Shown in pieces: positions 1 to 64,000 of a stretch of DNA of 64,000 nucleotides; the first letter of the stretch is position 1; each line of letters opens with the position of its first letter. The position numbers and the translations under genes are program-made. Below the pieces are notes generated by a model. It saw only the letters and a list, made by a program, of their open reading frames with translations, was not told the DNA's origin and made no database searches. The stretch comes from Haloterrigena sp. KLK7 (GTDB lineage: Archaea > Halobacteriota > Halobacteria > Halobacteriales > Natrialbaceae): contig NZ_CP149787.1 in the NCBI RefSeq assembly GCF_037914945.1, positions 372,001 through 436,000 on the forward strand, in the 5' to 3' direction.

Positions 1-1481
1 GTCTTCCGCCGAACGAAGCGCTCGACCTCGTTGAGCAGCGTCTCGTCGTGTGGACGGTCCGGCGGCCTGTACCGCAAGATCTCGTCGTCGACCCGCGTAC
101 AGGCCTCGAGGAATGTCTCCGTCGTGCGGTGTTCCGGCGGCGTCCGGAGGTGCCAGTCGAGCAGTTCGCGGTCGACCGCGGGAAACGACGTCACGAACTG
201 ATCGGCCAAATGTGCGTGAAACGGCATCGAGGGCTGGTTGGAAATACCGACGCAGGTGAGCGCGTTCTGTACAGTGTCCGCACGGGACGACCGCGCGTCG
301 AGCTCGTCGGCGATCGCGTCCCTGACGAACGACTCCGGATCGACGCCGAACGACGTCCGTTCGGCGAGGTCGCGACTGGCGTCGCGGCTGTAGCCGAAGG
401 TCTCGAGCAACTCCTCGACGGGATCGGGATCGGGATCGAGTCTCCCGGTCGGGATCCGCTTGTCGAGGACGTCGACGGTCTGCTCTGCGGTGAAGTGACC
501 CCGGAGGAACGTATCACAGAGCAGGCCGTGAAACATCGTGTCGACGTCCATCTCGTCGGTGTAGCCGGCGTGGTGGATGTGCAGCGATTCCTTGATACCC
601 TGCGAGTAGCGCACCTTCGACTCGTCGGGGCGGAGATATCGCTCGTCCGGCGGAAACGCCGTGTGACTCGCGCCGTACTGTTCGGCGAGGCGACTCGCGA
701 CCTGTACTTCCTGTGCGTCCGGATCGCCGACGGTGAAACTGCGCTCGATTCCGGGAATCCCCGCGAGGAGGACCCGCGAGTCGTAGCCCGCCGACAGGAG
801 AACGCCCTTGGTCCCGGACAGCGTCGACCGCCGCCGAAACGCCCGCTCGAGGCGGTCTGCGAGCTCGGCGACGTAATCGAACGACTCCGGGCGGTAGACG
901 AACCGCTCGAGCGAGTCGATGGCGTCGGCCCGGAGTAGGCTGTCGATCGGCAGTCGGCTGAGTTCCGTGACGGCGGTTTTCTCGCCGAGGGCAACGCCGA
1001 GGTGGAGGAACTCGAGGACGCCGTCCCGATCGATCGTCGGCTCCGGAACCGTCCGTCCGACCTCGGCGGCGTCGGTCCCGAAGACGCGCGTCCCGGGCTC
1101 GTCGGTGTAGAAACACTCGCGGGATCGGGCCGGATCCGTCGCCACGAACGCGTCGTCCGCACCGACGTCGATGACGGCCAGATACGAGCCGTTGAGCGCG
1201 TCCAGGGCGTCGCGGCCCGCCGTCTCGTAGCGTTCGAGCAGCCAGCGCGCGGCGTTGGACTCCTCCGACGACTCGTCGTTGGGGACGTACGCTTCGCCCC
1301 AGACGACACACCGGGCGTCGCCGTCCGCGTAGCTGGCGGTCCAGCCGGGCGCACCGAGCGCGTCGTCTCTGATACCGACGGTGACGGACGGTCCCGTCAG
1401 TACCTGATCGAATTCGTCGCTCGCCCTGTATCGCTCGAACGTCTCTCTGTCGCCGAATACGCCGAAGAGTTCCCTATTCAT
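1..1481 (-). CDS. Asparagine synthase-like amidotransferase (C-terminus cut by window edge)
   Basis: The reading frame opens with an ATG at 1481 and stays open to the window edge, giving about 493 residues of a truncated protein. Around residues 228-236 it carries LLSAGYDSR, a variant of the SGGxDS PP-loop of asparagine synthetase-type ATP pyrophosphatases. The N-terminal part resembles the class II glutamine amidotransferase fold, but the second residue is Asn, so the usual Cys2 nucleophile is missing and glutamine hydrolysis is unlikely. Such enzymes adenylate a carboxylate and form an amide. In surface-glycan clusters they are thought to amidate sugars or attach amino acids (inference). 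It diverges from the deacetylase lipoprotein gene across 238 bp. Confidence 0.8.
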   Translation of the reverse strand, partial: MNRELFGVFGDRETFERYRASDEFDQVLTGPSVTVGIRDDALGAPGWTASYADGDARCVVWGEAYVPNDESSEESNAARWLLERYETAGRDALDALNGSYLAVIDVGADDAFVATDPARSRECFYTDEPGTRVFGTDAAEVGRTVPEPTIDRDGVLEFLHLGVALGEKTAVTELSRLPIDSLLRADAIDSLERFVYRPESFDYVAELADRLERAFRRRSTLSGTKGVLLSAGYDSRVLLAGIPGIERSFTVGDPDAQEVQVASRLAEQYGASHTAFPPDERYLRPDESKVRYSQGIKESLHIHHAGYTDEMDVDTMFHGLLCDTFLRGHFTAEQTVDVLDKRIPTGRLDPDPDPVEELLETFGYSRDASRDLAERTSFGVDPESFVRDAIADELDARSSRADTVQNALTCVGISNQPSMPFHAHLADQFVTSFPAVDRELLDWHLRTPPEHRTTETFLEACTRVDDEILRYRPPDRPHDETLLNEVERFVRRK

Positions 1482-1719
1482 CGAAGACCACCGTCGCGAC
1501 GTGCGATCGAAGTGGACCGGCGACGATTCGACCGATCGATAGCCGACCGACCACCGATCCCCGATCGCGGACGCGGCCATCGTCTCTCCGAGCGATACGA
1601 CAATTACTATGCCATTGTTAAGACCTGGAACGGCCGTATAGTGCCGATTCGAGCGACGGCTGATTCCGGCCTATCGGATCTATAATAATGTCCCGACTGT
1701 CAGTAGCTTCGGGTCGTCA

Positions 1720-3060
1720 ATGCCACAGCAGCGACCTACCCGCCGACGAGTTCTCGCACTGTCGAGCGCAACCGCGATCGCCGGTCTCGCGGGGTGTACC
1801 GATCAGCTCAGCTCCGTCCTCGGCGAGTCGGACGACGATTCGAAAGAAGAGAAGAACGAGACGGACGACGAGTCGACCGAACAGGCGGCTGCACTCGCTG
1901 ACGGCGTCCCGCCGCTCGAGACGGAGTACGACAGCCGCGAGAAGTACCGCCAGCCCGGCGAGTCGCTCGACGACTTCAGCGACCTCTCCGACTGGGAGGT
2001 CACCCGGGGGTCGGGAACCGCCGATCAGGACGTCGTCTTCGACGGCGACCAGAGCTTCAAGCTGGAATCGAACGGCCAGGAGAACATCGTCGCGCAACGG
2101 GGCATGATGGGCGAGGACCTCACCGAGACGGACCTCTCGTTCGCGATCCGGACGACGACTCCACAGAACATCACGATCAACCTGCGGCTGGTCGACCAGT
2201 TCGGCAGCGAGAGGTACTTCTCGCTGCGGGAGATCACCTGCCGGAGCCCAGACGTCGCCTGGTTCCGCGCGAGTCCGGGCGTCTTCTCAGAAAGCGAGTA
2301 CGAACCCGCACTGGACTCCCTGGAGCGCCTCGAGATACAGGTCCTGCACACCATGGACAAGGCCGAGGTCTGGGTCGACGACCTGCGGACCCACAAGAAG
2401 CCCGACCAGGGATACGTCATGCTGACCTGGGACGACGGCACGAGCGACTACTACGAGGCAGCCGCGCCGCTGCACGACGAGTACGGTTTCCAGACGGTCC
2501 AGGCCCCCGTTCCGCGCTGGGCACAACGGGGCGAGGACGGTTACATGACGATCTCGGAGCTCCAGGAGCGACAGGACGCGGGCGACCAGATCGTCGTTCA
2601 CGGGACACACTCTCCCATCCACGAGGAAGACAACGAGGAGGTAGTCCGAACCCGTCTCGAACGGGACAAGCAGTGGTACCTCGACAAGGGATTCGAAGGA
2701 GCGGACTACATCGTCTACCCGCACAACAGCTACGACAGGCTGAGCCTCGAGTGCACGACCGACTACCACTACTGCGGCGGCTTCAACCAGTCCGGTAACG
2801 TCAATACGACCAGCGTCTACGGCTTCGACCCGCTGGCGTTACCGCGGACGATCGGCCACGATCTCGACATCGCGAAACAGTGTGTCAATCTCGCCGCCCA
2901 GCACCGACAGTGTACGATTCTGAACTTCCACGCGTTCTCCGACCAGAGCACGATGTCCGAAACCGACTACGCGGAGCTGCTCGACCACATCGATAGCGCC
3001 GACGTCGAGGTCATCACGTTCGACGACCTCTGGAAACTCCGGACGGCACAGCATTACTGA
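1720..3060 (+). CDS. Lipoprotein polysaccharide deacetylase-like protein (NodB fold)
   Basis: This 446-residue protein begins with RRR followed by a hydrophobic stretch and a lipobox LAGC (Cys26), so it is probably Tat-exported and lipid-anchored. Residues 27-60 form an acidic Asp/Glu-rich linker. Residues about 84-225 look like a beta-sandwich, and the last 220 residues are NodB-like: MLTWDDGTSDYY (Asp238/Asp239) and VHGTHSP (His294, His297) fit the metal-binding D-H-H site of carbohydrate esterase family 4. It would remove acyl groups from a surface polysaccharide outside the cell. A TATA-like stretch lies near 1680-1688. The family fold is recognised; the substrate is not known. Confidence 0.82.
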   Translation: MPQQRPTRRRVLALSSATAIAGLAGCTDQLSSVLGESDDDSKEEKNETDDESTEQAAALADGVPPLETEYDSREKYRQPGESLDDFSDLSDWEVTRGSGTADQDVVFDGDQSFKLESNGQENIVAQRGMMGEDLTETDLSFAIRTTTPQNITINLRLVDQFGSERYFSLREITCRSPDVAWFRASPGVFSESEYEPALDSLERLEIQVLHTMDKAEVWVDDLRTHKKPDQGYVMLTWDDGTSDYYEAAAPLHDEYGFQTVQAPVPRWAQRGEDGYMTISELQERQDAGDQIVVHGTHSPIHEEDNEEVVRTRLERDKQWYLDKGFEGADYIVYPHNSYDRLSLECTTDYHYCGGFNQSGNVNTTSVYGFDPLALPRTIGHDLDIAKQCVNLAAQHRQCTILNFHAFSDQSTMSETDYAELLDHIDSADVEVITFDDLWKLRTAQHY

Positions 3061-3169
3061 GCCGATGGCGTTTCGGTGGCTCGCGCGGTGACGAACGGTT
3101 CCGACCATCCCAGCCGAGAAGCGATTTCTCAGTGAGCGCAGGTGTGAGACTGACCAGTCCTCGAGGCGA

Positions 3170-3394
3170 TCAGGCCATCGAGAGCGTGATCGATTCCGTG
3201 TCAGTCGCTCCGTCGGGGTGGTTACGCGCAACACGACTGTGTTGTGGGCATTCGCGCCGCCGTCACCGTGATCGTCTCGCCGGTGTCGTCGAGCTTCGCT
3301 GTCTGCCCGACGTCCCACTCGTAGCGGACGATCTCGCCGCCCCGGGCATACGATCCCGATACGTCGAGTTTGACCTGCTCTCCGGCCTCGAATG
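3170..3394 (-). pseudogene. Frame-broken PKD-like domain, former C-terminus of the upstream deacylase
   Basis: Directly after the stop of the deacylase gene, the minus strand still encodes a PKD-like beta-sandwich, but in shifted frames. One frame reads FEAGEQVKLDVSGSYARGGE and then YEWDVG and TGETITVTA. A second frame continues GGANAHNTVVLRVTT, and a third gives DGATDTESITLSMA before a TGA at 3170-3172. At least three single-frame breaks therefore separate the pieces. Either the tail of the deacylase is decaying or the assembly has several indels here. The domain signature is PKD-like by eye only. Confidence 0.6.
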
Positions 3395-4585
3395 TCACCG
3401 GGCGGCGTTCGCGGGGCAGCTGTCGCTCGATGTGACGGGTGTCTCCGTCGTCGTCTCGTCTTCGTCGGCCGACTCGGCCTCGTCAGTCTCGGCCTCGTCA
3501 GTCTCGCCTTCGTCGGTCTCTTCGGCAGTCTCGCCTTCGTCGGTCTCTTCGGCGGTCTCACCTTCGTCGGTCTCTTCGGCGGTCTCGCCTTCTTCAGCCT
3601 CCTCGGCGGTCTCGCCTTCTTCAGCCTCCTCGGCGGTCTCGCCTTCTTCAGCCTCCTCGGCGGTCTCGCCTTCTTCAGCCTCCTCGGCGGTCTCGCCTTC
3701 TTCAGCCTCCTCGGCGGTCTCGCCTTCTTCGGCCTCCTCGTCTCCGTCGGCCTCCTCGCCGTCGGTGTCCGACTCGTCGGAATCGCCGCCCTCGACCGCC
3801 TCCAACTGGAGTTCGTCCGTCAGCAGCCGCTCGACGATCGCCGAGTGCCACTGCACGCGAGTCTCGAGGGAGACGTTGGTCGAGAGCGTCTCCGCGAGGA
3901 ACGCGTCGGCGCCGAGATCGCGGGCGGCCTTATGGACGAGTAGCCCCGTCGGATCGGTGTCGGGGCCGGTGAACGGTCCGGTCTGGAACGCCAGCGAGGA
4001 ATCGTCCACGTAGTTGCGGGTGACGTACTCGGCCGCATCGGTCGCGGCCGCGGTGGCCTCGTCGGAGTGGAAGATTGCCTGTCCGACGCCGTCGACGGGA
4101 TCGTTCGCGTAGATACCCGTCGACTCGTGAAGGTCGATCACGATGTCCGGATCGTACTCGGTGATGACTCGCCAGAGCGCCCGAGCGAGGTCGGTTCTCG
4201 GCCGCTCTCCTTCGGGAAACTGTCGGTTGAGGTCGGCGCCGTCGTCGGCGGTCCGCGTGCTGCGATCGATCGCGGCAGCGTTGGCCTCGGGGACGGTGAC
4301 GAGCGTTCCCGCGCCGATCTCCCAGTCGGCGATCGCGCTCGCGGCCGTATAGCCCGCGACCTCGTTGCCGTGGACGCCGCCGATGACGACGGCCGTTGGT
4401 CCGTCGGCGTCCGCGGTGGTGACGTACACCGTCGTCTCTTCGGCCGTTCCCTCGCGAATCACGAACGACTCCCGAGTCGATCCGTTCTCCTGTGCCCCAC
4501 TGACTGTAGTCGCGCCAGCGCCTGCGGCTACACAGGCGCCCGCGAGTGATAATACCGAGCGTCGTGAAAGCGGATTCCGCTGCAT
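3395..4585 (-). CDS. Tat-exported succinylglutamate desuccinylase/aspartoacylase-like (M14) protein with acidic repeat tail
   Basis: The 396-residue product starts with SRRSVLSLAGACVAAGAGA, a Tat signal. The catalytic domain (about 40-260) has VHGNE (His72, Glu75) and DLHES (His153), the zinc ligands of the M14/AstE-AspA fold, and a late AETLST with a candidate catalytic Glu232. Residues 283-363 are nine copies of a nine-residue acidic unit. The protein then runs into a short divergent tail and stops where a PKD-like domain begins out of frame. It probably hydrolyses an amide or peptide bond outside the cell. With its neighbours this fits surface-glycan processing (inference). Confidence 0.75.
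   Translation of the reverse strand: MQRNPLSRRSVLSLAGACVAAGAGATTVSGAQENGSTRESFVIREGTAEETTVYVTTADADGPTAVVIGGVHGNEVAGYTAASAIADWEIGAGTLVTVPEANAAAIDRSTRTADDGADLNRQFPEGERPRTDLARALWRVITEYDPDIVIDLHESTGIYANDPVDGVGQAIFHSDEATAAATDAAEYVTRNYVDDSSLAFQTGPFTGPDTDPTGLLVHKAARDLGADAFLAETLSTNVSLETRVQWHSAIVERLLTDELQLEAVEGGDSDESDTDGEEADGDEEAEEGETAEEAEEGETAEEAEEGETAEEAEEGETAEEAEEGETAEEAEEGETAEETDEGETAEETDEGETAEETDEGETDEAETDEAESADEDETTTETPVTSSDSCPANAAR
3497..3739 (-). repeat. Coding 27-bp tandem repeat, nine units
   Basis: Nine exact-length units encode six copies of EEAEEGETA followed by three of EETDEGETA/D. The six promoter-proximal units are almost identical at nucleotide level, which points to recent slippage or unequal exchange. 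The array sits between the catalytic domain and the broken PKD region, so it looks like a stalk or spacer of variable length. Confidence 0.9.
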
Positions 4586-4742
4586 TCCACTCCCCCACTT
4601 GGGGGGTGGATGTATTTACTATCACGAGAATAACAGCAGAATCGATTCGCTTGCTTCGCTCGAAACCGTCGTGAAACGGTTGTAGAGAGTGAATCCGCCC
4701 CTTTCTGATCGGCGACCGTCCGCGGCAACGCCCCACGACGAG

Positions 4743-5903
4743 CTACCGAACGCCATGTCGTTCGTAGAACCGACGGACGCGGTCGTCGGCCAGCAACGGC
4801 TCGTGGACCTGAATCGATTTGAGGCCTGGGTAGCTGTTCGCTTCGATGACGGTGAATCCGCCGTCGTCGTCGGTCACGATGACGTCCCAGCCGACGTACG
4901 GAACGAACGGGCAGGCGTCGGCCATCTCGAGGACGGTCGCTCGGATCCGCTGCCAGCCCGGGATCCGCTCTCCTTCGACGGCCATCTTGGTGTCCGGGTG
5001 AGTCGAGTGCCACTCGACGCCGTCGCCGTCGGGGGGACGCGCGCCCGGACCGAGTTCGCCCGTCTCGAGGTCGATCGCCGCGGAGAGGCCGCCCTGCGTG
5101 AAGTTGTCCAGCGGTGCGGAGTCCGTCGTACCGATCCGCTGGATCGCCGCGGCGACGAACGGTTCGCCGAGCTCGTCGTCGTACATCGTGATGAGCCGGA
5201 TCGTGTTCGGCGTCGCCGGGTACAGCGCGGTCGGGAACGGCCCCTGATCGACGAACTCGCAGACGAGGTACTCGTCGAGGTCGGCGACTAGCGATCGGAA
5301 CGCGGACTCCGGGTAGCGATCGCCGTTGACCCGGTAGCCGTCGCCGGTACGCGAACACAGCAGAACGTTGTTCCCGCCGCCGCCGCGGACCCACTTGAGG
5401 ACCAGCCGATCCTCGACCTCGAGCCGGTCGATGACCCGCTGGGCGGCGTTTCCCGTCTCCCGTGGGTGCGCCGAGGACTGTGGCGGCTCAGACGGCGGTC
5501 CGCCGGTGCCGATCGGTCCCGAAGCCGCCGGCCCACCGTCGGTCACCTCGCGCCGGTCGCGTCGGTCGTCGATCGGGTGGTACGTCCCGTCGCGGATCAG
5601 GCCGTAGACCGTCATCCGCTCGTCGTCGAACGGCTGCATGAGCCGGTGAAAGAGCAGCTTGTTCGAGAGGGCCACCGACCACGTCCCGTTGATACGCTTC
5701 GTGCGCACGAACCGCTCGTAGTCGCTCACGTAGTCGCGGTACGTCTCCGGATCGAGGTCGTAGACGGCGTCGGACCGGCTCACGAAGCCGCGCCGCCAGA
5801 GCCAGAGCCGTCGTCGGAGCGATCGCGAGACGTCGGATTCGCGCTCGGTCGCGACGAGCTCCTGTACCGCCCTGGCAGTGTGATAGAGCGTTCTGACGTT
5901 CAC
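4743..5903 (-). CDS. Sugar-transfer-associated ATP-grasp protein
   Basis: The protein is about 386 residues. It has the features of the ATP-grasp family found with sugar transferases: an early LSNKLLFHRLM lysine region, a glycine-rich nucleotide loop (LVLKWVRGGGGNN) and a C-terminal Mg-binding segment GFTVIEANSYPG. ATP-grasp enzymes ligate a carboxylate to an amine or thiol through an acyl phosphate, so a role in adding amino acids or similar groups to a surface polysaccharide is reasonable but inferred. A GTG at 5903 (MNVRTLYH) was preferred over the GTG at 5918 because a TATA-like box lies near 5930-5937, about 30 nt upstream. Confidence 0.78.
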   Translation of the reverse strand: MNVRTLYHTARAVQELVATERESDVSRSLRRRLWLWRRGFVSRSDAVYDLDPETYRDYVSDYERFVRTKRINGTWSVALSNKLLFHRLMQPFDDERMTVYGLIRDGTYHPIDDRRDRREVTDGGPAASGPIGTGGPPSEPPQSSAHPRETGNAAQRVIDRLEVEDRLVLKWVRGGGGNNVLLCSRTGDGYRVNGDRYPESAFRSLVADLDEYLVCEFVDQGPFPTALYPATPNTIRLITMYDDELGEPFVAAAIQRIGTTDSAPLDNFTQGGLSAAIDLETGELGPGARPPDGDGVEWHSTHPDTKMAVEGERIPGWQRIRATVLEMADACPFVPYVGWDVIVTDDDGGFTVIEANSYPGLKSIQVHEPLLADDRVRRFYERHGVR

Positions 5904-6038
5904 GGATAGGCACGCCACGGGGATCGTGTTAGTTATCGAACTGCCAAGACCGTTGCAGTCGCGGTGCCGACGATTCGAGCTACGGAAATCGTGTGGCCCG
6001 CGAAAACCGGATCGTTGAGTCTCTCGGGAGAGACGTCG

Positions 6039-7037
6039 CTACTCGGTCAGTATGCGACGAGCGATCGTCGTCCGCTCGAGCGCCGCCGCAACGAAGACGA
6101 CGAGAACGAGTACGGTCGTCGCGACGATCGGCATCGGTCGCCGTCGGACACCGCTGCCGGCGGCCCAGCACAGGCCGGGATACTGTCGCGGGGACGCGGC
6201 GGCGTCGCGCAGATACCACAGTCCGCGGAGGAGACGACCCTCGGAGAGGTACGCCTTCGCGACGACGAGCCGGTGGGCAGCGCGAATCTCGTGTCCCTCC
6301 GCTTCGAACCGTTCGACCTCGTCCTCGTACATCGAGAGGTACTGCTCGCTGGCCGAGCGGATGACGTCCGCCGGCGGCTGGCCCGTTTCCTCGCGAACGA
6401 CCAGCGGCTCGTCGACGTACGCGAGCTTGCCCGCCTTGAGCACCCGCAGACAGAATTCGGGGTCCTGGAACCGATCGAGCTCCTCGTCGAAGCCGCCGAT
6501 TTCGCGAGCGACGTCGGTCCGGACGAGCAGGGTCGAGCCGGCGTCCGGCTGCACCTCGTCGGCCATGATCAGGCCAATCAGCTCCTCGCCGCCCTCTCGC
6601 ACGGGCTCGTCGTCCGATCGCGCGAGCGCGGACGCGGCGGCCCCACGGAGGCGGTCGTTCGTCCCCGACAGCTCGTAGGTCGAGTCGCAGTAGACGCCGA
6701 CCCACTCGTCGGATCGCCCCTCGAGGGCGGCGAGTTGGCGCTCGAGCTTCTCGGGGCGCCACTCGTCGTCGGAGTCGAGGAAGGCGATGTACTCGCCGCG
6801 GGCGTGCTCGATGCCGGTGTTCCGGGCCACGTTGGCCCCCTGGTTCGTCGCGTGGACGACGGGTCGGACTCGGGGGTCCTCGTAGTCGGCCAGCACGGAC
6901 GGCGTCTCGTCGGTCGACCCGTCGTCGACGACGACGACCTCGAGATCGTCGGTCGTCTGTGCGAGCGCGCTGTCGATCGCGCGCGGAAGCGTTTCGGCTC
7001 TGTTGTAGGTCGGAATCACGACGCTGACTCGGGGCAT
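6039..7037 (-). CDS. Family 2 glycosyltransferase with C-terminal membrane segment
   Basis: The N-terminus reads MPRVSVVIPTYNRAETL, followed by VVVDDGSTDET and AFLDSDDEW, the nucleotide-sugar and metal-binding motifs of GT-A fold, family 2 transferases. The last 30 residues contain one hydrophobic helix that would tether the enzyme to the membrane with the catalytic domain in the cytoplasm. An ATG at 7037 was preferred over an upstream TTG. It probably adds one sugar to a lipid-linked glycan. The sugar and acceptor cannot be read from the sequence. Confidence 0.88.
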   Translation of the reverse strand: MPRVSVVIPTYNRAETLPRAIDSALAQTTDDLEVVVVDDGSTDETPSVLADYEDPRVRPVVHATNQGANVARNTGIEHARGEYIAFLDSDDEWRPEKLERQLAALEGRSDEWVGVYCDSTYELSGTNDRLRGAAASALARSDDEPVREGGEELIGLIMADEVQPDAGSTLLVRTDVAREIGGFDEELDRFQDPEFCLRVLKAGKLAYVDEPLVVREETGQPPADVIRSASEQYLSMYEDEVERFEAEGHEIRAAHRLVVAKAYLSEGRLLRGLWYLRDAAASPRQYPGLCWAAGSGVRRRPMPIVATTVLVLVVFVAAALERTTIARRILTE

Positions 7038-7355
7038 TTCTCGCAACTCTCGACGGGCGAGCCATTATTATCGCGTCGCTAAACGCCCGGAACGGCGGTT
7101 CGATCGGTCGCCTCGAGTCTCCCGCTCGGAACTCGCGGCGGGCGACGCGGCGATCGTCTCGCTCCGAGGCGGCGCGGCTCGCGCCCTAATAGCTGTATAA
7201 GAAAGGCCGAACGCTTCGTCGACGCGACCACTGATGCATCGGAATCGACGACAGTTCGTGCCACCCGGTGGCACTGCAAGGACGATCGGGCGTGTCGAGG
7301 AGTTCGACGCGACGGGGCGGGACATCGCTCCGACCGATCCGCTGGAGGGACGGTA
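7038..7355. other. Divergent intergenic region between two glycosyltransferase genes
   Basis: No gene is supported here. The region holds the promoters of both divergent glycosyltransferases: an AT-rich stretch near 7066-7073 for the minus-strand gene, and a GGAGG Shine-Dalgarno-like motif just before the ATG at 7356. An AT-rich patch also occurs near 7190. Confidence 0.5.
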
Positions 7356-8411
7356 ATGTACCGCGAGGCGACCGTCGGCGTCGTGATGCCAGCGTACGAC
7401 GAGGAGGGGTTCGTGGGCGACGTGATCCGCGAGATGCCCGACTACGTCGATCGGATCTACGCGATCGACGACCGATCGACCGACGGGACCTGGGAGGAGA
7501 TCCTCGAGGCAGCCCGCGACGACGCCGACGCGAACGGGGGGGTCGACGCGACGGACGACGCGCCGATGGTCACCGACGGCGGCGCGTCCGCGCTCGTTCG
7601 ACGGGCGTCCGTCCAGGACCCGATCGGACGAGTCGTCCCGATCCGGCACCGCGAGAACCGTGGCGCCGGCGGGGCGATCAAGACCGGCTATCTCGCCGCG
7701 CGCGCCGACGGCGTGGACGCGACGGTAACGGTCGACGCCGACGGGCAGATGGACCTCTCGCAGATGTCCCGGCTGCTCGACCCCATCGTCGCGGACGAGG
7801 CCGACTACGCGAAGGGGAACCGACTCCTCTCGCGGGAGTATCGCGCGGCGATGCCGCGGTTTCGGTTCGTCGGGAACGCGATCCTGTCGTTCCTGACCAA
7901 GGTCGCCTCCGGCTACTGGAAGACGATGGACCCCCAGAACGGCTACACGGCGATCTCCGGCGACGCCCTCGAGGCGATCGACCTCGAGAACCTCTACGAG
8001 TACTACGGCTACTGCAACGACCTGCTGGTGAAGCTGAACGTCCGCGGGATGCGCGTCGCGGACGTGGCGATGCCGGCCGTCTACGGTGACGAGGAGTCGA
8101 GCATCACGTACTCCGAGTATATCCCGAAGGTGTCGACGATGCTGCTGCGGAACTTCCTGTGGCGGCTGAAGACGAAGTACCTCGTGTTGGACTTCCACCC
8201 GCTGGCGTTCTTTTATCTCGTCGGCGCGGGACTGGCCGCGACCGGCGTCCTCGCCGCCGTCGTGACGCTGTTCGCGACGCTCTCGACGATCGGCCCGTCG
8301 GTGCAGGGTTCGACGACCGCGGTCCTGCTCGTCGCCGGCGTCGCGTTCCTGCTGTTCGCGATGCTGTTCGACATGGCCGAGAGCGAACACCTCGAGCGCC
8401 AGGTCCACTAG
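7356..8411 (+). CDS. Family 2 glycosyltransferase, dolichyl-phosphate sugar synthase-like
   Basis: This 351-residue protein starts VGVVMPAYDEEGFVGDVI and has YAIDDRSTDGT and TVTVDADGQMD, which are GT2 motifs. The NRGAGGAIKTGY region is typical of polyprenyl/dolichyl-phosphate glucose or mannose synthases. Two hydrophobic helices near the C-terminus would anchor it in the membrane. It may charge the lipid carrier used by the neighbouring flippase pathway (inference). An acidic insertion around residues 55-75 is a haloarchaeal feature. A GGAGG motif precedes the start. Confidence 0.88.
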   Translation: MYREATVGVVMPAYDEEGFVGDVIREMPDYVDRIYAIDDRSTDGTWEEILEAARDDADANGGVDATDDAPMVTDGGASALVRRASVQDPIGRVVPIRHRENRGAGGAIKTGYLAARADGVDATVTVDADGQMDLSQMSRLLDPIVADEADYAKGNRLLSREYRAAMPRFRFVGNAILSFLTKVASGYWKTMDPQNGYTAISGDALEAIDLENLYEYYGYCNDLLVKLNVRGMRVADVAMPAVYGDEESSITYSEYIPKVSTMLLRNFLWRLKTKYLVLDFHPLAFFYLVGAGLAATGVLAAVVTLFATLSTIGPSVQGSTTAVLLVAGVAFLLFAMLFDMAESEHLERQVH

Positions 8412-8762
8412 TCTCGCGTTCGCCGGAGGTATCGTTAGATCACGTCACAACGCTCCCAGTTCCGCCACAATACTGTCAGTTCCGTCACTGCCGTACTCCG
8501 GTTCTCCGTAGTCAGGTCCGTCTCTGTCGGGGGCTCACCGCTCGCGAGTTCGCTCTCTGATCTACTTCCGCTCTACCGGCTCGTCGTGTGACCGTCCCTC
8601 GAGAAGATGTGACCAGTCAGCGCGTCGGGAATCCGCGTACTGGACTCGACGACCGCAATCGACCGCGTTCCCTCGAGCGACCTGCGCGACGAACAGCGGA
8701 TGGCCGCGATTCCGCCGGATCGGGTCCGAACCCCGACGTCGTCGCGGTCGACCGCCGATCGC
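8412..8762. other. Gene-free spacer
   Basis: Between the convergent glycosyltransferase and flippase genes no open frame shows protein-like composition. The open frames on both strands are arginine/serine-rich, as random high-GC frames are. No clear hairpin or RNA gene was recognised. Confidence 0.45.
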
Positions 8763-10406
8763 TCAGGGAACGATGCTCTGGACGCCGGGGCCGAGAATGC
8801 CCAGCGCGAGTCCGGAGACGAGCAGCGACAGGCCGGCGACGAACAGCAGGTTCTGGAACCAGCTTCGCTGTTCGCCGCCCTCGCCGTCCTCGGCGTTCTC
8901 GAGTGACACCTGTATCGCGGCCGCCCGGGAGCCGATCGGATCGGGGAACACCGAGAGGATCTCGAACGGTTCGGACGGATCCAGTGCGCCGACCAGCAGC
9001 GCGAACCCGAGGAACACCGCGAACCCGACCGGGGGAACGACCGCGAGCGCGAGCCACGGACTCGAGATCGCCGTCGCGAGAGCGATGATGGGACCGGCCG
9101 CGAGGACAGTCGTCAGGGCCGCTCGAGCGAGTCGCGCGTCGGCGAGCGGATCGAATCCGACGCGACGGGCGCTCCAGCAGTGACAGACGAACATCGTCCC
9201 GTAGCCGATACTGGTCGCGACGGCCGCACCGTGCATCCCGTACCGGGGAATGAGCGCGGCGTTGAGGACGACATTGAGCAGCGCCGCCACGCCGGTGGCA
9301 GCGATCGGATACCGGAGCGTTCCCTCGCCCTGCGAGACCGCGAGGAGCGGTCGAGCGAGCGCGAACCCGAGCGCTCCCGGGAGCAACAGCAAGAGGGGTT
9401 CGATCGCCGGGATCGCCTCGTCACCGAAGTAAATCGGCACGGCGACGTCGGCCAGCGCCGCCAGCCCGACCGCCATGACGGCCGTCAGGAGGAACGTGTA
9501 CCGCGTCGCCCGCGACGCGAGTTCCGAGATCCTTCGATGGCGGTTCTGGGACCACAGCTCCGACGTCGAGTGGACGAAGACGGTCTGGATCGCCAGCGGG
9601 ACGAACCAGAGGAACTCGGCGAGCGTCAGCGCTGCCTTGTAGTTCCCCACGTCCGCGCTCGCCCGGAACCGCTGGAGCATCACGATGTCGATGTGGTACA
9701 GCGACATCAGCAGGAACACGAGCACGATGCTCATCGAGTTGAACGTGAGCATCTGCTTGCGCGGGAACCGCTCGCTCGGCGTACTGGTGAGACACGACAG
9801 CGGGACTCTGCGATTGACGATGGCCAGCCCGACGACGGCCACGAGCAGGCTCGCCGTCAGGTGGCCCGCGAGTACCCCTATTACGCCGACCCCAACGTAC
9901 GCGAGCGGGACCGCGACGGTGATGAAAGCGACCGTATCGAGGATCTTCAACGGTTCCGAGTAGCGCTCGAGGCCGAATCCCATGAGCGTCTTTCGGGCGT
10001 AGTCGCGGAACTGCGCCGTCACGACGAGGGCGGCGAGCGCGTAGAAGTAGATCGCGAACCCGTCGCCGAACGCGCGGTCGACGATCCCGAACCAGGCGGC
10101 GAGTATCAATAGGACGGCGCCGACGGCGGCGAGACCGATCGCCAACCGGAGGTAGAAGCCGACGACGTGTTCGCTCCAGTTCGCGTCGTTGCGATCCTCC
10201 GCGAGGAACTTCCGGACCCCGTCGGTGACTCCGGAACTCACGAAGATCATGTAGATGGCAAATACGGACAGCAGAAACGCGTAGTCCCCGTAGCCCGACG
10301 GACCGAGAAACCGGTAGAGGAGCGGCGTCGAGAGGGCAGTGAGGAGCTGCACGACGACCTTCACACTGACGACCGAGAAGATGCCGCTCGCGATACTTCG
10401 ATTCAC
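8763..10406 (-). CDS. Polysaccharide/oligosaccharide flippase (Wzx/AglR-like, MATE superfamily)
   Basis: The 547-residue protein is almost entirely hydrophobic helices, consistent with 12-14 transmembrane segments. Its N-terminus (SGIFSVVSVKVVVQLL, then YRFLGPSGYGDYAFLLSVF) matches the start of Wzx-type flippases. Such proteins move lipid-linked glycans from the cytoplasmic to the outer face, and AglR has this role in haloarchaeal N-glycosylation. It starts with GTG at 10406. Its place among glycosyltransferases supports a surface-glycan export role. The glycan is unknown. Confidence 0.88.
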   Translation of the reverse strand: MNRSIASGIFSVVSVKVVVQLLTALSTPLLYRFLGPSGYGDYAFLLSVFAIYMIFVSSGVTDGVRKFLAEDRNDANWSEHVVGFYLRLAIGLAAVGAVLLILAAWFGIVDRAFGDGFAIYFYALAALVVTAQFRDYARKTLMGFGLERYSEPLKILDTVAFITVAVPLAYVGVGVIGVLAGHLTASLLVAVVGLAIVNRRVPLSCLTSTPSERFPRKQMLTFNSMSIVLVFLLMSLYHIDIVMLQRFRASADVGNYKAALTLAEFLWFVPLAIQTVFVHSTSELWSQNRHRRISELASRATRYTFLLTAVMAVGLAALADVAVPIYFGDEAIPAIEPLLLLLPGALGFALARPLLAVSQGEGTLRYPIAATGVAALLNVVLNAALIPRYGMHGAAVATSIGYGTMFVCHCWSARRVGFDPLADARLARAALTTVLAAGPIIALATAISSPWLALAVVPPVGFAVFLGFALLVGALDPSEPFEILSVFPDPIGSRAAAIQVSLENAEDGEGGEQRSWFQNLLFVAGLSLLVSGLALGILGPGVQSIVP

Positions 10407-10586
10407 GCTCTCACCGGGGAGCGTCCGTGCCGAGGGTCGGCGGCTCCCCTCGCCGACGTCCGTTCAGCATCCAGCGTGCTCACAGTAGTGAGACGTGGCG
10501 ACGTCGAGGGGTTATTATGCGGGTGTTAAACCCCGGTGAGCGGCCGATACAGTCGATCTCCGTTCTCGTAAGGGTGCCCGTCTCGA

Positions 10587-12239
10587 CTATTCGATCGTGT
10601 TCTTCCAGGTCGTGACGCCGCTCGCGCCGAGGTCGCGGATCCCGCCCGCGAGGCGATTCTTCTTGAAGGTCGGATTCTCCGCGGACGCGTAGAGGCAGAC
10701 GGCCGCCTCGTCCGTCGACTCGAGGTCGGAGTCGCGAACGAGCGCGTCGGTCCCGACGTCGAGGTACGGATACTGGCTGGCGCGCAGGTCGCTCCGATAG
10801 ACGGTCAGGTCCGCGCCCGTGTTGACGATGGCGTTCCGGTCGGTCCCGTCGCGGCCCACCTGGGTGACCGAGATGTGGCTGAACCGGCAGTTGTCCCGTT
10901 CGCAGCGGATCCCGTCGCGGAAGCCGCTGGCGTCGCCGGATCGGCCCGAGATCGTGAGGTGTTCGGCGAGGATCCGCTCGGATCTGTCGCTGTCGCGGAT
11001 CCACAGCGGGTAGCCGCCCGCGGTCTCGTGGCTGATCGACGTGTCGGCGATCGTCGTCTCGCCGCAGTCGGGCGAGAGGACGATGCCGTGGTTGACGTTC
11101 GACCCGCGGATCTGAACCTCGGTGTTCTTGATCCGAGCCTTTTCGCAGGTGTTCATCACCGAGATCGCGTGGCTCGTCGGCATCGGCGAGGTGATATCGA
11201 CGAGTGCACCGTAGATTTCGATATTTTGACTGTTCTCGATCCGGATCCCGCGCTGGGTTCGGTCCTCCGGTCGCGTCTCGTCGACCTCGACCGTCGGCCA
11301 GCGGATCTCGCTGTCCGTGCCGCCGACGCGGACGTTCGCTCCGTTACTGTTCCGGTAGAGACCGCCGCTGACCACGATCCGTCCGTCGCCGCCCGCCGCG
11401 TAGAGACCGTTGTTCGGGAAGCCGCCGAGCCAGCAGTGTTTGAACTCGAGCGTGCCCGCGTTCTGGTTGGCCTCGATCCCGATCGGTCCGCGCCAGCGGT
11501 TGCCCGCGTTGGGCGTGTTCTCGACCCATGCGCCGCCGTCCGGCGCCCGGAACCGTTCGACGATCCCCGTCCCGTCGGGGTCGGTGACGTTGAACAGTCC
11601 CGGACCCCACGTACCGCTATCGTGCTGGCCACGAACGGTGATGTCGCGCACCTCGAGTCGATCGGAGACGTAGGCCTCGATCGCTCGAATCCCCGTGTCG
11701 GGGGCCGTCTGATCGACGTCGAACCCCTCGAATCGGAGGCGACTGCCGGGGTTGTAGGTGACGCCGAGACGGAACAGTCTGAACTGCGGGCCGTCGAACG
11801 CGTGGTAATCCGCCGGAACGAGCGTCGCGTCGCTGCCGACGAAGCCGATGTTCTCGAAGCCCGTGTACCGGAACTGCTCGTCCATGAAGTACCGCCCCTC
11901 GGGGAAGACGAACAGCGTGTCGTCGGCTCGAAGGTCCTCGAGCACGGGCGTGATCGATTCCGTCCCGGTGTTATCCGCACCGGCCTCGACGACGTTGACG
12001 ACGTTCTCGTAGTCGTCGTAGTACTCTTCGTACAGGTCCGTCGAGGTCGAGGCGCCGACGGTCGACGTCACGCCGATAGCGGCCGCGCCTGCGGCTGCGA
12101 TTCCACCTAATACCGTGCGTCGCGTTCGTCCCGAACGTGTCGTGTCGTTCGCAGTCGATCGATCGGCACCGGTCCCTTCCGAGCGCGGTCGAGAAGAGTC
12201 CATCCCATCCGAACACTGCAAATCACTTCGTTCCACCAT
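10587..12239 (-). CDS. Tat-exported right-handed parallel beta-helix protein
   Basis: The 550-residue product carries TRRTVLGGIAAAGAAAIG, a Tat signal, after a roughly 35-residue hydrophilic leader. The mature part begins with a pectate-lyase-like opening (VVNVVEAGADNTGTESITPV, then FPEGRYFMDEQF). It continues with many short repeats rich in Gly, Asn and Val (RIENSQNIEIYG, NVRVGG, VSGGLYRNSNG) that read as beta-helix coils. It could bind, cleave or epimerise an extracellular polysaccharide. No catalytic triad could be assigned. A shorter start at Met13 (12203) is possible. Confidence 0.75.
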   Translation of the reverse strand: MVERSDLQCSDGMDSSRPRSEGTGADRSTANDTTRSGRTRRTVLGGIAAAGAAAIGVTSTVGASTSTDLYEEYYDDYENVVNVVEAGADNTGTESITPVLEDLRADDTLFVFPEGRYFMDEQFRYTGFENIGFVGSDATLVPADYHAFDGPQFRLFRLGVTYNPGSRLRFEGFDVDQTAPDTGIRAIEAYVSDRLEVRDITVRGQHDSGTWGPGLFNVTDPDGTGIVERFRAPDGGAWVENTPNAGNRWRGPIGIEANQNAGTLEFKHCWLGGFPNNGLYAAGGDGRIVVSGGLYRNSNGANVRVGGTDSEIRWPTVEVDETRPEDRTQRGIRIENSQNIEIYGALVDITSPMPTSHAISVMNTCEKARIKNTEVQIRGSNVNHGIVLSPDCGETTIADTSISHETAGGYPLWIRDSDRSERILAEHLTISGRSGDASGFRDGIRCERDNCRFSHISVTQVGRDGTDRNAIVNTGADLTVYRSDLRASQYPYLDVGTDALVRDSDLESTDEAAVCLYASAENPTFKKNRLAGGIRDLGASGVTTWKNTIE

Positions 12240-12243
12240 TGAT

Positions 12244-12261
12244 ATTCACTTTGTTGTGAAT
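12244..12261. promoter_or_regulatory. Perfect inverted repeat upstream of the beta-helix gene
   Basis: ATTCAC and GTGAAT form perfect 6-bp arms around a 6-bp spacer, five bases upstream of the ATG at 12239. The site would overlap the translation start or the 5' leader, so a repressor operator or RNA hairpin is possible. The Bat-type regulator just upstream is the obvious candidate ligand, but this is inference. Confidence 0.35.
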
Positions 12262-12537
12262 GATGACGGGGTCGAGTAGCTATGGGTTCGGATAGCAAGT
12301 TTTTAAGTTCGGAAGCGGCCGGGGTAATTATCGATTACTCAACACTTGCAGCTGGTGCAATCGAGTGTGGTAGTATTAATTCCGGCTCAGAGCCACATAC
12401 ACTCCGGAATTCGACGATTTCCTGAGTCGTCTGACCTATCGGAGAACGTTTCAATAATATATCCAAATCGCGTCTGACGCCCGTCCGACATCGACGAGGC
12501 GCGTGCTCGAGACGGATCCCCCTCGGTCCGATCGCGG

Positions 12538-13194
12538 TCATTGGTTCGGCATTCGATCGTTCTCGATCGTCGCCGCGATCAGTTCCGTGATGGCGCGTCG
12601 GAGCCGCTGTGAGACCGCCGAGTCGGAGATGCCGAGTCGTTCGGCGAGATCGTCCTGCGTGATACCTCGTGGAATGTCGAAGTAACCGCCGTAGTAGGCC
12701 ATCATGAGGATCTCGTGTTGCTGATCGGTCAGATGGAAAGTCCCGCTGTCGGAGACCGACGTGTCGTACAACTGCGTCACGCGAAACGAGATCCCGCGGT
12801 CGCGACATCGCGCTCGAAACGCGATCAGTGCGTCCCGGTTCGGCAGGTAGACGCGAGCGACCCAGCCGCGTTCCCCGCTCGTGATCGTGAACACGAACAG
12901 TCCGTGCTCGCCGCCCCAGTCGGGGAGAACCGCGTGCTCGGTCTCGAGTGCCACGCGGAAGATCGTCCGGTTCTCGAACGTCGCGATGCGCGTCGGGTTC
13001 GAGACCGTCGGATCCGACGCCATCGAATCGGCGATCGCCGCGTCGTCGTCGCTGAACACGGAGACAAACTGGAACCGACGGTCGTCGGTCGACGTCTCGT
13101 ACTCGTATCTGAACGTCGTCTCGGGATGGTTCGCGATCGTCGGTGCCAGCGCGAGCTCGTCGTGAACGAGATGAACTTCGGCGATAAATCCCAT
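12538..13194 (-). CDS. Bat-type helix-turn-helix transcriptional regulator
   Basis: The C-terminal 55 residues (LTDQQHEILMMAYYGGYFDI, then ITQDDLAERLGISDSAVSQR) form the HTH_10 DNA-binding domain of bacterio-opsin activator proteins. The N-terminal ~150 residues are a sensor-like domain of the kind seen in short Bat homologues. The ATG at 13194 (MGFIAEVHLVHDE) was chosen because the longer reading frame adds a 32-residue stretch unlike the family. The gene lies in the surface-glycan locus between the beta-helix and phosphodiesterase genes and may regulate it. Confidence 0.82.
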   Translation of the reverse strand: MGFIAEVHLVHDELALAPTIANHPETTFRYEYETSTDDRRFQFVSVFSDDDAAIADSMASDPTVSNPTRIATFENRTIFRVALETEHAVLPDWGGEHGLFVFTITSGERGWVARVYLPNRDALIAFRARCRDRGISFRVTQLYDTSVSDSGTFHLTDQQHEILMMAYYGGYFDIPRGITQDDLAERLGISDSAVSQRLRRAITELIAATIENDRMPNQ

Positions 13195-13296
13195 GCAAAG
13201 CCCGTTTCCTATCGCGTGGTCGGGGACGGCGTCCAAACCTATACGGACGATAATAGATCGTTGCAGCCACCGGGACGACCCCGGATCCATCGGCGA

Positions 13297-14985
13297 TCAG
13301 TTCAGATACCCCAGATCGGCCAGCCGGTCGGTCACGTCCTCGTCCGGTTCCGATCGATCCGGATCGACGCCGTCGCCCTCGTAGTCCGCGTACGACATCG
13401 GATCGATCGGGTCGACGACCGGCGCGACGCTCCCGTCCATACGGTCGCTGTGGGGAACCCCCATCGCGGCCATAACCGTCGGCGCGACATCGAAGAGGTG
13501 GACGCGCTCGAGCGACGTCGTCTCGTCGATCCCCTCTCCCGCGGCCACGAAGACTCCGTCGAGCTTGTGGTTCCACGGTTCGGCCGGGCCGAAGTACTCC
13601 CCGCCGCTCAGCTGTTCGGAGATCATGTGATCGAAGCCGTTGGGGATCGTCACGATATCGACGGTGTCGTCGTCGTAGTCACCGTGGAAGTAGCGCTCGC
13701 CCGGCGCGACCGTCTCGAATAGCGGCTCGCCGTCGGGGGTCTCGACGGCCTGCAGTTTCCGGATCAGTTCCTCGCGGAACGCGTCGTACTCCTCGGACGG
13801 GACGACCCCGTTCGGATCCCGTCCCTCGAGGTTGATCCGGACGCCGAGTTCGGTCCGCGCCCGGACGTAGGCCGCGGACTCGGTGAAATCGACCTGCTCG
13901 TTGGCCGTCCGCGAGACGCCGTTCGGCGCGTACTCCCTCGCGAGGTCGGCGAGGCCGACCCGCTCGAGGGCGGCCCTGATACGACTGGCGGTGATCCCGA
14001 ACCGGGCGGCGACCGACGCCGCGCGCGCCGTCGCGCCGGGCTCCCAGGACTCGCACTCCTCTCCCTCGCGGAGCCGCCTGCGCATCGGCGTCCACGACGG
14101 CATCCCCTTCCCACCGGTCGTCGTCTCGAGGTAGCCCTCGTCCCGGAGGAACTCGTTGATTCGGAACTCGTAGCCGTCGTACGGTCCCATCCCGTGATCG
14201 CTCACGAGGAAAACCCGATCCGGATCGCAGGCCTCGAGTACCGCCGCGAGCTGGTCGTCGGTCGCCTCGTAGACCCGGTTGACGAGTTCCTCGTCGCCGG
14301 CGAACTCGTGGAAGACCGTGTCCGTCTTCTGGAACTGGAGGAAACCCAGGTCCGGCTCGAACTCGCCGACGAGGTACCGAAACGCGTCGCCGCGCATTCG
14401 GATCAGATTGCGGTACTCCGCGATCTTCTCCTCGTTGGACAGCGAGTCGTCGCCGCGCGTGTAGTCCGGATAAACGCGGTACTCGCCGATCTCTTCCCGG
14501 ACCTCCTCGAGGAGCCCGTCGGGATGACAGGGCGGATCCTCCGGCCCCAGAAAGCCGGGGATCACTGCTCCGTCGAACTCGTCGGGCGGGTGCGTCACCG
14601 GCGCGTTGACGACGACGCTCGAGCGGTCGTGTCGATCCAACAGCGTCCACAGCGGGTGCTCCCGAACGTCGTCGTTGCTCGTCACGTGCCAGTCGTAGCC
14701 GTCGTAGCCGACGAAGCCGACCACGCCGTGTTTACCGGGGTTGACGCCCGTGTAGATCGACGGCCAGGCGCTCGGCGTCCACGGCGGGATCTGGGACTCC
14801 AGCGGCGCGGTCACGCCCTCAGTGCAGAGCCGCTCGATGGTCGGAATCCGGTCCTCCTCGAAGAGTCGCTCGAAGACCGGCAGACACCCCGCATCGATCC
14901 CGATGAGAAGCGTGTCCAGCCCGTCCGATTCACGCTCGGTACTCCCAGTCGCTGTCGAATCCTCCCGGCCAAACGTCGAAGTCAT
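13297..14985 (-). CDS. Alkaline phosphatase superfamily protein (type I phosphodiesterase/nucleotide pyrophosphatase)
   Basis: The 562-residue protein has the metal ligands of the family: LLIGIDAGC (Asp31), the PPWTPSAWPSIYTGVNPGKH region containing the probable Thr/Ser nucleophile, KTDTVFHEF, and VFLVSDHGMGPYDGYEF (Asp-His). No signal peptide or membrane helix is visible, so it is probably cytoplasmic or membrane-associated. Family members hydrolyse phosphodiesters or transfer phospho-groups, and haloarchaeal copies often sit in glycan clusters. Its substrate may be a phosphate-linked glycan precursor (inference). It lies 102 bp upstream of the Bat-type regulator on the same strand. Confidence 0.85.
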   Translation of the reverse strand: MTSTFGREDSTATGSTERESDGLDTLLIGIDAGCLPVFERLFEEDRIPTIERLCTEGVTAPLESQIPPWTPSAWPSIYTGVNPGKHGVVGFVGYDGYDWHVTSNDDVREHPLWTLLDRHDRSSVVVNAPVTHPPDEFDGAVIPGFLGPEDPPCHPDGLLEEVREEIGEYRVYPDYTRGDDSLSNEEKIAEYRNLIRMRGDAFRYLVGEFEPDLGFLQFQKTDTVFHEFAGDEELVNRVYEATDDQLAAVLEACDPDRVFLVSDHGMGPYDGYEFRINEFLRDEGYLETTTGGKGMPSWTPMRRRLREGEECESWEPGATARAASVAARFGITASRIRAALERVGLADLAREYAPNGVSRTANEQVDFTESAAYVRARTELGVRINLEGRDPNGVVPSEEYDAFREELIRKLQAVETPDGEPLFETVAPGERYFHGDYDDDTVDIVTIPNGFDHMISEQLSGGEYFGPAEPWNHKLDGVFVAAGEGIDETTSLERVHLFDVAPTVMAAMGVPHSDRMDGSVAPVVDPIDPMSYADYEGDGVDPDRSEPDEDVTDRLADLGYLN

Positions 14986-15521
14986 CGTTGTAGTTGTTTG
15001 TTTGCAACCCGTGTTCCCGTTCGACCGCTGCCGACGTACCAGGGCAGCGGCGTTGTTCGTTGCACCACGTATCTAGACCCATCTATTGGGACAGCGCACT
15101 TCATTATCTCTCCGTTAAACCCGCCACTGAGCCCTGACTAGCCAGAATCTGACAACCGCGAGGAAACTCGACGGGTTCGAGACGGTGGGACGGACTGATC
15201 GGCCGGCCGCGTTCGTTCGGTCCGGACCGGCCGGCTTTCGCTCCGACGTACACATACCCGATTCACGATCGGATTCCTCCCGAATGTGGGCGCACTGTGA
15301 TCGTCGCCTCTATAGAACCTGTTCTCCACGCGGTCTCAGGGGCGAGTCGGGACGGGGGACTCCCCTCGCTCGAGCGAGACGAGAGCCACTGGACGCAGGT
15401 AGCCAGATGCGGGGTTCGAAGGAGCCCTCGAGGCGACGCTCGTCGCAGATCGCAGTCACCCCGACTCCGCATCGCGTCGAGTCGGTCGAACGAGCGCGGC
15501 TCGCGACCGGTCAACGCGAAT
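14986..15521. other. Gene-free region at the edge of the glycan locus
   Basis: About 536 bp with no convincing gene. Small open frames on both strands are arginine-rich shadows. The sequence near the phosphodiesterase start is AT-richer and probably contains its promoter. The remainder has ordinary GC with no repeat or RNA signal recognised. Confidence 0.45.
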
Positions 15522-16028
15522 TCACAGGTGGCGTTCCATCTCGTGTTCGCCGCGATTGTGGGATGTCGTTTCGAACCCGGCCGATCGATACAGGTTCATC
15601 GCGATACGATTGGTTCGAGCGACGGTCAGCCAGACGTGGTCGAGCCCGTTCGCCTGCCCGTGTCCGAGCAAGCACTGTATGAGTTCCGTTCCGATTCCCG
15701 CCAACTGATACGCCGGGCGAACGAAAATAGCCAGCTCTGCAGTGTCGTCGTACGGGATCAACACGGCGTGACCGACCGCGTCGTCTCGATGCCTGACGAC
15801 GACGTTCAGACCGTCCTCGAGGTGCCCGTCTACCCACTGGCGGATCCGGTGTTCCCCTCGAGGCGGCACCCCCTGTGACCGCGATTCGTCGTCGAACTGC
15901 GCGTACATCTCCACCAGCGGGTCGGGATCACCCGTGTACGTGCTGACCGTCATCGTTCGCCCCTCGCGATCGGTGAACGTCGACGGCGGACGCCGAAATT
16001 GCGACTGCCGGTCTGACGAGAGTGCCAT
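15522..16028 (-). CDS. GNAT-family N-acetyltransferase
   Basis: The protein is 168 residues if started at the ATG at 16028. The segment FTDREGRTMTV and then GDPDPLVEMYAQFDDESRSQ resembles the opening of haloarchaeal GNAT proteins, so this longer start was preferred over the internal ATG at 15953. The acetyl-CoA binding loop is represented by YQLAGIGTELIQCLL, and the C-terminal LTVARTNRIAMNLYRSAGF is typical of the family. The acceptor is unknown. Its location beside the glycan locus could be coincidental. Confidence 0.82.
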   Translation of the reverse strand: MALSSDRQSQFRRPPSTFTDREGRTMTVSTYTGDPDPLVEMYAQFDDESRSQGVPPRGEHRIRQWVDGHLEDGLNVVVRHRDDAVGHAVLIPYDDTAELAIFVRPAYQLAGIGTELIQCLLGHGQANGLDHVWLTVARTNRIAMNLYRSAGFETTSHNRGEHEMERHL

Positions 16029-16268
16029 ATGACTACTCACCGGAGCGCGATCCTAAGCCTACCCCGCATTCCCGGTTGCTGGGAGCGACGATCGAACCTC
16101 CCGACAAAAGCGATTCGTGTGTCTTCGGATCCGGGACGTGTCGTCCGGTCCTGCCGTTGATCGGCACTGACGTGCAGGGATCTGCGCGCTCAGACTGGCC
16201 AGGGATCTGACTGGATCCCTGAACACCGACCGGGGAGAGTCGACTATCCGGATCTACTGATCGTATTC

Positions 16269-16298
16269 GTCGCTCGCGGGTTTGCTCGCGACAGAAGT
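16269..16298. repeat. 30-nt motif shared with the tRNA-Gly region
   Basis: This segment, centred on GCTCGCGGGTTTGCTCGC, matches the 30 nt at 62202-62231 at 24 positions. Both copies have partly self-complementary ends and both lie on the 3' side of a tRNA gene whose 3' end is duplicated. It is probably part of an insertion scar rather than a regulatory site. Confidence 0.5.
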
Positions 16299-16319
16299 AG
16301 TCGCGGGCGGTGCAACGGA

Positions 16320-16427
16320 CTAATCGCGACTAAGCTCTCGCCTATGCTCCTCTAAGGAGTGCTCTTCCAGGTCTTTCCGGGAATCGAACTCGTCACCACA
16401 GATGGGACAATCGTGATTGCCGGACAT
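16320..16427 (-). CDS. C2H2 zinc-finger microprotein
   Basis: A 35-residue frame begins MSGNHDCPICGDEFDSRKDL and contains one classical C-x2-C-x12-H-x4-H finger. A GGAGG motif precedes the ATG at the expected spacing. Short single-finger proteins of this kind are common in haloarchaea and some affect motility, biofilm or stress responses (established for a few homologues only). It lies between a glycan locus and a tRNA integration site, so it may have arrived with a mobile element. Confidence 0.65.
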   Translation of the reverse strand: MSGNHDCPICGDEFDSRKDLEEHSLEEHRRELSRD

Positions 16428-16641
16428 GGGCGATGTTCCCTCCGCCAGCAGCAAATGCTTCAGCCTTTCACACGCTGATAATCGTAGAAGGCGGATGGCA
16501 CCCGTGATTGGTGTGTTCTACATCATCTTCCGCTTGCCAATATGTGACAAGCAGTGCGCGTCCACTCGATCTGCTCGTGCCGTTGACTGTTCATGGTAGC
16601 GTGTTAGTCTGAAAAAGAGTATTCACACCAAACTGGGTATC

Positions 16642-16662
16642 GTCCCGGGCGGATTCGAACCG
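16642..16662 (-). repeat. Duplicated 3' end of tRNA-Gln (attachment-site scar)
   Basis: Twenty-one bases are identical to 16738-16758, the acceptor/T-arm end of the tRNA-Gln gene 96 bp away. A third, imperfect T-arm-like segment lies between them around 16686-16706. Duplicated tRNA 3' ends are left by tyrosine integrases that recombine into tRNA genes. Confidence 0.75.
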
Positions 16663-16735
16663 CGAGGACTCGAATCATCTCGTCCTCTGGGTTCGAACCA
16701 CCGAGGATACGCTCACGGAGTTGTTCTCGCGAAAA

Positions 16736-16808
16736 TAGTCCCGGGCGGATTCGAACCGCCGTCATGGGCTCCAAAGGCCCATATGATTGGCCACTACACC
16801 ACGGGACT
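16736..16808 (-). tRNA. tRNA-Gln (anticodon TTG)
   Basis: The minus strand folds into a 73-nt cloverleaf. The acceptor AGTCCCG pairs with CGGGACT with discriminator A, the anticodon stem ATGGGC/GCCCAT closes the loop CTTTGGA with TTG at positions 34-36, and the T-arm GGCGG-TTCGAAT-CCGCC is perfect. CCA is not encoded. The 3' end is duplicated downstream, marking an integration hotspot. Confidence 0.96.
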
Positions 16809-16855
16809 TGATCGGCAGGTGTGAGTTAACGACAGAACGGCTTATGAGTTATTGT

Positions 16856-17587
16856 TTACTCCTGCTCGACTGTCGAGATGCTGTCGATTAGTTCAATTTC
16901 AGCGTATCGATGACAACTGCGACAAAGGCAGGTCACGTTGTCGAGCGTATGAGCGAGTTGCGGATTGTTAAATTCTCGTACCGGTGTAATATGATGAACA
17001 TCCGGCTCGTGGCCGATCTCTTCACGGGTTATTCCACAGTTCTGGCATGTATGATCGTCTCGTTCGAGCGCTTTACGTCTCACCGATCTCCACTTCCCGT
17101 TGTAGGGATTGTTGGCGCTTCCCCACTGTTCAGACAACCAAATCCGAAGACAGTTCTGACTGCAAAACCTTACCGGCTCCCGTTTTGCTTTAGATTTGAG
17201 AACAGTTCTAATCCTTCCGCAGCTCTCACAGACACGTTTTACGCGCTCGATATCGTGGACTTCGTAGTATGGTGTTCCAAGAAATTTATCGGATTCTTCG
17301 ACACAGTCCGGACAGTATACCCCGGATTTGTCGGACGGATAGTATTCGAACGTGGAATCGCACCGTTTACACGCAGTCGTTTCGGTTCCACCTTTCCAGT
17401 TTCCGTTATATTTCCCGCCGTTTGGATTACACTCATCGTAGAACTCTCGTCGTGATTTCGGATCATAAAAATCAGTTCCACATCCTTTGCACGTCCGGTT
17501 CGGGAGCGATTCACCGTGGATTTTCGTATGATGTTGCCGCATTCCCTGTTCCGTATTCAATGACTTCCCACACGTCGGACAGTCCAT
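16856..17587 (-). CDS. HNH endonuclease-domain protein with several zinc-knuckle motifs
   Basis: The 243-residue protein opens with a C2H2-like finger (MDCPTCGKSLNTEQGMRQHH), followed by paired cysteines in CKGCGTDF, CKRCDSTF, YCPDC, CESCG and FCSQNC. It ends with an HNH nuclease module: DDHTCQNCG, DVHHITPVREF and CLCRSCHRY. Such modules occur in phage, homing and restriction-like nucleases. The ATG at 17587 was chosen because residues before it in the longer frame look like random high-GC translation. Base composition is visibly AT-richer than its neighbours, and it sits 48 bp from a tRNA-Gln with a duplicated 3' end, so horizontal acquisition is likely. The target is unknown. Confidence 0.8.
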   Translation of the reverse strand: MDCPTCGKSLNTEQGMRQHHTKIHGESLPNRTCKGCGTDFYDPKSRREFYDECNPNGGKYNGNWKGGTETTACKRCDSTFEYYPSDKSGVYCPDCVEESDKFLGTPYYEVHDIERVKRVCESCGRIRTVLKSKAKREPVRFCSQNCLRIWLSEQWGSANNPYNGKWRSVRRKALERDDHTCQNCGITREEIGHEPDVHHITPVREFNNPQLAHTLDNVTCLCRSCHRYAEIELIDSISTVEQE

Positions 17588-17834
17588 GCACGCGTTGGCC
17601 GCGGCGTCGCTGATAAACTCGAGGCTGGTCTCGATCACGTGACGACCGTCGCAACGGCACGGGTACGACTCAGTCGCGGCCCGTCTCGAGGAATCGTCCC
17701 GCTGTCCCGCTCGTCTCGCTTCCGAGACCGCGCACACGATCTGTCGGAACGGCCGCGAACGAGATCGCCGCTGCAATCGCTCGCACCCGATGCGAAAACA
17801 GAATCGAAATCGAACTCGGCGGCGAACCGACGGC

Positions 17835-18980
17835 TTAGAAGTAGCCTTCGTCGGCCAGCCGCTCGATCCCTTCCTCGAGTCGCTCTTCGCTCGCCGCGTA
17901 CGAGATCCGCGCGTAGCCGGGGGTGCCGAACGCGCTGCCCGGAACGGTCGCGACGTGGGCGTCCTCGAGTGCCCCTTCACACCAGGCCTGATCGTCGTCG
18001 TCGACGGGGACCATCATGTAGAAGGCGCCCTCGGGCTCGGCGACGTCGACGTCGTGCTCCTCGAGCAGGTCGATGACGAGGTCGCGGCGCTCCGCGAAGG
18101 CGTCGACCATCTCGGTGACGGCGTCCTCGGTCTCGAGGGCCTCGAGACCGGCGTGCTGGACGAAGTTCACGGCCGAGGAGACGGAGTGGCTGTGGAGCTT
18201 GCCGGCCTGATCGATCAGTTCCTCGGGACCGGCGAAGTAGCCGAGCCGCCAGCCGGTCATCGAGTAGGCCTTCGAGAAGCCGTTGACCGTCACGGTGCGG
18301 TCGGCCATTCCCTCGAGCGTGCCCAGGCTGGTCGGCTCGACGCCGTAGGTGATCTCCTTGTAGATCTCGTCGGAGATCACGGTGATGTCGTGCTCGACGG
18401 CCAGATCGCGGACGCCCTCGAGCGCCGCGTCGGAGTAGACGGCACCGGTCGGGTTCGACGGCGAGTTGACGATCAGCAGTTCGGTCTCGTCGGAGACCGC
18501 GGCCTCGAGGTCGTCGAGCGCGGGCTCGAGCTGGAAGTCCGAATCGGAGAGGTCGACGCGGGTCAGGTCGCCGCCGGCCATCTTGACCATCGCCTCGTAG
18601 GAGACCCACGCGGGGTCGAGCAGGGCGACCTCGTCGCCGTCGGCGATCAGCGCCTGGATGATCTCGTAGAGCGCCTGCTTGGCGCCGGGCGTGACGATGA
18701 TCTCCTCGGGGCCGTGGTCGAGGCCGTCGTCGGCGAGTTTCTCCGAGATGGCCTCGCGGAGGTCGATGATCCCCGCGGAGGTGGTGTAGCCGGTGTGGCC
18801 GGCGTCCATCGCGTCCTTGCCCGCTTCGACGATGTTCTCGGGGGTCGGGAAGTCGGGCTCGCCGACGGAGAGGTCGACGACGTCGACGCCGTCGTTCTCG
18901 AGTTCGGTGGCGAGCGCGGAGATGGCGAGCGTTGCGGACGGTTCGACTCGGGTCAGACGATCGGTGAATTCCATGGTCAT
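17835..18980 (-). CDS. Pyridoxal-phosphate aminotransferase, class I (aspartate/aromatic type)
   Basis: The 381-residue protein has the fold-type I motifs in order: VGEPDFPTPENI, TPGAKQALYEI, NSPSNPTGAVYS, ISDEIYKEITY and VNGFSKAYSMTGWRLGY, whose lysine binds the cofactor. The C-terminal YARISYAAS contains the substrate-carboxylate arginine. It is in the aspartate aminotransferase Ib group, which interconverts aspartate or other amino acids with their oxo-acids. Specificity cannot be read off. The gene starts 8 bp after ribH ends and is probably co-transcribed with it. Confidence 0.92.
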   Translation of the reverse strand: MTMEFTDRLTRVEPSATLAISALATELENDGVDVVDLSVGEPDFPTPENIVEAGKDAMDAGHTGYTTSAGIIDLREAISEKLADDGLDHGPEEIIVTPGAKQALYEIIQALIADGDEVALLDPAWVSYEAMVKMAGGDLTRVDLSDSDFQLEPALDDLEAAVSDETELLIVNSPSNPTGAVYSDAALEGVRDLAVEHDITVISDEIYKEITYGVEPTSLGTLEGMADRTVTVNGFSKAYSMTGWRLGYFAGPEELIDQAGKLHSHSVSSAVNFVQHAGLEALETEDAVTEMVDAFAERRDLVIDLLEEHDVDVAEPEGAFYMMVPVDDDDQAWCEGALEDAHVATVPGSAFGTPGYARISYAASEERLEEGIERLADEGYF

Positions 18981-18988
18981 CGCTGGTA

Positions 18989-19420
18989 TTACGCTGAATC
19001 TGAATCCGGATCGGAATCGGGAAGCTGGTCGACGAGGTCGAGCGCGCCGTCGACGGCTTTCGCCGCGTTCTCGACGCGCTCCCGGGCCTCGGCGGCGGAC
19101 ATACCGGGGCCCGTCACGCCGAGGGTTACGGGAGTGTCACGCTCGAGACTGACGTCGGAGAGCCGCTGGGCGGTCGCGTCGGTGATCACCTGATCGTGGT
19201 CGGTGTCACCGGTGATGACCGTCCCGACGACGGCCACGGCCTCGACCGCGTCGCGGCGGGCGAGCCGATCAGCGGCCAGCGGCGCGTCGTACGCGCCCGG
19301 GACGCGGACCGTCTCGTACACCTCGGCGCCAGCGGCCTGGGCCGCCTCGAGGGCCTCCTGCTCCATCTGCTCGGTGATCGGCCGGTTGAACTCCGCGACC
19401 ACCAGTCCGAGCGTGGTCAT
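18989..19420 (-). CDS. ribH: 6,7-dimethyl-8-ribityllumazine synthase
   Basis: The 143-residue protein shows the family landmarks: LGLVVAEFNRPIT at the N-terminus, VRVPGAYDAPLAA, VVGTVITGDTDHDQVI and LGVTGP. It joins the ribityl-aminouracil and dihydroxybutanone phosphate precursors in riboflavin synthesis. The acidic C-terminal tail (DSDPDSDSA) is a halophilic addition. It appears to be the first gene of a two-gene unit with the aminotransferase. No riboswitch-like element was recognised upstream. Confidence 0.92.
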   Translation of the reverse strand: MTTLGLVVAEFNRPITEQMEQEALEAAQAAGAEVYETVRVPGAYDAPLAADRLARRDAVEAVAVVGTVITGDTDHDQVITDATAQRLSDVSLERDTPVTLGVTGPGMSAAEARERVENAAKAVDGALDLVDQLPDSDPDSDSA

Positions 19421-19674
19421 ACGCCAGCGGTGGAGAGGGGGCCTAAAAGAGGTACCGTTCTCTCGTGGCCACGCTTCCCGAACCGACCGCCTCGCGCGAC
19501 GGTCGATTCCGATCGCGCCACGACGGGATCGACGAGGCGCGATATCGTCCCGGAGCGTCCAGTGTGCTCGTCCGTCGACGAGCTACCGGGACAGCCCCGA
19601 AGTGTCCTCGTTCGTGAGTATATCGAGTGAGAATACACCACGTGGTGACCACGATCGTGCCGTAAAGTGAGAAC

Positions 19675-19680
19675 CCTTAA
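19675..19680 (+). promoter_or_regulatory. TATA-like box of purK
   Basis: CCTTAA lies with its centre 28 nt before the ATG at 19706, the spacing of a leaderless haloarchaeal transcript. This supports choosing that ATG rather than the one at 19667, which would lie upstream of the box. Confidence 0.5.
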
Positions 19681-19705
19681 GCGGCGGCATAGACAAGCGG
19701 CGCGC

Positions 19706-20869
19706 ATGACAACGCTACGGACGCCGGGACCGACGCTCGGGGTCGTCGGCGGCGGACAGCTCGGACGAATGCTCGCGGAGGCGGCGTCGCCGCTGGGAGT
19801 CGAAGTCGTCGTCCTCGATCCGACGCCGGACTGCCCGGCCGCGCCGGTCGCTCGCGATCAGATCGTCGCCGACTTCGACGACGAGGCGGGAATCCGCGAA
19901 CTCGCCGCGCGCGCGGACGTGCTCACCTTCGAGATCGAACTCGCAGACCAGGACGTCCTCGAGCGCGTCAGCGAGGACTCCGGGACGCCGGTCCACCCGA
20001 AGCCGTCGACGCTGCGGACGATCCACGACAAACTCGTCCAGAAGCGCGAACTCGAGGACGCGGGCGTTCCGGTGCCGCCGTTCCGCGAGGTCGAGGACGC
20101 CGCCGACATCCGCGAGGCCATCGACGACTATGGCGCGCCGGTAATGTTGAAGGCCCGCACGGGCGGCTACGACGGGCGCGGAAACGTTCCCGTGGAGTCG
20201 AAAGAGGAGGCCGAGCAGGCCCTCGAGTCGGTCGCCGGCCCCGCGATGGTCGAGTCGTTCGTCGACTTCGAGCGCGAGGTCTCGGTCATCGCCGTCAAGG
20301 GAGACGACGAGGTCGCGACCTTCCCGCTGGGCGAGAACGTCCACGTCGACGAGATCCTCCGGGAGACGATCGTGCCCGCGCGCTCGAGCGAAACCGCCGC
20401 CGAACGCGCCTACGACGTTGCGCGGGACGTCCTCGAGGTGATGGACGGCCGCGGCGTGTACGGCATCGAACTCTTCGAAACGAGCGACGGCGAAATCCTG
20501 CTCAACGAGATCGCGCCGCGCCCGCACAACTCCGGCCACTGGACGATCGAGGGCGCCGCGACCTCGCAGTTCGAACAGCACGCGCGGGCGGTGCTCGGCT
20601 GGCCGCTCGGCTCGACGGAACTGCGGTCGCCGACCGTGCTGACCAACCTGCTCGGCGATGTCGACGAGGAACAGCGAGCGGAGCTGGGCGATATCGACCG
20701 TCTTCTCGAGACGCCCGGCGCGAACCTCCACTGGTACGGCAAGCGCCAGGTCCGACCGCTGCGCAAGATGGGGCACGTCACCGTCTCGGCCGCGGACGAG
20801 GGCGCCGACGTCGAGGACCTGTTGGAGACCGCGCGCGAGCTCGAGGACGCGGTCACGTTCCGGAACTGA
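19706..20869 (+). CDS. purK: N5-carboxyaminoimidazole ribonucleotide synthase
   Basis: The 387-residue ATP-grasp enzyme begins TLGVVGGGQLGRMLAEAASP, the classic PurK opening. It has KARTGGYDGRGN in the ATP-binding loop, VDFEREVSVIA, and the C-terminal NEIAPRPHNSGHWTIE metal/ATP site. It carboxylates AIR using ATP and bicarbonate in de novo purine synthesis, handing the unstable product to PurE encoded 57 bp downstream. The start at 19706 is supported by the TATA-like box upstream. Confidence 0.95.
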   Translation: MTTLRTPGPTLGVVGGGQLGRMLAEAASPLGVEVVVLDPTPDCPAAPVARDQIVADFDDEAGIRELAARADVLTFEIELADQDVLERVSEDSGTPVHPKPSTLRTIHDKLVQKRELEDAGVPVPPFREVEDAADIREAIDDYGAPVMLKARTGGYDGRGNVPVESKEEAEQALESVAGPAMVESFVDFEREVSVIAVKGDDEVATFPLGENVHVDEILRETIVPARSSETAAERAYDVARDVLEVMDGRGVYGIELFETSDGEILLNEIAPRPHNSGHWTIEGAATSQFEQHARAVLGWPLGSTELRSPTVLTNLLGDVDEEQRAELGDIDRLLETPGANLHWYGKRQVRPLRKMGHVTVSAADEGADVEDLLETARELEDAVTFRN

Positions 20870-20926
20870 ACCCCCGTTCGTCTCGTTTACCACCGTTTCA
20901 AGTCATCCGCCCGCTCATCACCACGC

Positions 20927-21559
20927 ATGAGCAACAGCGTCAGCGACCTCATCGACCGCCTGCACCGCGAGGCCGATCAGGACCGCCCGGCCGAGGAAAC
21001 ACCCGACGTCGGCATCGTCATGGGCAGCGACTCCGACCTCGAGACGATGATGACCGGCGGTCGACGTCGCGGCGCCTACGACGCCTTCGTCGACGAACTC
21101 GGCTTCGCCGAACAGACCGATTACGAGGAGCCGCCCGAAGAGCGCTTCACCTTCGAGACCTACGTGACCTCGGCTCACCGGACGCCGGACTTAATGACCG
21201 CTTACGCCGAGACGGCGGAGGAGCGCGGCCTCGAGGTCGTCATCGCGGGCGCGGGGGGGAAGTCGGCCGACCTGCCGAACATGACGGCCTCGATCGCCTA
21301 CCCCCTGCCGGTGATCGGCGTCCCGGTCCAGGAGAAGTCGGTCGACAGCGTCATCGGCATGCCCACCGGCGCGCCGCTCGTGGCGGTCGACGCCGGCAAA
21401 TCGTTCAACGCCGCGCTGTCGGCGGCCCAGATCCTCGCCCGTCAGCACGAGGCCGTCCGCGAGCGGCTCGTGGACTACCACGACGGGCTCCGCGAGGGGG
21501 TCGGCGACGTGTCGCGACGGCTGCACGACCAGGGGACCGCGAACTTCTCGAGCGAGTAA
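20927..21559 (+). CDS. purE: N5-carboxyaminoimidazole ribonucleotide mutase
   Basis: The 210-residue protein carries VGIVMGSDSDLETM, TSAHRTPDLM, GAGGKSADLPNM and VQEKSVDSVIGMP, the conserved active-site blocks of class I PurE. It moves the carboxyl group of N5-CAIR to C4, the step after PurK. There is an N-terminal extension and an insertion after the GSDSDL motif relative to bacterial enzymes, making it about 40 residues longer than usual. Both are common in haloarchaea. Confidence 0.95.
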   Translation: MSNSVSDLIDRLHREADQDRPAEETPDVGIVMGSDSDLETMMTGGRRRGAYDAFVDELGFAEQTDYEEPPEERFTFETYVTSAHRTPDLMTAYAETAEERGLEVVIAGAGGKSADLPNMTASIAYPLPVIGVPVQEKSVDSVIGMPTGAPLVAVDAGKSFNAALSAAQILARQHEAVRERLVDYHDGLREGVGDVSRRLHDQGTANFSSE

Positions 21560-21612
21560 TCGGCGACCGAACCGTACATCAGTCATTACGATCGATATCG
21601 CGTTCGTTTTTC

Positions 21613-21644
21613 CGCCTAGTTATAATTTAACTATCAGCTAGGCG
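21613..21644. terminator. Inverted repeat after purE
   Basis: CGCCTAG (21613-21619) and CTAGGCG (21638-21644) are perfect 7-bp arms around an AT-rich 18-nt loop, 54 nt after the purE stop. It could end the purKE transcript or serve as an operator for the nuo operon that starts 260 bp later. Neither is shown. Confidence 0.35.
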
Positions 21645-21868
21645 CCATACTAGTGACCGTTCTGTCGCCTTTCGAACCGATCGTCGGCCGCTGGCCCCAT
21701 CGAGAACGACGGTGCTCTCCCTCGAGTACAGCCCGTCGTAATCGGTTACTACCGATGCGTACATCCTTCATATGGCGAACTATCACGTGCGGTTCCGATT
21801 CGCGGTCGGAATCGATCACGAAAGTCGATGGAGTATGCTGATATCGCCGAAAAACGAACAATCAACCC

Positions 21869-21874
21869 TTATAT
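21869..21874 (+). promoter_or_regulatory. TATA-like box of the nuo operon
   Basis: TTATAT lies about 35 nt before the nuoA ATG at 21907, allowing a roughly 10-nt leader. No other strong box exists in the 347-bp gap after purE, so this is the likely promoter for the eleven-gene operon. Confidence 0.5.
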
Positions 21875-21906
21875 GCGTGCGGTTGGAAGCCTCGAACGTT
21901 ACGGAG

Positions 21907-22317
21907 ATGAATGACTGGATCGCTATCGGGGCGCTGGGACTCGTGGGACTGTTGATACCGCTGGGCATGATGGCGGTATCCTACCTCCTGCGGCCGACCG
22001 TCCCCGAAACGAGCAAACGCGCCACGTACGAGAGTGGCGAGATCCCCACCGGCGGGACGCGCGTCCGGTTTAACATCCAGTACTACACGGTTGCACTTCT
22101 GTTCCTCGTCTTCGATATCGAGACCGTCCTCCTGTTCCCCTGGGCGGTCGTGTATCTGGATGCGCTGGACGCGGGCGTTCCGCTGCTCGAGATTCTCGGA
22201 CCAATGCTGCTGTTCGTCGCCGTCCTATTGGTCGGACTCGCGTGGGCGTGGCGCAACGGCGCAGTACAGTGGGCACAGACACCCCGTCAGGCAGCGGCCG
22301 ACTCTGAGCGACAATGA
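21907..22317 (+). CDS. nuoA: NADH dehydrogenase-like complex, subunit A
   Basis: The 136-residue membrane protein has three hydrophobic helices and the NuoA signature between helices 1 and 2 (ATYESGEIPTGG, then VRFNIQYYTVALLFLVFDIETVLL), which forms part of the quinone-cavity loop. The ATG at 21907 was used because upstream in-frame residues are non-hydrophobic and precede the promoter. It overlaps nuoB by 4 nt and opens the operon. Confidence 0.95.
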   Translation: MNDWIAIGALGLVGLLIPLGMMAVSYLLRPTVPETSKRATYESGEIPTGGTRVRFNIQYYTVALLFLVFDIETVLLFPWAVVYLDALDAGVPLLEILGPMLLFVAVLLVGLAWAWRNGAVQWAQTPRQAAADSERQ

Positions 22318-23021
22318 GTAGCAACAATCCACGGCAACAGATCCACGGCAGCACTGCACCATCGACGGACACCCGCGACTCGCGGATCGGTGAGGGTCCC
22401 GACGATCGGTTTAACTCCAAGCTCCGGGAGGCGTTCGGTTCGACGCCGTTCATCCTCACGAAGTTCGATAAGTTCATGAACTGGGTGCGGGGCAACTCGA
22501 TGTTCATGCTGCAGTTCGGGATCGCCTGCTGCAGCATCGAGATGATGCACACCTACGCGATCAAACACGACCTCGATCGCTTCGGTGCCGGCGTGCCCCG
22601 AGCGTCGCCGCGACAGGCCGACGTGATGATCGTCCCCGGGACGATCGTCTCGAAGTTCGGCCCCCGCATGAAGCGGGTCTACGACCAGATGCCCGAACCC
22701 AAGTTCGTCGTCGGAATGGGATCCTGTACGATCTCCGGCGGCCCCTTCCAGGAGGGATACAACGTCGTCAAGGGCGCCGAGGAGATCATCCCCATCGACA
22801 TCCACGTCCCGGGCTGTCCGCCCCGTCCCGAGGCGCTGATCTACGGCGTCGCCAAACTGCAAGAGCGGATCCGGAACGGCGAGTCGACGCCCGTCGTCGT
22901 CAAGCCCTACGAGCTCGAGCAGTTCGGCGACCTGCCGAAGGACGAACTCGTCCAGAAACTGGCCGACGACATCGACGAGGACGACCTCGTCATGCGCTAC
23001 AACTGGGCTGATTCGCCATGA
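22314..23021 (+). CDS. nuoB: NADH dehydrogenase-like complex, subunit B (N2 cluster)
   Basis: The 235-residue protein holds the cysteines that ligate terminal iron-sulfur cluster N2: [24 protein letters not shown] and [12 protein letters not shown]2 passes electrons to the quinone. The haloarchaeal form has a ~45-residue hydrophilic N-terminal extension and an acidic tail. It overlaps nuoA and nuoCD by 4 nt each, so translation is probably coupled. Confidence 0.96.
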
Positions 23022-24676
23022 GCACGGGACTCGAACGCAGCCAGCCGCCGGTCGAGGTCTCCGAGGACGAACTCGAGGCGCTGCTCGGTGACCGCGCGCT
23101 CGCGCGGGACGATCACCTGAACGCGCCCGGATTCGTCGTCCGACCGGACGACGTCCAGAGCGTCCTCTCGGACCTGAAAGAGCGGGCCGGGTTCGACCAC
23201 CTCTCTAACCTGACCGCCCAGCAGTACGAGGATCGGTACGAGTCGATCTACCATCTGAAGAAGTACGCCGATCCCACGCAGGAGGTCTCGATCGTCGTTC
23301 CGACGCCGATCGACGACCCCGTCAGCGAGTCGGCCGCACCGGTGTTCTCCACGGCCGACTGGCACGAGCGGGAGGCCTTCGACCTCGTCGGAATCGACTA
23401 CGAGGGCCATCCCGATCCGCGACGGATCCTCCTGCCGGAAACGTGGCAGGGACATCCGCTCTCGCTGGATTACGACCAGGAGAAACCCCAGCTCGTCACC
23501 CTCACGGACCACGCCAACCCGATCCAGCCGGACCACCACGACGCCGAGTCGGACACGATGTTCCTGAACATCGGGCCACACCACCCGGCGACCCACGGCG
23601 TGCTCCACCTCGAGACGGTGCTGGACGGCGAGACGGTCGTCGACGTCGATCCCGACGTCGGCTACCTGCACCGCTGCGAGGAGCAGATGTGCCAGAACGG
23701 CACGTATCGCCACCAGATCATGCCCTACCCGGACCGCTGGGACTACGTCTCGGCGGGCCTGTTGAACGAGTGGGCGTACGCGCGCGTCGCGGAGGACCTG
23801 GCCGACATCGAGGTCCCCGACTACGCGCAGGTCATCCGGACCATGGGTGCCGAACTCTGTCGGATCGCCTCCCACATGCTCGCGCTCGCGACGTTCGCGC
23901 TGGACGTCTACGGCGACTTCACCGCCATCTTCCAGTACGGGATGCGCGACCGGGAAGTCGTACAGGATATTCTCGAGGACCTCACCGGCCAGCGGCTCAT
24001 GTTCAACTACTTCCGGCTGGGCGGGGTCGCCTGGGACCTGCCGGAGCCCCGCGAGGAGTTCATCGCGAAGACGCGGGACTTCCTCGACGAACTCCCCGCC
24101 AAGGTCGACGAGTACAACGACCTGCTGACGGGCAACGAGATCTTCCAGGTCCGCTGTCACGATACGGGGGTTCTGGAACCCGAAGCCGCCAAGGACTACG
24201 GCTGTACGGGCCCGGTCGCCCGCGGCTCCGGAATCGACTACGACCTCCGGCGGGACGACCCCTACGGCTACTACGACGAACTCGAGTGGGACGTCGTCAC
24301 CGAACCGGGCTGTGACAACTACAGCCGCGTCCTCGTGCGGATGCGGGAAGTCGAGGAGTCGGCCAAGATCATCGAGCAGTGTCTCGACCTCCTCGAGGAC
24401 TGGCCCGAAGACGAACGGGAGATTCAGGCCAACGTGCCGCGAACGCTCAAGCCGGACGCGGACACCGAGGTCTATCGGGCCGTCGAGGGCGCGAAGGGCG
24501 AACTCGGGATCTACATCCGCGCCGACGGCACCGACAAGCCGGCCCGGTTCAAGATCCGCAGCCCCTGTTTCCACAACCTCTCGGCGCTGCCCGAGATGGC
24601 GAACGGGGAGTACGTCCCGGACCTGATCGCGTCGCTGGGTAGCCTGGACATCGTGCTCGGGGAGGTGGACCGGTAA
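23018..24676 (+). CDS. nuoCD: NADH dehydrogenase-like complex, fused subunits C and D
   Basis: A single 552-residue polypeptide joins the NuoC domain (about 1-170, ending in WHEREAFDLVGIDYEGHPD and RRILLPETWQGHPL) to the NuoD domain (about 185-552, NIGPHHPATHGVLHLETV, YPDRWDYVS, and a C-terminal SLDIVLGEVDR). NuoD forms the quinone-binding pocket with NuoB. C-D fusions occur in several lineages, so this is not a mutation. It overlaps nuoB by 4 nt. Confidence 0.95.
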   Translation: MSTGLERSQPPVEVSEDELEALLGDRALARDDHLNAPGFVVRPDDVQSVLSDLKERAGFDHLSNLTAQQYEDRYESIYHLKKYADPTQEVSIVVPTPIDDPVSESAAPVFSTADWHEREAFDLVGIDYEGHPDPRRILLPETWQGHPLSLDYDQEKPQLVTLTDHANPIQPDHHDAESDTMFLNIGPHHPATHGVLHLETVLDGETVVDVDPDVGYLHRCEEQMCQNGTYRHQIMPYPDRWDYVSAGLLNEWAYARVAEDLADIEVPDYAQVIRTMGAELCRIASHMLALATFALDVYGDFTAIFQYGMRDREVVQDILEDLTGQRLMFNYFRLGGVAWDLPEPREEFIAKTRDFLDELPAKVDEYNDLLTGNEIFQVRCHDTGVLEPEAAKDYGCTGPVARGSGIDYDLRRDDPYGYYDELEWDVVTEPGCDNYSRVLVRMREVEESAKIIEQCLDLLEDWPEDEREIQANVPRTLKPDADTEVYRAVEGAKGELGIYIRADGTDKPARFKIRSPCFHNLSALPEMANGEYVPDLIASLGSLDIVLGEVDR

Positions 24677-24678
24677 GT

Positions 24679-25773
24679 ATGGTCGACGGATACACAGCGG
24701 TCCCGCTGCAGAGCGACGACACGGTCTTGCTCCCCGAGCGGATCGGCGAGCTAACGGGACTGGACGGCTTCGGCGTCGGGGGCGAACTGCTCGCGACGTT
24801 TATCGCCGCGTTCGTCATCGGGAATCTGATGCTGGCGATGACCGGCGTCGCCGGCCCGTGGGCCAAGCGGAAGATCACCGCCGCGTTCACCGACCGGATC
24901 GCGGTCAATCGACTCGGCCCGGGGGGGATCTTCATTATCCTCGCCGACGCCGTTCGCCTGCTCTCGAAGGAGTTAGTCGTTCCCGAGAACGCCGATCGGC
25001 CGGCCTACGACCTCGCGCCGATCGTCGTCGCGGGCTCGGCCCTGCTGGGCTTCGCCGTGATCCCGATGGGCAGCGGCGTTCACCTCGCCGATCCCGAGGT
25101 CGGACTGGCGTACGTCTTCGCCGTCTCGGGAATCGCGAGCCTCGGTCTGGTGATGGCCGGCTACGCGTCGGCGAACAAGTACTCGCTGATCGGCGGCCTC
25201 CGCGCGGTGGCACAGAACATCGCCTACGAGATTCCGCTGGTCGTCACCGGCATGTCGGTCGTGATCTTCGCCGGAACCCTCCAGCTGAGCGATATCGTCG
25301 CGGCGCAGGCCGAACCGCTGATTTCGTTCGCGGGCGTGGAACTCCCGCGCTGGTACGCGCTGGTCAACCCGTTCGCGTTCGTCCTCTTCCTGGTCGCGAA
25401 CTTCGCGGAAGTCGGCCGTAATCCGTTCGACACGCCGGAAGCGCCGACCGAAATCGTCGCCGGCTACCAGACCGAGTACTCCTCGGTCTACTTCGTGTTG
25501 ATCTACCTCGGGGAGTTCCTCCACATCTTCCTCGGCGGTGCGATCATCGCGACGATCTTCCTCGGCGGCCCGGCCGGACCCGGCCCGGCGGAACTCGGCA
25601 TCGTCTGGTTCCTCGTCAAGATCTGGGCGGTATTCTTCCTGACCCAGTGGCTCCGCTCGGCGGTGCCCCGGGTCCGGATCGACCAACTGATCGAGATCGG
25701 CTGGAAGGGACTGCTCGTCCTTTCCTTTGCGAACCTGATCCTCACCGCAGTGATCGTGGGGGTACTAGCATGA
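24679..25773 (+). CDS. nuoH: NADH dehydrogenase-like complex, subunit H
   Basis: The 364-residue protein has eight or nine hydrophobic helices and the NuoH hallmarks: AVNRLGPGGIFIILADAVRL, ANFAEVGRNPFDTPEAPTEI and GYQTEYSSVYF. This subunit lines the quinone entrance and links the hydrophilic arm to the proton pumps. It starts 2 nt after nuoCD ends and overlaps nuoI by 4 nt. Confidence 0.95.
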   Translation: MVDGYTAVPLQSDDTVLLPERIGELTGLDGFGVGGELLATFIAAFVIGNLMLAMTGVAGPWAKRKITAAFTDRIAVNRLGPGGIFIILADAVRLLSKELVVPENADRPAYDLAPIVVAGSALLGFAVIPMGSGVHLADPEVGLAYVFAVSGIASLGLVMAGYASANKYSLIGGLRAVAQNIAYEIPLVVTGMSVVIFAGTLQLSDIVAAQAEPLISFAGVELPRWYALVNPFAFVLFLVANFAEVGRNPFDTPEAPTEIVAGYQTEYSSVYFVLIYLGEFLHIFLGGAIIATIFLGGPAGPGPAELGIVWFLVKIWAVFFLTQWLRSAVPRVRIDQLIEIGWKGLLVLSFANLILTAVIVGVLA

Positions 25774-26231
25774 TCGGCATCCTCAAATCCATGGCCACGA
25801 CGATGAAGCACGCACTGGACGGGTCGACCTTCACGGTCGAGTATCCCGAGACAGCACCGGACGTCTCCCCGCGGTTCAGGGGCGTCCACAAGTTCAGCCA
25901 GGAGCGGTGTATCTGGTGTCGCCAGTGTGAGAACGTCTGTCCGAACGATACGATCCAGATCGTGACGAACGACCAGCGACAGGGCGAGCAGTACAACCTC
26001 CACATCGGACAGTGCGTCTACTGCCGGCTCTGCGAGGAGGTCTGCCCCGTCGACGCCATCCTGCTGACCCAGAACTTCGAGTTCACCGCCGACACGAAAC
26101 ACGACTTCGTCTACAACAAGGAACAGCTGAAAGCGGTCCCGTGGTACAAGGACATCGACCCGCTCGAGTCGCGCGAACCCGACCGGGGCGCGTGGATTGG
26201 CGAGGGCGAAGGGGAGGTCGATTACCAGTAA
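25770..26231 (+). CDS. nuoI: NADH dehydrogenase-like complex, subunit I (two 4Fe-4S clusters)
   Basis: The 153-residue ferredoxin-like subunit contains two CxxCxxCxxxCP motifs, CIWCRQCENVCP and CVYCRLCEEVCP, ligating clusters N6a and N6b. With NuoEFG absent, NuoI is the likely docking point for the physiological electron donor, by analogy with the Fpo complexes of methanogens (inference). The start at 25770 gives the operon's usual ATGA overlap with nuoH. Confidence 0.95.
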   Translation: MIGILKSMATTMKHALDGSTFTVEYPETAPDVSPRFRGVHKFSQERCIWCRQCENVCPNDTIQIVTNDQRQGEQYNLHIGQCVYCRLCEEVCPVDAILLTQNFEFTADTKHDFVYNKEQLKAVPWYKDIDPLESREPDRGAWIGEGEGEVDYQ

Positions 26232-26233
26232 CC

Positions 26234-26503
26234 ATGCTCGAAACGATCGCATTCGCGGCCTTCGCGCTCGTGACGCTGCTCAGCGCGCTGGGCGTGGTCC
26301 TCCTCGAGGAGCCCTGGCACGCGGCGCTCATGCTCGGCGTCGCCCTGATGAGCATCGCGGTTCACTTCGTGATGCTCGCCGCCGAGTTCGTCGCCATGAT
26401 GCAGATCCTCGTCTACGTCGGCGGGGTGCTGGTCCTCATCACGTTCGCCGTGATGCTCACCCAGCGCGACGAACCGACGTCCGAAGAGGTGGTCCAGACA
26501 TGA
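26234..26503 (+). CDS. nuoJ1: NADH dehydrogenase-like complex, subunit J, N-terminal half
   Basis: The 89-residue protein contains three hydrophobic helices with the NuoJ core (ALMLGVALMSIAVHFVML, EFVAMMQILVYVGGVLVLIT), including the pi-bulge region of helix 3. It stops after MLTQRDEPTSEEVVQT. The rest of NuoJ is encoded by the next, overlapping gene, so NuoJ is split into two polypeptides. This split is seen in other haloarchaea and is not a recent frameshift, because each part has its own ATG. Confidence 0.9.
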   Translation: MLETIAFAAFALVTLLSALGVVLLEEPWHAALMLGVALMSIAVHFVMLAAEFVAMMQILVYVGGVLVLITFAVMLTQRDEPTSEEVVQT

Positions 26504-26976
26504 CGAACCGACCGAGACTCCGACTCGGGAAGACGCTCGTCCCCGGGTTGTTGGCCGTCGGACTGTTCGCGCTGATGGCGCTGGTCGTCCTCAACACGCC
26601 GTTCGAGCCGATGGCCGACGGCGGCTTCGAGGCCGAATCGATCACCGCCGCCATCGGCTACGCGCTGTTCGACCTCGAGGCGCTTCAGCAGGACGCGGGC
26701 GTGATGGGAACCGAACCGTTCCTCGCGGCGTTCCTGCTGGTCGCGGTCGCCCTCGACGCGGCGCTGGACGCCTCGCTGGTCCTCGCGAAACACGAGGAGG
26801 CGGGCGAACCCGTCTCGCCGCTCTCGAGTACGGGCCCCGACGACGCCGGCTCCGGCGCCCGTCCGGCCACCGACTCGAGCGGCTTCGGCCGCTCGGAGCC
26901 GACGGCGACCGACGGCGGTCGGTCCGAGACCGACGCTGACGCGGACTCGAACTCGAACGGAGGTGACCGTCAGTGA
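26500..26976 (+). CDS. nuoJ2: NADH dehydrogenase-like complex, subunit J, C-terminal half
   Basis: The 158-residue protein supplies the remaining NuoJ helices (LVPGLLAVGLFALMALVVL and FLAAFLLVAVALDAALDASLVL). A roughly 55-residue tail rich in Ser, Gly, Asp and Thr follows that has no counterpart in bacterial NuoJ and is probably a disordered cytoplasmic or external arm. It overlaps nuoJ1 by an ATGA and nuoK by GTGA. Confidence 0.85.
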   Translation: MTNRPRLRLGKTLVPGLLAVGLFALMALVVLNTPFEPMADGGFEAESITAAIGYALFDLEALQQDAGVMGTEPFLAAFLLVAVALDAALDASLVLAKHEEAGEPVSPLSSTGPDDAGSGARPATDSSGFGRSEPTATDGGRSETDADADSNSNGGDRQ

Positions 26977-27278
26977 CGGTCGCCGTCGAGTACTACGTCC
27001 TGCTGTCGATGGCCGTCTTCTGTATCGGCCTCATGGGGATCCTGACGCGTCGGAACGCACTGCTGTTCCTGATGTCCGTCGAACTCATGCTGAACGCGGC
27101 GAACATCAATCTGATCGCGTTCGCGTTCTATCACGGCAACCTCACCGGGCAGGTGTTCGCGCTGTTTACCATGGCACTCGCCGCCGCGGAGGTCGCCGTC
27201 GGACTCGGGATCATCCTGGTGCTGTATCGCAACTTCCGTGACGTCGACGTCACGGTTCCAACGACGATGAGGTGGTAA
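26973..27278 (+). CDS. nuoK: NADH dehydrogenase-like complex, subunit K
   Basis: The 101-residue protein has three helices with the NuoK pattern, including LFLMSVELMLNAANINLIAF, which bears the conserved membrane glutamate (in VELML) used in proton translocation, and a second acidic residue in AAAEVAVGLGI. Translation starts at a GTG that overlaps the nuoJ2 stop codon. Confidence 0.93.
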   Translation: MTVAVEYYVLLSMAVFCIGLMGILTRRNALLFLMSVELMLNAANINLIAFAFYHGNLTGQVFALFTMALAAAEVAVGLGIILVLYRNFRDVDVTVPTTMRW

Positions 27279-27279
27279 G

Positions 27280-29325
27280 ATGGTAGGAACAGGTGCAGGC
27301 CCATTCAGTTACGCTCCGGCGATCGCACTGTTCCCGCTCGCGGCGTTCGTCATCTCGCTCGTCTTCGGCCGACAGTTGCCGAAGAAGGGCGCGATTCCGG
27401 GTATCTTCGCGACGGCAGCCTCGCTGCTGTTCTCGCTGTGGATGTTCGCGACGGTCGCGGGCGGCGAAACGTATCACGAGACGCTCTACGAGTGGTCGGC
27501 CGGCGCGGTCACGACCGAGGTCGGCGCCGAGGAGATCGCCTTCTCCTTCGGCCTGCTGATCGATCCGCTGTCGGCGCTGATGCTGATCATCGTCTCGCTG
27601 GTCGCCTTCCTCGTCCACGTCTTCAGCCTCGGCTACATGAACGACGAGGGCGAGACCGGGCTGCCGCGGTACTACGCCAGCCTCGGTCTCTTCACCTTCA
27701 GCATGCTCGCGTTCGTCTACGCGGACAACCTGCTGATGGCGTTCATGTTCTTCGAACTCGTCGGCCTCTGTTCGTACCTGCTGATCGGGTTCTGGTTCCG
27801 GACGAAGTCGGCCCCCTCGGCCGCGAAGAAGGCGTTCCTCGTCACCCGCTTCGGCGACTACTTCTTCCTGATCGGCGTCGTCGCCATCGCGTCGACGTTC
27901 GGCACGGTCGCCTTCGCCGGCGAGGAGTCGTTCGTCGTCGCCGCCGAGACGGCCATCGAGGACGGGACGACGCTGTTCGGCTTCGACGCCCAGACGTGGG
28001 TGACGATCACCGGACTGCTCGTGCTGGGCGGCGTCATCGGTAAGTCCGCGCAGTTCCCGCTGCACACGTGGCTGCCCGACGCCATGGAGGGCCCGACCAC
28101 CGTCTCCGCGCTCATTCACGCGGCGACGATGGTCGCGGCCGGCGTCTACCTGGTCGCCCGGATGTTCGGCTACTACGCGCTGTCCCCGACCGCGCTGGCG
28201 ATCATCGCCTTCGTCGGCGGCTTCACGGCGCTGTTCGCCGCGACGATGGGCGTCGTCAAAGACGACATCAAGCAGGTGCTGGCCTACTCGACGATCAGTC
28301 AGTACGGCTACATGATGCTGGGGATGGGCGTCGGCGGCTACGTCGCCGGAGTCTTCCACCTCATGAACCACGCCTTCTTCAAGGCGCTGCTGTTCCTCGG
28401 CTCCGGCGCCGTCATCGTCCTCATGCACCACGAACAGGACATGTGGGAGATGGGCGGCCTGAAGGACAAGGCGCCGGTCACCTACTACACGTTCCTCGCG
28501 GGCGCGCTCGCGCTCGCCGGGATCGTCCCCTTCTCCGGCTTCTGGTCGAAAGACGAGGTGCTGTTCGACGCGCTGATCGTCGGCCTCGAGCAGCCCGTGA
28601 TCCTCGCGGCCTACGCGATGGGACTGCTCGCCGTCTTCTTCACCGGGTTCTACACCTTCCGGATGGTCTTCCTGACCTTCCACGGCGAGCCCCGTTCCGA
28701 GACGGCCGAGAACCCACACGGCGTCGGCTGGTCGATCAAGACGCCGCTGGTCGTGCTCGGCCTCCTCGCGGCGCTGGCCGGCTTCGTCAACCTCGCGCCG
28801 ATCGCCAAACTCGCCGGGACCGACATCACGTTCCTCGAGCACTGGCTCGACGGCGAGTACGGCTACGTCGAGGGACTGACCTACCACCACTACCACGAGA
28901 TGGTGGCCTTCGAAGAGGGGTACATCGGCTCCGAGACGACGACGATGCTGCTCAGCGCCGGCCTCTCGCTGGGACTGGCGCTGGCCGGTGCCTTCGCGGC
29001 GCACACGCTGTACAACGTCCCCGAACCGAAGCGACACACGACGAAACTCGGCGGCGCCTACAACGTCCTGCGGCACAACTACTACCAGGACGAGTACCAG
29101 GTCTGGCTCGCCGAGGGGCTCACGCTGCCGCTGGCGCGGGCGGCCGACCTGTTCGACCGATCCGTTATCGACGGCGCCGTCGACGGCGTCTCGGACGCCA
29201 GCCTGTTCGGCAGTAGCTGGGTGAAACGCATCCAAACAGGGCTCGTGACGAACTACGCGGCGCTGATCGTGGCCGGGTTCGTCGCGTTGCTCCTCGGTCT
29301 CGGACTCTACGGAGGGTGGTTCTGA
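27280..29325 (+). CDS. nuoL: NADH dehydrogenase-like complex, subunit L (proton pump)
   Basis: The 681-residue protein has about 16 hydrophobic helices. Recognisable blocks are FFELVGLCSYLLIGFWF, KSAQFPLHTWLPDAMEGPTT, VSALIHAATMVAAGVYLVAR and DDIKQVLAYSTISQYGYMML. They form the antiporter-like proton channel, and the C-terminal part would provide the lateral helix that runs along NuoM and NuoN. It shares one base with the nuoM start. Confidence 0.95.
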   Translation: MVGTGAGPFSYAPAIALFPLAAFVISLVFGRQLPKKGAIPGIFATAASLLFSLWMFATVAGGETYHETLYEWSAGAVTTEVGAEEIAFSFGLLIDPLSALMLIIVSLVAFLVHVFSLGYMNDEGETGLPRYYASLGLFTFSMLAFVYADNLLMAFMFFELVGLCSYLLIGFWFRTKSAPSAAKKAFLVTRFGDYFFLIGVVAIASTFGTVAFAGEESFVVAAETAIEDGTTLFGFDAQTWVTITGLLVLGGVIGKSAQFPLHTWLPDAMEGPTTVSALIHAATMVAAGVYLVARMFGYYALSPTALAIIAFVGGFTALFAATMGVVKDDIKQVLAYSTISQYGYMMLGMGVGGYVAGVFHLMNHAFFKALLFLGSGAVIVLMHHEQDMWEMGGLKDKAPVTYYTFLAGALALAGIVPFSGFWSKDEVLFDALIVGLEQPVILAAYAMGLLAVFFTGFYTFRMVFLTFHGEPRSETAENPHGVGWSIKTPLVVLGLLAALAGFVNLAPIAKLAGTDITFLEHWLDGEYGYVEGLTYHHYHEMVAFEEGYIGSETTTMLLSAGLSLGLALAGAFAAHTLYNVPEPKRHTTKLGGAYNVLRHNYYQDEYQVWLAEGLTLPLARAADLFDRSVIDGAVDGVSDASLFGSSWVKRIQTGLVTNYAALIVAGFVALLLGLGLYGGWF

Positions 29326-30854
29326 TGATGATCGAAGCACTGATCGCGGTCGCACTGATCGGCGCGCTCGTCACGTTCGTCGCGCCGAATCGCGTTGCGG
29401 GCAAACTGGCCTTCGCCATCAGCCTCGTGCCGGCCGCGCTCAGCCTGTGGATGTTCACCGCCTTCGACGGCAGCGGCAACGCCTTGCTCGACGGCGACCT
29501 CGCCTTCGAGTCCCACCTCGAGTGGATCCAGTTCGGGGACTACTCGATCGAGTGGTTCGTCGGCCTCGACGGCATCAGCCTGCCGCTCGTGGTCATGACG
29601 ACGATCCTCTGCTCGCTGGCGATCCTGAGCTCGTGGACGCCGATCGATCGGCGCGAGTCCCAGTTCTACGGGCTCGTGCTGTTCATCGAGGCGAACCTGA
29701 TCGGCGTCTTCTCGGCGCTGGACTTCTTCGTCTGGTTCATCTTCTGGGAGGCCGTCCTGATCCCGATGTATCTGCTGATCGGGGTCTGGGGCGGTCCGGA
29801 CCGGAAGTACGCCGCGATCAAGTTCTTCGTCTACACGAACGTCGCGTCGCTGCTGATGTTCGGGTCGTTCATCGCGCTCGTCTTCGGCCTCGGCGACGCC
29901 GCGACGAGTTTCGCGCTGCCGGAGGTCGCCGACGCGATGGTCAACGGCGGCGGCGTCCAGTCGAGCGTCTTCGGTATCGATCCGGGGACGTTCACGGCGC
30001 TCGTGTTCATCGCGCTGTTCCTCGGGTTCGCCGTGAAGGTGCCGGTGGTCCCGTTCCACACGTGGCTGCCCGACGCCCACGTGCAGGCCCCGACGCCCGC
30101 CTCGGTGCTGCTCGCGGGCGTACTCCTGAAGATGGGGACCTACGCCCTGCTGCGATTCAACTTCACGATGTTCCCGGAGCAGGTCGCGACCTACGCGGTC
30201 CCGATCGCGGCCGTCGCGGTCGTCAGCGTCATCTACGGCGCGATGCTGGCGCTGGCCCAGACTGACTTGAAGCGGATCGTCGCCTACTCCTCGGTTTCCT
30301 CGATGGGGTACGTGATCCTCGGACTGATCGCCTACACCCAGTTCGGGGTCGGCGGGGCGACGTTCCAGATGGTCTCCCACGGGCTGATCTCCGGACTGAT
30401 GTTCATGTCGGTCGGCGTCATCTACAACGTCACGCACACCCGCAGCGTCGAGGAGATGTCCGGGCTGGCCGACCGGATGCCGATCGCCGTCGGCATCCTC
30501 GTCGCCGGCGCCTTCGGCTACATGGGGCTGCCGCTGATGAGCGGCTTCCACGGCGAGTTCACCATCTTCTTCGGCGCCTTCCAGGCCGACTTCGCCTACG
30601 CGCCGCTCTTTACGGCGCTGGCGATGTTCGGCATCGTCATCGTCGCCGGCTACCTGCTCTTCGCGCTCCAGCGGACCGTCTTCGGCCCGTATCACCTGGA
30701 AACCGACTACGACGTGGGCCGCGCGCCGCTGCACGACATCGCGCCGATGTTCGTGTTGCTCGCGCTCATCATCGCCCTCGGCGTGGCTCCCGAACTGATA
30801 TTCGACATGATAACCGACGCAGTCGATCCGATCCTGAACGGAGGTGACCTGTGA
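29325..30854 (+). CDS. nuoM: NADH dehydrogenase-like complex, subunit M (proton pump)
   Basis: The 509-residue antiporter-like subunit carries WEAVLIPMYLLIGVWGGPDR, VPFHTWLPDAHVQAPTPASV, LLKMGTYALLRFN and DLKRIVAYSSVSSMGYVIL. The glutamate in WEAVLIPMY and the lysines in the later blocks match the proton path. The ATG at 29325 was chosen over a GTG at 29316 because it gives a TGATG overlap with the nuoL stop, the pattern seen again at nuoN. Confidence 0.95.
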   Translation: MMIEALIAVALIGALVTFVAPNRVAGKLAFAISLVPAALSLWMFTAFDGSGNALLDGDLAFESHLEWIQFGDYSIEWFVGLDGISLPLVVMTTILCSLAILSSWTPIDRRESQFYGLVLFIEANLIGVFSALDFFVWFIFWEAVLIPMYLLIGVWGGPDRKYAAIKFFVYTNVASLLMFGSFIALVFGLGDAATSFALPEVADAMVNGGGVQSSVFGIDPGTFTALVFIALFLGFAVKVPVVPFHTWLPDAHVQAPTPASVLLAGVLLKMGTYALLRFNFTMFPEQVATYAVPIAAVAVVSVIYGAMLALAQTDLKRIVAYSSVSSMGYVILGLIAYTQFGVGGATFQMVSHGLISGLMFMSVGVIYNVTHTRSVEEMSGLADRMPIAVGILVAGAFGYMGLPLMSGFHGEFTIFFGAFQADFAYAPLFTALAMFGIVIVAGYLLFALQRTVFGPYHLETDYDVGRAPLHDIAPMFVLLALIIALGVAPELIFDMITDAVDPILNGGDL

Positions 30855-32389
30855 TGGCGATCTATCAACTGCCCGAGTGGGCCGCGCTGGCCCCGGCGCT
30901 GATCCTGGCGCTGACCGGACTGGTGTTGTTCCTCGTGGACAGCATCTCGCCGCGGTCGACGAACCGCACGCTGCTGGCCGGCACCGCCGCCGTCGGCGCG
31001 CTGGCCTCGCTGGCCGTCGCCGTCTGGTTCACCGCCGCCGGCGTCGGCACGCCGACCATGGACGGCGGCGAGGGCGTCATCGAGATCTTCGACGGCCAGT
31101 TCGTCGTCGATCAGCTGGCGCTGTACTTCACGATCATCGTCGCCATCGTGACGGCGCTGATCGTCGTCGCCAGCTACGACTACCTCCGCGATCACACCTA
31201 CCAGGCCGAGTACTACTCGCTGGTCGTCCTCGCGGCGACCGGGATGGCGACGGTCGCGGCCGCCAACAGCCTCGTGACGATCTTCATCGCCCTCGAGCTG
31301 ACGAGTCTTCCCTCGTACGCGCTCGTGGCGATCCTGAAGGACAACCGCGGCAGCGTCGAGGCGGGCCTGAAGTACTTCCTGATCGGCGCGCTCTCCTCGG
31401 CGATCTTCGTCTACGGGATCTCGCTGGTCTACGGCGCGACCGGCGTCCTCCAGCTGGACAGCATCGCAACGGTCATCGCCGACGGCGGCGCCGACGGCTT
31501 CGGCGGCCTGCTCGGACTGGGAATCCTCATGTTGCTCGGCGGGATCGCGTTCAAGACCGCCAGCGTGCCGTTCCACTTCTGGGCGCCCGAGGCCTACGAG
31601 GGCGCGCCCGCGCCGATCAGCGCGTTCCTCTCCTCGGCCTCGAAGGCCGCCGGCTTCGTGATCGCGTTCCGCGTGTTCAACGTGGCCTTCCCGCTCGAGG
31701 AGATCGGCGGCGTGATCGGCTTCGACTGGACGGTCGCCTTCGTCGTGCTCGCGATCGTCACCATGACGCTCGGGAACTTCGCGGCGGCGACCCAGGAGAA
31801 CGTCAAGCGGATGCTCGCCTACTCGTCGATCGGCCACGCCGGCTACGCCCTGATCGGGCTGGCCGGCCTGTCGGCCGACGGCGGCGAACTCGTCATGGGC
31901 GCGGCGCTGATGCACCTGCTGGTCTACGGCTTCATGAACACGGGCGCGTTCTTGTTCGTCGCACTGGCCGAACACTGGGGCGTCGGCCGCACCTTCGAGG
32001 ACTACAACGGCCTCTCGACGCAGGCGCCGGTCGCCTGCGGTGCGATGGCCGTCTTCCTCTTTAGCCTCGCGGGGATCCCGCCGTTCGGCGGCTTCTTCAG
32101 CAAGTACTTCCTGTTCACCGGCGCCCTCGAGGCGGCGACAGCGAATCCGGCAATGCTGGCCGTGGCCGCCGCGCTCGTGGTCAACAGCGCGCTCTCGCTG
32201 TACTACTACTCGCGGCTGGTCAAGGCGCTGTGGATCGAGGAGCCGCCGGCGACGCGCGAGCGGCTCGGACAACCGACGGGGCTCTACGCGGCGATCGTCG
32301 TCGCCGCCGTGATGACGATCGTCATCCTCCCCGGCTTCGGTCCGGTCGCCGAGGCCGCCACCGGCGCCGCGGAGGCCCTCATCAACTGA
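30854..32389 (+). CDS. nuoN: NADH dehydrogenase-like complex, subunit N (proton pump)
   Basis: The 511-residue antiporter-like subunit has ALELTSLPSYALVAILKDN, FKTASVPFHFWAPEAYEGAP, NVKRMLAYSSIGHAGYALIG and SLAGIPPFGGFFSKYFLF, all NuoN motifs. It is the last gene of the operon, and its ATG overlaps the nuoM stop by one base. No nuoE, nuoF or nuoG gene is found on either side, so the complex lacks the NADH-oxidising and N-module clusters. Confidence 0.95.
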   Translation: MAIYQLPEWAALAPALILALTGLVLFLVDSISPRSTNRTLLAGTAAVGALASLAVAVWFTAAGVGTPTMDGGEGVIEIFDGQFVVDQLALYFTIIVAIVTALIVVASYDYLRDHTYQAEYYSLVVLAATGMATVAAANSLVTIFIALELTSLPSYALVAILKDNRGSVEAGLKYFLIGALSSAIFVYGISLVYGATGVLQLDSIATVIADGGADGFGGLLGLGILMLLGGIAFKTASVPFHFWAPEAYEGAPAPISAFLSSASKAAGFVIAFRVFNVAFPLEEIGGVIGFDWTVAFVVLAIVTMTLGNFAAATQENVKRMLAYSSIGHAGYALIGLAGLSADGGELVMGAALMHLLVYGFMNTGAFLFVALAEHWGVGRTFEDYNGLSTQAPVACGAMAVFLFSLAGIPPFGGFFSKYFLFTGALEAATANPAMLAVAAALVVNSALSLYYYSRLVKALWIEEPPATRERLGQPTGLYAAIVVAAVMTIVILPGFGPVAEAATGAAEALIN

Positions 32390-32455
32390 CCGCGGGGCCG
32401 GGGCCGTCACTGGCGACCCGGTAGCTTTTCCCGCTCGGAATCGCAACTGCGATAC

Positions 32456-33997
32456 ATGGTTTTCCGGCTCGTGCTCGGCTGTGGGACGGTCGGCCGTCAG
32501 GTCGTCGAACGGTTCCCCGAGCGCGACGCACGCACCGGCGATCGCCTGCTCGTCGTCACCGACGACGAGAGCGTCGTCGAAACGCTTCGCGACGAGAGCC
32601 TCCCGGCGCGGCGGGCCGACCCGACCGATCCGTCGGTGATCGCGAACCTCGAGACGCCGGACGTGATCTTCGTCGCCGGCGATCGGACCGACCGGAACCG
32701 GCTCGCGCTCGTTGAGGCCCGGGAGCGGTTTCCGACGAGTTCGATCGTCGCCTACATGGGCGGAAACGCGACCGAAGCGGACCGAACGCGGTTCGAGGAA
32801 CTCGCGGATTGCGTCGTCGACGCCAAGCAGTCGATGGTCGAGCACATCCTCGAGGGGACCGTGAGCCCGTCGGCCGGCGCCGCGATCGGGCTCCGGCAAC
32901 GGCTGTCGACGATCGACGGCCGACTGGCGGTCGTCATGCACGACAACCCCGATCCGGACGCGATCGCCAGTGCCGTCGCGCTGGTCGATATCGCTGCGGA
33001 GATGGACGTCGCGGCCGACGCCTGTTACTTCGGCGAGATCTCTCACCAGGAGAACCGCGCGATGGTCAACCTGCTCGATCTCGATCTGCGGAACCTCTCG
33101 CCGTCCGACTCCCTCGAGGAGTACGCGGCGTACGCGCTGGTCGATCACTCCCGGCCCGGCGTCAACGACCAACTGCCCGAGGAGCTCCACATCGACATCG
33201 TCATCGACCACCATCCGCCCCGCGGCCCGGTGCCCGGCGAGTTCGTCGATCTGCGCGAAGGGGCCGGAGCGACCAGTACGGTGTTGACGGAGTACCTCGA
33301 CCGGTTCAGCCTCGATCCCCGATGGGAGACGGCGACGGCGCTGCTGTACGGGATCCGGATCGACACGAACGACTTCACCCGCGAGGTCTCTCCGGCGGAC
33401 TTCAACGCCGCCTCGCTGCTGTGGCCCCACGCCGATACGTCGATGCTCGAGCAGATCGAGCAGCCGACGATCGAAGGGGAGACCTTAGAGACGATCGCCC
33501 GGGCGATCAAGAACCGCATTCAGCAGGACTCGGTCGCCGTCGCGAGCGTCGGCGAGATCACCAACCGCGACGCCCTCCCGCAGGCGGCCGAGCAGCTACT
33601 GTCGATGGAGGGCGTCGAAACGACGCTCGTCTTCGGCTTTCGAGACGAGATGGTCTTCCTCTCCGCGCGCTCGCGGGCGGCCGACGTCGACTTAGGCGAG
33701 ACGGTCCGGGACGCGTTCGATCGGATCGGCAGCGCCGGCGGCCACGCCGACATGGCCGGCGCCCAGCTCGAGCTCGGCATCCTCGGCAACGCCGACGACG
33801 CCGACGAGGTCGAGTCGATCGTCAGCGTCGTCGAGGAGGTCATCACGAACCGATTCCTCGAGGCGATCGACACCGGTCCGGGGACGTCCGTCGGGGCGTA
33901 CACCCAGACCAGCGAACGGCTGTTCTCGGTCGACGACGAGTCGGAGTCCCCGTCCCGGGACCGGACGGCGGCCGACGAGAGCGGGGAGTCCGTCTAG
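32456..33997 (+). CDS. DHH-family phosphoesterase with N-terminal RCK/TrkA-N-like domain
   Basis: The first ~110 residues (FRLVLGCGTVGRQVVERF and VIFVAGDRTDRNRLALVEA) are a Rossmann-like TrkA-N/RCK domain. From about 135 a DHH phosphoesterase follows, with HDNPDPDAIAS, DACYFGEISHQENR, the DHH motif in VIDHHPPRG, and a DHHA1-type end with GSAGGHADMAGAQL. Such proteins may hydrolyse cyclic dinucleotides or linear oligonucleotides, and a nucleotide-sensing RCK domain could control activity. Substrate is not established. A GTPase or channel partner is not visible nearby. It lies 66 bp after the nuo operon. Confidence 0.88.
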   Translation: MVFRLVLGCGTVGRQVVERFPERDARTGDRLLVVTDDESVVETLRDESLPARRADPTDPSVIANLETPDVIFVAGDRTDRNRLALVEARERFPTSSIVAYMGGNATEADRTRFEELADCVVDAKQSMVEHILEGTVSPSAGAAIGLRQRLSTIDGRLAVVMHDNPDPDAIASAVALVDIAAEMDVAADACYFGEISHQENRAMVNLLDLDLRNLSPSDSLEEYAAYALVDHSRPGVNDQLPEELHIDIVIDHHPPRGPVPGEFVDLREGAGATSTVLTEYLDRFSLDPRWETATALLYGIRIDTNDFTREVSPADFNAASLLWPHADTSMLEQIEQPTIEGETLETIARAIKNRIQQDSVAVASVGEITNRDALPQAAEQLLSMEGVETTLVFGFRDEMVFLSARSRAADVDLGETVRDAFDRIGSAGGHADMAGAQLELGILGNADDADEVESIVSVVEEVITNRFLEAIDTGPGTSVGAYTQTSERLFSVDDESESPSRDRTAADESGESV

Positions 33998-34098
33998 GCG
34001 GGGCCGGTGTCGTTCAGTTCGAGAACCGCGTGCCGCGATTCGGCGAACGCGCGACCGTAGAAGACACGTTTTTGCGCGCGCGGCCCATTGGCCCGTCC

Positions 34099-34905
34099 AT
34101 GGAGGTCGTGTCGGACCGGAGCAAGCCTCGGGTCAAGGAGTACATGACGCGCGACGTCGCGACGGTCGCCCCCGACGAAACCGTCGGCGACGTCGCCACG
34201 CGGATCGCCGAGAGCGACGAACACAGCGGATTCCCCGTCTGCGAACGGCGCCGCGTGGAGGGCTTTATCAGCGCCCGCGACCTGTTGCTGGCCGACGACG
34301 ACGATCCGATTTTCAAGGTGATGGCCACCGATCTGCTCGTGGCCCACCCGGACATGAAGGTGACCGACGCCGCCCGCGTCATCCTCCGGTCGGGCATCCA
34401 GAAACTCCCCGTCGTCGACGACGCCGGCAATCTCGTGGGGATCATCTCCAACGCCGACGTCATCCGCAGCCAGATCGAGCGCGCCACGCCCGAGAAGGTG
34501 GGGAAACTCGTCCGGACCTTAGAGGAGATCCACGACACCGAACTCGAGCAGGAACGCCGAACCGTCGCACTGCGGGAGCTGACACCCACGCAGGGCCGGG
34601 TCTACGCCGACGAACTCGAGGGCCGACGGTACGAACTCGAGCACGGGCTGGCCGAGCCGCTGGTGGTCATCGACAACGACGGCACGCTCCTGCTGGCCGA
34701 CGGCCACCACCGCGTGCTCGCGGCCGATCGGCTGGGAATCGACGAGATGGACGCCTACGTCATCGTCGTCGATCGCACGATCGAACTCGGGATGGCCAAG
34801 ACCGCGGAGAAAGAGAACCTAGAGCGGATCGACGACATCGAGGTCGTCGACTACGCGCATCACCCGCTCGTCCAGACGACCGAACGGTTGCAGTCCAACG
34901 ACTGA
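34099..34905 (+). CDS. CBS-domain protein with ParB-like C-terminal domain
   Basis: The 268-residue protein starts with a CBS pair: VKEYMTRDVATVAPDETV with FISARDLL, then VMATDLLVAHPDMKVTDAA with LVGIISNADVI. CBS pairs usually bind adenine nucleotides. The C-terminal half (LTPTQGRVYADELEGRRYEL, then LLLADGHHRVLAADRLG) matches the ParB/Srx fold with its DGHHR nucleotide-binding motif. The ATG at 34099 starts the CBS domain directly. The protein may be a nucleotide-responsive regulator. A CTPase or nuclease activity is only suggested by the fold. Confidence 0.85.
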   Translation: MEVVSDRSKPRVKEYMTRDVATVAPDETVGDVATRIAESDEHSGFPVCERRRVEGFISARDLLLADDDDPIFKVMATDLLVAHPDMKVTDAARVILRSGIQKLPVVDDAGNLVGIISNADVIRSQIERATPEKVGKLVRTLEEIHDTELEQERRTVALRELTPTQGRVYADELEGRRYELEHGLAEPLVVIDNDGTLLLADGHHRVLAADRLGIDEMDAYVIVVDRTIELGMAKTAEKENLERIDDIEVVDYAHHPLVQTTERLQSND

Positions 34906-35042
34906 GTGCGGGGCCGATCGGCTCGGTTCGTCGTGCCAGTTCGCACGCGGAACCAGCCGTCGGTGACCGCAGTCCCGAGTATCGACGAGACCGGTATCCG
35001 GCCTGAGAGAGCGAACGCCGTGGGGGTCGCCCCCGAAACGAT

Positions 35043-35612
35043 TCACCCGGTCGCATCGCGCAGAACGAGCGTATCGTCTGCGAGGTATCGATCGAGGACG
35101 TGCGCGTCCGCTTCGAGCGTCTTCAGATGGCGGCGCAGGAGTTCGTTCGTCGCCGCATCGCCGAGCCGGTCCGCCAGTTCGATATGTTCGCGCCACTGCA
35201 CCGCGAGCGTCGCGTACCCGTCGAGATCGCGCTCGAGCGACGAGCGGACGTCGTAGTGATGGGCTTCTTCGATGGATATCGGCGCGTGTTGGCGGATCCC
35301 CATCGGCCCACAGGCCGGAACGCCGCCGAGCGCGGTGATCCGAACGGCGATGTCGTCGGTCATCTCCGTGAGCCGGTCGGCGGCGTCCTCGAGGAAGCCA
35401 CTGATCGGTCCCCATTCGGCCCCCTCGGCGAGCCAGTAGTGCTTTCGCACCTGATTGAAGAGGATGTACAGCCCCGATATCTCGCTGTTCAAGGCCGTGA
35501 TCAACTGTTCAGCCGCGTCCCGCTCGAGACGGAGCGCGTTGTCGGTTACCGTCCCCCACTCTTGGCGGACGTGAGACGGGTCTGGTCGTCGGAGATGCGG
35601 TGTACTCGTCAT
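35043..35612 (-). CDS. DpsA-family paralogue lacking ferroxidase residues (third of tandem trio)
   Basis: The 189-residue four-helix protein aligns along its length with the DpsA encoded upstream. In place of the ferroxidase ligands it has Tyr59 (for His52), Ser71 (for His64) and Val90 (for Glu83). Glu75 and Asp86 are kept. Iron oxidation at the inter-subunit site is therefore unlikely, and a structural, DNA-binding or heme/other role is possible. It starts inside the stop of the second paralogue (4-nt overlap), so the trio is probably one transcript. Confidence 0.8.
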   Translation of the reverse strand: MTSTPHLRRPDPSHVRQEWGTVTDNALRLERDAAEQLITALNSEISGLYILFNQVRKHYWLAEGAEWGPISGFLEDAADRLTEMTDDIAVRITALGGVPACGPMGIRQHAPISIEEAHHYDVRSSLERDLDGYATLAVQWREHIELADRLGDAATNELLRRHLKTLEADAHVLDRYLADDTLVLRDATG

Positions 35613-36190
35613 CGTTCCTGCAGCACCTCCGCTCGAACGAGCGTGTCGGCTTCGAGTAACTGCTCGATGACGTGGGCGTCCTCTTCGAGGTCTTCGAGGC
35701 GGTCGCGGAGCAGTTCGGCCGTGCCCGGATCGCCTCGTTCTTCCGCGAGAGCGATGTGGTCGCGCATACTGACGATCAGGGTCGCGTACCCCTCGAGATC
35801 ACCGTCCAGGGAGGTCCGAAGGTCGTAGAGGTCCTCGGCCTCGAGGTGGACGTCGGCCCGTTCCTGAAGCGTCGGCGGCGTGTTCGGCGGAATCCCCCCG
35901 AGTTCGACGATCCGAATCGCGAGCTCGTCGTTGACCTCGCGCACGCGTTTGTAGGCGTCCTCGAGGAAGTCAGCGACTTCCCCGTGTTCGGCGCCTGCAG
36001 CGGTCCAGTAATGCTTGCGAAGCAGGTAGAACAGGTTGAACGATCCCGCGTGGTCGACGCTCAAGGCGTCGACGATCACCTCGGCGTCGGCGGGGTCGAT
36101 CCGGAGCGCGTTTGCCGCGATGGTGCCCCACTCCTGACGGCGCTCGCCCGTCTCGGGCTCCCGAACGAGTCGCCCTTGTTTCTGTGCCAT
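35609..36190 (-). CDS. DpsA-family paralogue lacking ferroxidase residues (second of tandem trio)
   Basis: This Dps-like protein of about 193 residues shares the LRKHYW, GAE, DFLEDAY and LGG landmarks with DpsA. Numbered from the GTG at 36199, it has Tyr64, Ala76 and Ile95 where DpsA has His52, His64 and Glu83. Only Glu80 and Asp91 of the site survive. The ATG at 36190 was chosen over the GTG at 36199. The gene begins 13 bp after dpsA ends. Loss of the same three ligands as in the third paralogue indicates a shared ancestor that diverged in function. Confidence 0.8.
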   Translation of the reverse strand: MAQKQGRLVREPETGERRQEWGTIAANALRIDPADAEVIVDALSVDHAGSFNLFYLLRKHYWTAAGAEHGEVADFLEDAYKRVREVNDELAIRIVELGGIPPNTPPTLQERADVHLEAEDLYDLRTSLDGDLEGYATLIVSMRDHIALAEERGDPGTAELLRDRLEDLEEDAHVIEQLLEADTLVRAEVLQER

Positions 36191-36203
36191 TCGGGTCACC
36201 CGT

Positions 36204-36752
36204 TCAGTGAGTGGCCTCTTCGAGGACGAGCGTGTCGTCTTCGAGGTAGTGTTCGAAGTGGTGGCCGTCCTCCTCGAGGTGGACGAGGATCTCGCGCAGC
36301 AGCTCGCCGGTGGCGGGGTCGCCGAGGTTCTCGGCGAGTTCGATGCTGCCGCGCATCGACTCGATGATCTCGCCGTACATCTCGAGGTCGTTCTCGAACA
36401 TCGTGCGGACGTCGTAGACGTCCTCGCCCTCGAACTCGACGGTGGCGCGGTCCTCGAGGTTCGACGGGCCGGAGACGGGGACGCCGCCCAGTGCCTGGGC
36501 GCGCTCAGCGATCTCGTCGGCGCCCTCCTCGACGTGTTCGTAGGCCTCCTCGAGGAACTCGTGGAGCGGGAGGAACTCGGCGCCCTCGACGACCCAGTGG
36601 TGTTTCTTCAACTGGTGGTAGAGGACGTACGAGTTCGCCAGTTCGGAGTTCAGTGCCTCGACGATCTGTTCGGCTTTGTCCTGATCGAGCCGGAGCGCGT
36701 TTTCGTCGACGGTCCCGGCCTGTTGACGGACGGTCGTCTCTTGGGAGCTCAT
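36204..36752 (-). CDS. dpsA: DNA-protecting ferritin DpsA
   Basis: The 182-residue protein matches the length and sequence pattern of haloarchaeal DpsA. All ferroxidase ligands are present: His52 (KKHHW), His64 and Glu68 (LHEFLEE), Asp79 and Glu83 (ADEIAER). It would form a 12-subunit cage that oxidises iron with peroxide and stores it, protecting DNA. It is the first gene of a three-gene tandem array and has its own TATA-like box. Confidence 0.93.
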   Translation of the reverse strand: MSSQETTVRQQAGTVDENALRLDQDKAEQIVEALNSELANSYVLYHQLKKHHWVVEGAEFLPLHEFLEEAYEHVEEGADEIAERAQALGGVPVSGPSNLEDRATVEFEGEDVYDVRTMFENDLEMYGEIIESMRGSIELAENLGDPATGELLREILVHLEEDGHHFEHYLEDDTLVLEEATH

Positions 36753-36778
36753 CGCATGGGTGTTAGTCGCTCGACGAC

Positions 36779-36784
36779 CATATA
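36779..36784 (-). promoter_or_regulatory. TATA-like box of the dps array
   Basis: On the minus strand TATATG lies 30 nt before the dpsA ATG, fitting a leaderless transcript. Slightly upstream, around 36803-36823, the minus strand reads TTTAGGCCTCCC, a possible half-site for an iron-responsive DtxR-type regulator. That assignment is a guess. Confidence 0.45.
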
Positions 36785-37045
36785 CCTTTCAGGTACCACA
36801 CATTTTTTGGGAGGCCTAAATTCGTCTCGTAGATCGGGGAATCTCAGCCCGTATACCGGATCAACGGGACCTTCGGCGCAGCGAAACTGGAAGCACCTCT
36901 GTATTCATCGCGCCGTTTTTGGCAGCTATCCGAGAGGTAGAGGGCCGCTTCGGTAACGCCTTCGTCTCCACTGACTGTCTCGAGCGCGGACCCCACATAC
37001 GTTGGAAACGGGTTCAACACCGAACCCGCCCTCTGATCGACTACG

Positions 37046-37201
37046 ATGAAACGCGCAAACGTTCAGCGGAAGACCGCCGTCCGATGCGACGACTGCCAGG
37101 CCATCTTCACGGCCGAGATCGAGAACGACGGCGACGTCTTCCTGATCGGGATGGGCGACCGCTGTGGCTGTGGCGGGACCGAATTCCGGAGCTTCGCCTG
37201 A
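37046..37201 (+). CDS. Small zinc-ribbon protein
   Basis: A 51-residue frame begins MKRANVQRKTAVRCDDCQAI and ends DRCGCGGTEFRSFA. The CxxC and CxC pairs about 29 residues apart fit a zinc ribbon. Small zinc proteins like this are frequent and mostly uncharacterised in haloarchaea. It lies on the plus strand between the dps array and the mutase gene, 112 bp before the latter. Confidence 0.72.
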   Translation: MKRANVQRKTAVRCDDCQAIFTAEIENDGDVFLIGMGDRCGCGGTEFRSFA

Positions 37202-37281
37202 TCGGCCCTTCCTCACCCGAACGCGTCCGTTCCCCGATCGCCGTCGCGCCTCCTTCGTCACACGCTACCATTCCCCGGAAT

Positions 37282-37288
37282 CCTTAAT
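37282..37288 (+). promoter_or_regulatory. TATA-like box of the mutase gene
   Basis: CCTTAAT is centred 29 nt before the ATG at 37314, the leaderless spacing. It overlaps the alternative ATG at 37287, which argues against that upstream start. Confidence 0.5.
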
Positions 37289-37313
37289 GCCGCGTCCGGC
37301 AAATCGTGTGCGT

Positions 37314-39014
37314 ATGTACGACGAGGAGGACCTCGAGTCGATCCGCGAGGCCGCCGACGAGTGGGAACGGGAGACGCTCGAGCCGGCCCTCGACGCCCAC
37401 GGTGAGCGCAAGGACCGGTTCGCGACCGTCTCGAACCTCGAGGTCGACCGGCTCTACACGCCCGAGGACGTCGCCGACCTCGACTACCTCGAGGAGCTCG
37501 GCTTTCCCGGCGAGGAACCGTACACCCGCGGGCCGTACCCGACGATGTACCGCGGACGGACGTGGACGATGCGCCAGTTCGCGGGCTTCGGGACGGCAGA
37601 GGAGACTAACGAGCGCTTTCACTACCTGATCGACGAGGGCCAGACCGGGCTCTCCACCGCCTTCGACATGCCGTCGCTGATGGGACTCGACTCGGACGAC
37701 CCGATGAGCGAGGGCGAGATCGGCCGGGAGGGCGTCGCGGTCGACACGCTCCGGGACATGGAGATCCTCTTCGACGGGATCGATCTCGAGGAGATCTCGA
37801 CCTCGTTTACGATCAACCCCTCCGCGCCGGTGATCTACGCGATGTACGTCGCGCTGGCCGATCAGCGAGGCGTTCCGCGCGAGAACCTCCGCGGCACCCT
37901 CCAGAACGACATGTTCAAGGAGTTCATCGCCCAGAAGGAGTGGGTGATCCCCCCGAAGCCCTCGCTGGATCTCGTCACGGACGTCGTCGAGTTCAGCACC
38001 CGGGAGACGCCGAAGTTCCACCCCATCTCGGTCTCGGGCTATCACATCCGCGAGGCGGGGTCGACCGCCGTCCAGGAACTGGCGTTCACCCTCGCGGACG
38101 GCTTCGCCTACGTCGAGGACGCGATGGAGCGGGGCCTCGCGGTCGACGAGTTCGCGCCCCGACTCTCCTACTTCTTCAACTGCCACAACTCCTTCTTCGA
38201 GGAGATCGCGAAGTACCGGGCCGCCCGCCGGATCTACGCCCGCGTGATGGACGACTGGTACGACGCCGAGGCCGACGAGTCAAAGCGGCTCAAGTTCCAC
38301 ACCCAGACCGCGGGCCAGTCGCTGACCGCCCAGCAGCCGCTGAACAACGTCGTCCGGGTGACGATCCAGGCGCTGGCCGGCGTCCTCGGCGGCACGCAGT
38401 CGCTGCACACCAACAGCTTCGACGAGGCGCTGGCTCTGCCCTCCGAGAAGGCGGTCCGGGTCGCCCTGCGCACCCAGCAGATCATCGCCGAGGAGTCCGG
38501 CGCGGCGGACATCGTCGACCCGATGGGCGGCAGTTTCGCCGTCGAGGCGCTCACCGACGAGACCGAGCAACGCGCCATGCGGTATATCGAGGAGATCCGC
38601 GAGATGGGCGACGGCTCCGTTCGGGACGGCGTCCTGAAGGGCATCGAGGACGGCTACTTCCTCCGGGAGATCCAGGACGCCTCCTACGAGTACCAGGAGC
38701 GCGTCGAGCGCGGCGAGGAGGTCGTCGTCGGCGTCAATAAGTACACCCTCGAGGAGGACACCAGCCCCGACACCCTCCAGATCGACGAGACGACCGCCGA
38801 GCGCCAGCTGGCGCGTCTGGAAGACGTCAAGGCCGATCGCGACGACGCGGCCGTCGAAGCGGCCCTCGAGGACCTCCGCGAGGCGAGCGAGCGCGGGGAA
38901 AACACGATCCCGTACATCGTCGACGCGGTGAAGGCGTACGCGACGATGGGCGAGATCATGCAGGTGTTCGAGGACCAGCACGGCGCCTATAGCGAAGAAA
39001 TCGGATTAGCGTGA
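37314..39014 (+). CDS. Methylmalonyl-CoA mutase, large (catalytic) subunit
   Basis: The 566-residue protein is the catalytic TIM-barrel half of a B12-dependent acyl-CoA mutase. Landmarks are FPGEEPYTRGPYPTMYRGR, TMRQFAGFGTAEETNERFHY, TAFDMPSLMGLDSD, ISVSGYHIREAGSTAVQELA and GVLGGTQSLHTNSFDEALAL. No cobalamin-binding domain (DxHxxG) follows, so that must be a separate small subunit elsewhere. It interconverts methylmalonyl-CoA and succinyl-CoA in propionate and related metabolism. The TATA position supports the start MYDEEDLES. Confidence 0.93.
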   Translation: MYDEEDLESIREAADEWERETLEPALDAHGERKDRFATVSNLEVDRLYTPEDVADLDYLEELGFPGEEPYTRGPYPTMYRGRTWTMRQFAGFGTAEETNERFHYLIDEGQTGLSTAFDMPSLMGLDSDDPMSEGEIGREGVAVDTLRDMEILFDGIDLEEISTSFTINPSAPVIYAMYVALADQRGVPRENLRGTLQNDMFKEFIAQKEWVIPPKPSLDLVTDVVEFSTRETPKFHPISVSGYHIREAGSTAVQELAFTLADGFAYVEDAMERGLAVDEFAPRLSYFFNCHNSFFEEIAKYRAARRIYARVMDDWYDAEADESKRLKFHTQTAGQSLTAQQPLNNVVRVTIQALAGVLGGTQSLHTNSFDEALALPSEKAVRVALRTQQIIAEESGAADIVDPMGGSFAVEALTDETEQRAMRYIEEIREMGDGSVRDGVLKGIEDGYFLREIQDASYEYQERVERGEEVVVGVNKYTLEEDTSPDTLQIDETTAERQLARLEDVKADRDDAAVEAALEDLREASERGENTIPYIVDAVKAYATMGEIMQVFEDQHGAYSEEIGLA

Positions 39015-39040
39015 GAACGGACCGCAGTTACGCGGCGGTC

Positions 39041-39394
39041 TCAGTTCGTAACGGAGCGGCCGTCCTCGAGTTGTACTCGTAGCTGCTCGGATCGCTCGCT
39101 GTGTTCTCGCAACGAGACCGCATCCCGTTCCTGACTGTAGTGGACGTACGCCGCGTCCGCCAGTTTCGGGACGTGCACGTGGTACAGCGAGAGATAGATG
39201 CGTTTCACCGCTTCGGGAGAGATCTCCGAAAGCGGCGCGTCGCGCTCCCGGACGGCGACTTCGTCGGCCAGATCGGCCAACGGCAGCGGATTCTCGTACT
39301 CTCGCAGACACTCGAGGGCGTAACGGCGACGGCGATGTGAGAGGAGTTCGAAGACGGTGTTTGCGGATTCGTCCGCTTCTCGTGGCCCAACCAT
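39041..39394 (-). CDS. DUF7344-like winged-helix protein
   Basis: The 117-residue protein (from the ATG at 39394) contains TVFELLSHRRRRYALECLRE, LADLADEVAVRE and KRIYLSLYHVHVPKLADAAY, the layout of a family of small haloarchaeal winged-helix regulators. It probably binds DNA as a dimer. It is convergent with the mutase gene, 26 bp away. The target is unknown. A relative lies at 58828-59193. Confidence 0.7.
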   Translation of the reverse strand: MVGPREADESANTVFELLSHRRRRYALECLREYENPLPLADLADEVAVRERDAPLSEISPEAVKRIYLSLYHVHVPKLADAAYVHYSQERDAVSLREHSERSEQLRVQLEDGRSVTN

Positions 39395-39485
39395 ACGAGA
39401 GCAAGCCGTCCCACATGGAAGAGAGACCGGGTTGTATACACCATGAGCAACGACCAAAATGCCGACGAGCGCGCTGCTCGGAGCG

Positions 39486-40316
39486 TCAGAACACGAGCGT
39501 CGACGCCAGTCCGACGAGTCCGGCGAGCGTGAATCCCAGCCCCGGAATCGCGAGCAGTCCGCCGAAGATCACGTAGAGCGACCCCGACCGGTGTCGGTCG
39601 GGGATCACCGTCGACCGGTCGCCGGCCGACACCTCGAACCAGTCGCCGCCGCCGACGGTGACCGGGGCGCCGTCCGCGGGGCTTCGAGTGTCGTCGACGA
39701 CGGACCCGCCGAAGACGTTGACGTCGGCCCCCGGCTCGAGGCGCAGTTCGCGATACTGGGAGACCGTCTCGCTCGAGGCGGACGCTCCGTCGGTCGGGTC
39801 AGCGTCCGCACCGGGCAGCCCGACCGCGGCGAGCCGATCGCGCACGTCTCCGGAGAGGTCGGCCCGGTCCGTCCACGCCGTCGCGTCCGGCTCCCAGTCG
39901 GCCAGCGAGAGGACGGCGTCGGTCGGATCGACCGCGACGCGGGCGTCGCCGTCGTCGACCAGGAAGGGGACGCCGGCCGACGCCCGCCCGTCGTGGGTCC
40001 ACAGTTCGTCCGCGTCCGCGTTCGCGTCGACGTCGGCGCGGTTTCGGGTCCGCGACTGCACCGCGTAGGCCAGACAGGCCCGTCCGGAGATCGGGGCCTC
40101 GAGCGTTCCCTCGTCGCTCGCCCGCGCGGTCCCCTCGAACGCGACGAGCCCGGTCGCGTCGGGCACCTCCTCGAGCGGCGTCGGGCCGGCCGTCCGGAGC
40201 CGTCGAGCGAGTCGAACGCGACCGACGCCGATCGAGGCGACGAACAGGCCGGCCCCGAGGATCGCCAGCCCGACCAGCAGCGCCCCGCTCGTGACGAGCA
40301 GATTCGTCGGCGGCAT
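39486..40316 (-). CDS. Membrane protein with GIDE-like organisation
   Basis: The 276-residue protein has one hydrophobic helix near the N-terminus (SGALLVGLAILGAGLFVASI) and one or two at the C-terminus (VIFGGLLAIPGLGFTLAGLV). The soluble middle includes GTARASDEGTLEAPISGRAC followed by LAYAVQ, a pattern seen in GIDE/MULAN-like membrane proteins. An acidic insertion follows. Function is unknown. The family assignment is tentative. It diverges from acsA. Confidence 0.55.
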   Translation of the reverse strand: MPPTNLLVTSGALLVGLAILGAGLFVASIGVGRVRLARRLRTAGPTPLEEVPDATGLVAFEGTARASDEGTLEAPISGRACLAYAVQSRTRNRADVDANADADELWTHDGRASAGVPFLVDDGDARVAVDPTDAVLSLADWEPDATAWTDRADLSGDVRDRLAAVGLPGADADPTDGASASSETVSQYRELRLEPGADVNVFGGSVVDDTRSPADGAPVTVGGGDWFEVSAGDRSTVIPDRHRSGSLYVIFGGLLAIPGLGFTLAGLVGLASTLVF

Positions 40317-40437
40317 ACCGACCGATTGCGGACCCGGAAGGATAATTCCCGCGAACCGTCAGCTCTCGCGGCCGCGCGCGGCGTCGGGGCGGTCGGCGGG
40401 CGCTCGAAACCGCCGGACGGGATGCCGATAGAGGAAC

Positions 40438-40445
40438 GTTTATCC
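40438..40445 (+). promoter_or_regulatory. TATA-like box of acsA
   Basis: GTTTATCC is centred about 31 nt before the ATG at 40473, supporting that start and a leaderless or near-leaderless transcript. Confidence 0.45.
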
Positions 40446-40472
40446 CGATCTTGTCCGATGATAGCAGTGAGT

Positions 40473-42572
<2,100 letters not shown>

Positions 42573-42593
42573 TCGCATCGCCGCCCGCCGCCG

Positions 42594-42860
42594 TCACACC
42601 GCGTTTTCGTCGAACCGCGAGATGGCCTGAACGACCAGGAGGAACGTCACCAGAAAGACGCCGACGGTCACGCCGCCGTAGAGGGCGAACGTGGCCGGCG
42701 TGACGGGAACGGCCGTTTCGAGGACGGTGACCGCCTCGAGGCCGGTCACGACGGGGAGCGCGTAGCCGAGGACGGCGCCGAAGGCGGCGGTCGCGACGAC
42801 CAGTACGAGACAGAGGCCGCCGACCACGCGGCGCCCGCCCAGTTGTCGATCGGCAGTCAC
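42594..42860 (-). CDS. Small two-helix membrane protein
   Basis: From a GTG at 42860 the 88-residue product reads VTADRQLGGRRVVGGLCLVL, then a second helix (FALYGGVTVGVFLVTFLLVV) and a short charged end. The longer open frame upstream is arginine-rich and implausible. No family is certain. It begins a group of small membrane proteins (42.6-44.1 kb) of the type often seen near haloarchaeal terminal oxidases, but no oxidase gene is present here. Confidence 0.6.
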   Translation of the reverse strand: MTADRQLGGRRVVGGLCLVLVVATAAFGAVLGYALPVVTGLEAVTVLETAVPVTPATFALYGGVTVGVFLVTFLLVVQAISRFDENAV

Positions 42861-43210
42861 GAGCGTCCGTTCGCGGCGCACGTCCGAGGTCCTTGCGTTT
42901 TCGTCTCGCGCGGAGCGGTCGCGTCCCCGCCGTCGCCCCGAGACCGATTCGTTCTCGCGGTTCCCAAAGTCATTTGGCAGTACTTGTTTCGGCGATATCG
43001 CCGTACGAACGCGTACGGCAGGTCGTCGACACCGGGCCTCTCTCCGTTCCCTGCCGTCGCACTCCCAATCCCATCCATCTCCCCACTGCCCGTGTCGCGC
43101 CGCCCGCTGCCGAGCGCGACACCGCTGACCCGCGCGAACGACGTCGGCGCGTTCGCGCGCCACCGCCCGTTTTTTATCGGACGTCGTCGTACTCTCGAGG
43201 CAGTATCACC
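42861..43210. other. Gene-free divergent spacer
   Basis: About 350 bp between the two-helix protein and the single-helix protein. Open frames here are low-quality arginine/serine shadows. The region presumably holds both promoters, but no clear TATA box or hairpin was singled out. Confidence 0.4.
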
Positions 43211-43345
43211 GTGGTCTCCGAACCGACCGATACCGACGCCCAGGAGTCGTCCCGACGACTCGCCGAGAAAGAGCTGTTTCTGTTGCTACTCGTCGGTATC
43301 GCCCTCCTGATGGCGCTGCTGGGGTTCGTGCTCATCGTTACCTGA
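43211..43345 (+). CDS. 44-residue single-helix membrane protein
   Basis: A GTG start gives a protein with a polar first half (VSEPTDTDAQESSRRLAEKE) and one strongly hydrophobic helix (LFLLLLVGIALLMALLGFVL) at the C-terminus. Size and layout resemble small accessory subunits of membrane complexes, for example CbaC-like oxidase subunits, but this is only an analogy. The clear helix and acidic leader make it more likely a real gene than a chance frame. Confidence 0.6.
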   Translation: MVSEPTDTDAQESSRRLAEKELFLLLLVGIALLMALLGFVLIVT

Positions 43346-43391
43346 CCGACTCGAGTCGAGAGGACGGGAACGGAGATATCGGCCGGCGCGG

Positions 43392-43655
43392 TCAGTTCCG
43401 CTCTCGCTCGCTCGTCGTCGACTCGTGGCGCGTGCGGTCGTCCCCTTCGATCACGCGCGCCGCGTAGTAGGTGACGAAGCCGAGGGTCGCGATCATCGAC
43501 AGCAGGATCGCGAACTGGATCGTCGACTGCAACGGTTCGATCCCCCACGGGTTGAATATCGCGAAGAGGGCGACGAAGAACACCATAATCGCGAGGGGGA
43601 TCAGGTTGACCGCGAGATCGAGCGTGACTTCGGCGTCGAATGCGGGTCGGCTCAT
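43392..43655 (-). CDS. Small two-helix membrane protein
   Basis: The 87-residue protein has helices around LAVNLIPLAIMVFFVALFAI and FAILLSMIATLGFVTYYAAR, separated by a short NPWGIEPLQST loop, and ends with a charged tail. It begins 6 bp after the larger membrane protein gene upstream, so the two form an operon. It resembles uncharacterised proteins found near haloarchaeal respiratory oxidases. Function is unknown. Confidence 0.68.
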   Translation of the reverse strand: MSRPAFDAEVTLDLAVNLIPLAIMVFFVALFAIFNPWGIEPLQSTIQFAILLSMIATLGFVTYYAARVIEGDDRTRHESTTSERERN

Positions 43656-43661
43656 GGATAT

Positions 43662-44069
43662 CTATCGATGGTAGCGGCGTCGGTAGTGGACGATCACGGT
43701 ACCGACGACCGTCACGATGCCCGCGATCGCGATCGCGAGGCCGCGAGTGGTCAGGCCGGTCAGTCCGTCGACCGCGGCCGGCGCGACGGTGTCGGTTCCG
43801 AGCGCGTACAGCATCCCGCCGCCGAGTGCGAAGACGGCGCCGAAACCCATCGCGACGGGCAACGGATCGGTGACGTGGTCCGACTCGGCGAGGATTCCCG
43901 CGACGCTGGCGGCGAACAGCACGAGTCCGCCGACCGCGACCGGGAAGAGGTCGACGACGATGCCGACCTCCGACCCCGCGAGTCCGATCGCGATCAGGAC
44001 GGGCCACGGGCTCGCGGTCGGACGCTCGCGATCGCGGTCGCGGTCGTTCGCGCTCGAGTGATCGACCAT
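43662..44069 (-). CDS. Four-helix membrane protein
   Basis: The 135-residue protein begins with a charged stretch rich in Asp/Arg repeats (RDRDRERP) and then has four hydrophobic helices, ending in VGTVIVHYRRRYHR. It heads a two-gene unit with the small membrane protein downstream. It is probably an accessory membrane protein. No catalytic motif is visible. Confidence 0.68.
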   Translation of the reverse strand: MVDHSSANDRDRDRERPTASPWPVLIAIGLAGSEVGIVVDLFPVAVGGLVLFAASVAGILAESDHVTDPLPVAMGFGAVFALGGGMLYALGTDTVAPAAVDGLTGLTTRGLAIAIAGIVTVVGTVIVHYRRRYHR

Positions 44070-44207
44070 CGCGGTCGGCTACCACGTCCCGTCAGTAGTA
44101 GCTAGGGTCGGCCGTCGGTTCGGGAGACAGTCATCGGGACAGACAGAACGGACGGCCGGTCGACGGCGTGGACCGCGCCGCTCGGCGCCGGTCGCTCGCA
44201 CTCGCGA

Positions 44208-44375
44208 TCACGCCTCGCGTTCGATAACGAACTCGGTGAACTCGTGGAGTTTCCGGGTCGTCTCCGCGTCGAACTCGAGGCGATCGATCGCCGCGCGGGC
44301 CTGGGCGGCCAACTCCTTTCGAGAGGGAGCGACGTGAAAGGGATTCCCAGTTTGTCGTATCAGTTTCGAAAGCAT
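44208..44375 (-). CDS. Small conserved-looking hypothetical protein
   Basis: A 55-residue frame begins MLSKLIRQTGNPFHVAPSRK and ends FTEFVIEREA. The amphipathic, acidic-biased composition looks protein-like rather than a random high-GC frame, unlike the competing longer frame on the same strand. It diverges from the M28 peptidase gene. No function is recognised. Confidence 0.5.
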   Translation of the reverse strand: MLSKLIRQTGNPFHVAPSRKELAAQARAAIDRLEFDAETTRKLHEFTEFVIEREA

Positions 44376-44453
44376 GGTAAATTGTCACCTCCGCTCGCGA
44401 CGAATCGCGGCGCGAACGGTACAGTTTCCCGGCCGGCAGTCCACAGCGGAGGT

Positions 44454-45764
44454 ATGACCGACTGGATCGGTGACGTCTTCACGAGCGACGCCGGGTGGAC
44501 CCACCTCGAGACCCTCGTCGACATCGGAAACCGGATGGCCGGCAGCGACGGCGAGCGCGAGGCCGCCGAGGCGACTCGCGACGCGCTGGCCGACGCCGGC
44601 GCCCGAAACGCCCGCCTCGAGGAGTTCGACATTCAGGGCTGGACGCGCGAGGAGAGCGCGATCACCGCGGGCGGGACGAGTCAGAACTGCATCGCCTTGC
44701 CGCGCAGTCCCGCCGACCGCGTATCGGCGCCGCTGGTCGACCTCGGCTACGGTCTCCCCGCGGACTTCGAGGAGATCGACCTCGAGGGCGCGATCGTCAT
44801 GGTCCGCAGCGACGTCCCTGACTACTACGATCGCTACCTCCACCGCCGGGAGAAGTACTACCACGCCGTCGAGAACGGGGCCGCGGGGTTCGTCTACCGG
44901 AACCACGTCGAGGGCTGTCTGCCGCCGACCGGGAGCGTCGGAACCGACGAGGAACCCATCGGCGAGATCCCGGCCGTCGGCGTCTCGAGCGAGGTCGGCG
45001 CGCGACTGGCTCGGCGGTTCGACGGCGCGGAGATCGAACTGACCGTCGAGGCCGACGTGGGTCCGGCGACGAGCCAGAACGTCCACGCCGAACTCGGTCC
45101 CGACACCGACGAGCGCGTGCTGGTGACGAGTCACGTCGACGCCCACGACATCGCGGAGGGCGCCTCGGACAACGGCGCCGGGACCGCAATGGTCGTCGAA
45201 CTCGCCACTGCGCTGGCCGCCCGGGAGGACGCCCTCGAGACCCGCGTGGAGTTCGTCGCCTACGGCGCCGAAGAGGTCGGACTGGTCGGCTCGAACCGCC
45301 ACGCCGAGCGGGCGGACCGCGAGTCGATCACGGCCATCGTCAACAACGACGGCGTCGTCAGCGACCGAACGCTGTCGCTGACGACTCACGGTTTCGACGA
45401 CCTCGAGGCGGCCGCCGACGCGGTCGCCGACCGATACGACCACCCGGTCGAGACGGTGCCGAAACTCGGCCCCCACAGCGACCACTGGCCGTTCGTCCAG
45501 TGGGGCGTCCCCGGCTACCACGTCAAATCGACGTCGGACGAGGTCGGCCGCGGCTGGGCCCACACGTTCGCCGACACCGTAGAGAAGCTCGAGCGGCGAA
45601 CGCTCCGCGAGCAGGCGGTCCTCCTGACCGACCTCGTCGTCGAACTCGCTCGCGAGGACGCGACCGTCGAGCATCGCGACCCCGACGCGATCGCCGCCGA
45701 CCTCGAGGCGCAGGACCTCGCCGAAGGAATGCGGATCACCGGCGACTGGCCCTACGACGACTAG
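44454..45764 (+). CDS. M28-family zinc aminopeptidase
   Basis: The 436-residue protein has a PA-like insert domain in the first half and the M28 metal ligands in the second: VTSHVDAHDIAEGASDNGAG (His, Asp), YGAEEVGLVGS (catalytic Glu and metal Glu), NNDGV and a late HTFADTVEKL (His). It would remove N-terminal amino acids from peptides. No signal peptide is seen, so it is probably cytoplasmic. A GGAGGT motif precedes the ATG at 44454. Confidence 0.9.
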   Translation: MTDWIGDVFTSDAGWTHLETLVDIGNRMAGSDGEREAAEATRDALADAGARNARLEEFDIQGWTREESAITAGGTSQNCIALPRSPADRVSAPLVDLGYGLPADFEEIDLEGAIVMVRSDVPDYYDRYLHRREKYYHAVENGAAGFVYRNHVEGCLPPTGSVGTDEEPIGEIPAVGVSSEVGARLARRFDGAEIELTVEADVGPATSQNVHAELGPDTDERVLVTSHVDAHDIAEGASDNGAGTAMVVELATALAAREDALETRVEFVAYGAEEVGLVGSNRHAERADRESITAIVNNDGVVSDRTLSLTTHGFDDLEAAADAVADRYDHPVETVPKLGPHSDHWPFVQWGVPGYHVKSTSDEVGRGWAHTFADTVEKLERRTLREQAVLLTDLVVELAREDATVEHRDPDAIAADLEAQDLAEGMRITGDWPYDD

Positions 45765-45804
45765 AACCCCACGTCTTTTTTCGGACCCGCGCTAACGGCC
45801 CGAC

Positions 45805-46797
45805 ATGGACGCCGCGTGGTCCGTCGACGAGCAGCCGGTCGTCGGTATCGTCGACGCGAACGCCGACACGGGATCGAGAGCCGACGCCGACGGCGAGTCG
45901 CTCGCAGACGCGCTGCAACCGACCGTCGCGGCCCGCGACGCGACGGCGGTCAGCGGCGACGTCGACGCCGTGCTCGCGGCGACGCCGTCGGTTCTCGTGG
46001 CGGCCGGCGACGACGGCCTCTCGGCGATCGCTCGCGCCGGCGCCGACGTCCCCGTGCTCCCGGTCGGCGACGTCACCGGAATCGACGCCGTCGACCGGAC
46101 GCGGGTGCCGGCGGCGCTCGAGGCCGTCCTCGCGGGCGAGGCGACCGTCGATCGGCACGCGGTTCTGGACCTCGAGGTCGACGCTCCCGGCGGCGGGAGC
46201 GGCGCCGCCGGATACGACGGCGTCGATATCGACGTTGACGTCGACGGCGACGCCGTCAGTGCCGGGACCGGTTCCGAGGCCGACGGGACCGATTCCGACG
46301 CGAGCAGCGGCGGTACCGAGGACAGCGCGGGCGATTCCGGACCCGCCGACGGCGGAGGCGACGCCGAAACCGGCGAGACGGTCCGCGACCGCGCGCTGTT
46401 CGACGTCGCGCTCGTGACCGACGAACCGGCTCGCATCTCCGAGTACGGCGTCTCGAGCCGCGGGGACTCGATCGCGACGTTCCGGGCCGACGGCGTCGTG
46501 GTCGCGACGGCGGCCGGCAGTCACGGCTACGCCGGCACCGTCGACGCGCCCCACCTCTCGGAGGCCGTCGGCGCGGTCGCCGTCGCGCCCGTCGCCCCCT
46601 TCGTCACCGACACGCGCCGCTGGGTGCTTCCCGACGACCGACTCGAGCTCACGGTCGAACGCGACGAGGGCCCGATCGCGCTCGTCGCCGACGGCCGGCG
46701 CGTGACGTCGGTCGGCGTCGACGCGCGGATCTCCGTCTCGGTCGACGACTCGCTCGAGACGCTCTCCGTGTCCGACGGCGCGCTCGAGGGTCGATAA
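45805..46797 (+). CDS. Degenerate NAD kinase-like protein with acidic low-complexity insert
   Basis: The 330-residue protein follows the NAD kinase plan. The catalytic GGDGT is replaced by AGDDGLSAI, and the later block is DGVVVATAAGSHGYAG where active enzymes usually have STPTGSTAY. Residues about 130-190 form an Asp/Gly/Ser-rich insertion not found in NAD kinases. Kinase activity is therefore doubtful, and a nucleotide-binding or regulatory role is possible. It starts 40 bp after the peptidase gene and may be co-transcribed. Confidence 0.72.
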   Translation: MDAAWSVDEQPVVGIVDANADTGSRADADGESLADALQPTVAARDATAVSGDVDAVLAATPSVLVAAGDDGLSAIARAGADVPVLPVGDVTGIDAVDRTRVPAALEAVLAGEATVDRHAVLDLEVDAPGGGSGAAGYDGVDIDVDVDGDAVSAGTGSEADGTDSDASSGGTEDSAGDSGPADGGGDAETGETVRDRALFDVALVTDEPARISEYGVSSRGDSIATFRADGVVVATAAGSHGYAGTVDAPHLSEAVGAVAVAPVAPFVTDTRRWVLPDDRLELTVERDEGPIALVADGRRVTSVGVDARISVSVDDSLETLSVSDGALEGR

Positions 46798-46829
46798 CCG
46801 CAGTCGAGAAAGAGTAGTCGTGGCCGTTT

Positions 46830-47270
46830 TCAGGCGCGCGCACCGACTCGGTCGGGCGCGTCCGCCTTGTTGTTCGCGTAGGCGTTGTACGCCGAGAGGA
46901 CGGCGACAGCCAGCCCGGAGGCCGCGGTCCCGGTCGCCAGCGTGCTACTTCCCATGTCGATCACGGCGGGCGAGACGAGCAGCCAGAGGCCGAGCAGTAC
47001 GGCCAGCGACGCGACCCCGACGCTCGCCAGTCGATCCCGCGAGAGGCGGACGAAGTTATAGCCCGCCAGCAGGAAGATTCCCGTCCCGACGAGCGTGTCG
47101 TTCCAGATCGCCTGGTCCGTCGCCTCGAAGATGAACGGCGAGGCGACGACGTAGAGCCCGATGATCGCGACGAGGGCGCTCAACCACTGCATCATGTCGG
47201 TGTTGAGCGTGTTGTTGTGGTCGGCTCGCCTGGTGCTGTCTCGGTTCGTGTCAGTTGGTGTATCGCTCAT
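46830..47270 (-). CDS. SPW-repeat membrane protein
   Basis: The 146-residue protein has a polar N-terminus and four hydrophobic helices. Two repeats, VAIIGLYVVASPFIF followed by W, and LLGLWLLVSPAVI, fit the SPW repeat family. The start MSDTPTDTN at 47270 was chosen because the longer frame adds unrelated residues. SPW proteins are small membrane proteins of unknown role, often linked to stress genes. Confidence 0.78.
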   Translation of the reverse strand: MSDTPTDTNRDSTRRADHNNTLNTDMMQWLSALVAIIGLYVVASPFIFEATDQAIWNDTLVGTGIFLLAGYNFVRLSRDRLASVGVASLAVLLGLWLLVSPAVIDMGSSTLATGTAASGLAVAVLSAYNAYANNKADAPDRVGARA

Positions 47271-47529
47271 GTCTCCACCGACGATAGCCGATTCCCGTGC
47301 AAAGCGGTCGTGCCTGCGGTTGTCTGCATCCACGGATACCGACGTGTTTCCGGTCCAGATGCCCCGCAATAACGCTCCTCCAGGCCGAGCTATTCCTCAA
47401 GGCGGGCGGAGATGCCACTCGAGGCGAGTCGGAAAAAGACGGCGAGTACCGGCGGTGACGGCGGGTCGTCGCGATCGAGACCGCCTCGCGGTCGGCAACG
47501 GCGAGGCGCTCGAGGCGGAGGGTTGGTGC

Positions 47530-47775
47530 CTAGCTGTTGTACGGCTCTTCGTCCCGGTGGTGGTCCGGGTTCTCCTGCTCGAGGGCGTCGTCGACCCGGT
47601 CGTCGGACTTGTGTTCGATGTCCTGGCGTCGCTGCTCTTCGTCCTGCTGCTCGCGGGCCTCCTTCTCTTCCTCGGTGAGTTCCTCCTCGTCGTCCTCGGC
47701 CTCGGTGTCTTCGTGAGCCAGTTCGACGTCCCGCCCGTGTTCGTCTTTGCCGGTCTCGTCAGTGTTGTCGGACAT
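47530..47775 (-). CDS. Highly acidic small hypothetical protein
   Basis: The 81-residue protein is almost entirely charged (ELTEEEKEAREQQDEEQRRQ) with no hydrophobic core, and is probably a coiled coil or disordered. Similar acidic proteins are common in haloarchaea without known function. It starts at an ATG at 47775. Confidence 0.6.
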   Translation of the reverse strand: MSDNTDETGKDEHGRDVELAHEDTEAEDDEEELTEEEKEAREQQDEEQRRQDIEHKSDDRVDDALEQENPDHHRDEEPYNS

Positions 47776-48118
47776 ACTGATCCCGACTGGGGCTACCGTC
47801 GAATCGCGAAAAGGCGTTGGGCTTGCGAAGGTCGGCCGGAACGAGTCGGTTCGTTCGTCGGCGATCGTCTCGGTGATCGTCCGGTCGCTCCGATGAGAGA
47901 CCTCGAGACGACGGTGATCGCTCTGCTATCGTGGCGACGGGGATTTCCACTCCCTCCCCAGCCGATTCGTTCGCTATCCGAGGGGCTCACTTCGTTCACC
48001 CTCGCACCGCTCACTCATCCCTCGCACAGTGTCGTCGATCGCCCTCACTGGCGTTCGGACGATCGACAGTGTGCGCCACCGTGGATCGGTGGATCCGAAG
48101 CGCGACCGACGTCGCCCC
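47776..48118. other. Gene-free region containing a dispersed element
   Basis: No gene is supported. Bases 47937-47967 match 57871-57901 at 29 of 31 positions, and both copies are followed by a shared CTCATCCCTCGC end (near 48026 and 57994). The element is therefore about 90-125 bp with a variable middle. It is a candidate non-autonomous repeat. Confidence 0.5.
47937..48026. repeat. Dispersed intergenic element, copy A
   Basis: The conserved head includes ACGGGGATT and CCCTCCCCAGCCGATT and the end is CTCATCCCTCGC. Copy B lies at about 57871-57994. The middle differs between copies, which is typical of decayed insertion-type elements. Confidence 0.5.
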
Positions 48119-48802
48119 TCACCACGCCTCGCCCGAGGCCAGATCGATCTCGCTGTCGCCCTTTGCAGAGGGGCAGATGTCGGCCAGCACGCAGTCGCCG
48201 CAGTCGGGGTTGCGGGCGGTACAGGTCGCGCGACCGTGGTCGATACAGAGGTGGGTGAACTGCTGCCAGTAGCCCTCGGGGACGATCTCCATTAGATCCC
48301 GCTCGATCGCCTCCGGGCGCTCCTCCTCGGTCAGGCCGAGCCTGCGCGAGAGCCGCTGGACGTGGGTGTCGACGACGATCCCCTCGACCACGTCGTGGCC
48401 GTGCTGGAGGACCACGTTAGCCGTCTTCCGGCCGACGCCCGACAGCTCCGTCAGTTCGTCCATCGTGTCCGGTACCTCGCCGTCGTGCTCCTCGAGGATC
48501 GTCTCGCAGGTGCTCTTGATGTAGCCCGCCTTGCTGTTGTAGTACGTGATCGAGTTCAGGTCCTCCGCGAGCTCCTCTTCGGGCGCGTTGGCGTAGTCCT
48601 CGGCCCCGTCGTACTTCTCGAAGAGGTGTTTCGTCTCCGCGTTGACCCGCTCGTCGGTACACTGCGCCGAGAGGATCACCGCGATCAGCAACTCCAGGCG
48701 ATTCGAGTACCGCAGCGAGATCGTCGAGTCCGGATACGCCTCCTCGAGGCGATCGACGACTTCGGCGGCCTGCTCCGTCCGCGTCTCCAGTGGGGTTCCC
48801 AT
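48119..48802 (-). CDS. nth: Endonuclease III (DNA glycosylase/AP lyase)
   Basis: The 227-residue enzyme has the HhH-GPD motif (LTELSGVGRKTANVVLQHG, with the catalytic lysine in GRKTA and Asp in VVDTHVQRLSRRLGL) and a C-terminal 4Fe-4S cluster site CTARNPDCGDCVLADIC. It removes oxidised pyrimidines from DNA and cuts the abasic site in base excision repair. Length and motifs are normal. Confidence 0.95.
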   Translation of the reverse strand: MGTPLETRTEQAAEVVDRLEEAYPDSTISLRYSNRLELLIAVILSAQCTDERVNAETKHLFEKYDGAEDYANAPEEELAEDLNSITYYNSKAGYIKSTCETILEEHDGEVPDTMDELTELSGVGRKTANVVLQHGHDVVEGIVVDTHVQRLSRRLGLTEEERPEAIERDLMEIVPEGYWQQFTHLCIDHGRATCTARNPDCGDCVLADICPSAKGDSEIDLASGEAW

Positions 48803-48943
48803 GTGCGTCCGATAGGAGCGTCGTCTGTTGAGCGTTCGGATTCGGCGTTGCGGCGAGCGGCCGGATGTCGCGTCCGTGAGTCAGTCTGCCGAGAATAGTA
48901 GGGCCTCCCGTCCGCGAACCGGTTCCCGCGCGGGATGCCGTGA

Positions 48944-48951
48944 CCTTTAAG
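48944..48951 (+). promoter_or_regulatory. TATA-like box of the decarboxylase gene
   Basis: CCTTTAAG is centred 28 nt before the ATG at 48976, supporting a leaderless start there rather than at the upstream in-frame codon at 48940. Confidence 0.5.
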
Positions 48952-48975
48952 CGGCCTTCATCCACCTATCTGGAT

Positions 48976-49959
48976 ATGAAAGCGACCGCCATGGCCCATC
49001 CGATTCAGGGCTTGGTCAAGTATCACGGGATGCGAGACGATATCGAGCGCCTGCCGTATCACGACAGCATCAGCCTCTGTACGGCCCCCAGCCACACCCG
49101 CACGACCGTCGAGTTCTCGATGGACTACGAGGAGGACACGTTCGTCGTCGACGGCGAGGAACTCGACGGCCGGGCCTACGAACGCGTCGAAGCCGTCGTC
49201 GAGAAGGCCCGCTCGAAGTCCGACGCGGCCCACACCGTCTACCCGGTCCGCCTCGAGAGCGAGAACAGCTTCCCGTCGAACGTCGGCCTCGGCTCGTCCT
49301 CGTCGGGCTTCGCCGCGGCCGCGATGGCGCTGGCCGAGGCCGCCGAACTCGACGCCTCGCGCCAGGAGATCTCGACGATCGCCCGCGTCGGATCGGCCTC
49401 GGCCGCTCGCGCGGTCACCGGCGCGTTCTCGCAACTGCACACGGGCCTGAACGACGAGGACTGTCGCTCGCGGCGCATTCCGAGCGACCTCCACGAGGAC
49501 CTCAAGATCGTCGTCGGCCTCGTCCCCTACCACAAGGAGACCGAGGACGCCCACCGCGAGGCCGCCGACAGCCACATGTTCCAGGCTCGCAACGCCCACA
49601 TCCACGGCCAGATCGCCGAGATGCGCGACGCCCTGCGGAACAACGAGTTCGACCGCGCGTTCGAACTCGCCGAACAGGACTCCCTCTCGCTGGCCGCGAC
49701 GACGATGACCGGCCCCTCGGGATGGGTCTACTGGCAGCCCGCCACCCTGAAGATCTTCAACCGCGTGCGCGAACTCCGCGAGGAGGAGGACATCCCCGTC
49801 TACTTCTCGACCGACACCGGCGCCAGCGTCTACGTCAACACCACCGAGGAGCACGCCGACGAGGTCGAGGAAGCGGTCTCGGACTGCGGCGTCTCCACCA
49901 CCGTCTGGGACGTCGGCGGCCCCGCGAAGCTCCTGGACGAGGACCAGCACCTGTTCTAG
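48976..49959 (+). CDS. mvaD: Phosphomevalonate decarboxylase (GHMP family)
   Basis: The 327-residue protein has the GHMP nucleotide loop SNVGLGSSSSGFAAAAMAL and the decarboxylase regions ASAARAVTGAFSQLH and STDTGASVYV. Haloarchaeal homologues act on 5-phosphomevalonate to give isopentenyl phosphate in the alternative mevalonate pathway, and this copy has the same overall layout. It supplies the lipid precursors of archaeal membranes. The substrate preference is inferred from the lineage. Confidence 0.9.
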   Translation: MKATAMAHPIQGLVKYHGMRDDIERLPYHDSISLCTAPSHTRTTVEFSMDYEEDTFVVDGEELDGRAYERVEAVVEKARSKSDAAHTVYPVRLESENSFPSNVGLGSSSSGFAAAAMALAEAAELDASRQEISTIARVGSASAARAVTGAFSQLHTGLNDEDCRSRRIPSDLHEDLKIVVGLVPYHKETEDAHREAADSHMFQARNAHIHGQIAEMRDALRNNEFDRAFELAEQDSLSLAATTMTGPSGWVYWQPATLKIFNRVRELREEEDIPVYFSTDTGASVYVNTTEEHADEVEEAVSDCGVSTTVWDVGGPAKLLDEDQHLF

Positions 49960-50083
49960 GCCGGCGGTCCACCGCGTCGCTCGCGCTTCGCTTCGTGCCG
50001 CCGAGCGACCGACAGTTCGCGCGAGTGAAACGCGTTGAAAGAGTCATATACTGCGTCGGGCTAGTACACCGGTAGTGAACCCG

Positions 50084-50557
50084 ATGGTCGATCTCGACAG
50101 GGACGACATGGCGATCCTTCACGTCCTGCAGGACGACGCCCGGAACGCGACGACCGAAGCGATCGGCGCGGACGTCGGCCTCGCGGCGAGTACCGTCGCG
50201 TCGCGGATCAACGACCTCGAGGACCGCGGAGTCATCACGGGCTACACGCCCGAAATCGACTACGAAAAGGCCGGATTCGAACAGCGGACGTTGCTCGTCG
50301 GAACCGTTACCGACGAGGCCGACGAGGCGGTCGTCGCCCGCGTGAGCGAGGTCGAGAACGTCATCAGCGTCAGGCGACTGCTGTCCGACGAAGCGGACCT
50401 CCACATCGAACTCGTGACCGATACCCAGAAACGAGTGGAGGCGGTCACCGACGAGTTGCACGAACTCGGGATCGAGATCACGCGGACGAGCGTTATCGTC
50501 GAGGAGCGCACGCGGCCGTTCGATCACTTCGGGGAGAAGTATACGACCGACGGCTGA
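50084..50557 (+). CDS. Lrp/AsnC-family transcriptional regulator
   Basis: The 157-residue protein starts with an HTH (DMAILHVLQDDARNATTEAI, then LAASTVASRINDLEDRGVI) and continues with a RAM ligand domain (LLVGTVTDEADEAVVARVSE). It probably senses an amino acid and controls metabolism genes. A TATA-like box near 50046-50051 fits either the ATG used here or a leaderless GTG at 50075, which would add three residues. Confidence 0.88.
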   Translation: MVDLDRDDMAILHVLQDDARNATTEAIGADVGLAASTVASRINDLEDRGVITGYTPEIDYEKAGFEQRTLLVGTVTDEADEAVVARVSEVENVISVRRLLSDEADLHIELVTDTQKRVEAVTDELHELGIEITRTSVIVEERTRPFDHFGEKYTTDG

Positions 50558-50681
50558 GTTTCGGAATAATTGCGCCGAAACCGGGCCGATTTCCGACGAG
50601 TGTCGCGAGGGGTTGAAGGGAATCCGGAAAAGCGTCCGGTCAGCGACGTGTTTTAGGGTCGGTGAACGATAGCCGGACTCG

Positions 50682-50960
50682 ATGTCCGATCAGTCGCGCC
50701 CTCCCGACGATCGCCGCCCGCCGAGCGAGAGAGTCGTCGAAGCGGTCGCCGCCGCGTTCGGTACGTCTCCGCTGGATTTCGAACCCACGCTCTACGAGAC
50801 GGTCGATCCCGAGGCGCTCGATTCCCTCGTCCGTACCGGCCCGGAGTCCCTTCGGATCCGGTTTCGGTACGGAGAGTGTTCCGTCGTCGTCACCGGAACC
50901 GGTCGCGTCGACGTCTCGCCGCCCGACAAGGAGATCTCTACGAACGACGAGCGCCTCTAA
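50682..50960 (+). CDS. HalOD1-domain protein
   Basis: The 92-residue protein fits the haloarchaeal output domain HalOD1: VVEAVAAAFGTSPLDFEPTL, YETVDPEALDSLV and RFRYGECSVVVTGTGRVDV. These short proteins often follow or belong to signalling genes. The nearest sensor kinase is 2.5 kb downstream, so a link is possible but unsupported. Confidence 0.78.
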   Translation: MSDQSRPPDDRRPPSERVVEAVAAAFGTSPLDFEPTLYETVDPEALDSLVRTGPESLRIRFRYGECSVVVTGTGRVDVSPPDKEISTNDERL

Positions 50961-51041
50961 CGAGCGAATCACGTCGGACGAGCGATGGGGACTCGCGGAC
51001 GGCTATCGAGCGTCCCGAATTCGTTCGACGCTCGCCGTGAA

Positions 51042-51049
51042 CCTATACT
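51042..51049 (+). promoter_or_regulatory. TATA-like box of the NDH-2-like gene
   Basis: CCTATACT is centred about 26 nt before the ATG at 51072, indicating a leaderless transcript and supporting the start MHVVVLGAGYAGL. Confidence 0.5.
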
Positions 51050-51071
51050 CCTCGCGGCCGTAGCCGCCGCT

Positions 51072-52223
51072 ATGCACGTCGTCGTCCTCGGCGCGGGCTA
51101 CGCGGGGCTGACTCTCACGAAGTTGCTCGAGTCGTCACTCCCGTCCGACGTCGACCTCACGCTGGTCGACGAGTCGCCGGACCACCTCGTCCAGCACGAA
51201 CTCCACCGGGTGATCCGCCGGCCGGGAGTGGCGAACGAGATCCGGATCTCGCTGCCGGAGGCCCTCGAGCGCGCGACGGTTCGCGTCGCGCGCGTCGAGG
51301 ATATCGACCGGGACGAGCGCGCGGTGTCGCTCTCGGACGGTCGCCTCGAGTACGATCTGGTCGCGATCTGTCTCGGCGCGCGGACCGCCTACTACGGTCT
51401 CGAGGGCGTCCCCGACCACGGACTTCCGCTGAAGCGGCTGGCGGACGCGCGCCGGATCAGGTCGCGGGCGCTCGAGGTACTGCGGGACGACGGCGGTCGA
51501 ATCGTCGTCGGCGGGGCCGGCCTCTCCGGCGTGCAGGTCGCGGGCGAACTCGCCGCGCTGGCCCGCGAGGAGTACGGATCGGCGTCGATCGCGATCCTCG
51601 AACAGCGAGCGCGAGTCGCGCCGGGGTTCCCCGCGGACTTCGGGGACGCGATCGCACGCGCGCTCGAGTCGTCCGATATCGAGATCCGGACGGGAGCGAC
51701 CGTCGCGGGAGCCGACGCGGCCAGCGTCCGACTCGAGTCGGGCGAACGGCTCCCCTCGGACCTGTTCGTCTGGACCGGCGGCATTCGAGGCACGGACGCC
51801 GTCGGCGAGCGACCGACGGTCGAGGCGGATCTGCGACTCGACGACCGCGCGTTCGCGCTCGGCGACGCCGCGCGGGTCGTCGACGCCGACGGCGAAACGG
51901 TGCCGGCGAGCGCGCAGGCGGCCGTCCGCGAGGCCCGGACGGCGGCCGAGAACATCGGGCGACTCGTCGACGCGCGCCGAGACGGCGTCGAGACGTTCGA
52001 GCCCGACCTCGAGGCGTTCCGGTTCGAGTCGCCGGGCTGGGTCGTCAGCGTCGGCGACGACGCGGTCGCGACGGTCGGCTCCCGCGTCCTCACGGGACGG
52101 CCCGCGAAGGCGCTGAAGGCGAGCGTCGGCGTCGGCTACCTCTCCGGTGTCGGCGGCGTCGGCAATGCGGTCGGCTTCGCCTCCCGGGAGTTCGTTCCGG
52201 ATCGGTTCCGGCGGGATCGGTGA
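51072..52223 (+). CDS. Type II NADH dehydrogenase-like FAD oxidoreductase
   Basis: The 383-residue protein has an N-terminal FAD-binding VVVLGAGYAGLTLTKLLE, a second Rossmann site RIVVGGAGLSGVQVAGELAA, the VWTGGIRG turn and FALGDAARVV near the C-terminus. It looks like a single-subunit, non-pumping NADH:quinone oxidoreductase. Since the nuo operon lacks the NADH module, this could be the actual NADH entry to the quinone pool. That is inference. Confidence 0.85.
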   Translation: MHVVVLGAGYAGLTLTKLLESSLPSDVDLTLVDESPDHLVQHELHRVIRRPGVANEIRISLPEALERATVRVARVEDIDRDERAVSLSDGRLEYDLVAICLGARTAYYGLEGVPDHGLPLKRLADARRIRSRALEVLRDDGGRIVVGGAGLSGVQVAGELAALAREEYGSASIAILEQRARVAPGFPADFGDAIARALESSDIEIRTGATVAGADAASVRLESGERLPSDLFVWTGGIRGTDAVGERPTVEADLRLDDRAFALGDAARVVDADGETVPASAQAAVREARTAAENIGRLVDARRDGVETFEPDLEAFRFESPGWVVSVGDDAVATVGSRVLTGRPAKALKASVGVGYLSGVGGVGNAVGFASREFVPDRFRRDR

Positions 52224-52241
52224 CGGTCGGCCGGTCGAGCG

Positions 52242-53258
52242 TTACTCGAGCGAGATCACGACCTTGCCCTGGTGCTCGCCGGCCTCTACGTACCGGTAGG
52301 CCTCGCGGACCTCGTCGAAGCCGAAGGTGCGGTCGATCACCGGCTCGAGGTCCGCGGCTTCGATCGCGCTGTTCATCCGGTCGAACATCGCGCGGCTACC
52401 GACGCCCATCGATCCCTTGACGGTGAGCCCCTTCAGGAGGATCGGGTTGGGGTGAACCCGACCGTCCGGTCCGGAGAGGACGCCGATGAGGTGGACGTGT
52501 CCGTCGAAGGCCGCGGCCTCGATCGACCGCTGGAGCGTTCCCGAGCCGCCGACCTCGACGACGTGGTCGACGCCGCCGACCGCCTCCTGGACGGCCTCGC
52601 CCCACTCGGGCGTCTCCTCGTAGTTGAGCGTCCAGGTCGCGCCCAACTCGCGGGCGCGCTCGAGTTTCTCGTCGCTCGAGGAGGTGACGAAGACGTCGGC
52701 GCCCTGCATCGTCGCGAACTGCAGCGCGAACGTCGAGACGCCGCCGGTGCCCAGTACCAGGACGGTCTCGTCGGCGGTCAGATCGCCCTCCTCGTGGAGC
52801 TCGCGCCACGCGGTCAGTCCGGCGCAGGTGAGCGTGGCCCCCTGCTCGTACGAGAGGGTGTCGGGGAGCACCGCGAGACTGTCGGCGGGGAACGTCGCGT
52901 ACTCGGCAAGCGCGCCGTCGGTGTTGCCGCCCGTCGTCCGTTCGATCTTCTCGGGCGCGACCGGGCCGTCGACCCAGTCGGGGGCGAATGGGGTCGCGAC
53001 GCGGTCGCCCTCGGAGAGGCGCTCGACGTCGTCGCCGACCGCGACGACCTCGCCGGCGCCGTCGGACAGCGGGACGACCGGCAGTTCCGTGCCGGGGTAG
53101 ACGCGGTCCTCGTGGGCGATCGACAGATCGCGGTAGTTGAGCGAGGCGGCGCGAATCTCGACGAGCGCCTCGTCGGCCGCCGGTTCGGGACGGTCGCGTT
53201 CGACTTCGACGATGCCGGAGTAGTCACTCGTGGCGTCCTGGACTTCGTAGGCCTTCAT
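52242..53258 (-). CDS. Medium-chain NAD(P)H-dependent oxidoreductase (quinone reductase/zinc-type alcohol dehydrogenase family)
   Basis: The 338-residue protein has the GroES-like domain with SLNYRDLSIAH and VVPLSDGAGEVVAVGDDVER, and the cofactor domain with VLVLGTGGVSTFALQFATMQ. The structural zinc cysteines are absent, pointing to the quinone-reductase-like branch. The physiological substrate is unknown. A TATA-like GTTAAAAG lies about 30 nt upstream of the ATG. Confidence 0.87.
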   Translation of the reverse strand: MKAYEVQDATSDYSGIVEVERDRPEPAADEALVEIRAASLNYRDLSIAHEDRVYPGTELPVVPLSDGAGEVVAVGDDVERLSEGDRVATPFAPDWVDGPVAPEKIERTTGGNTDGALAEYATFPADSLAVLPDTLSYEQGATLTCAGLTAWRELHEEGDLTADETVLVLGTGGVSTFALQFATMQGADVFVTSSSDEKLERARELGATWTLNYEETPEWGEAVQEAVGGVDHVVEVGGSGTLQRSIEAAAFDGHVHLIGVLSGPDGRVHPNPILLKGLTVKGSMGVGSRAMFDRMNSAIEAADLEPVIDRTFGFDEVREAYRYVEAGEHQGKVVISLE

Positions 53259-53419
53259 CGCTCGAGCGGAGGGACGCTCGATCTTTTAACCCTGCGTCCG
53301 GCAACCGTGTTGCCGGAACTAGGTGCTACCGGCAAGCGACGACGGCGCGTCGACCGCCGCCGGCGGAATCGCGCTCGGCGGTACAGACCTTTTAGTCGTC
53401 GACCGAGTATGGGGGATCG

Positions 53420-56341
53420 ATGAGCAACGAGGTCGAGCGAAACGACCGGCGACGCGCTTCGGACCGACGGACGGGACTCGAGGCGTCGGAACGGAGTACT
53501 GTGTTTCGCGACCCGGTCGAGCCGACCGACGATCACGACCACTCGGGCGACCACCTCGCGCTCCTCTACGAGAGTCGGCGCGAGCAGTTCGACGCCGTGA
53601 TTCCGTTCGTCCGGGAGGGGCTCGAGGCCGGCGAGCGGTGTCTGTATCTCGCCGACGAGACCGGCCGGGACGAGATTCTCGAGGCGCTTCGCGACGCCGG
53701 CGTCGACGTCGACGAGGCGCTCGAAAGCGGTGCGCTGGTGATTCACGACACCGAAGACGCCTATCTCCGGGACGGCTCGTTGGATCTCGAGGGATCGCTG
53801 GAGCTGCTCGAGACGTTCGCCGAGGAGTCGACGGTCGACTTCGAGGGAGCTCGGGTGACCGCCGAGGAGACGTGGCTGTTGCGGGCGTCCGAAGCGGCCG
53901 ACGAGTTCATGGCGCTGGAAGCGCGGGTGAACGAGCGCCTTCGCGGCGAGAACTGCGCCGTGCTCTGTCAGTACGACCGGAAGCGGTTCCCCGCGCCCGT
54001 TCTGGAAGACGTCATCAAGACGCATCCACGGCTCGTCTCGGACGGGGCGATTTCTGAGAACTTCTACTACACGCCCCCCGAGACGTTCTTCGACGGCGAG
54101 GACCCGGCGGCGACGGTCGACCGGATGATACGGACGGTGAACGAGCGTGCCGACGCGAGGGCAGCAGTCCGCGAGCACAGGAACTACCTCCGCGAACTCT
54201 ACGAGACGACGGCCGACGCCGACCGCTCCTTCGAGGAACGGGTCGAACGGCTGCTGGAACTGGGCTGTGAGCGGTTCGACCTCAGAGGCGGCGCGCTGGC
54301 CCACCTCCCGACCTGGGACGACAACTTCCGGGCGGAAGTGACGGTCGGCCCCGACATGGGCGACCTCGAGGGCGAGTTGCCCATCCAGCCCACCGAGGGG
54401 AACTTCTGCCGGCAGGCGATGGCCTGGGCCGAGCCGACCGCCGTCCCCGACGTCGTCGACGCCGGCTGGGACGACGATCCCGTCTTCGAGGAGTTCGGCT
54501 TCGCGACCTACTTCGGCATTCAGGTTACCGCCGGCACCGAACCCTACGGCACGTTCTGGTTCTACGATACGGAGCCACGAGATCGGCCGTTCACCGAGGC
54601 CGAGCGGACGTTCCTCGAGTTGATGGGCCAGTGGATCAGCACCGAACTCGAGCGCCGACGGCGCGAGGCGTTCCTGCGAACGAGCTACCAGATCACGTCG
54701 GACCCCGACCTCACCTTCGCGTCGAAGATCGAACGGCTGCTCGAGCACGGCCGGGAGTGGTTCGGCTGCGACGTCGGCTACTTCACCGCCATCGACGCCG
54801 AGACCGATCGCTTCGAGATCGTCGAAGCCGTCGGCTCGCACGACCGGATTCGGACGGGCGGCGGCGGCTCGCTGTCGGGAACGTACTGCAAGAAGGTCGT
54901 CGAGGCGGGCGAGTCGATCAGCGTCGCCGACGCCGCCGACGCGGGCTGGGAGGGCGATCCCGCCTACGACACGTACGGGCTCGACGCCTTCCTCGGGACG
55001 ACGCTGGAGGTCGACGGCGAACGATTCGGAACGCTGTGTTTCGGCTCGGAGACGCCCCGAGAGGGTTCGTTCACCGAGACGGAGTACACGTTCATCGACC
55101 TGATCAGCCAGTGGGTCAGCACCGAACTCGAGCGCCGGCGGGACGAGCGGACCCAGCGCGAACTGTACGAGATCACCGCCGATCCGGACCGGTCGTTCGA
55201 CGAGCAGCTCGAGGCGGTCCTGGAGCTCGGCTGTGAGCGGTTCGACATGGAACTGGGCGGTATCGCGACGGTGGATCCGGAGACCGATCGGTTCGAGGTC
55301 GAGACGACGAACGGCGACCACGAGTACCTCACGCCGGGCGAGCCGTATCCCCTCTCGGAGACGTACTGCCGGGCGCCAGTAGACGAGGAGGGGACCTGTA
55401 CGATCACCGATCCCGTCGAACGGGGATACGACGGCAAACTGTGCTACGAGCGCTTCGGCGTCCGGGCGTATCTCGGCACCCACCTCGAGATCGAGGGCAG
55501 CCCCGATCGGACCTTCTGGTTCGTCTCGACCGAGCCCCGCGAGGAGTTCTCGGAGGCCGAACGCACGCTCCATCACCTGATGGGCCAGTGGGTGAAGTAC
55601 GAACTCGACCGCCAGCAGTACGAACGGGACTTAGAGGAGACGGTCGAACGACTCCAGCAGTCGAACGATCGGCTCAAGCAGTTCGCCTACGCCGCCAGCC
55701 ACGACCTGCAAGAGCCCCTGCGGATGGTCTCGAGCTACCTGCAACTGCTCGAGAACCGATACAGAGACGACCTCGACACCGAGGCCCGGGAGTTCATCGA
55801 CTTCGCGGTCGACGGCGCCGATCGGATGCGCGAGATGATCGACGATCTGCTGGCGTTCTCCCGGGTCGAACACGCCGACGGCGAGTTCGAGCCGGTCGAC
55901 TGTACCGAGGTGCTGGATCGCGTTCAGGACGACCTACAGGTACGGATCGATGAGAACGACGCCGAGATCCTCGTCGACTCGCTACCCACGGTCAGCGCCG
56001 ACGTCGAACAGCTCGAGCAGCTGTTCAGCAACCTCGTCTCGAACGGGATCAAGTACAACGAGAGCGCGGTTCCGCGCGTCGAGGTGACCGCCGCAGATCG
56101 GGACGATCGCTGGGAGTTCGCGGTCGCCGACAACGGGATCGGCATCGAGTCGGAGAAGACCGACCGCATCTTCGAGGTGTTCAAGCGCCTCCACCACGAC
56201 GACGAGTATCCGGGCACCGGGATCGGCCTCTCGCTGTGCCAGGAGATCGCCGAGAACCACGGCGGCGAGATCCGGGTCGAGTCCGAACGCGGCGCGGGGT
56301 CGACGTTCTACATCACGCTCCCGAAGCGGGACGCCCGGTGA
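53420..56341 (+). CDS. Orphan cytoplasmic histidine kinase, MEDS-GAF-GAF-GAF-HisKA-HATPase
   Basis: The 973-residue kinase begins with a MEDS sensor (about 45-205, HLALLYESRREQFDAVIPFV). It continues with three tandem GAF domains (about 255-410, 420-570, 580-730) that share CERFD/EWFGCD and GQW/SQW blocks. HisKA follows, with His761 in YAASHDLQEP, then HATPase motifs: N-box 871-880, DNGIGIE near 904-910 and GTGIGLSLC near 932-940. No membrane helix is visible, so it senses cytoplasmic signals, probably redox or small ligands. No response regulator gene lies adjacent. Confidence 0.92.
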   Translation: MSNEVERNDRRRASDRRTGLEASERSTVFRDPVEPTDDHDHSGDHLALLYESRREQFDAVIPFVREGLEAGERCLYLADETGRDEILEALRDAGVDVDEALESGALVIHDTEDAYLRDGSLDLEGSLELLETFAEESTVDFEGARVTAEETWLLRASEAADEFMALEARVNERLRGENCAVLCQYDRKRFPAPVLEDVIKTHPRLVSDGAISENFYYTPPETFFDGEDPAATVDRMIRTVNERADARAAVREHRNYLRELYETTADADRSFEERVERLLELGCERFDLRGGALAHLPTWDDNFRAEVTVGPDMGDLEGELPIQPTEGNFCRQAMAWAEPTAVPDVVDAGWDDDPVFEEFGFATYFGIQVTAGTEPYGTFWFYDTEPRDRPFTEAERTFLELMGQWISTELERRRREAFLRTSYQITSDPDLTFASKIERLLEHGREWFGCDVGYFTAIDAETDRFEIVEAVGSHDRIRTGGGGSLSGTYCKKVVEAGESISVADAADAGWEGDPAYDTYGLDAFLGTTLEVDGERFGTLCFGSETPREGSFTETEYTFIDLISQWVSTELERRRDERTQRELYEITADPDRSFDEQLEAVLELGCERFDMELGGIATVDPETDRFEVETTNGDHEYLTPGEPYPLSETYCRAPVDEEGTCTITDPVERGYDGKLCYERFGVRAYLGTHLEIEGSPDRTFWFVSTEPREEFSEAERTLHHLMGQWVKYELDRQQYERDLEETVERLQQSNDRLKQFAYAASHDLQEPLRMVSSYLQLLENRYRDDLDTEAREFIDFAVDGADRMREMIDDLLAFSRVEHADGEFEPVDCTEVLDRVQDDLQVRIDENDAEILVDSLPTVSADVEQLEQLFSNLVSNGIKYNESAVPRVEVTAADRDDRWEFAVADNGIGIESEKTDRIFEVFKRLHHDDEYPGTGIGLSLCQEIAENHGGEIRVESERGAGSTFYITLPKRDAR

Positions 56342-56437
56342 ATCGAGACGGACGCGACCGCGACCCCGAGTCCCGAACGCCGCTCGACTCGAGTTCGGGA
56401 CGCGGTCTTCGGCGGACTCGAGGCACCGTCGGTCAGT

Positions 56438-57415
56438 TCAGGTCCAGCGGTCCAGTCCCGTCTGCGAGACGCTCTCCTCGATGCGCTCGAAGCCGCGCTC
56501 GACCTCGCTCTCGGTGACCGCCCACTCCTCGCAGACGTACTCCCGGGCGGCCTCGAGGTCGGGGTCGAGGTCCGTGTCGAACTCGTACTCGTCGGTCACG
56601 TCGGGGTCGCGGAACAGCTGCCGAACGCGGTCGCCGTACTCGATGTGTGCGCCCCGATCCTCGAGGACGCTCCAGAGATCGCCGTGCTCGGTGATCGCCG
56701 AGATCGCCGTCTTCGGGCCGATCCCGGAGACGCCCTCGTTGAAGTCCGTCCCGATGAGGATCGCCGCGTCGATCAACTGCTCCAGGGTGAGGTCGTGGTG
56801 GGCGAGCGTGGCCTCGAGGTCCATCAGCTCCGGATCGCCCTTGCTCGTCAGCTGGCGCAGCGTCCGGGGCGAGCCGAAGAGGAGGGCGTCGTAGTCCTCC
56901 GAGCCGACGTAGTCGGCGTCGCCGCGACGGACCATGTGGGCCGCCTGGGCCTCGCCCTCCGCCGGCGCCTCGACGACCGGGACGTCGAGCAGTCGGAGGA
57001 GTTCGCGGCTGGTCTCCTGTATCGTCGGCGTCAGCCGCTGGGTCCGGGACTCGAGTTGCGCGATGGCGACCTCGTCGCCCTCCTCGCGGGCGACCTCGAG
57101 TTGCTCCTCGTAGGTTCGGCGCTGGTCGCGGCGGGACTCGATCTCGTCGTCCTTGAGCTCGGAGGGGCCGCCGTCGAAGACCATCACCGGCGTGATGTCG
57201 TTCTCGAAGAACTTGGGGAGACCCTGCACGATGCCGACGAGGTTAGCGACCTCGGTGCCGTCGGCCGTGGTGTATTTCGAGCTATCGGTCCACTTGACCG
57301 TCGTCGTCAGGTAGCGGTAGAGCCAGTTGTGCGCGTCGACGGCGACGACGCCCTCGATGTCCGAGAAGGGGATCTCCTCGATGACGGCGATGTCCCGCAG
57401 TGCAGCGTTTCCCAT
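56438..57415 (-). CDS. fen: Flap endonuclease FEN1
   Basis: The 325-residue protein matches archaeal FEN1: [15 protein letters not shown] at the N-terminus, [25 protein letters not shown] and [11 protein letters not shown] with the catalytic acids, and the helix-hairpin-helix [15 protein letters not shown]. It removes 5' flaps during Okazaki-fragment processing and repair. The C-terminus, SQTGLDRWT, is a weak version of the PCNA-interacting box. Confidence 0.93.
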
Positions 57416-57870
57416 TACCGCTTCCTTGGGCGGACTGGGATTTGTATCATTGGCTTCCGAGCGGATCGCTCCGCGCTCGTCCGACTACTCGCGAACCGAT
57501 CAGTACCGACCGAGAACAGCGACTCGAGACTGCGAAACCGGCGTGCGGTGGTGCGCGCTGTCGATCGGGTTCGAGGAACGCGAGGGACGAACAGCGTGAG
57601 CGCCTCGAGGGTGAATAGCGCGGACCTTCGGTCCCCGAACCGTGAGAACGGGCGGGGAACGCCCGTGAGAAGACGGTGAACGAAGTGAGCCGTGAACGAA
57701 AGCGAGGATCGATCGATACCGTCGTGCGAGCGAATCGATTGGGGAGGACGCGGCAGCTCCTTCTTGCCACGGTCACAGAACGTTTCGAGTCGAATCCGGT
57801 CCCAGCAGTTCTGATCCCGATACGCGTGTCTCCATTCGAAATTGCGCTATCGGGACCTCACTACCGTGCA

Positions 57871-57994
57871 ACGGGGATTGCCACACCCTCCCCAGCCGAT
57901 TTCTGATCGCGGGCCGTCGGCCCGCGAGCATGGTTCGCGGAACCTTCGGTTCCGCGCTAACGCTCACTCGCAGGCTCGTTCGCTCATCCCTCGC
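57871..57994. repeat. Dispersed intergenic element, copy B
   Basis: Its first 31 bases match copy A (47937-47967) at 29 positions, and it ends in the same CTCATCCCTCGC. The middle differs from copy A and carries two hairpins. Together with copy A this suggests a small non-autonomous repeat family in this genome. Confidence 0.5.
57908..57956. repeat. Two adjacent perfect hairpins
   Basis: CGCGGGCCG/CGGCCCGCG (57908-57926) has 9-bp arms with a 1-nt spacer, and CGCGGAACC/GGTTCCGCG (57936-57956) has 9-bp arms with a 3-nt loop. They are too perfect and close for chance. They may form RNA or cruciform structures inside the dispersed element. Confidence 0.7.
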
Positions 57995-58066
57995 GATTCG
58001 TGCTGCGTCTCGCTCACGCTCGCCGCAGCCCCGCGCGCCGAGAGTGAAAGTGAGGCGTTCCGTTCT

Positions 58067-58627
58067 CTAGTCGCGCGACTCGAGGCCCGGCGGTTCGCTT
58101 TCTTCTCGAGACGCGAGGAACTCCTCCTCTTCGTCGGAGAGGTCGCGCTCGCGGAACTCCTCGAGACCGGCCTGGTAGCGCTCTCGCGCGTCCGGTTCGC
58201 CGCCGGGATCGGCCGCGTCGTCGACGGGCGACGGGTGCTCGAGGACCAGTTCGGCGATGCCGGTCGTCTCCGCGGTGTAGGCGAAGCCGGACCGGTAGAG
58301 GGCCTCGTAGGCGAAGGGGTTGTTGACGGCGATCCGGAGGCGCTCGTAGCCCCGCTCGAGCGCGCGGTCGCGGACGCGAGCGAGCAGTTCGGGACCGATC
58401 CCCTCGCCGCGCCGGTCGCGGGCGACGGTGACGTAGCGCAACCAGAGCGTCGACTCGTCGGTGCGGTCCTCGTTGAACGCGACGGCGGCGACGAGTTCGC
58501 CGTCGTCAGTTCGGGCCACCGCCTTCCCGGTGTTGGTCATGACGAACTTACCGGCGTAGCTGAACCGCTCGTGATCGAGTCGGAGCTTGGGTCCGTCGGA
58601 CGGCCAGCCCAGGAGGTCGTACTCCAC
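58067..58627 (-). CDS. GNAT-family acetyltransferase with acidic C-terminal extension
   Basis: The 186-residue protein contains the acetyl-CoA loop VARDRRGEGIGPELLARVR and NNPFAYEALYRSGFAY, both GNAT motifs. The last ~45 residues are Glu/Asp-rich. It starts with a GTG at 58627. A TATA-like CCCTTAGT about 28 nt upstream supports that choice. The acceptor is unknown. Confidence 0.83.
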   Translation of the reverse strand: MEYDLLGWPSDGPKLRLDHERFSYAGKFVMTNTGKAVARTDDGELVAAVAFNEDRTDESTLWLRYVTVARDRRGEGIGPELLARVRDRALERGYERLRIAVNNPFAYEALYRSGFAYTAETTGIAELVLEHPSPVDDAADPGGEPDARERYQAGLEEFRERDLSDEEEEFLASREESEPPGLESRD

Positions 58628-58827
58628 GCCCGCCAGTTCGAACGCCAGCCACTAAGGGTTCGTCGACTGCGTACCGACGTTCGCTCCGTCCACACGACGG
58701 TTCCGCCGCTCGCGTCCGCTCCGCAATCGGCAGTGCCCCGTCTCGACCATCGTCCCCTGACAGTGGCTATTACCGACACAAACAGGGGAAAGAGCTAACA
58801 CGGCAATCACGAGTAACATCTACGAGC

Positions 58828-59193
58828 ATGGATCGCGAACAGTCGTCGGCCGATCCGACCGTGAACCCGGGCCTGCTCGACGACGCCTTTCTGGCGCTTC
58901 GCGAGCGGGATCGCCGGCTCGTCCTCTACTTCCTGCTCGAGCACGAGACGGCGTCGCTGTCGGAGCTCGCCGACGTGGTCACCGCCTGGAACCACGCCAC
59001 CGACGGACGGGTCATCGAGCCGCGGTGTCGGAACCAGCGGTATCTGCGACTCAAGCAGCTCCACGTCCCGCACCTGGTCGACGCCGACATCGTGATCCAC
59101 GACGAGGAAACCGATCGGGTCTCGCTCGAGTCCTGCCCCGAACCGATCCGGGAACTGGCCGCGCGAGCCTGCGCGGCGGAGACCGGCCCGTGA
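58828..59193 (+). CDS. DUF7344-like winged-helix protein
   Basis: The 121-residue protein has LALRERDRRLVLYFLLEHET, LSELADVVTAWN, and RYLRLKQLHVPHLVDADIVI, matching the small winged-helix family also seen at 39041-39394. It precedes the DICT protein by 58 bp on the same strand, suggesting a sensor-regulator pair. Confidence 0.72.
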   Translation: MDREQSSADPTVNPGLLDDAFLALRERDRRLVLYFLLEHETASLSELADVVTAWNHATDGRVIEPRCRNQRYLRLKQLHVPHLVDADIVIHDEETDRVSLESCPEPIRELAARACAAETGP

Positions 59194-59251
59194 GCGGGCG
59201 ACGCCGGGACGGTGCCTCGAGACCGCCGACGCTACCGTTCGAACGCCACCA

Positions 59252-60049
59252 ATGACGCTCTCGGACTACTTCGACCGACTCGAGGCGCCCACGCGGACGG
59301 TTACCGTCTACGCGCCCCCGCCGCGACCCGCGATCGTCGACCGAATCGAGACGGAGACGGGGGTCGACGCCGTCGACTACCGACCGCTTCCGGCCGCGGC
59401 GGCGGCCGATCAGGGGTTTCTCGTCGTCCGCGAGAGCGAGCAGCGATACGCGAGTCGCGAGGACGAACGGGGAGTGACCGCTGGAAATCGACACGCGAGC
59501 CGCGAAACCGGCGATTTCGTCGCCGCGATCGGACTCGAGGCCGCCCGCGAGTTCCTCGAGCCGCCGATCGTCGCCCCCTGGGACGAGACGGACGCCGACG
59601 CCGCCTATCGCCGCGTGATCGAGGTCTTCGAGGCGACGGTCTGGCGCGCGCTCGACCGGCGACAGTTGCTCGCGATCAGCCGCGAGATCGAGGCCCGCGC
59701 CTGGCGCGTCGGCGGCGGCACCCTCCGGGTCAGCTTTCAGCGAGCGGCCGCGCTCGAGGCGATGGCGCCCGTGTACGTCCGCCTCGCCGGGGAGTCGGCG
59801 CTGGACGTCCACGTCTACATCGCCGACGACTGGGAGCGACCGGCGATCCCCGGCGTGACGATTCACGCCGACGCCGGACCGGAGATCGGCGAGTTCTGGG
59901 CGATCACCTTCGACGGGGACGGTGACGAACTCCGGACCAGCGGCCTGGTGGCGCGAGAGCGAGCGGACGGGACCTTCGAGGGCTACTGGACCGACGACGC
60001 GGCGCTCGTCGCGGAACTGGAGGAAGCGCTTCGAGACAGCGTCGACTGA
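59252..60049 (+). CDS. DICT-type sensory domain protein
   Basis: The 265-residue protein starts MTLSDYFDRLEAPTRTVTVY and contains the DICT-like core (ALDRRQLLAISREIEARAWR, and APVYVRLAGESALDVHVYIA). DICT domains are associated with light- or redox-sensing proteins. No output domain is fused, so partnership with the adjacent winged-helix protein is plausible. The assignment is by pattern only. Confidence 0.7.
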   Translation: MTLSDYFDRLEAPTRTVTVYAPPPRPAIVDRIETETGVDAVDYRPLPAAAAADQGFLVVRESEQRYASREDERGVTAGNRHASRETGDFVAAIGLEAAREFLEPPIVAPWDETDADAAYRRVIEVFEATVWRALDRRQLLAISREIEARAWRVGGGTLRVSFQRAAALEAMAPVYVRLAGESALDVHVYIADDWERPAIPGVTIHADAGPEIGEFWAITFDGDGDELRTSGLVARERADGTFEGYWTDDAALVAELEEALRDSVD

Positions 60050-60096
60050 CGGCTCGATCGTCGCTGGACGACTCGAGGCGATTCCGAGTGGACGGG

Positions 60097-60582
60097 CTAG
60101 AACCGATTCCGCCACCGCTGGGTCCGCAACACCTCGTCTTTCATCGCCGAGCAGAGCTGTTTCGCTCGCTCCTCGTCGAACTCGTCGGTCAGGTCCGCGG
60201 TACACGCCTCCCAGGAACCGCCGATCGACGACCAGTACTCGAGGACGCTGTCCCGATCCCAGCCCGCCGGCAGGTCGTCCAGCCCGGTGACGTCCTCGTC
60301 GACGACGTCGGTCAGCGCGTCGCCGTCGGTCGGTTCGGTGGCGTCGGCGTCCTCGAGGGCGCTGGCTTGCAGGCTCGAAGCGCGGTAGACGGCCGAGCCG
60401 ACCGCCTCGAGGCCGACGACGTACGCCGGACGGTCGTCGCTGGCCTCGACGGTCGCGTAGTCGTCCTCGTCGCCGTTCTGTGGGAACTCGAAGTCGTCCG
60501 TGAGTACTGCCGCGACGACGCCGCGCCCGTCGGGCGTCGCCACCTCGTCGCCCTCGGCGTATCTGGTCGCGGACTCGCTCAT
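60097..60582 (-). CDS. Hypothetical protein
   Basis: The 161-residue protein has an N-terminal small beta-barrel-like segment (YAEGDEVATPDGRGVVAAVL), a middle with YVVGLEAVGSAVYRASSL, and a conserved-looking C-terminus with GWDRDSVLEYWSSIGGSWEA, then DEVLRTQRWRNRF. The Trp-rich end resembles a short helical domain. The family is not recognised. It borders the AT-rich island. Confidence 0.6.
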   Translation of the reverse strand: MSESATRYAEGDEVATPDGRGVVAAVLTDDFEFPQNGDEDDYATVEASDDRPAYVVGLEAVGSAVYRASSLQASALEDADATEPTDGDALTDVVDEDVTGLDDLPAGWDRDSVLEYWSSIGGSWEACTADLTDEFDEERAKQLCSAMKDEVLRTQRWRNRF

Positions 60583-61209
60583 ATCCGTCGCTCGAGCCGT
60601 CAGTCAGGTAGGAGCAGTGCACGAATTCGCAAGGCGCGTCTCGCGCATCGGTTCATTTCATCTCGAACTATCGACCTGAGTGTACTGAATCAATTTTTAT
60701 ACAAATAATAGTCATTCATTACGTTGGGGATTTGCCCTCCTTTAGCGATAAGAATCATTTTCGAACCGACAGTAGGGACGCTCTCTCTGTTGACTATTGA
60801 TAGTTTATAATAAACAGGCTTAGCGAAGAATTTCCAGTATTAGTTTCACCCCATACCAGGTCATATTTATAACTAATAATTCCAATTCGAGATATTTTGG
60901 CAGCAAGAGCACGGATATTTCCTGTCAAAAGTAGCGATGAGAACTCTCGATAATGTTGCCGAAACGAGGGGAAATTCTTCTATATCGGCAGTGAAACTGA
61001 ATCTAAATCGATAAACAGAGCTATCGGCCGCTCTAATCTCAGGGTTCAATCGAAACTACTTGCCGGATTCAAATAGATCTCCGGTGACGGTAATAACCGG
61101 GCAACACGCCACAAAGGGAAATTGCAACTCCCTCGTGATGAGCAACAGCACCGTCATACGAGGGATGTTCCCTACTATAGCCTCTGTTGCCTGACACGGT
61201 GATTGAACA
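60583..61209. other. AT-rich, gene-free stretch (foreign island)
   Basis: From about 60660 the composition drops sharply, with runs such as TTTTTATAC and TATTTATAACTAATAATTCC, in contrast with the GC-rich flanks. No open frame with protein-like composition was found. The stretch lies directly upstream of the Lys/His/Asp repeat protein and on the same side as the tRNA-Gly scar, so it probably came in with a mobile element. Confidence 0.6.
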
Positions 61210-61668
61210 ATGAAACGTGCACTCTCGATTGTACTGGCAGTAGTAGTGATCGGTAGCGTGCTGTTCGCGGGCGGCGTGGTCGCACACGACTACGACAACA
61301 AACACGACAAGGACAAGCACGACAAGGAGAAGTACGACGATAAGGACAAACACGACGACAAGCACGACAAAGACAAACACGACGACAAGGACAAACACGA
61401 CGACAAAGACAAACACGACGACAAGCACGACAAAGACAAACACGACGACAAGGACAAACACGACGATAAGCACGATAAGGAGAAGTACGACGACAAGCAC
61501 GACGATAAGCACGACAAGGAGAAGTACGACGACAAGCACGACGATAAGCACAAAATCGACTTCGGGGACGACTTCCCCTTCAACGACAAAGATGTCGAAA
61601 TTGACTTCGGAGACGACTTCCCCTTCGACGACAAAGATGACGACATGCGAACTGGATCCGGCATGTGA
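61210..61668 (+). CDS. Secreted Lys/His/Asp repeat protein
   Basis: The 152-residue product has a Sec-type signal (MKRALSIVLAVVVIGSVLFA, then GGVVAH) followed by about 90 residues built from KHDDK, KDKHDD and KHDKEKYDD units. It ends with two near-copies of IDFGDDFPFNDKD. The mature region alternates basic, acidic and His residues and has almost no hydrophobic residues. High His/Asp density suggests metal or mineral binding, but no family is recognised. Lysine-rich composition and AT-rich flanks are atypical for the host, suggesting transfer. Confidence 0.75.
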   Translation: MKRALSIVLAVVVIGSVLFAGGVVAHDYDNKHDKDKHDKEKYDDKDKHDDKHDKDKHDDKDKHDDKDKHDDKHDKDKHDDKDKHDDKHDKEKYDDKHDDKHDKEKYDDKHDDKHKIDFGDDFPFNDKDVEIDFGDDFPFDDKDDDMRTGSGM

Positions 61669-61758
61669 TCCCGTCTCTAATTGACAGACTTACTCATTCG
61701 CGCCATTTTTTGATGCTCTCGTTGTCACTGGTCAGATTCATAATTATAACACGTAGTC

Positions 61759-61958
61759 CTACTTCCAGCGGTGAAATCGGTCGATATGGTAGGTGACGTT
61801 TCGAACGGTCTGCTCTGCGTAGCCTTCACGCTTCTTTGGATTCTTCCCGACAGTCTCGAGCCACTGGATAAGCCGCGCTTGTATTCGCAGTAATCAGTTA
61901 GCTTTCGATCCGTACGCACGTTTGCTGTCGGCTCGGTCACGACCGGAATGTCCGTCAC
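61759..61958 (-). pseudogene. Remnant of a tyrosine integrase (N-terminal core-binding domain)
   Basis: From a GTG at 61958 preceded by GGAGGG, the minus strand reads VTDIPVVTEPTANVRTDRKL, then TDYCEYKRG, and continues in a frame shifted by one base near 61872-61874 as LIQWLETVGKNPKKREGYAE followed by QTVRNVTYHIDRFHRWK, ending in TAG. This matches the SAM-like core-binding N-terminus of haloarchaeal tyrosine recombinases. The catalytic R-H-R-Y domain is absent. It lies beside a tRNA-Gly whose 3' end is duplicated, the expected place for an integrase. Confidence 0.72.
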
Positions 61959-62108
61959 AGCTGCCCTCCGGGAATGAGCTTGGCAGGTTCTCGAAATCGC
62001 TATACACCGTCGGAATCGGTGTGGGGAACCCACGGACTGAGCGTTCGGACGCATGTCTGTTTCATCCGTGAGTCAGCCGAAAAGTGCTGTCCGCGGCGAA
62101 GTCGCGGG

Positions 62109-62133
62109 ATGCGCGGACCGGGATTTGAACCCG
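62109..62133 (-). repeat. Duplicated 3' end of tRNA-Gly (attachment-site scar)
   Basis: Twenty-five bases are identical to 62230-62254, which cover the 3' acceptor strand, discriminator and T-arm of the tRNA-Gly gene 121 bp away. Such duplications mark integration by tyrosine recombinases. The integrase remnant lies on the far side of this copy. Confidence 0.8.
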
Positions 62134-62201
62134 ACTGCGAGACGGTCGCTCACTACGTTCGCGCTGCGACTCGCGTGCTTCAAATCCCTCTTCCGATTTC
62201 T

Positions 62202-62231
62202 GCCGCTCGCGGTCTTGCTCGCAGCAGAAAT
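62202..62231. repeat. 30-nt motif shared with the tRNA-Gln region
   Basis: This segment matches 16269-16298 at 24 of 30 positions (core CGCTCGCGG, then TTGCTCGC). Both copies are on the 3' side of tRNA genes with duplicated ends, which suggests related insertion events. Confidence 0.5.
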
Positions 62232-62301
62232 GCGCGGACCGGGATTTGAACCCGGGCCATGAGCTTGGAAGGCTCAGGTCCTACCACTAGACCATCCGCG
62301 C
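62231..62301 (-). tRNA. tRNA-Gly (anticodon TCC)
   Basis: The minus strand folds into a 71-nt cloverleaf. The acceptor GCGCGGA pairs with TCCGCGC with discriminator A, the anticodon stem TGAGC/GCTCA closes loop CTTCCAA with TCC at 34-36, and the T-arm is CGGG-TTCAAAT-CCCG. CCA is not encoded. Confidence 0.96.
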
Positions 62302-62500
62302 GCAGTCTCCCATTCCGGCGCCTCGTTTATGACTCTTCCTTTTTCCTCGTCTCGTGGTGGTGACTGGCAGGCCACCGAACGAGGGCCTACTCGCTCGAGC
62401 GATCGAGAACTCGGACAGCGCAGGTCTAAAAGGAGGACCGACAGTGAAAACGAAATCGAGGGAATCGAGGGAGCAGTCGGAAGCGTGGGGACGAAGCGGA

Positions 62501-63550
62501 CTACCGCTCGAGGACGGTCCCGCCGGAACCGACGGCGATGGCGACGGAACCGTCGGCCACGGCCTGCAGGTTCTCGCCGACGGGCGTCTGGTTCAGGGTC
62601 CATTCACCGCCAGACAGTTCGAAGATGACGCCGCCGCTACCGACGGTGTAGCCGGTATCTCCGTCGGTCTCGACGTCGACGAGGTCGGCGTCGCCGAGGC
62701 TCTCGGGGACCCACTGCCCACCGTCGGACTCGGTGCCCTCGTCCGACGAGGTTCCGCTCGCGTCGCTCGCGGAACTACCGTCGTACTCGAAGATCGAGGC
62801 GTTACCGCCGCTGACGGTGACATCGTCGGCGGCGTCGCTGTCGAGGCCGTAGAACGTGGCGTCGGCGTCCTCGATACCGATGGGGTTCCAGGTGACGCCG
62901 TCGTCGGTGGCGAACACGCGGCCGTTGGTATCGATGGCGTGACCCGCGCGGTCGTCGAAGAACTCGATGGCCTTGAGGCCGGAGCCGCTGCCGGGGACGA
63001 CATACTCCCAGGTGCCTTCCTCGCCGTTCTGGAAGCTGTAGTGGATCGAGCCGGAGTCGTCGGCGACGTAGACGTCCGCGTCGCCCGCGGGGCCGGTGAC
63101 GGCGATATCGTTGAAGTTGGCCGTGTAGTCGTTCGGCGCGGAGCGATCGACGAGGTTGCCGGTGGTGACGTCGTACTCGCCGATCGCGCCGCTGGCGCCG
63201 ACGATCCAGAGCCGCTCGCCGCCGTCGGACTCGTCCGACGAGCCTCCGCTCGCGTCGCTCGCGGAGACGCCGTCCGTGACGGCGACTCCGTAAAGGTCGT
63301 TCCCGTTGCCGGTCGGACCGCCCTGCAGGACGACCTCCCAGCCGGTCTCGGTCCGCTCGAGCACAGTGCCGCCCTCCGCGACCGCGTGGGCGTTCGTCAC
63401 CGTGTACGCGACGTCGTGGAGAGTGCTGTCGACGGGGGTCTCGACGGCCGTCCAGCCGTCTTCGGATGCCGACGCGGCCGCGGGGACGGTAGCTGCGACG
63501 AGCGATGCGCCTGCGAGCTGCAGCGTCGAGCGTCGCGTGAGTCGCGTCAT
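62501..63550 (-). CDS. Tat-exported beta-propeller-like protein
   Basis: The 349-residue protein begins MTRLTRRSTLQLAGASLVAA, a Tat signal. It is built of blade-like repeats (GGTVLERT, NDIAVTGPAGDADVYVADDS, GHAIDTNGRVFATDDGVTWN, GYTVGSGGVIFELSG), resembling YCF48/BNR-type propellers. Two loops contain near-copies of a Ser/Asp/Gly linker (SASDASGGSSDESDGG and SASDASGTSSDEGTESDGG) that look inserted. It is probably an extracellular binding or scaffold protein. The ligand is unknown. Confidence 0.75.
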   Translation of the reverse strand: MTRLTRRSTLQLAGASLVAATVPAAASASEDGWTAVETPVDSTLHDVAYTVTNAHAVAEGGTVLERTETGWEVVLQGGPTGNGNDLYGVAVTDGVSASDASGGSSDESDGGERLWIVGASGAIGEYDVTTGNLVDRSAPNDYTANFNDIAVTGPAGDADVYVADDSGSIHYSFQNGEEGTWEYVVPGSGSGLKAIEFFDDRAGHAIDTNGRVFATDDGVTWNPIGIEDADATFYGLDSDAADDVTVSGGNASIFEYDGSSASDASGTSSDEGTESDGGQWVPESLGDADLVDVETDGDTGYTVGSGGVIFELSGGEWTLNQTPVGENLQAVADGSVAIAVGSGGTVLER

Positions 63551-63854
63551 AGCGCGTCCGGGGCTGGGGACGAAGGCCGTATAAAGCCAAACGGCGATTC
63601 ACGGAATTACGGATCGAGCCACAGTTTCGTTCGCTCCAAATTTTACACAGACGACGTTCAATGAAACCGTAATCTCTACCGTGCTGTCGGGAACGGCCCG
63701 ATTTTCCGGATTCCATGAGGAGTATTCACAATCGATTTCGAGCGGCGATAACTACTGGCGTTCCGCCGAAAACCGGACCAGAGATAGTTCATCGACCGAC
63801 CATAAACGGACGATCGGCGGCCGTACCGGCCGCTCTCGGCCGATCGTGTTCGGG
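63551..63854. other. Gene-free spacer with stem-loop
   Basis: About 304 bp, moderately AT-rich near the promoter of the propeller gene. A nested inverted repeat, CGATCGGC (63812-63819) with GCCGATCG (63840-63847) and an inner CGGCCG-type stem, lies 8 bp beyond the stop of the minus-strand gene at the window end and may end its transcript. Confidence 0.45.
63812..63847 (-). terminator. Candidate terminator stem-loop
   Basis: Eight-base outer arms enclose a second GGCCG/CGGCC stem. It sits just past the stop codon of the partial minus-strand gene. There is no strong T-run, so the terminator role is tentative. Confidence 0.35.
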
Positions 63855-64000
63855 CTACGGTGATTCGGCGGCGGCCGTCACCGTCGCGTAACAGTTTCCG
63901 CTCGAGAGCTCCCAGTCGACGACCTCGAGCGCGCTCGCCTCGAGGGCGGCCTCGAACTCGTCCGGAGCGTAGATGTGGTAGAAGCGGTCGACGGTCTCGC
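63855..64000 (-). CDS. C-terminus of a probable class I SAM-dependent methyltransferase (cut by window edge)
   Basis: The last 47 codons read ETVDRFYHIYAPDEFEAALE and then ASALEVVDWELSSGNCYATV, ending at a TAG. The RFYHIYAPDEF segment followed by an alpha/beta ending matches the C-terminal strand region of Trm9-like class I methyltransferases. The catalytic glycine-rich loop lies outside the window, so the assignment is tentative. Confidence 0.5.
   Translation of the reverse strand, partial: ETVDRFYHIYAPDEFEAALEASALEVVDWELSSGNCYATVTAAAESP

Follow-up and report, generated by a model that had tools for sequence, protein, structure and literature searches.

A forward-strand open reading frame near the end of the 64,000-nucleotide stretch of Haloterrigena sp. 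KLK7 DNA analysed here (the window) starts at an ATG and encodes a 152-residue protein, P0001, dominated by Lys/His/Asp (K/H/D) repeats (Table 1). The first 25 residues are a Sec-type signal peptide whose last residues are VVA, with cleavage probably after Ala25 as judged by eye from the sequence. Residues 27-114 (88 aa) consist of 37 D, 28 K, 15 H, 4 Y, 3 E and 1 N, and the TRF score of this array reaches 274, placing it far beyond chance. The array is followed by IDFGDDFPFNDKD and then IDFGDDFPFDDKD, the two copies of IDFGDDFPFxDKD. The original prediction of a signal peptide, a K/H/D repeat and a duplicated tail within this frame was correct on each point, and its description of a secreted, repetitive protein without a hydrophobic core is supported as well. 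The C-terminus, DDMRTGSGM, contains no hydrophobic segment, and the PGF-CTERM signal of archaeosortase substrates (PGF motif, hydrophobic helix, basic end) was not found there. An AF2 model built from the P0001 sequence alone (pLDDT 57) is weak evidence; apart from the signal helix it contained no structure, and confidence in the rest of the chain was low.

Table 1. Features at the P0001 locus and Gln/Asn genes of the same genome (positions are those of the window unless a locus is named)
Feature	Position	Strand	Basis
Block common to the window and congener G002	60871..61743	.	blastn of 19-kb regions; no similarity beyond
46 bp upstream of the P0001 gene, hairpin (CCTCGTGATG..CATACGAGG)	61131..61176	+	identical in both species (alignment)
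K/H/D-repeat secreted protein gene (P0001)	61210..61668	+	ORF and homologue in congener G002
Signal peptide MKRALSIVLAVVVIGSVLFAGGVVA	61210..61284	+	signal-peptide profile of 10 relatives
K/H/D repeat region, units KHDD, KHDKD, KHDDKD, KYDDKD etc.	61285..61551	+	TRF and residue counts
Duplicated tail (K/E)IDFGDDFPF(N/D)DKD, 45-bp unit	61552..61645	+	TRF 61553-61643, 2.0 copies, 91% match
Former P0001 C-terminus CELDPACDPVSN and stop, now out of frame	61646..61684	+	in frame in G002
Partial copy of tRNA-Gly 3' end, attachment-site-like	62111..62133	-	sequence match
tRNA-Gly (TCC), edge of integration hotspot	62231..62301	-	bounds variable interval
Small Gln/Asn genes, tandem	L030:7177-7560, 7567-7956	-	family profile
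Large Gln/Asn-repeat gene, divergent	L030:9069-10583	+	family search
Second large Gln/Asn gene	G000:C2:8708-10084		profile search of own genome

The AT-rich island reported earlier is a real dip, with 50% GC around the gene against about 65% in the window, and the high A+T content of the gene itself reflects its codons for Lys, Asp and His (GC3 76%, GC2 13%). The accompanying view that the protein is unlike the acidic haloarchaeal proteome did not hold, since mature P0001 has a pI of 4.8 and a net charge of about -22 (His not counted); only its high content of Lys and His sets it apart. Elsewhere in the window, positions 3493-3740 hold a separate tandem repeat (27-bp unit, 9.2 copies, 95% match).

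The P0001 gene is present in two of six congeneric genomes, this one included. The homologue in G002 (L026:8882-9253, 123 aa) retains the signal peptide and the first tail copy, while its K/H/D array is shorter and of another build (KHDKKHDD), made up only of K, D, H and one Y. The G002 protein ends with two Cys residues (CELDPAC). The original prediction named equally frequent synonymous and non-synonymous changes among related strains as a result that would refute it, and the gene passed this test. Across the alignable in-frame segments we counted 8 synonymous versus 3 non-synonymous differences (pN/pS 0.10, p 4e-4), and 7 versus 1 within the first 33 codons; because these differences are mostly synonymous, P0001 is a genuine gene with purifying selection on its alignable parts. 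A codon alignment of the array is not possible; selection on it was therefore judged by composition, and the K/H/D composition is kept between the two species though the array has been rebuilt. Tandem slippage of non-coding DNA as the origin of the frame was ruled out by the selection result together with GC3.

At the 3' end of the gene an 11-bp gap relative to G002 places the ancestral tail out of frame. In G002 the codons matching CELDPACDPVSN are read in frame as CELDPACDPVPN and a stop, with 5 synonymous differences and 1 non-synonymous difference. Because the lost-tail codons differ mostly synonymously, the frameshift is probably recent or an assembly error; it could also represent decay.

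The conserved block upstream of the gene includes a hairpin. RNA folding of positions 61110-61215 gave -30.8 kcal/mol (z -3.16), with none of 200 shuffles as good, and Rfam held no family for this region; the hairpin is a candidate leader structure or operator. A width-12 motif sampler detected no promoter motif shared by the K/H/D genes, and a sigma-70 promoter and terminator scan, whose coverage excludes archaeal promoters, yielded no excess over shuffles.

Genomic context was compared among the congeners. The flank to its left is syntenic in all congeners, and the P0001 gene lies between this flank and the tRNA-Gly; among congeners, the distance between the left flank (60634) and the tRNA-Gly can be as short as about 1.3 kb or exceed 30 kb. 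Partial tRNA-Gly copies similar to that in the window occur in G003 and G002. On this evidence the interval 60634-62301 is a tRNA-Gly integration hotspot. In G002 the homologue sits elsewhere in the genome, within a 1.8-kb insertion flanked by a permease-like gene (read by eye) and a DUF5828 gene, together with a second ORF that by eye resembles part of a transposase (no Pfam match). This insertion is absent from the genome studied here (G000) and from G003 and G004, where the flanking genes are directly adjacent and the site is empty. The two non-syntenic locations and the empty site indicate that the P0001 gene has moved horizontally.

Such a history would also suit a low-complexity gene that is neutral or in decay and travels on mobile elements, in which a family signal peptide became joined to a functionless repeat made by slippage. 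The patchy presence at two unrelated locations, the array rebuilt between species and the C-terminal frameshift in this genome all favour this account. Against it, change in the signal peptide and tail is mainly synonymous, the K/H/D composition is preserved despite the rebuilding, and the 46-bp upstream block is identical in both species, and we therefore consider neutrality or decay unlikely.

No match to P0001 above the curated cut-offs was found in Pfam, NCBIfam, PHROGs or PDB sequences. Low E-value matches (staphylococcal lipase, EbpS, presenilin and others) were composition artefacts, and searches of plasmid, phage, viral and first genome-contig collections with P0001 returned nothing confirmed. 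The earlier statement that the protein matches no family was not upheld, as the signal peptide places P0001 in an unnamed family of Natrialbaceae.

This family emerged from a search of Natrialbaceae (125 genomes), which yielded proteins starting with a P0001-like signal peptide. A profile of the signal peptides of 10 relatives, with P0001 left out, scored P0001 at 33.9 bits (E 4e-10), while the best non-family N-terminus reached 9.2 bits among 324 signal-like N-termini from the window and loci; relatives are over-represented in this set and convergence of signal peptides is possible, but the score gap is large nonetheless. P0001 contains the family signal peptide, MKRA[LI]...GS..F.GFAGTAAA. 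Most family members continue into a Gln/Asn core of invariant spacing, Q..N...QG.N.A....A.A....Q.N...Q, which is absent from P0001, and the full-family profile (A3) did not report P0001 when run on its own genome. Nor is the gene (C1:433210) adjacent to the Gln/Asn cluster of this genome (C1:3155179-3158579) or to the second large gene on C2. Like P0001, the members with the MKRA signal are small and have no enzyme motif that we could see, and those of Natronococcus jeotgali, G088 and G090 carry a K/H/D segment directly after the signal peptide. They differ in that typical members have about 12-30% Q+N, compared with 2% in mature P0001, and in that P0001 ends in IDFGDDFPF tails and is encoded by a lone, mobile gene. 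The DF.DDFPF motif of these tails recurs only in one small Natronorubrum bangense member, which ends in DFEDDFPFF. Because P0001 shares the signal peptide but neither the core nor the gene linkage, we have not filed it as a full member; it is best described, from these comparisons, as a divergent member or descendant of the family whose Q/N core was lost or never present.

Family members (e.g. L028, L030, L080, L083 and L086) agree far more closely in the signal peptide than in the mature part, as if the former were specifically recognised or shuffled as a module. Conservation of the signal peptide beside divergent mature sequences, in a gene that is mobile and patchy, would also be expected of a small secreted effector on integrative elements, halocin-like or acting in signalling. 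Halocins are compact, and the mature part of P0001 is unlike them; moreover, no immunity or processing gene was seen beside the P0001 gene, and the phage, plasmid and viral collections gave no match. An effector role is accordingly an improbable one.

When the whole class was searched with the family profile, 84 of 391 haloarchaeal genomes, representing 26 of 86 genera, contained members, and 79 of those 84 belong to Natrialbaceae. In many genomes a small Gln/Asn gene adjoins a divergently oriented gene for a Gln/Asn-repeat protein of 500-660 aa, and both here and in N. bangense glmS and radB are found close to the cluster. Neither Pfam nor NCBIfam has a family for the small or the large proteins, and a search of the literature found no study of them. 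Two plasmid-borne relatives of the large protein are annotated as PGF-CTERM (surface sorting), one of them visibly with a PGF-type tail; an AF2 model of a large relative was unreliable (mean pLDDT 34.5). The unnamed family may comprise surface proteins that build the outer matrix of the cell, and the small and large proteins form a candidate surface fibre system, which we regard as a larger lead than P0001 itself. Of 12 Gln/Asn genes, 7 (L027, L030, L035, L080, L082, L084 and L086) have the sequence GTGCC[CT] no more than 32 nt from the ATG, against a background of 1%, although the criterion for this test was relaxed after inspection and the result is a lead only. The K/H/D genes have TTGCCT, with one mismatch. 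It is possible that GTGCC[CT] is a common control site of the Gln/Asn genes.

K/H/D segments similar to that of P0001 recur within this system. In N. jeotgali (L079:3191-3613) the signal peptide is followed by HDYHDDKHDNDKHDKHDNDKHDKDRYDDKHD and then a Gln/Asn core, and the stretch AHDY-DKHD-DKHDK, directly after the P0001 signal peptide, aligns with this protein. A G088 protein (L028:6941-7486) combines a signal peptide, KHADDKKDDDR-type repeats and a Q/N core. The large Gln/Asn-repeat protein found in Natrialba, Natronorubrum and others differs from P0001 in its length, its Gln/Asn repeats and its signal peptide, and has K/H/D sequence only as a linker; in Natrialba hulunbeirensis this internal linker, KYDDKKHDDKHDDKKDDKKHDDKKDKDHHKK, is like P0001 in make-up. 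In a search independent of signal peptides, 391 haloarchaeal genomes were scanned for exact DNA matches to KHDDK.D. This retrieved the two K/H/D genes, the large N. hulunbeirensis protein and, in four genomes, one isolated site in a TnpB-like transposon protein, TnpB being named from sequence and not by profile. From this search and the segments in N. jeotgali, G088 and Natrialba, we conclude that the K/H/D module accompanies the Gln/Asn family. Two further proteins resemble P0001 in being repetitive and K/H/D-rich with secreted-looking N-termini: G088 encodes a pure K/H/D repeat protein with a Cys tail, KKSCYC (L024:1066-1911, minus strand), and G041 a basic protein with a twin-Arg-type N-terminus (L019). 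Their signal peptides are unrelated to that of P0001, and their origins are probably independent; K/H/D repeats can therefore arise independently, and the P0001 repeat is itself possibly convergent.

Taken together, these comparisons lead us to suggest, with a probability of about 0.42, that P0001 is a horizontally moved, secreted and disordered polyampholyte, an offshoot of the unnamed Natrialbaceae surface or matrix family that acts as a hydrated, cation- or metal-binding matrix filler. The family signal peptide would direct the protein through Sec, and outside the cell the K/H/D chain would be unfolded and hydrated, the alternation of Lys and Asp with His making it a soluble polyampholyte in brine. 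Its Asp and His side chains could loosely bind divalent or transition metal ions, and the aromatic-acidic IDFGDDFPF tail (in the other species the two-Cys tail) may tether the chain to a matrix of its Gln/Asn relatives. The original prediction listed metal sequestration, mineral nucleation and surface coating as possible roles; it is because of these relatives that we favour a place at the surface or in its matrix. Against the reading as a whole, P0001 lacks a Q/N core, its gene lies away from the Q/N genes and only two of the six congeners have it.

Alternatively, P0001 may be a free extracellular chelator with no link to a matrix, its His and Asp residues binding Zn, Cu or Ni for scavenging or detoxification. 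Such a role is suggested by the 16 His and 50 Asp in the 127-residue mature protein and by weak, composition-driven matches to His-rich loops in zinc proteins, the G002 homologue matching ZIP (PF02535, E 0.03) and the N. jeotgali relative matching ZrgA and ZnuA. These matches fall far below the curated cut-offs and reflect composition, and no metal transporter or metal regulator was present among the neighbours examined (a DICT-domain protein, an ORF without a Pfam match, the tRNA-Gly and a beta-propeller protein). We see a free chelator as a possibility, one less probable than the matrix filler. A different use of the same side chains would be mineral nucleation, in which an acidic repeat buffered by Lys and His templates carbonate or phosphate. 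Asp-rich repetitive secreted proteins of animals nucleate mineral; P0001 has no sequence relation to such proteins in Pfam, NCBIfam or the PDB and no supporting genomic context, and this role is very improbable.

The Gln/Asn relatives, and they alone, resemble curli (CsgA/CsgB) in being secreted, in their Gln/Asn-periodic repeats and in the pairing of small and large partners. The Pfam curlin repeat gave no match at E values up to 1 in P0001 or in the small or large relatives, which rules out P0001 as a curlin. A more speculative proposal, which we rate as doubtful, is that P0001 is a mobile, metal-binding accessory of a haloarchaeal fibre system, composed of a large surface-anchored Gln/Asn-repeat protein and small Gln/Asn subunits with a common conserved signal peptide, that would be the counterpart of curli by convergence.

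In summary, P0001 is encoded by a genuine and mobile gene with ties to an unnamed surface-protein family, and our best guess is that the protein, being disordered, fills a matrix or binds metal. A putative amyloid was described by staining in biofilms of Haloferax volcanii in 2014, in a paper that named only one candidate gene, by homology (PMC4180959). The unnamed Gln/Asn family would provide a concrete and separate set of predicted candidates for archaeal amyloid in Natrialbaceae. P0001 indicates what can result when the signal peptide of such a family acquires a purely charged repeat as its partner and the fusion passes from genome to genome, and it looks like a simple case in which composition is kept while the repeat is rebuilt.
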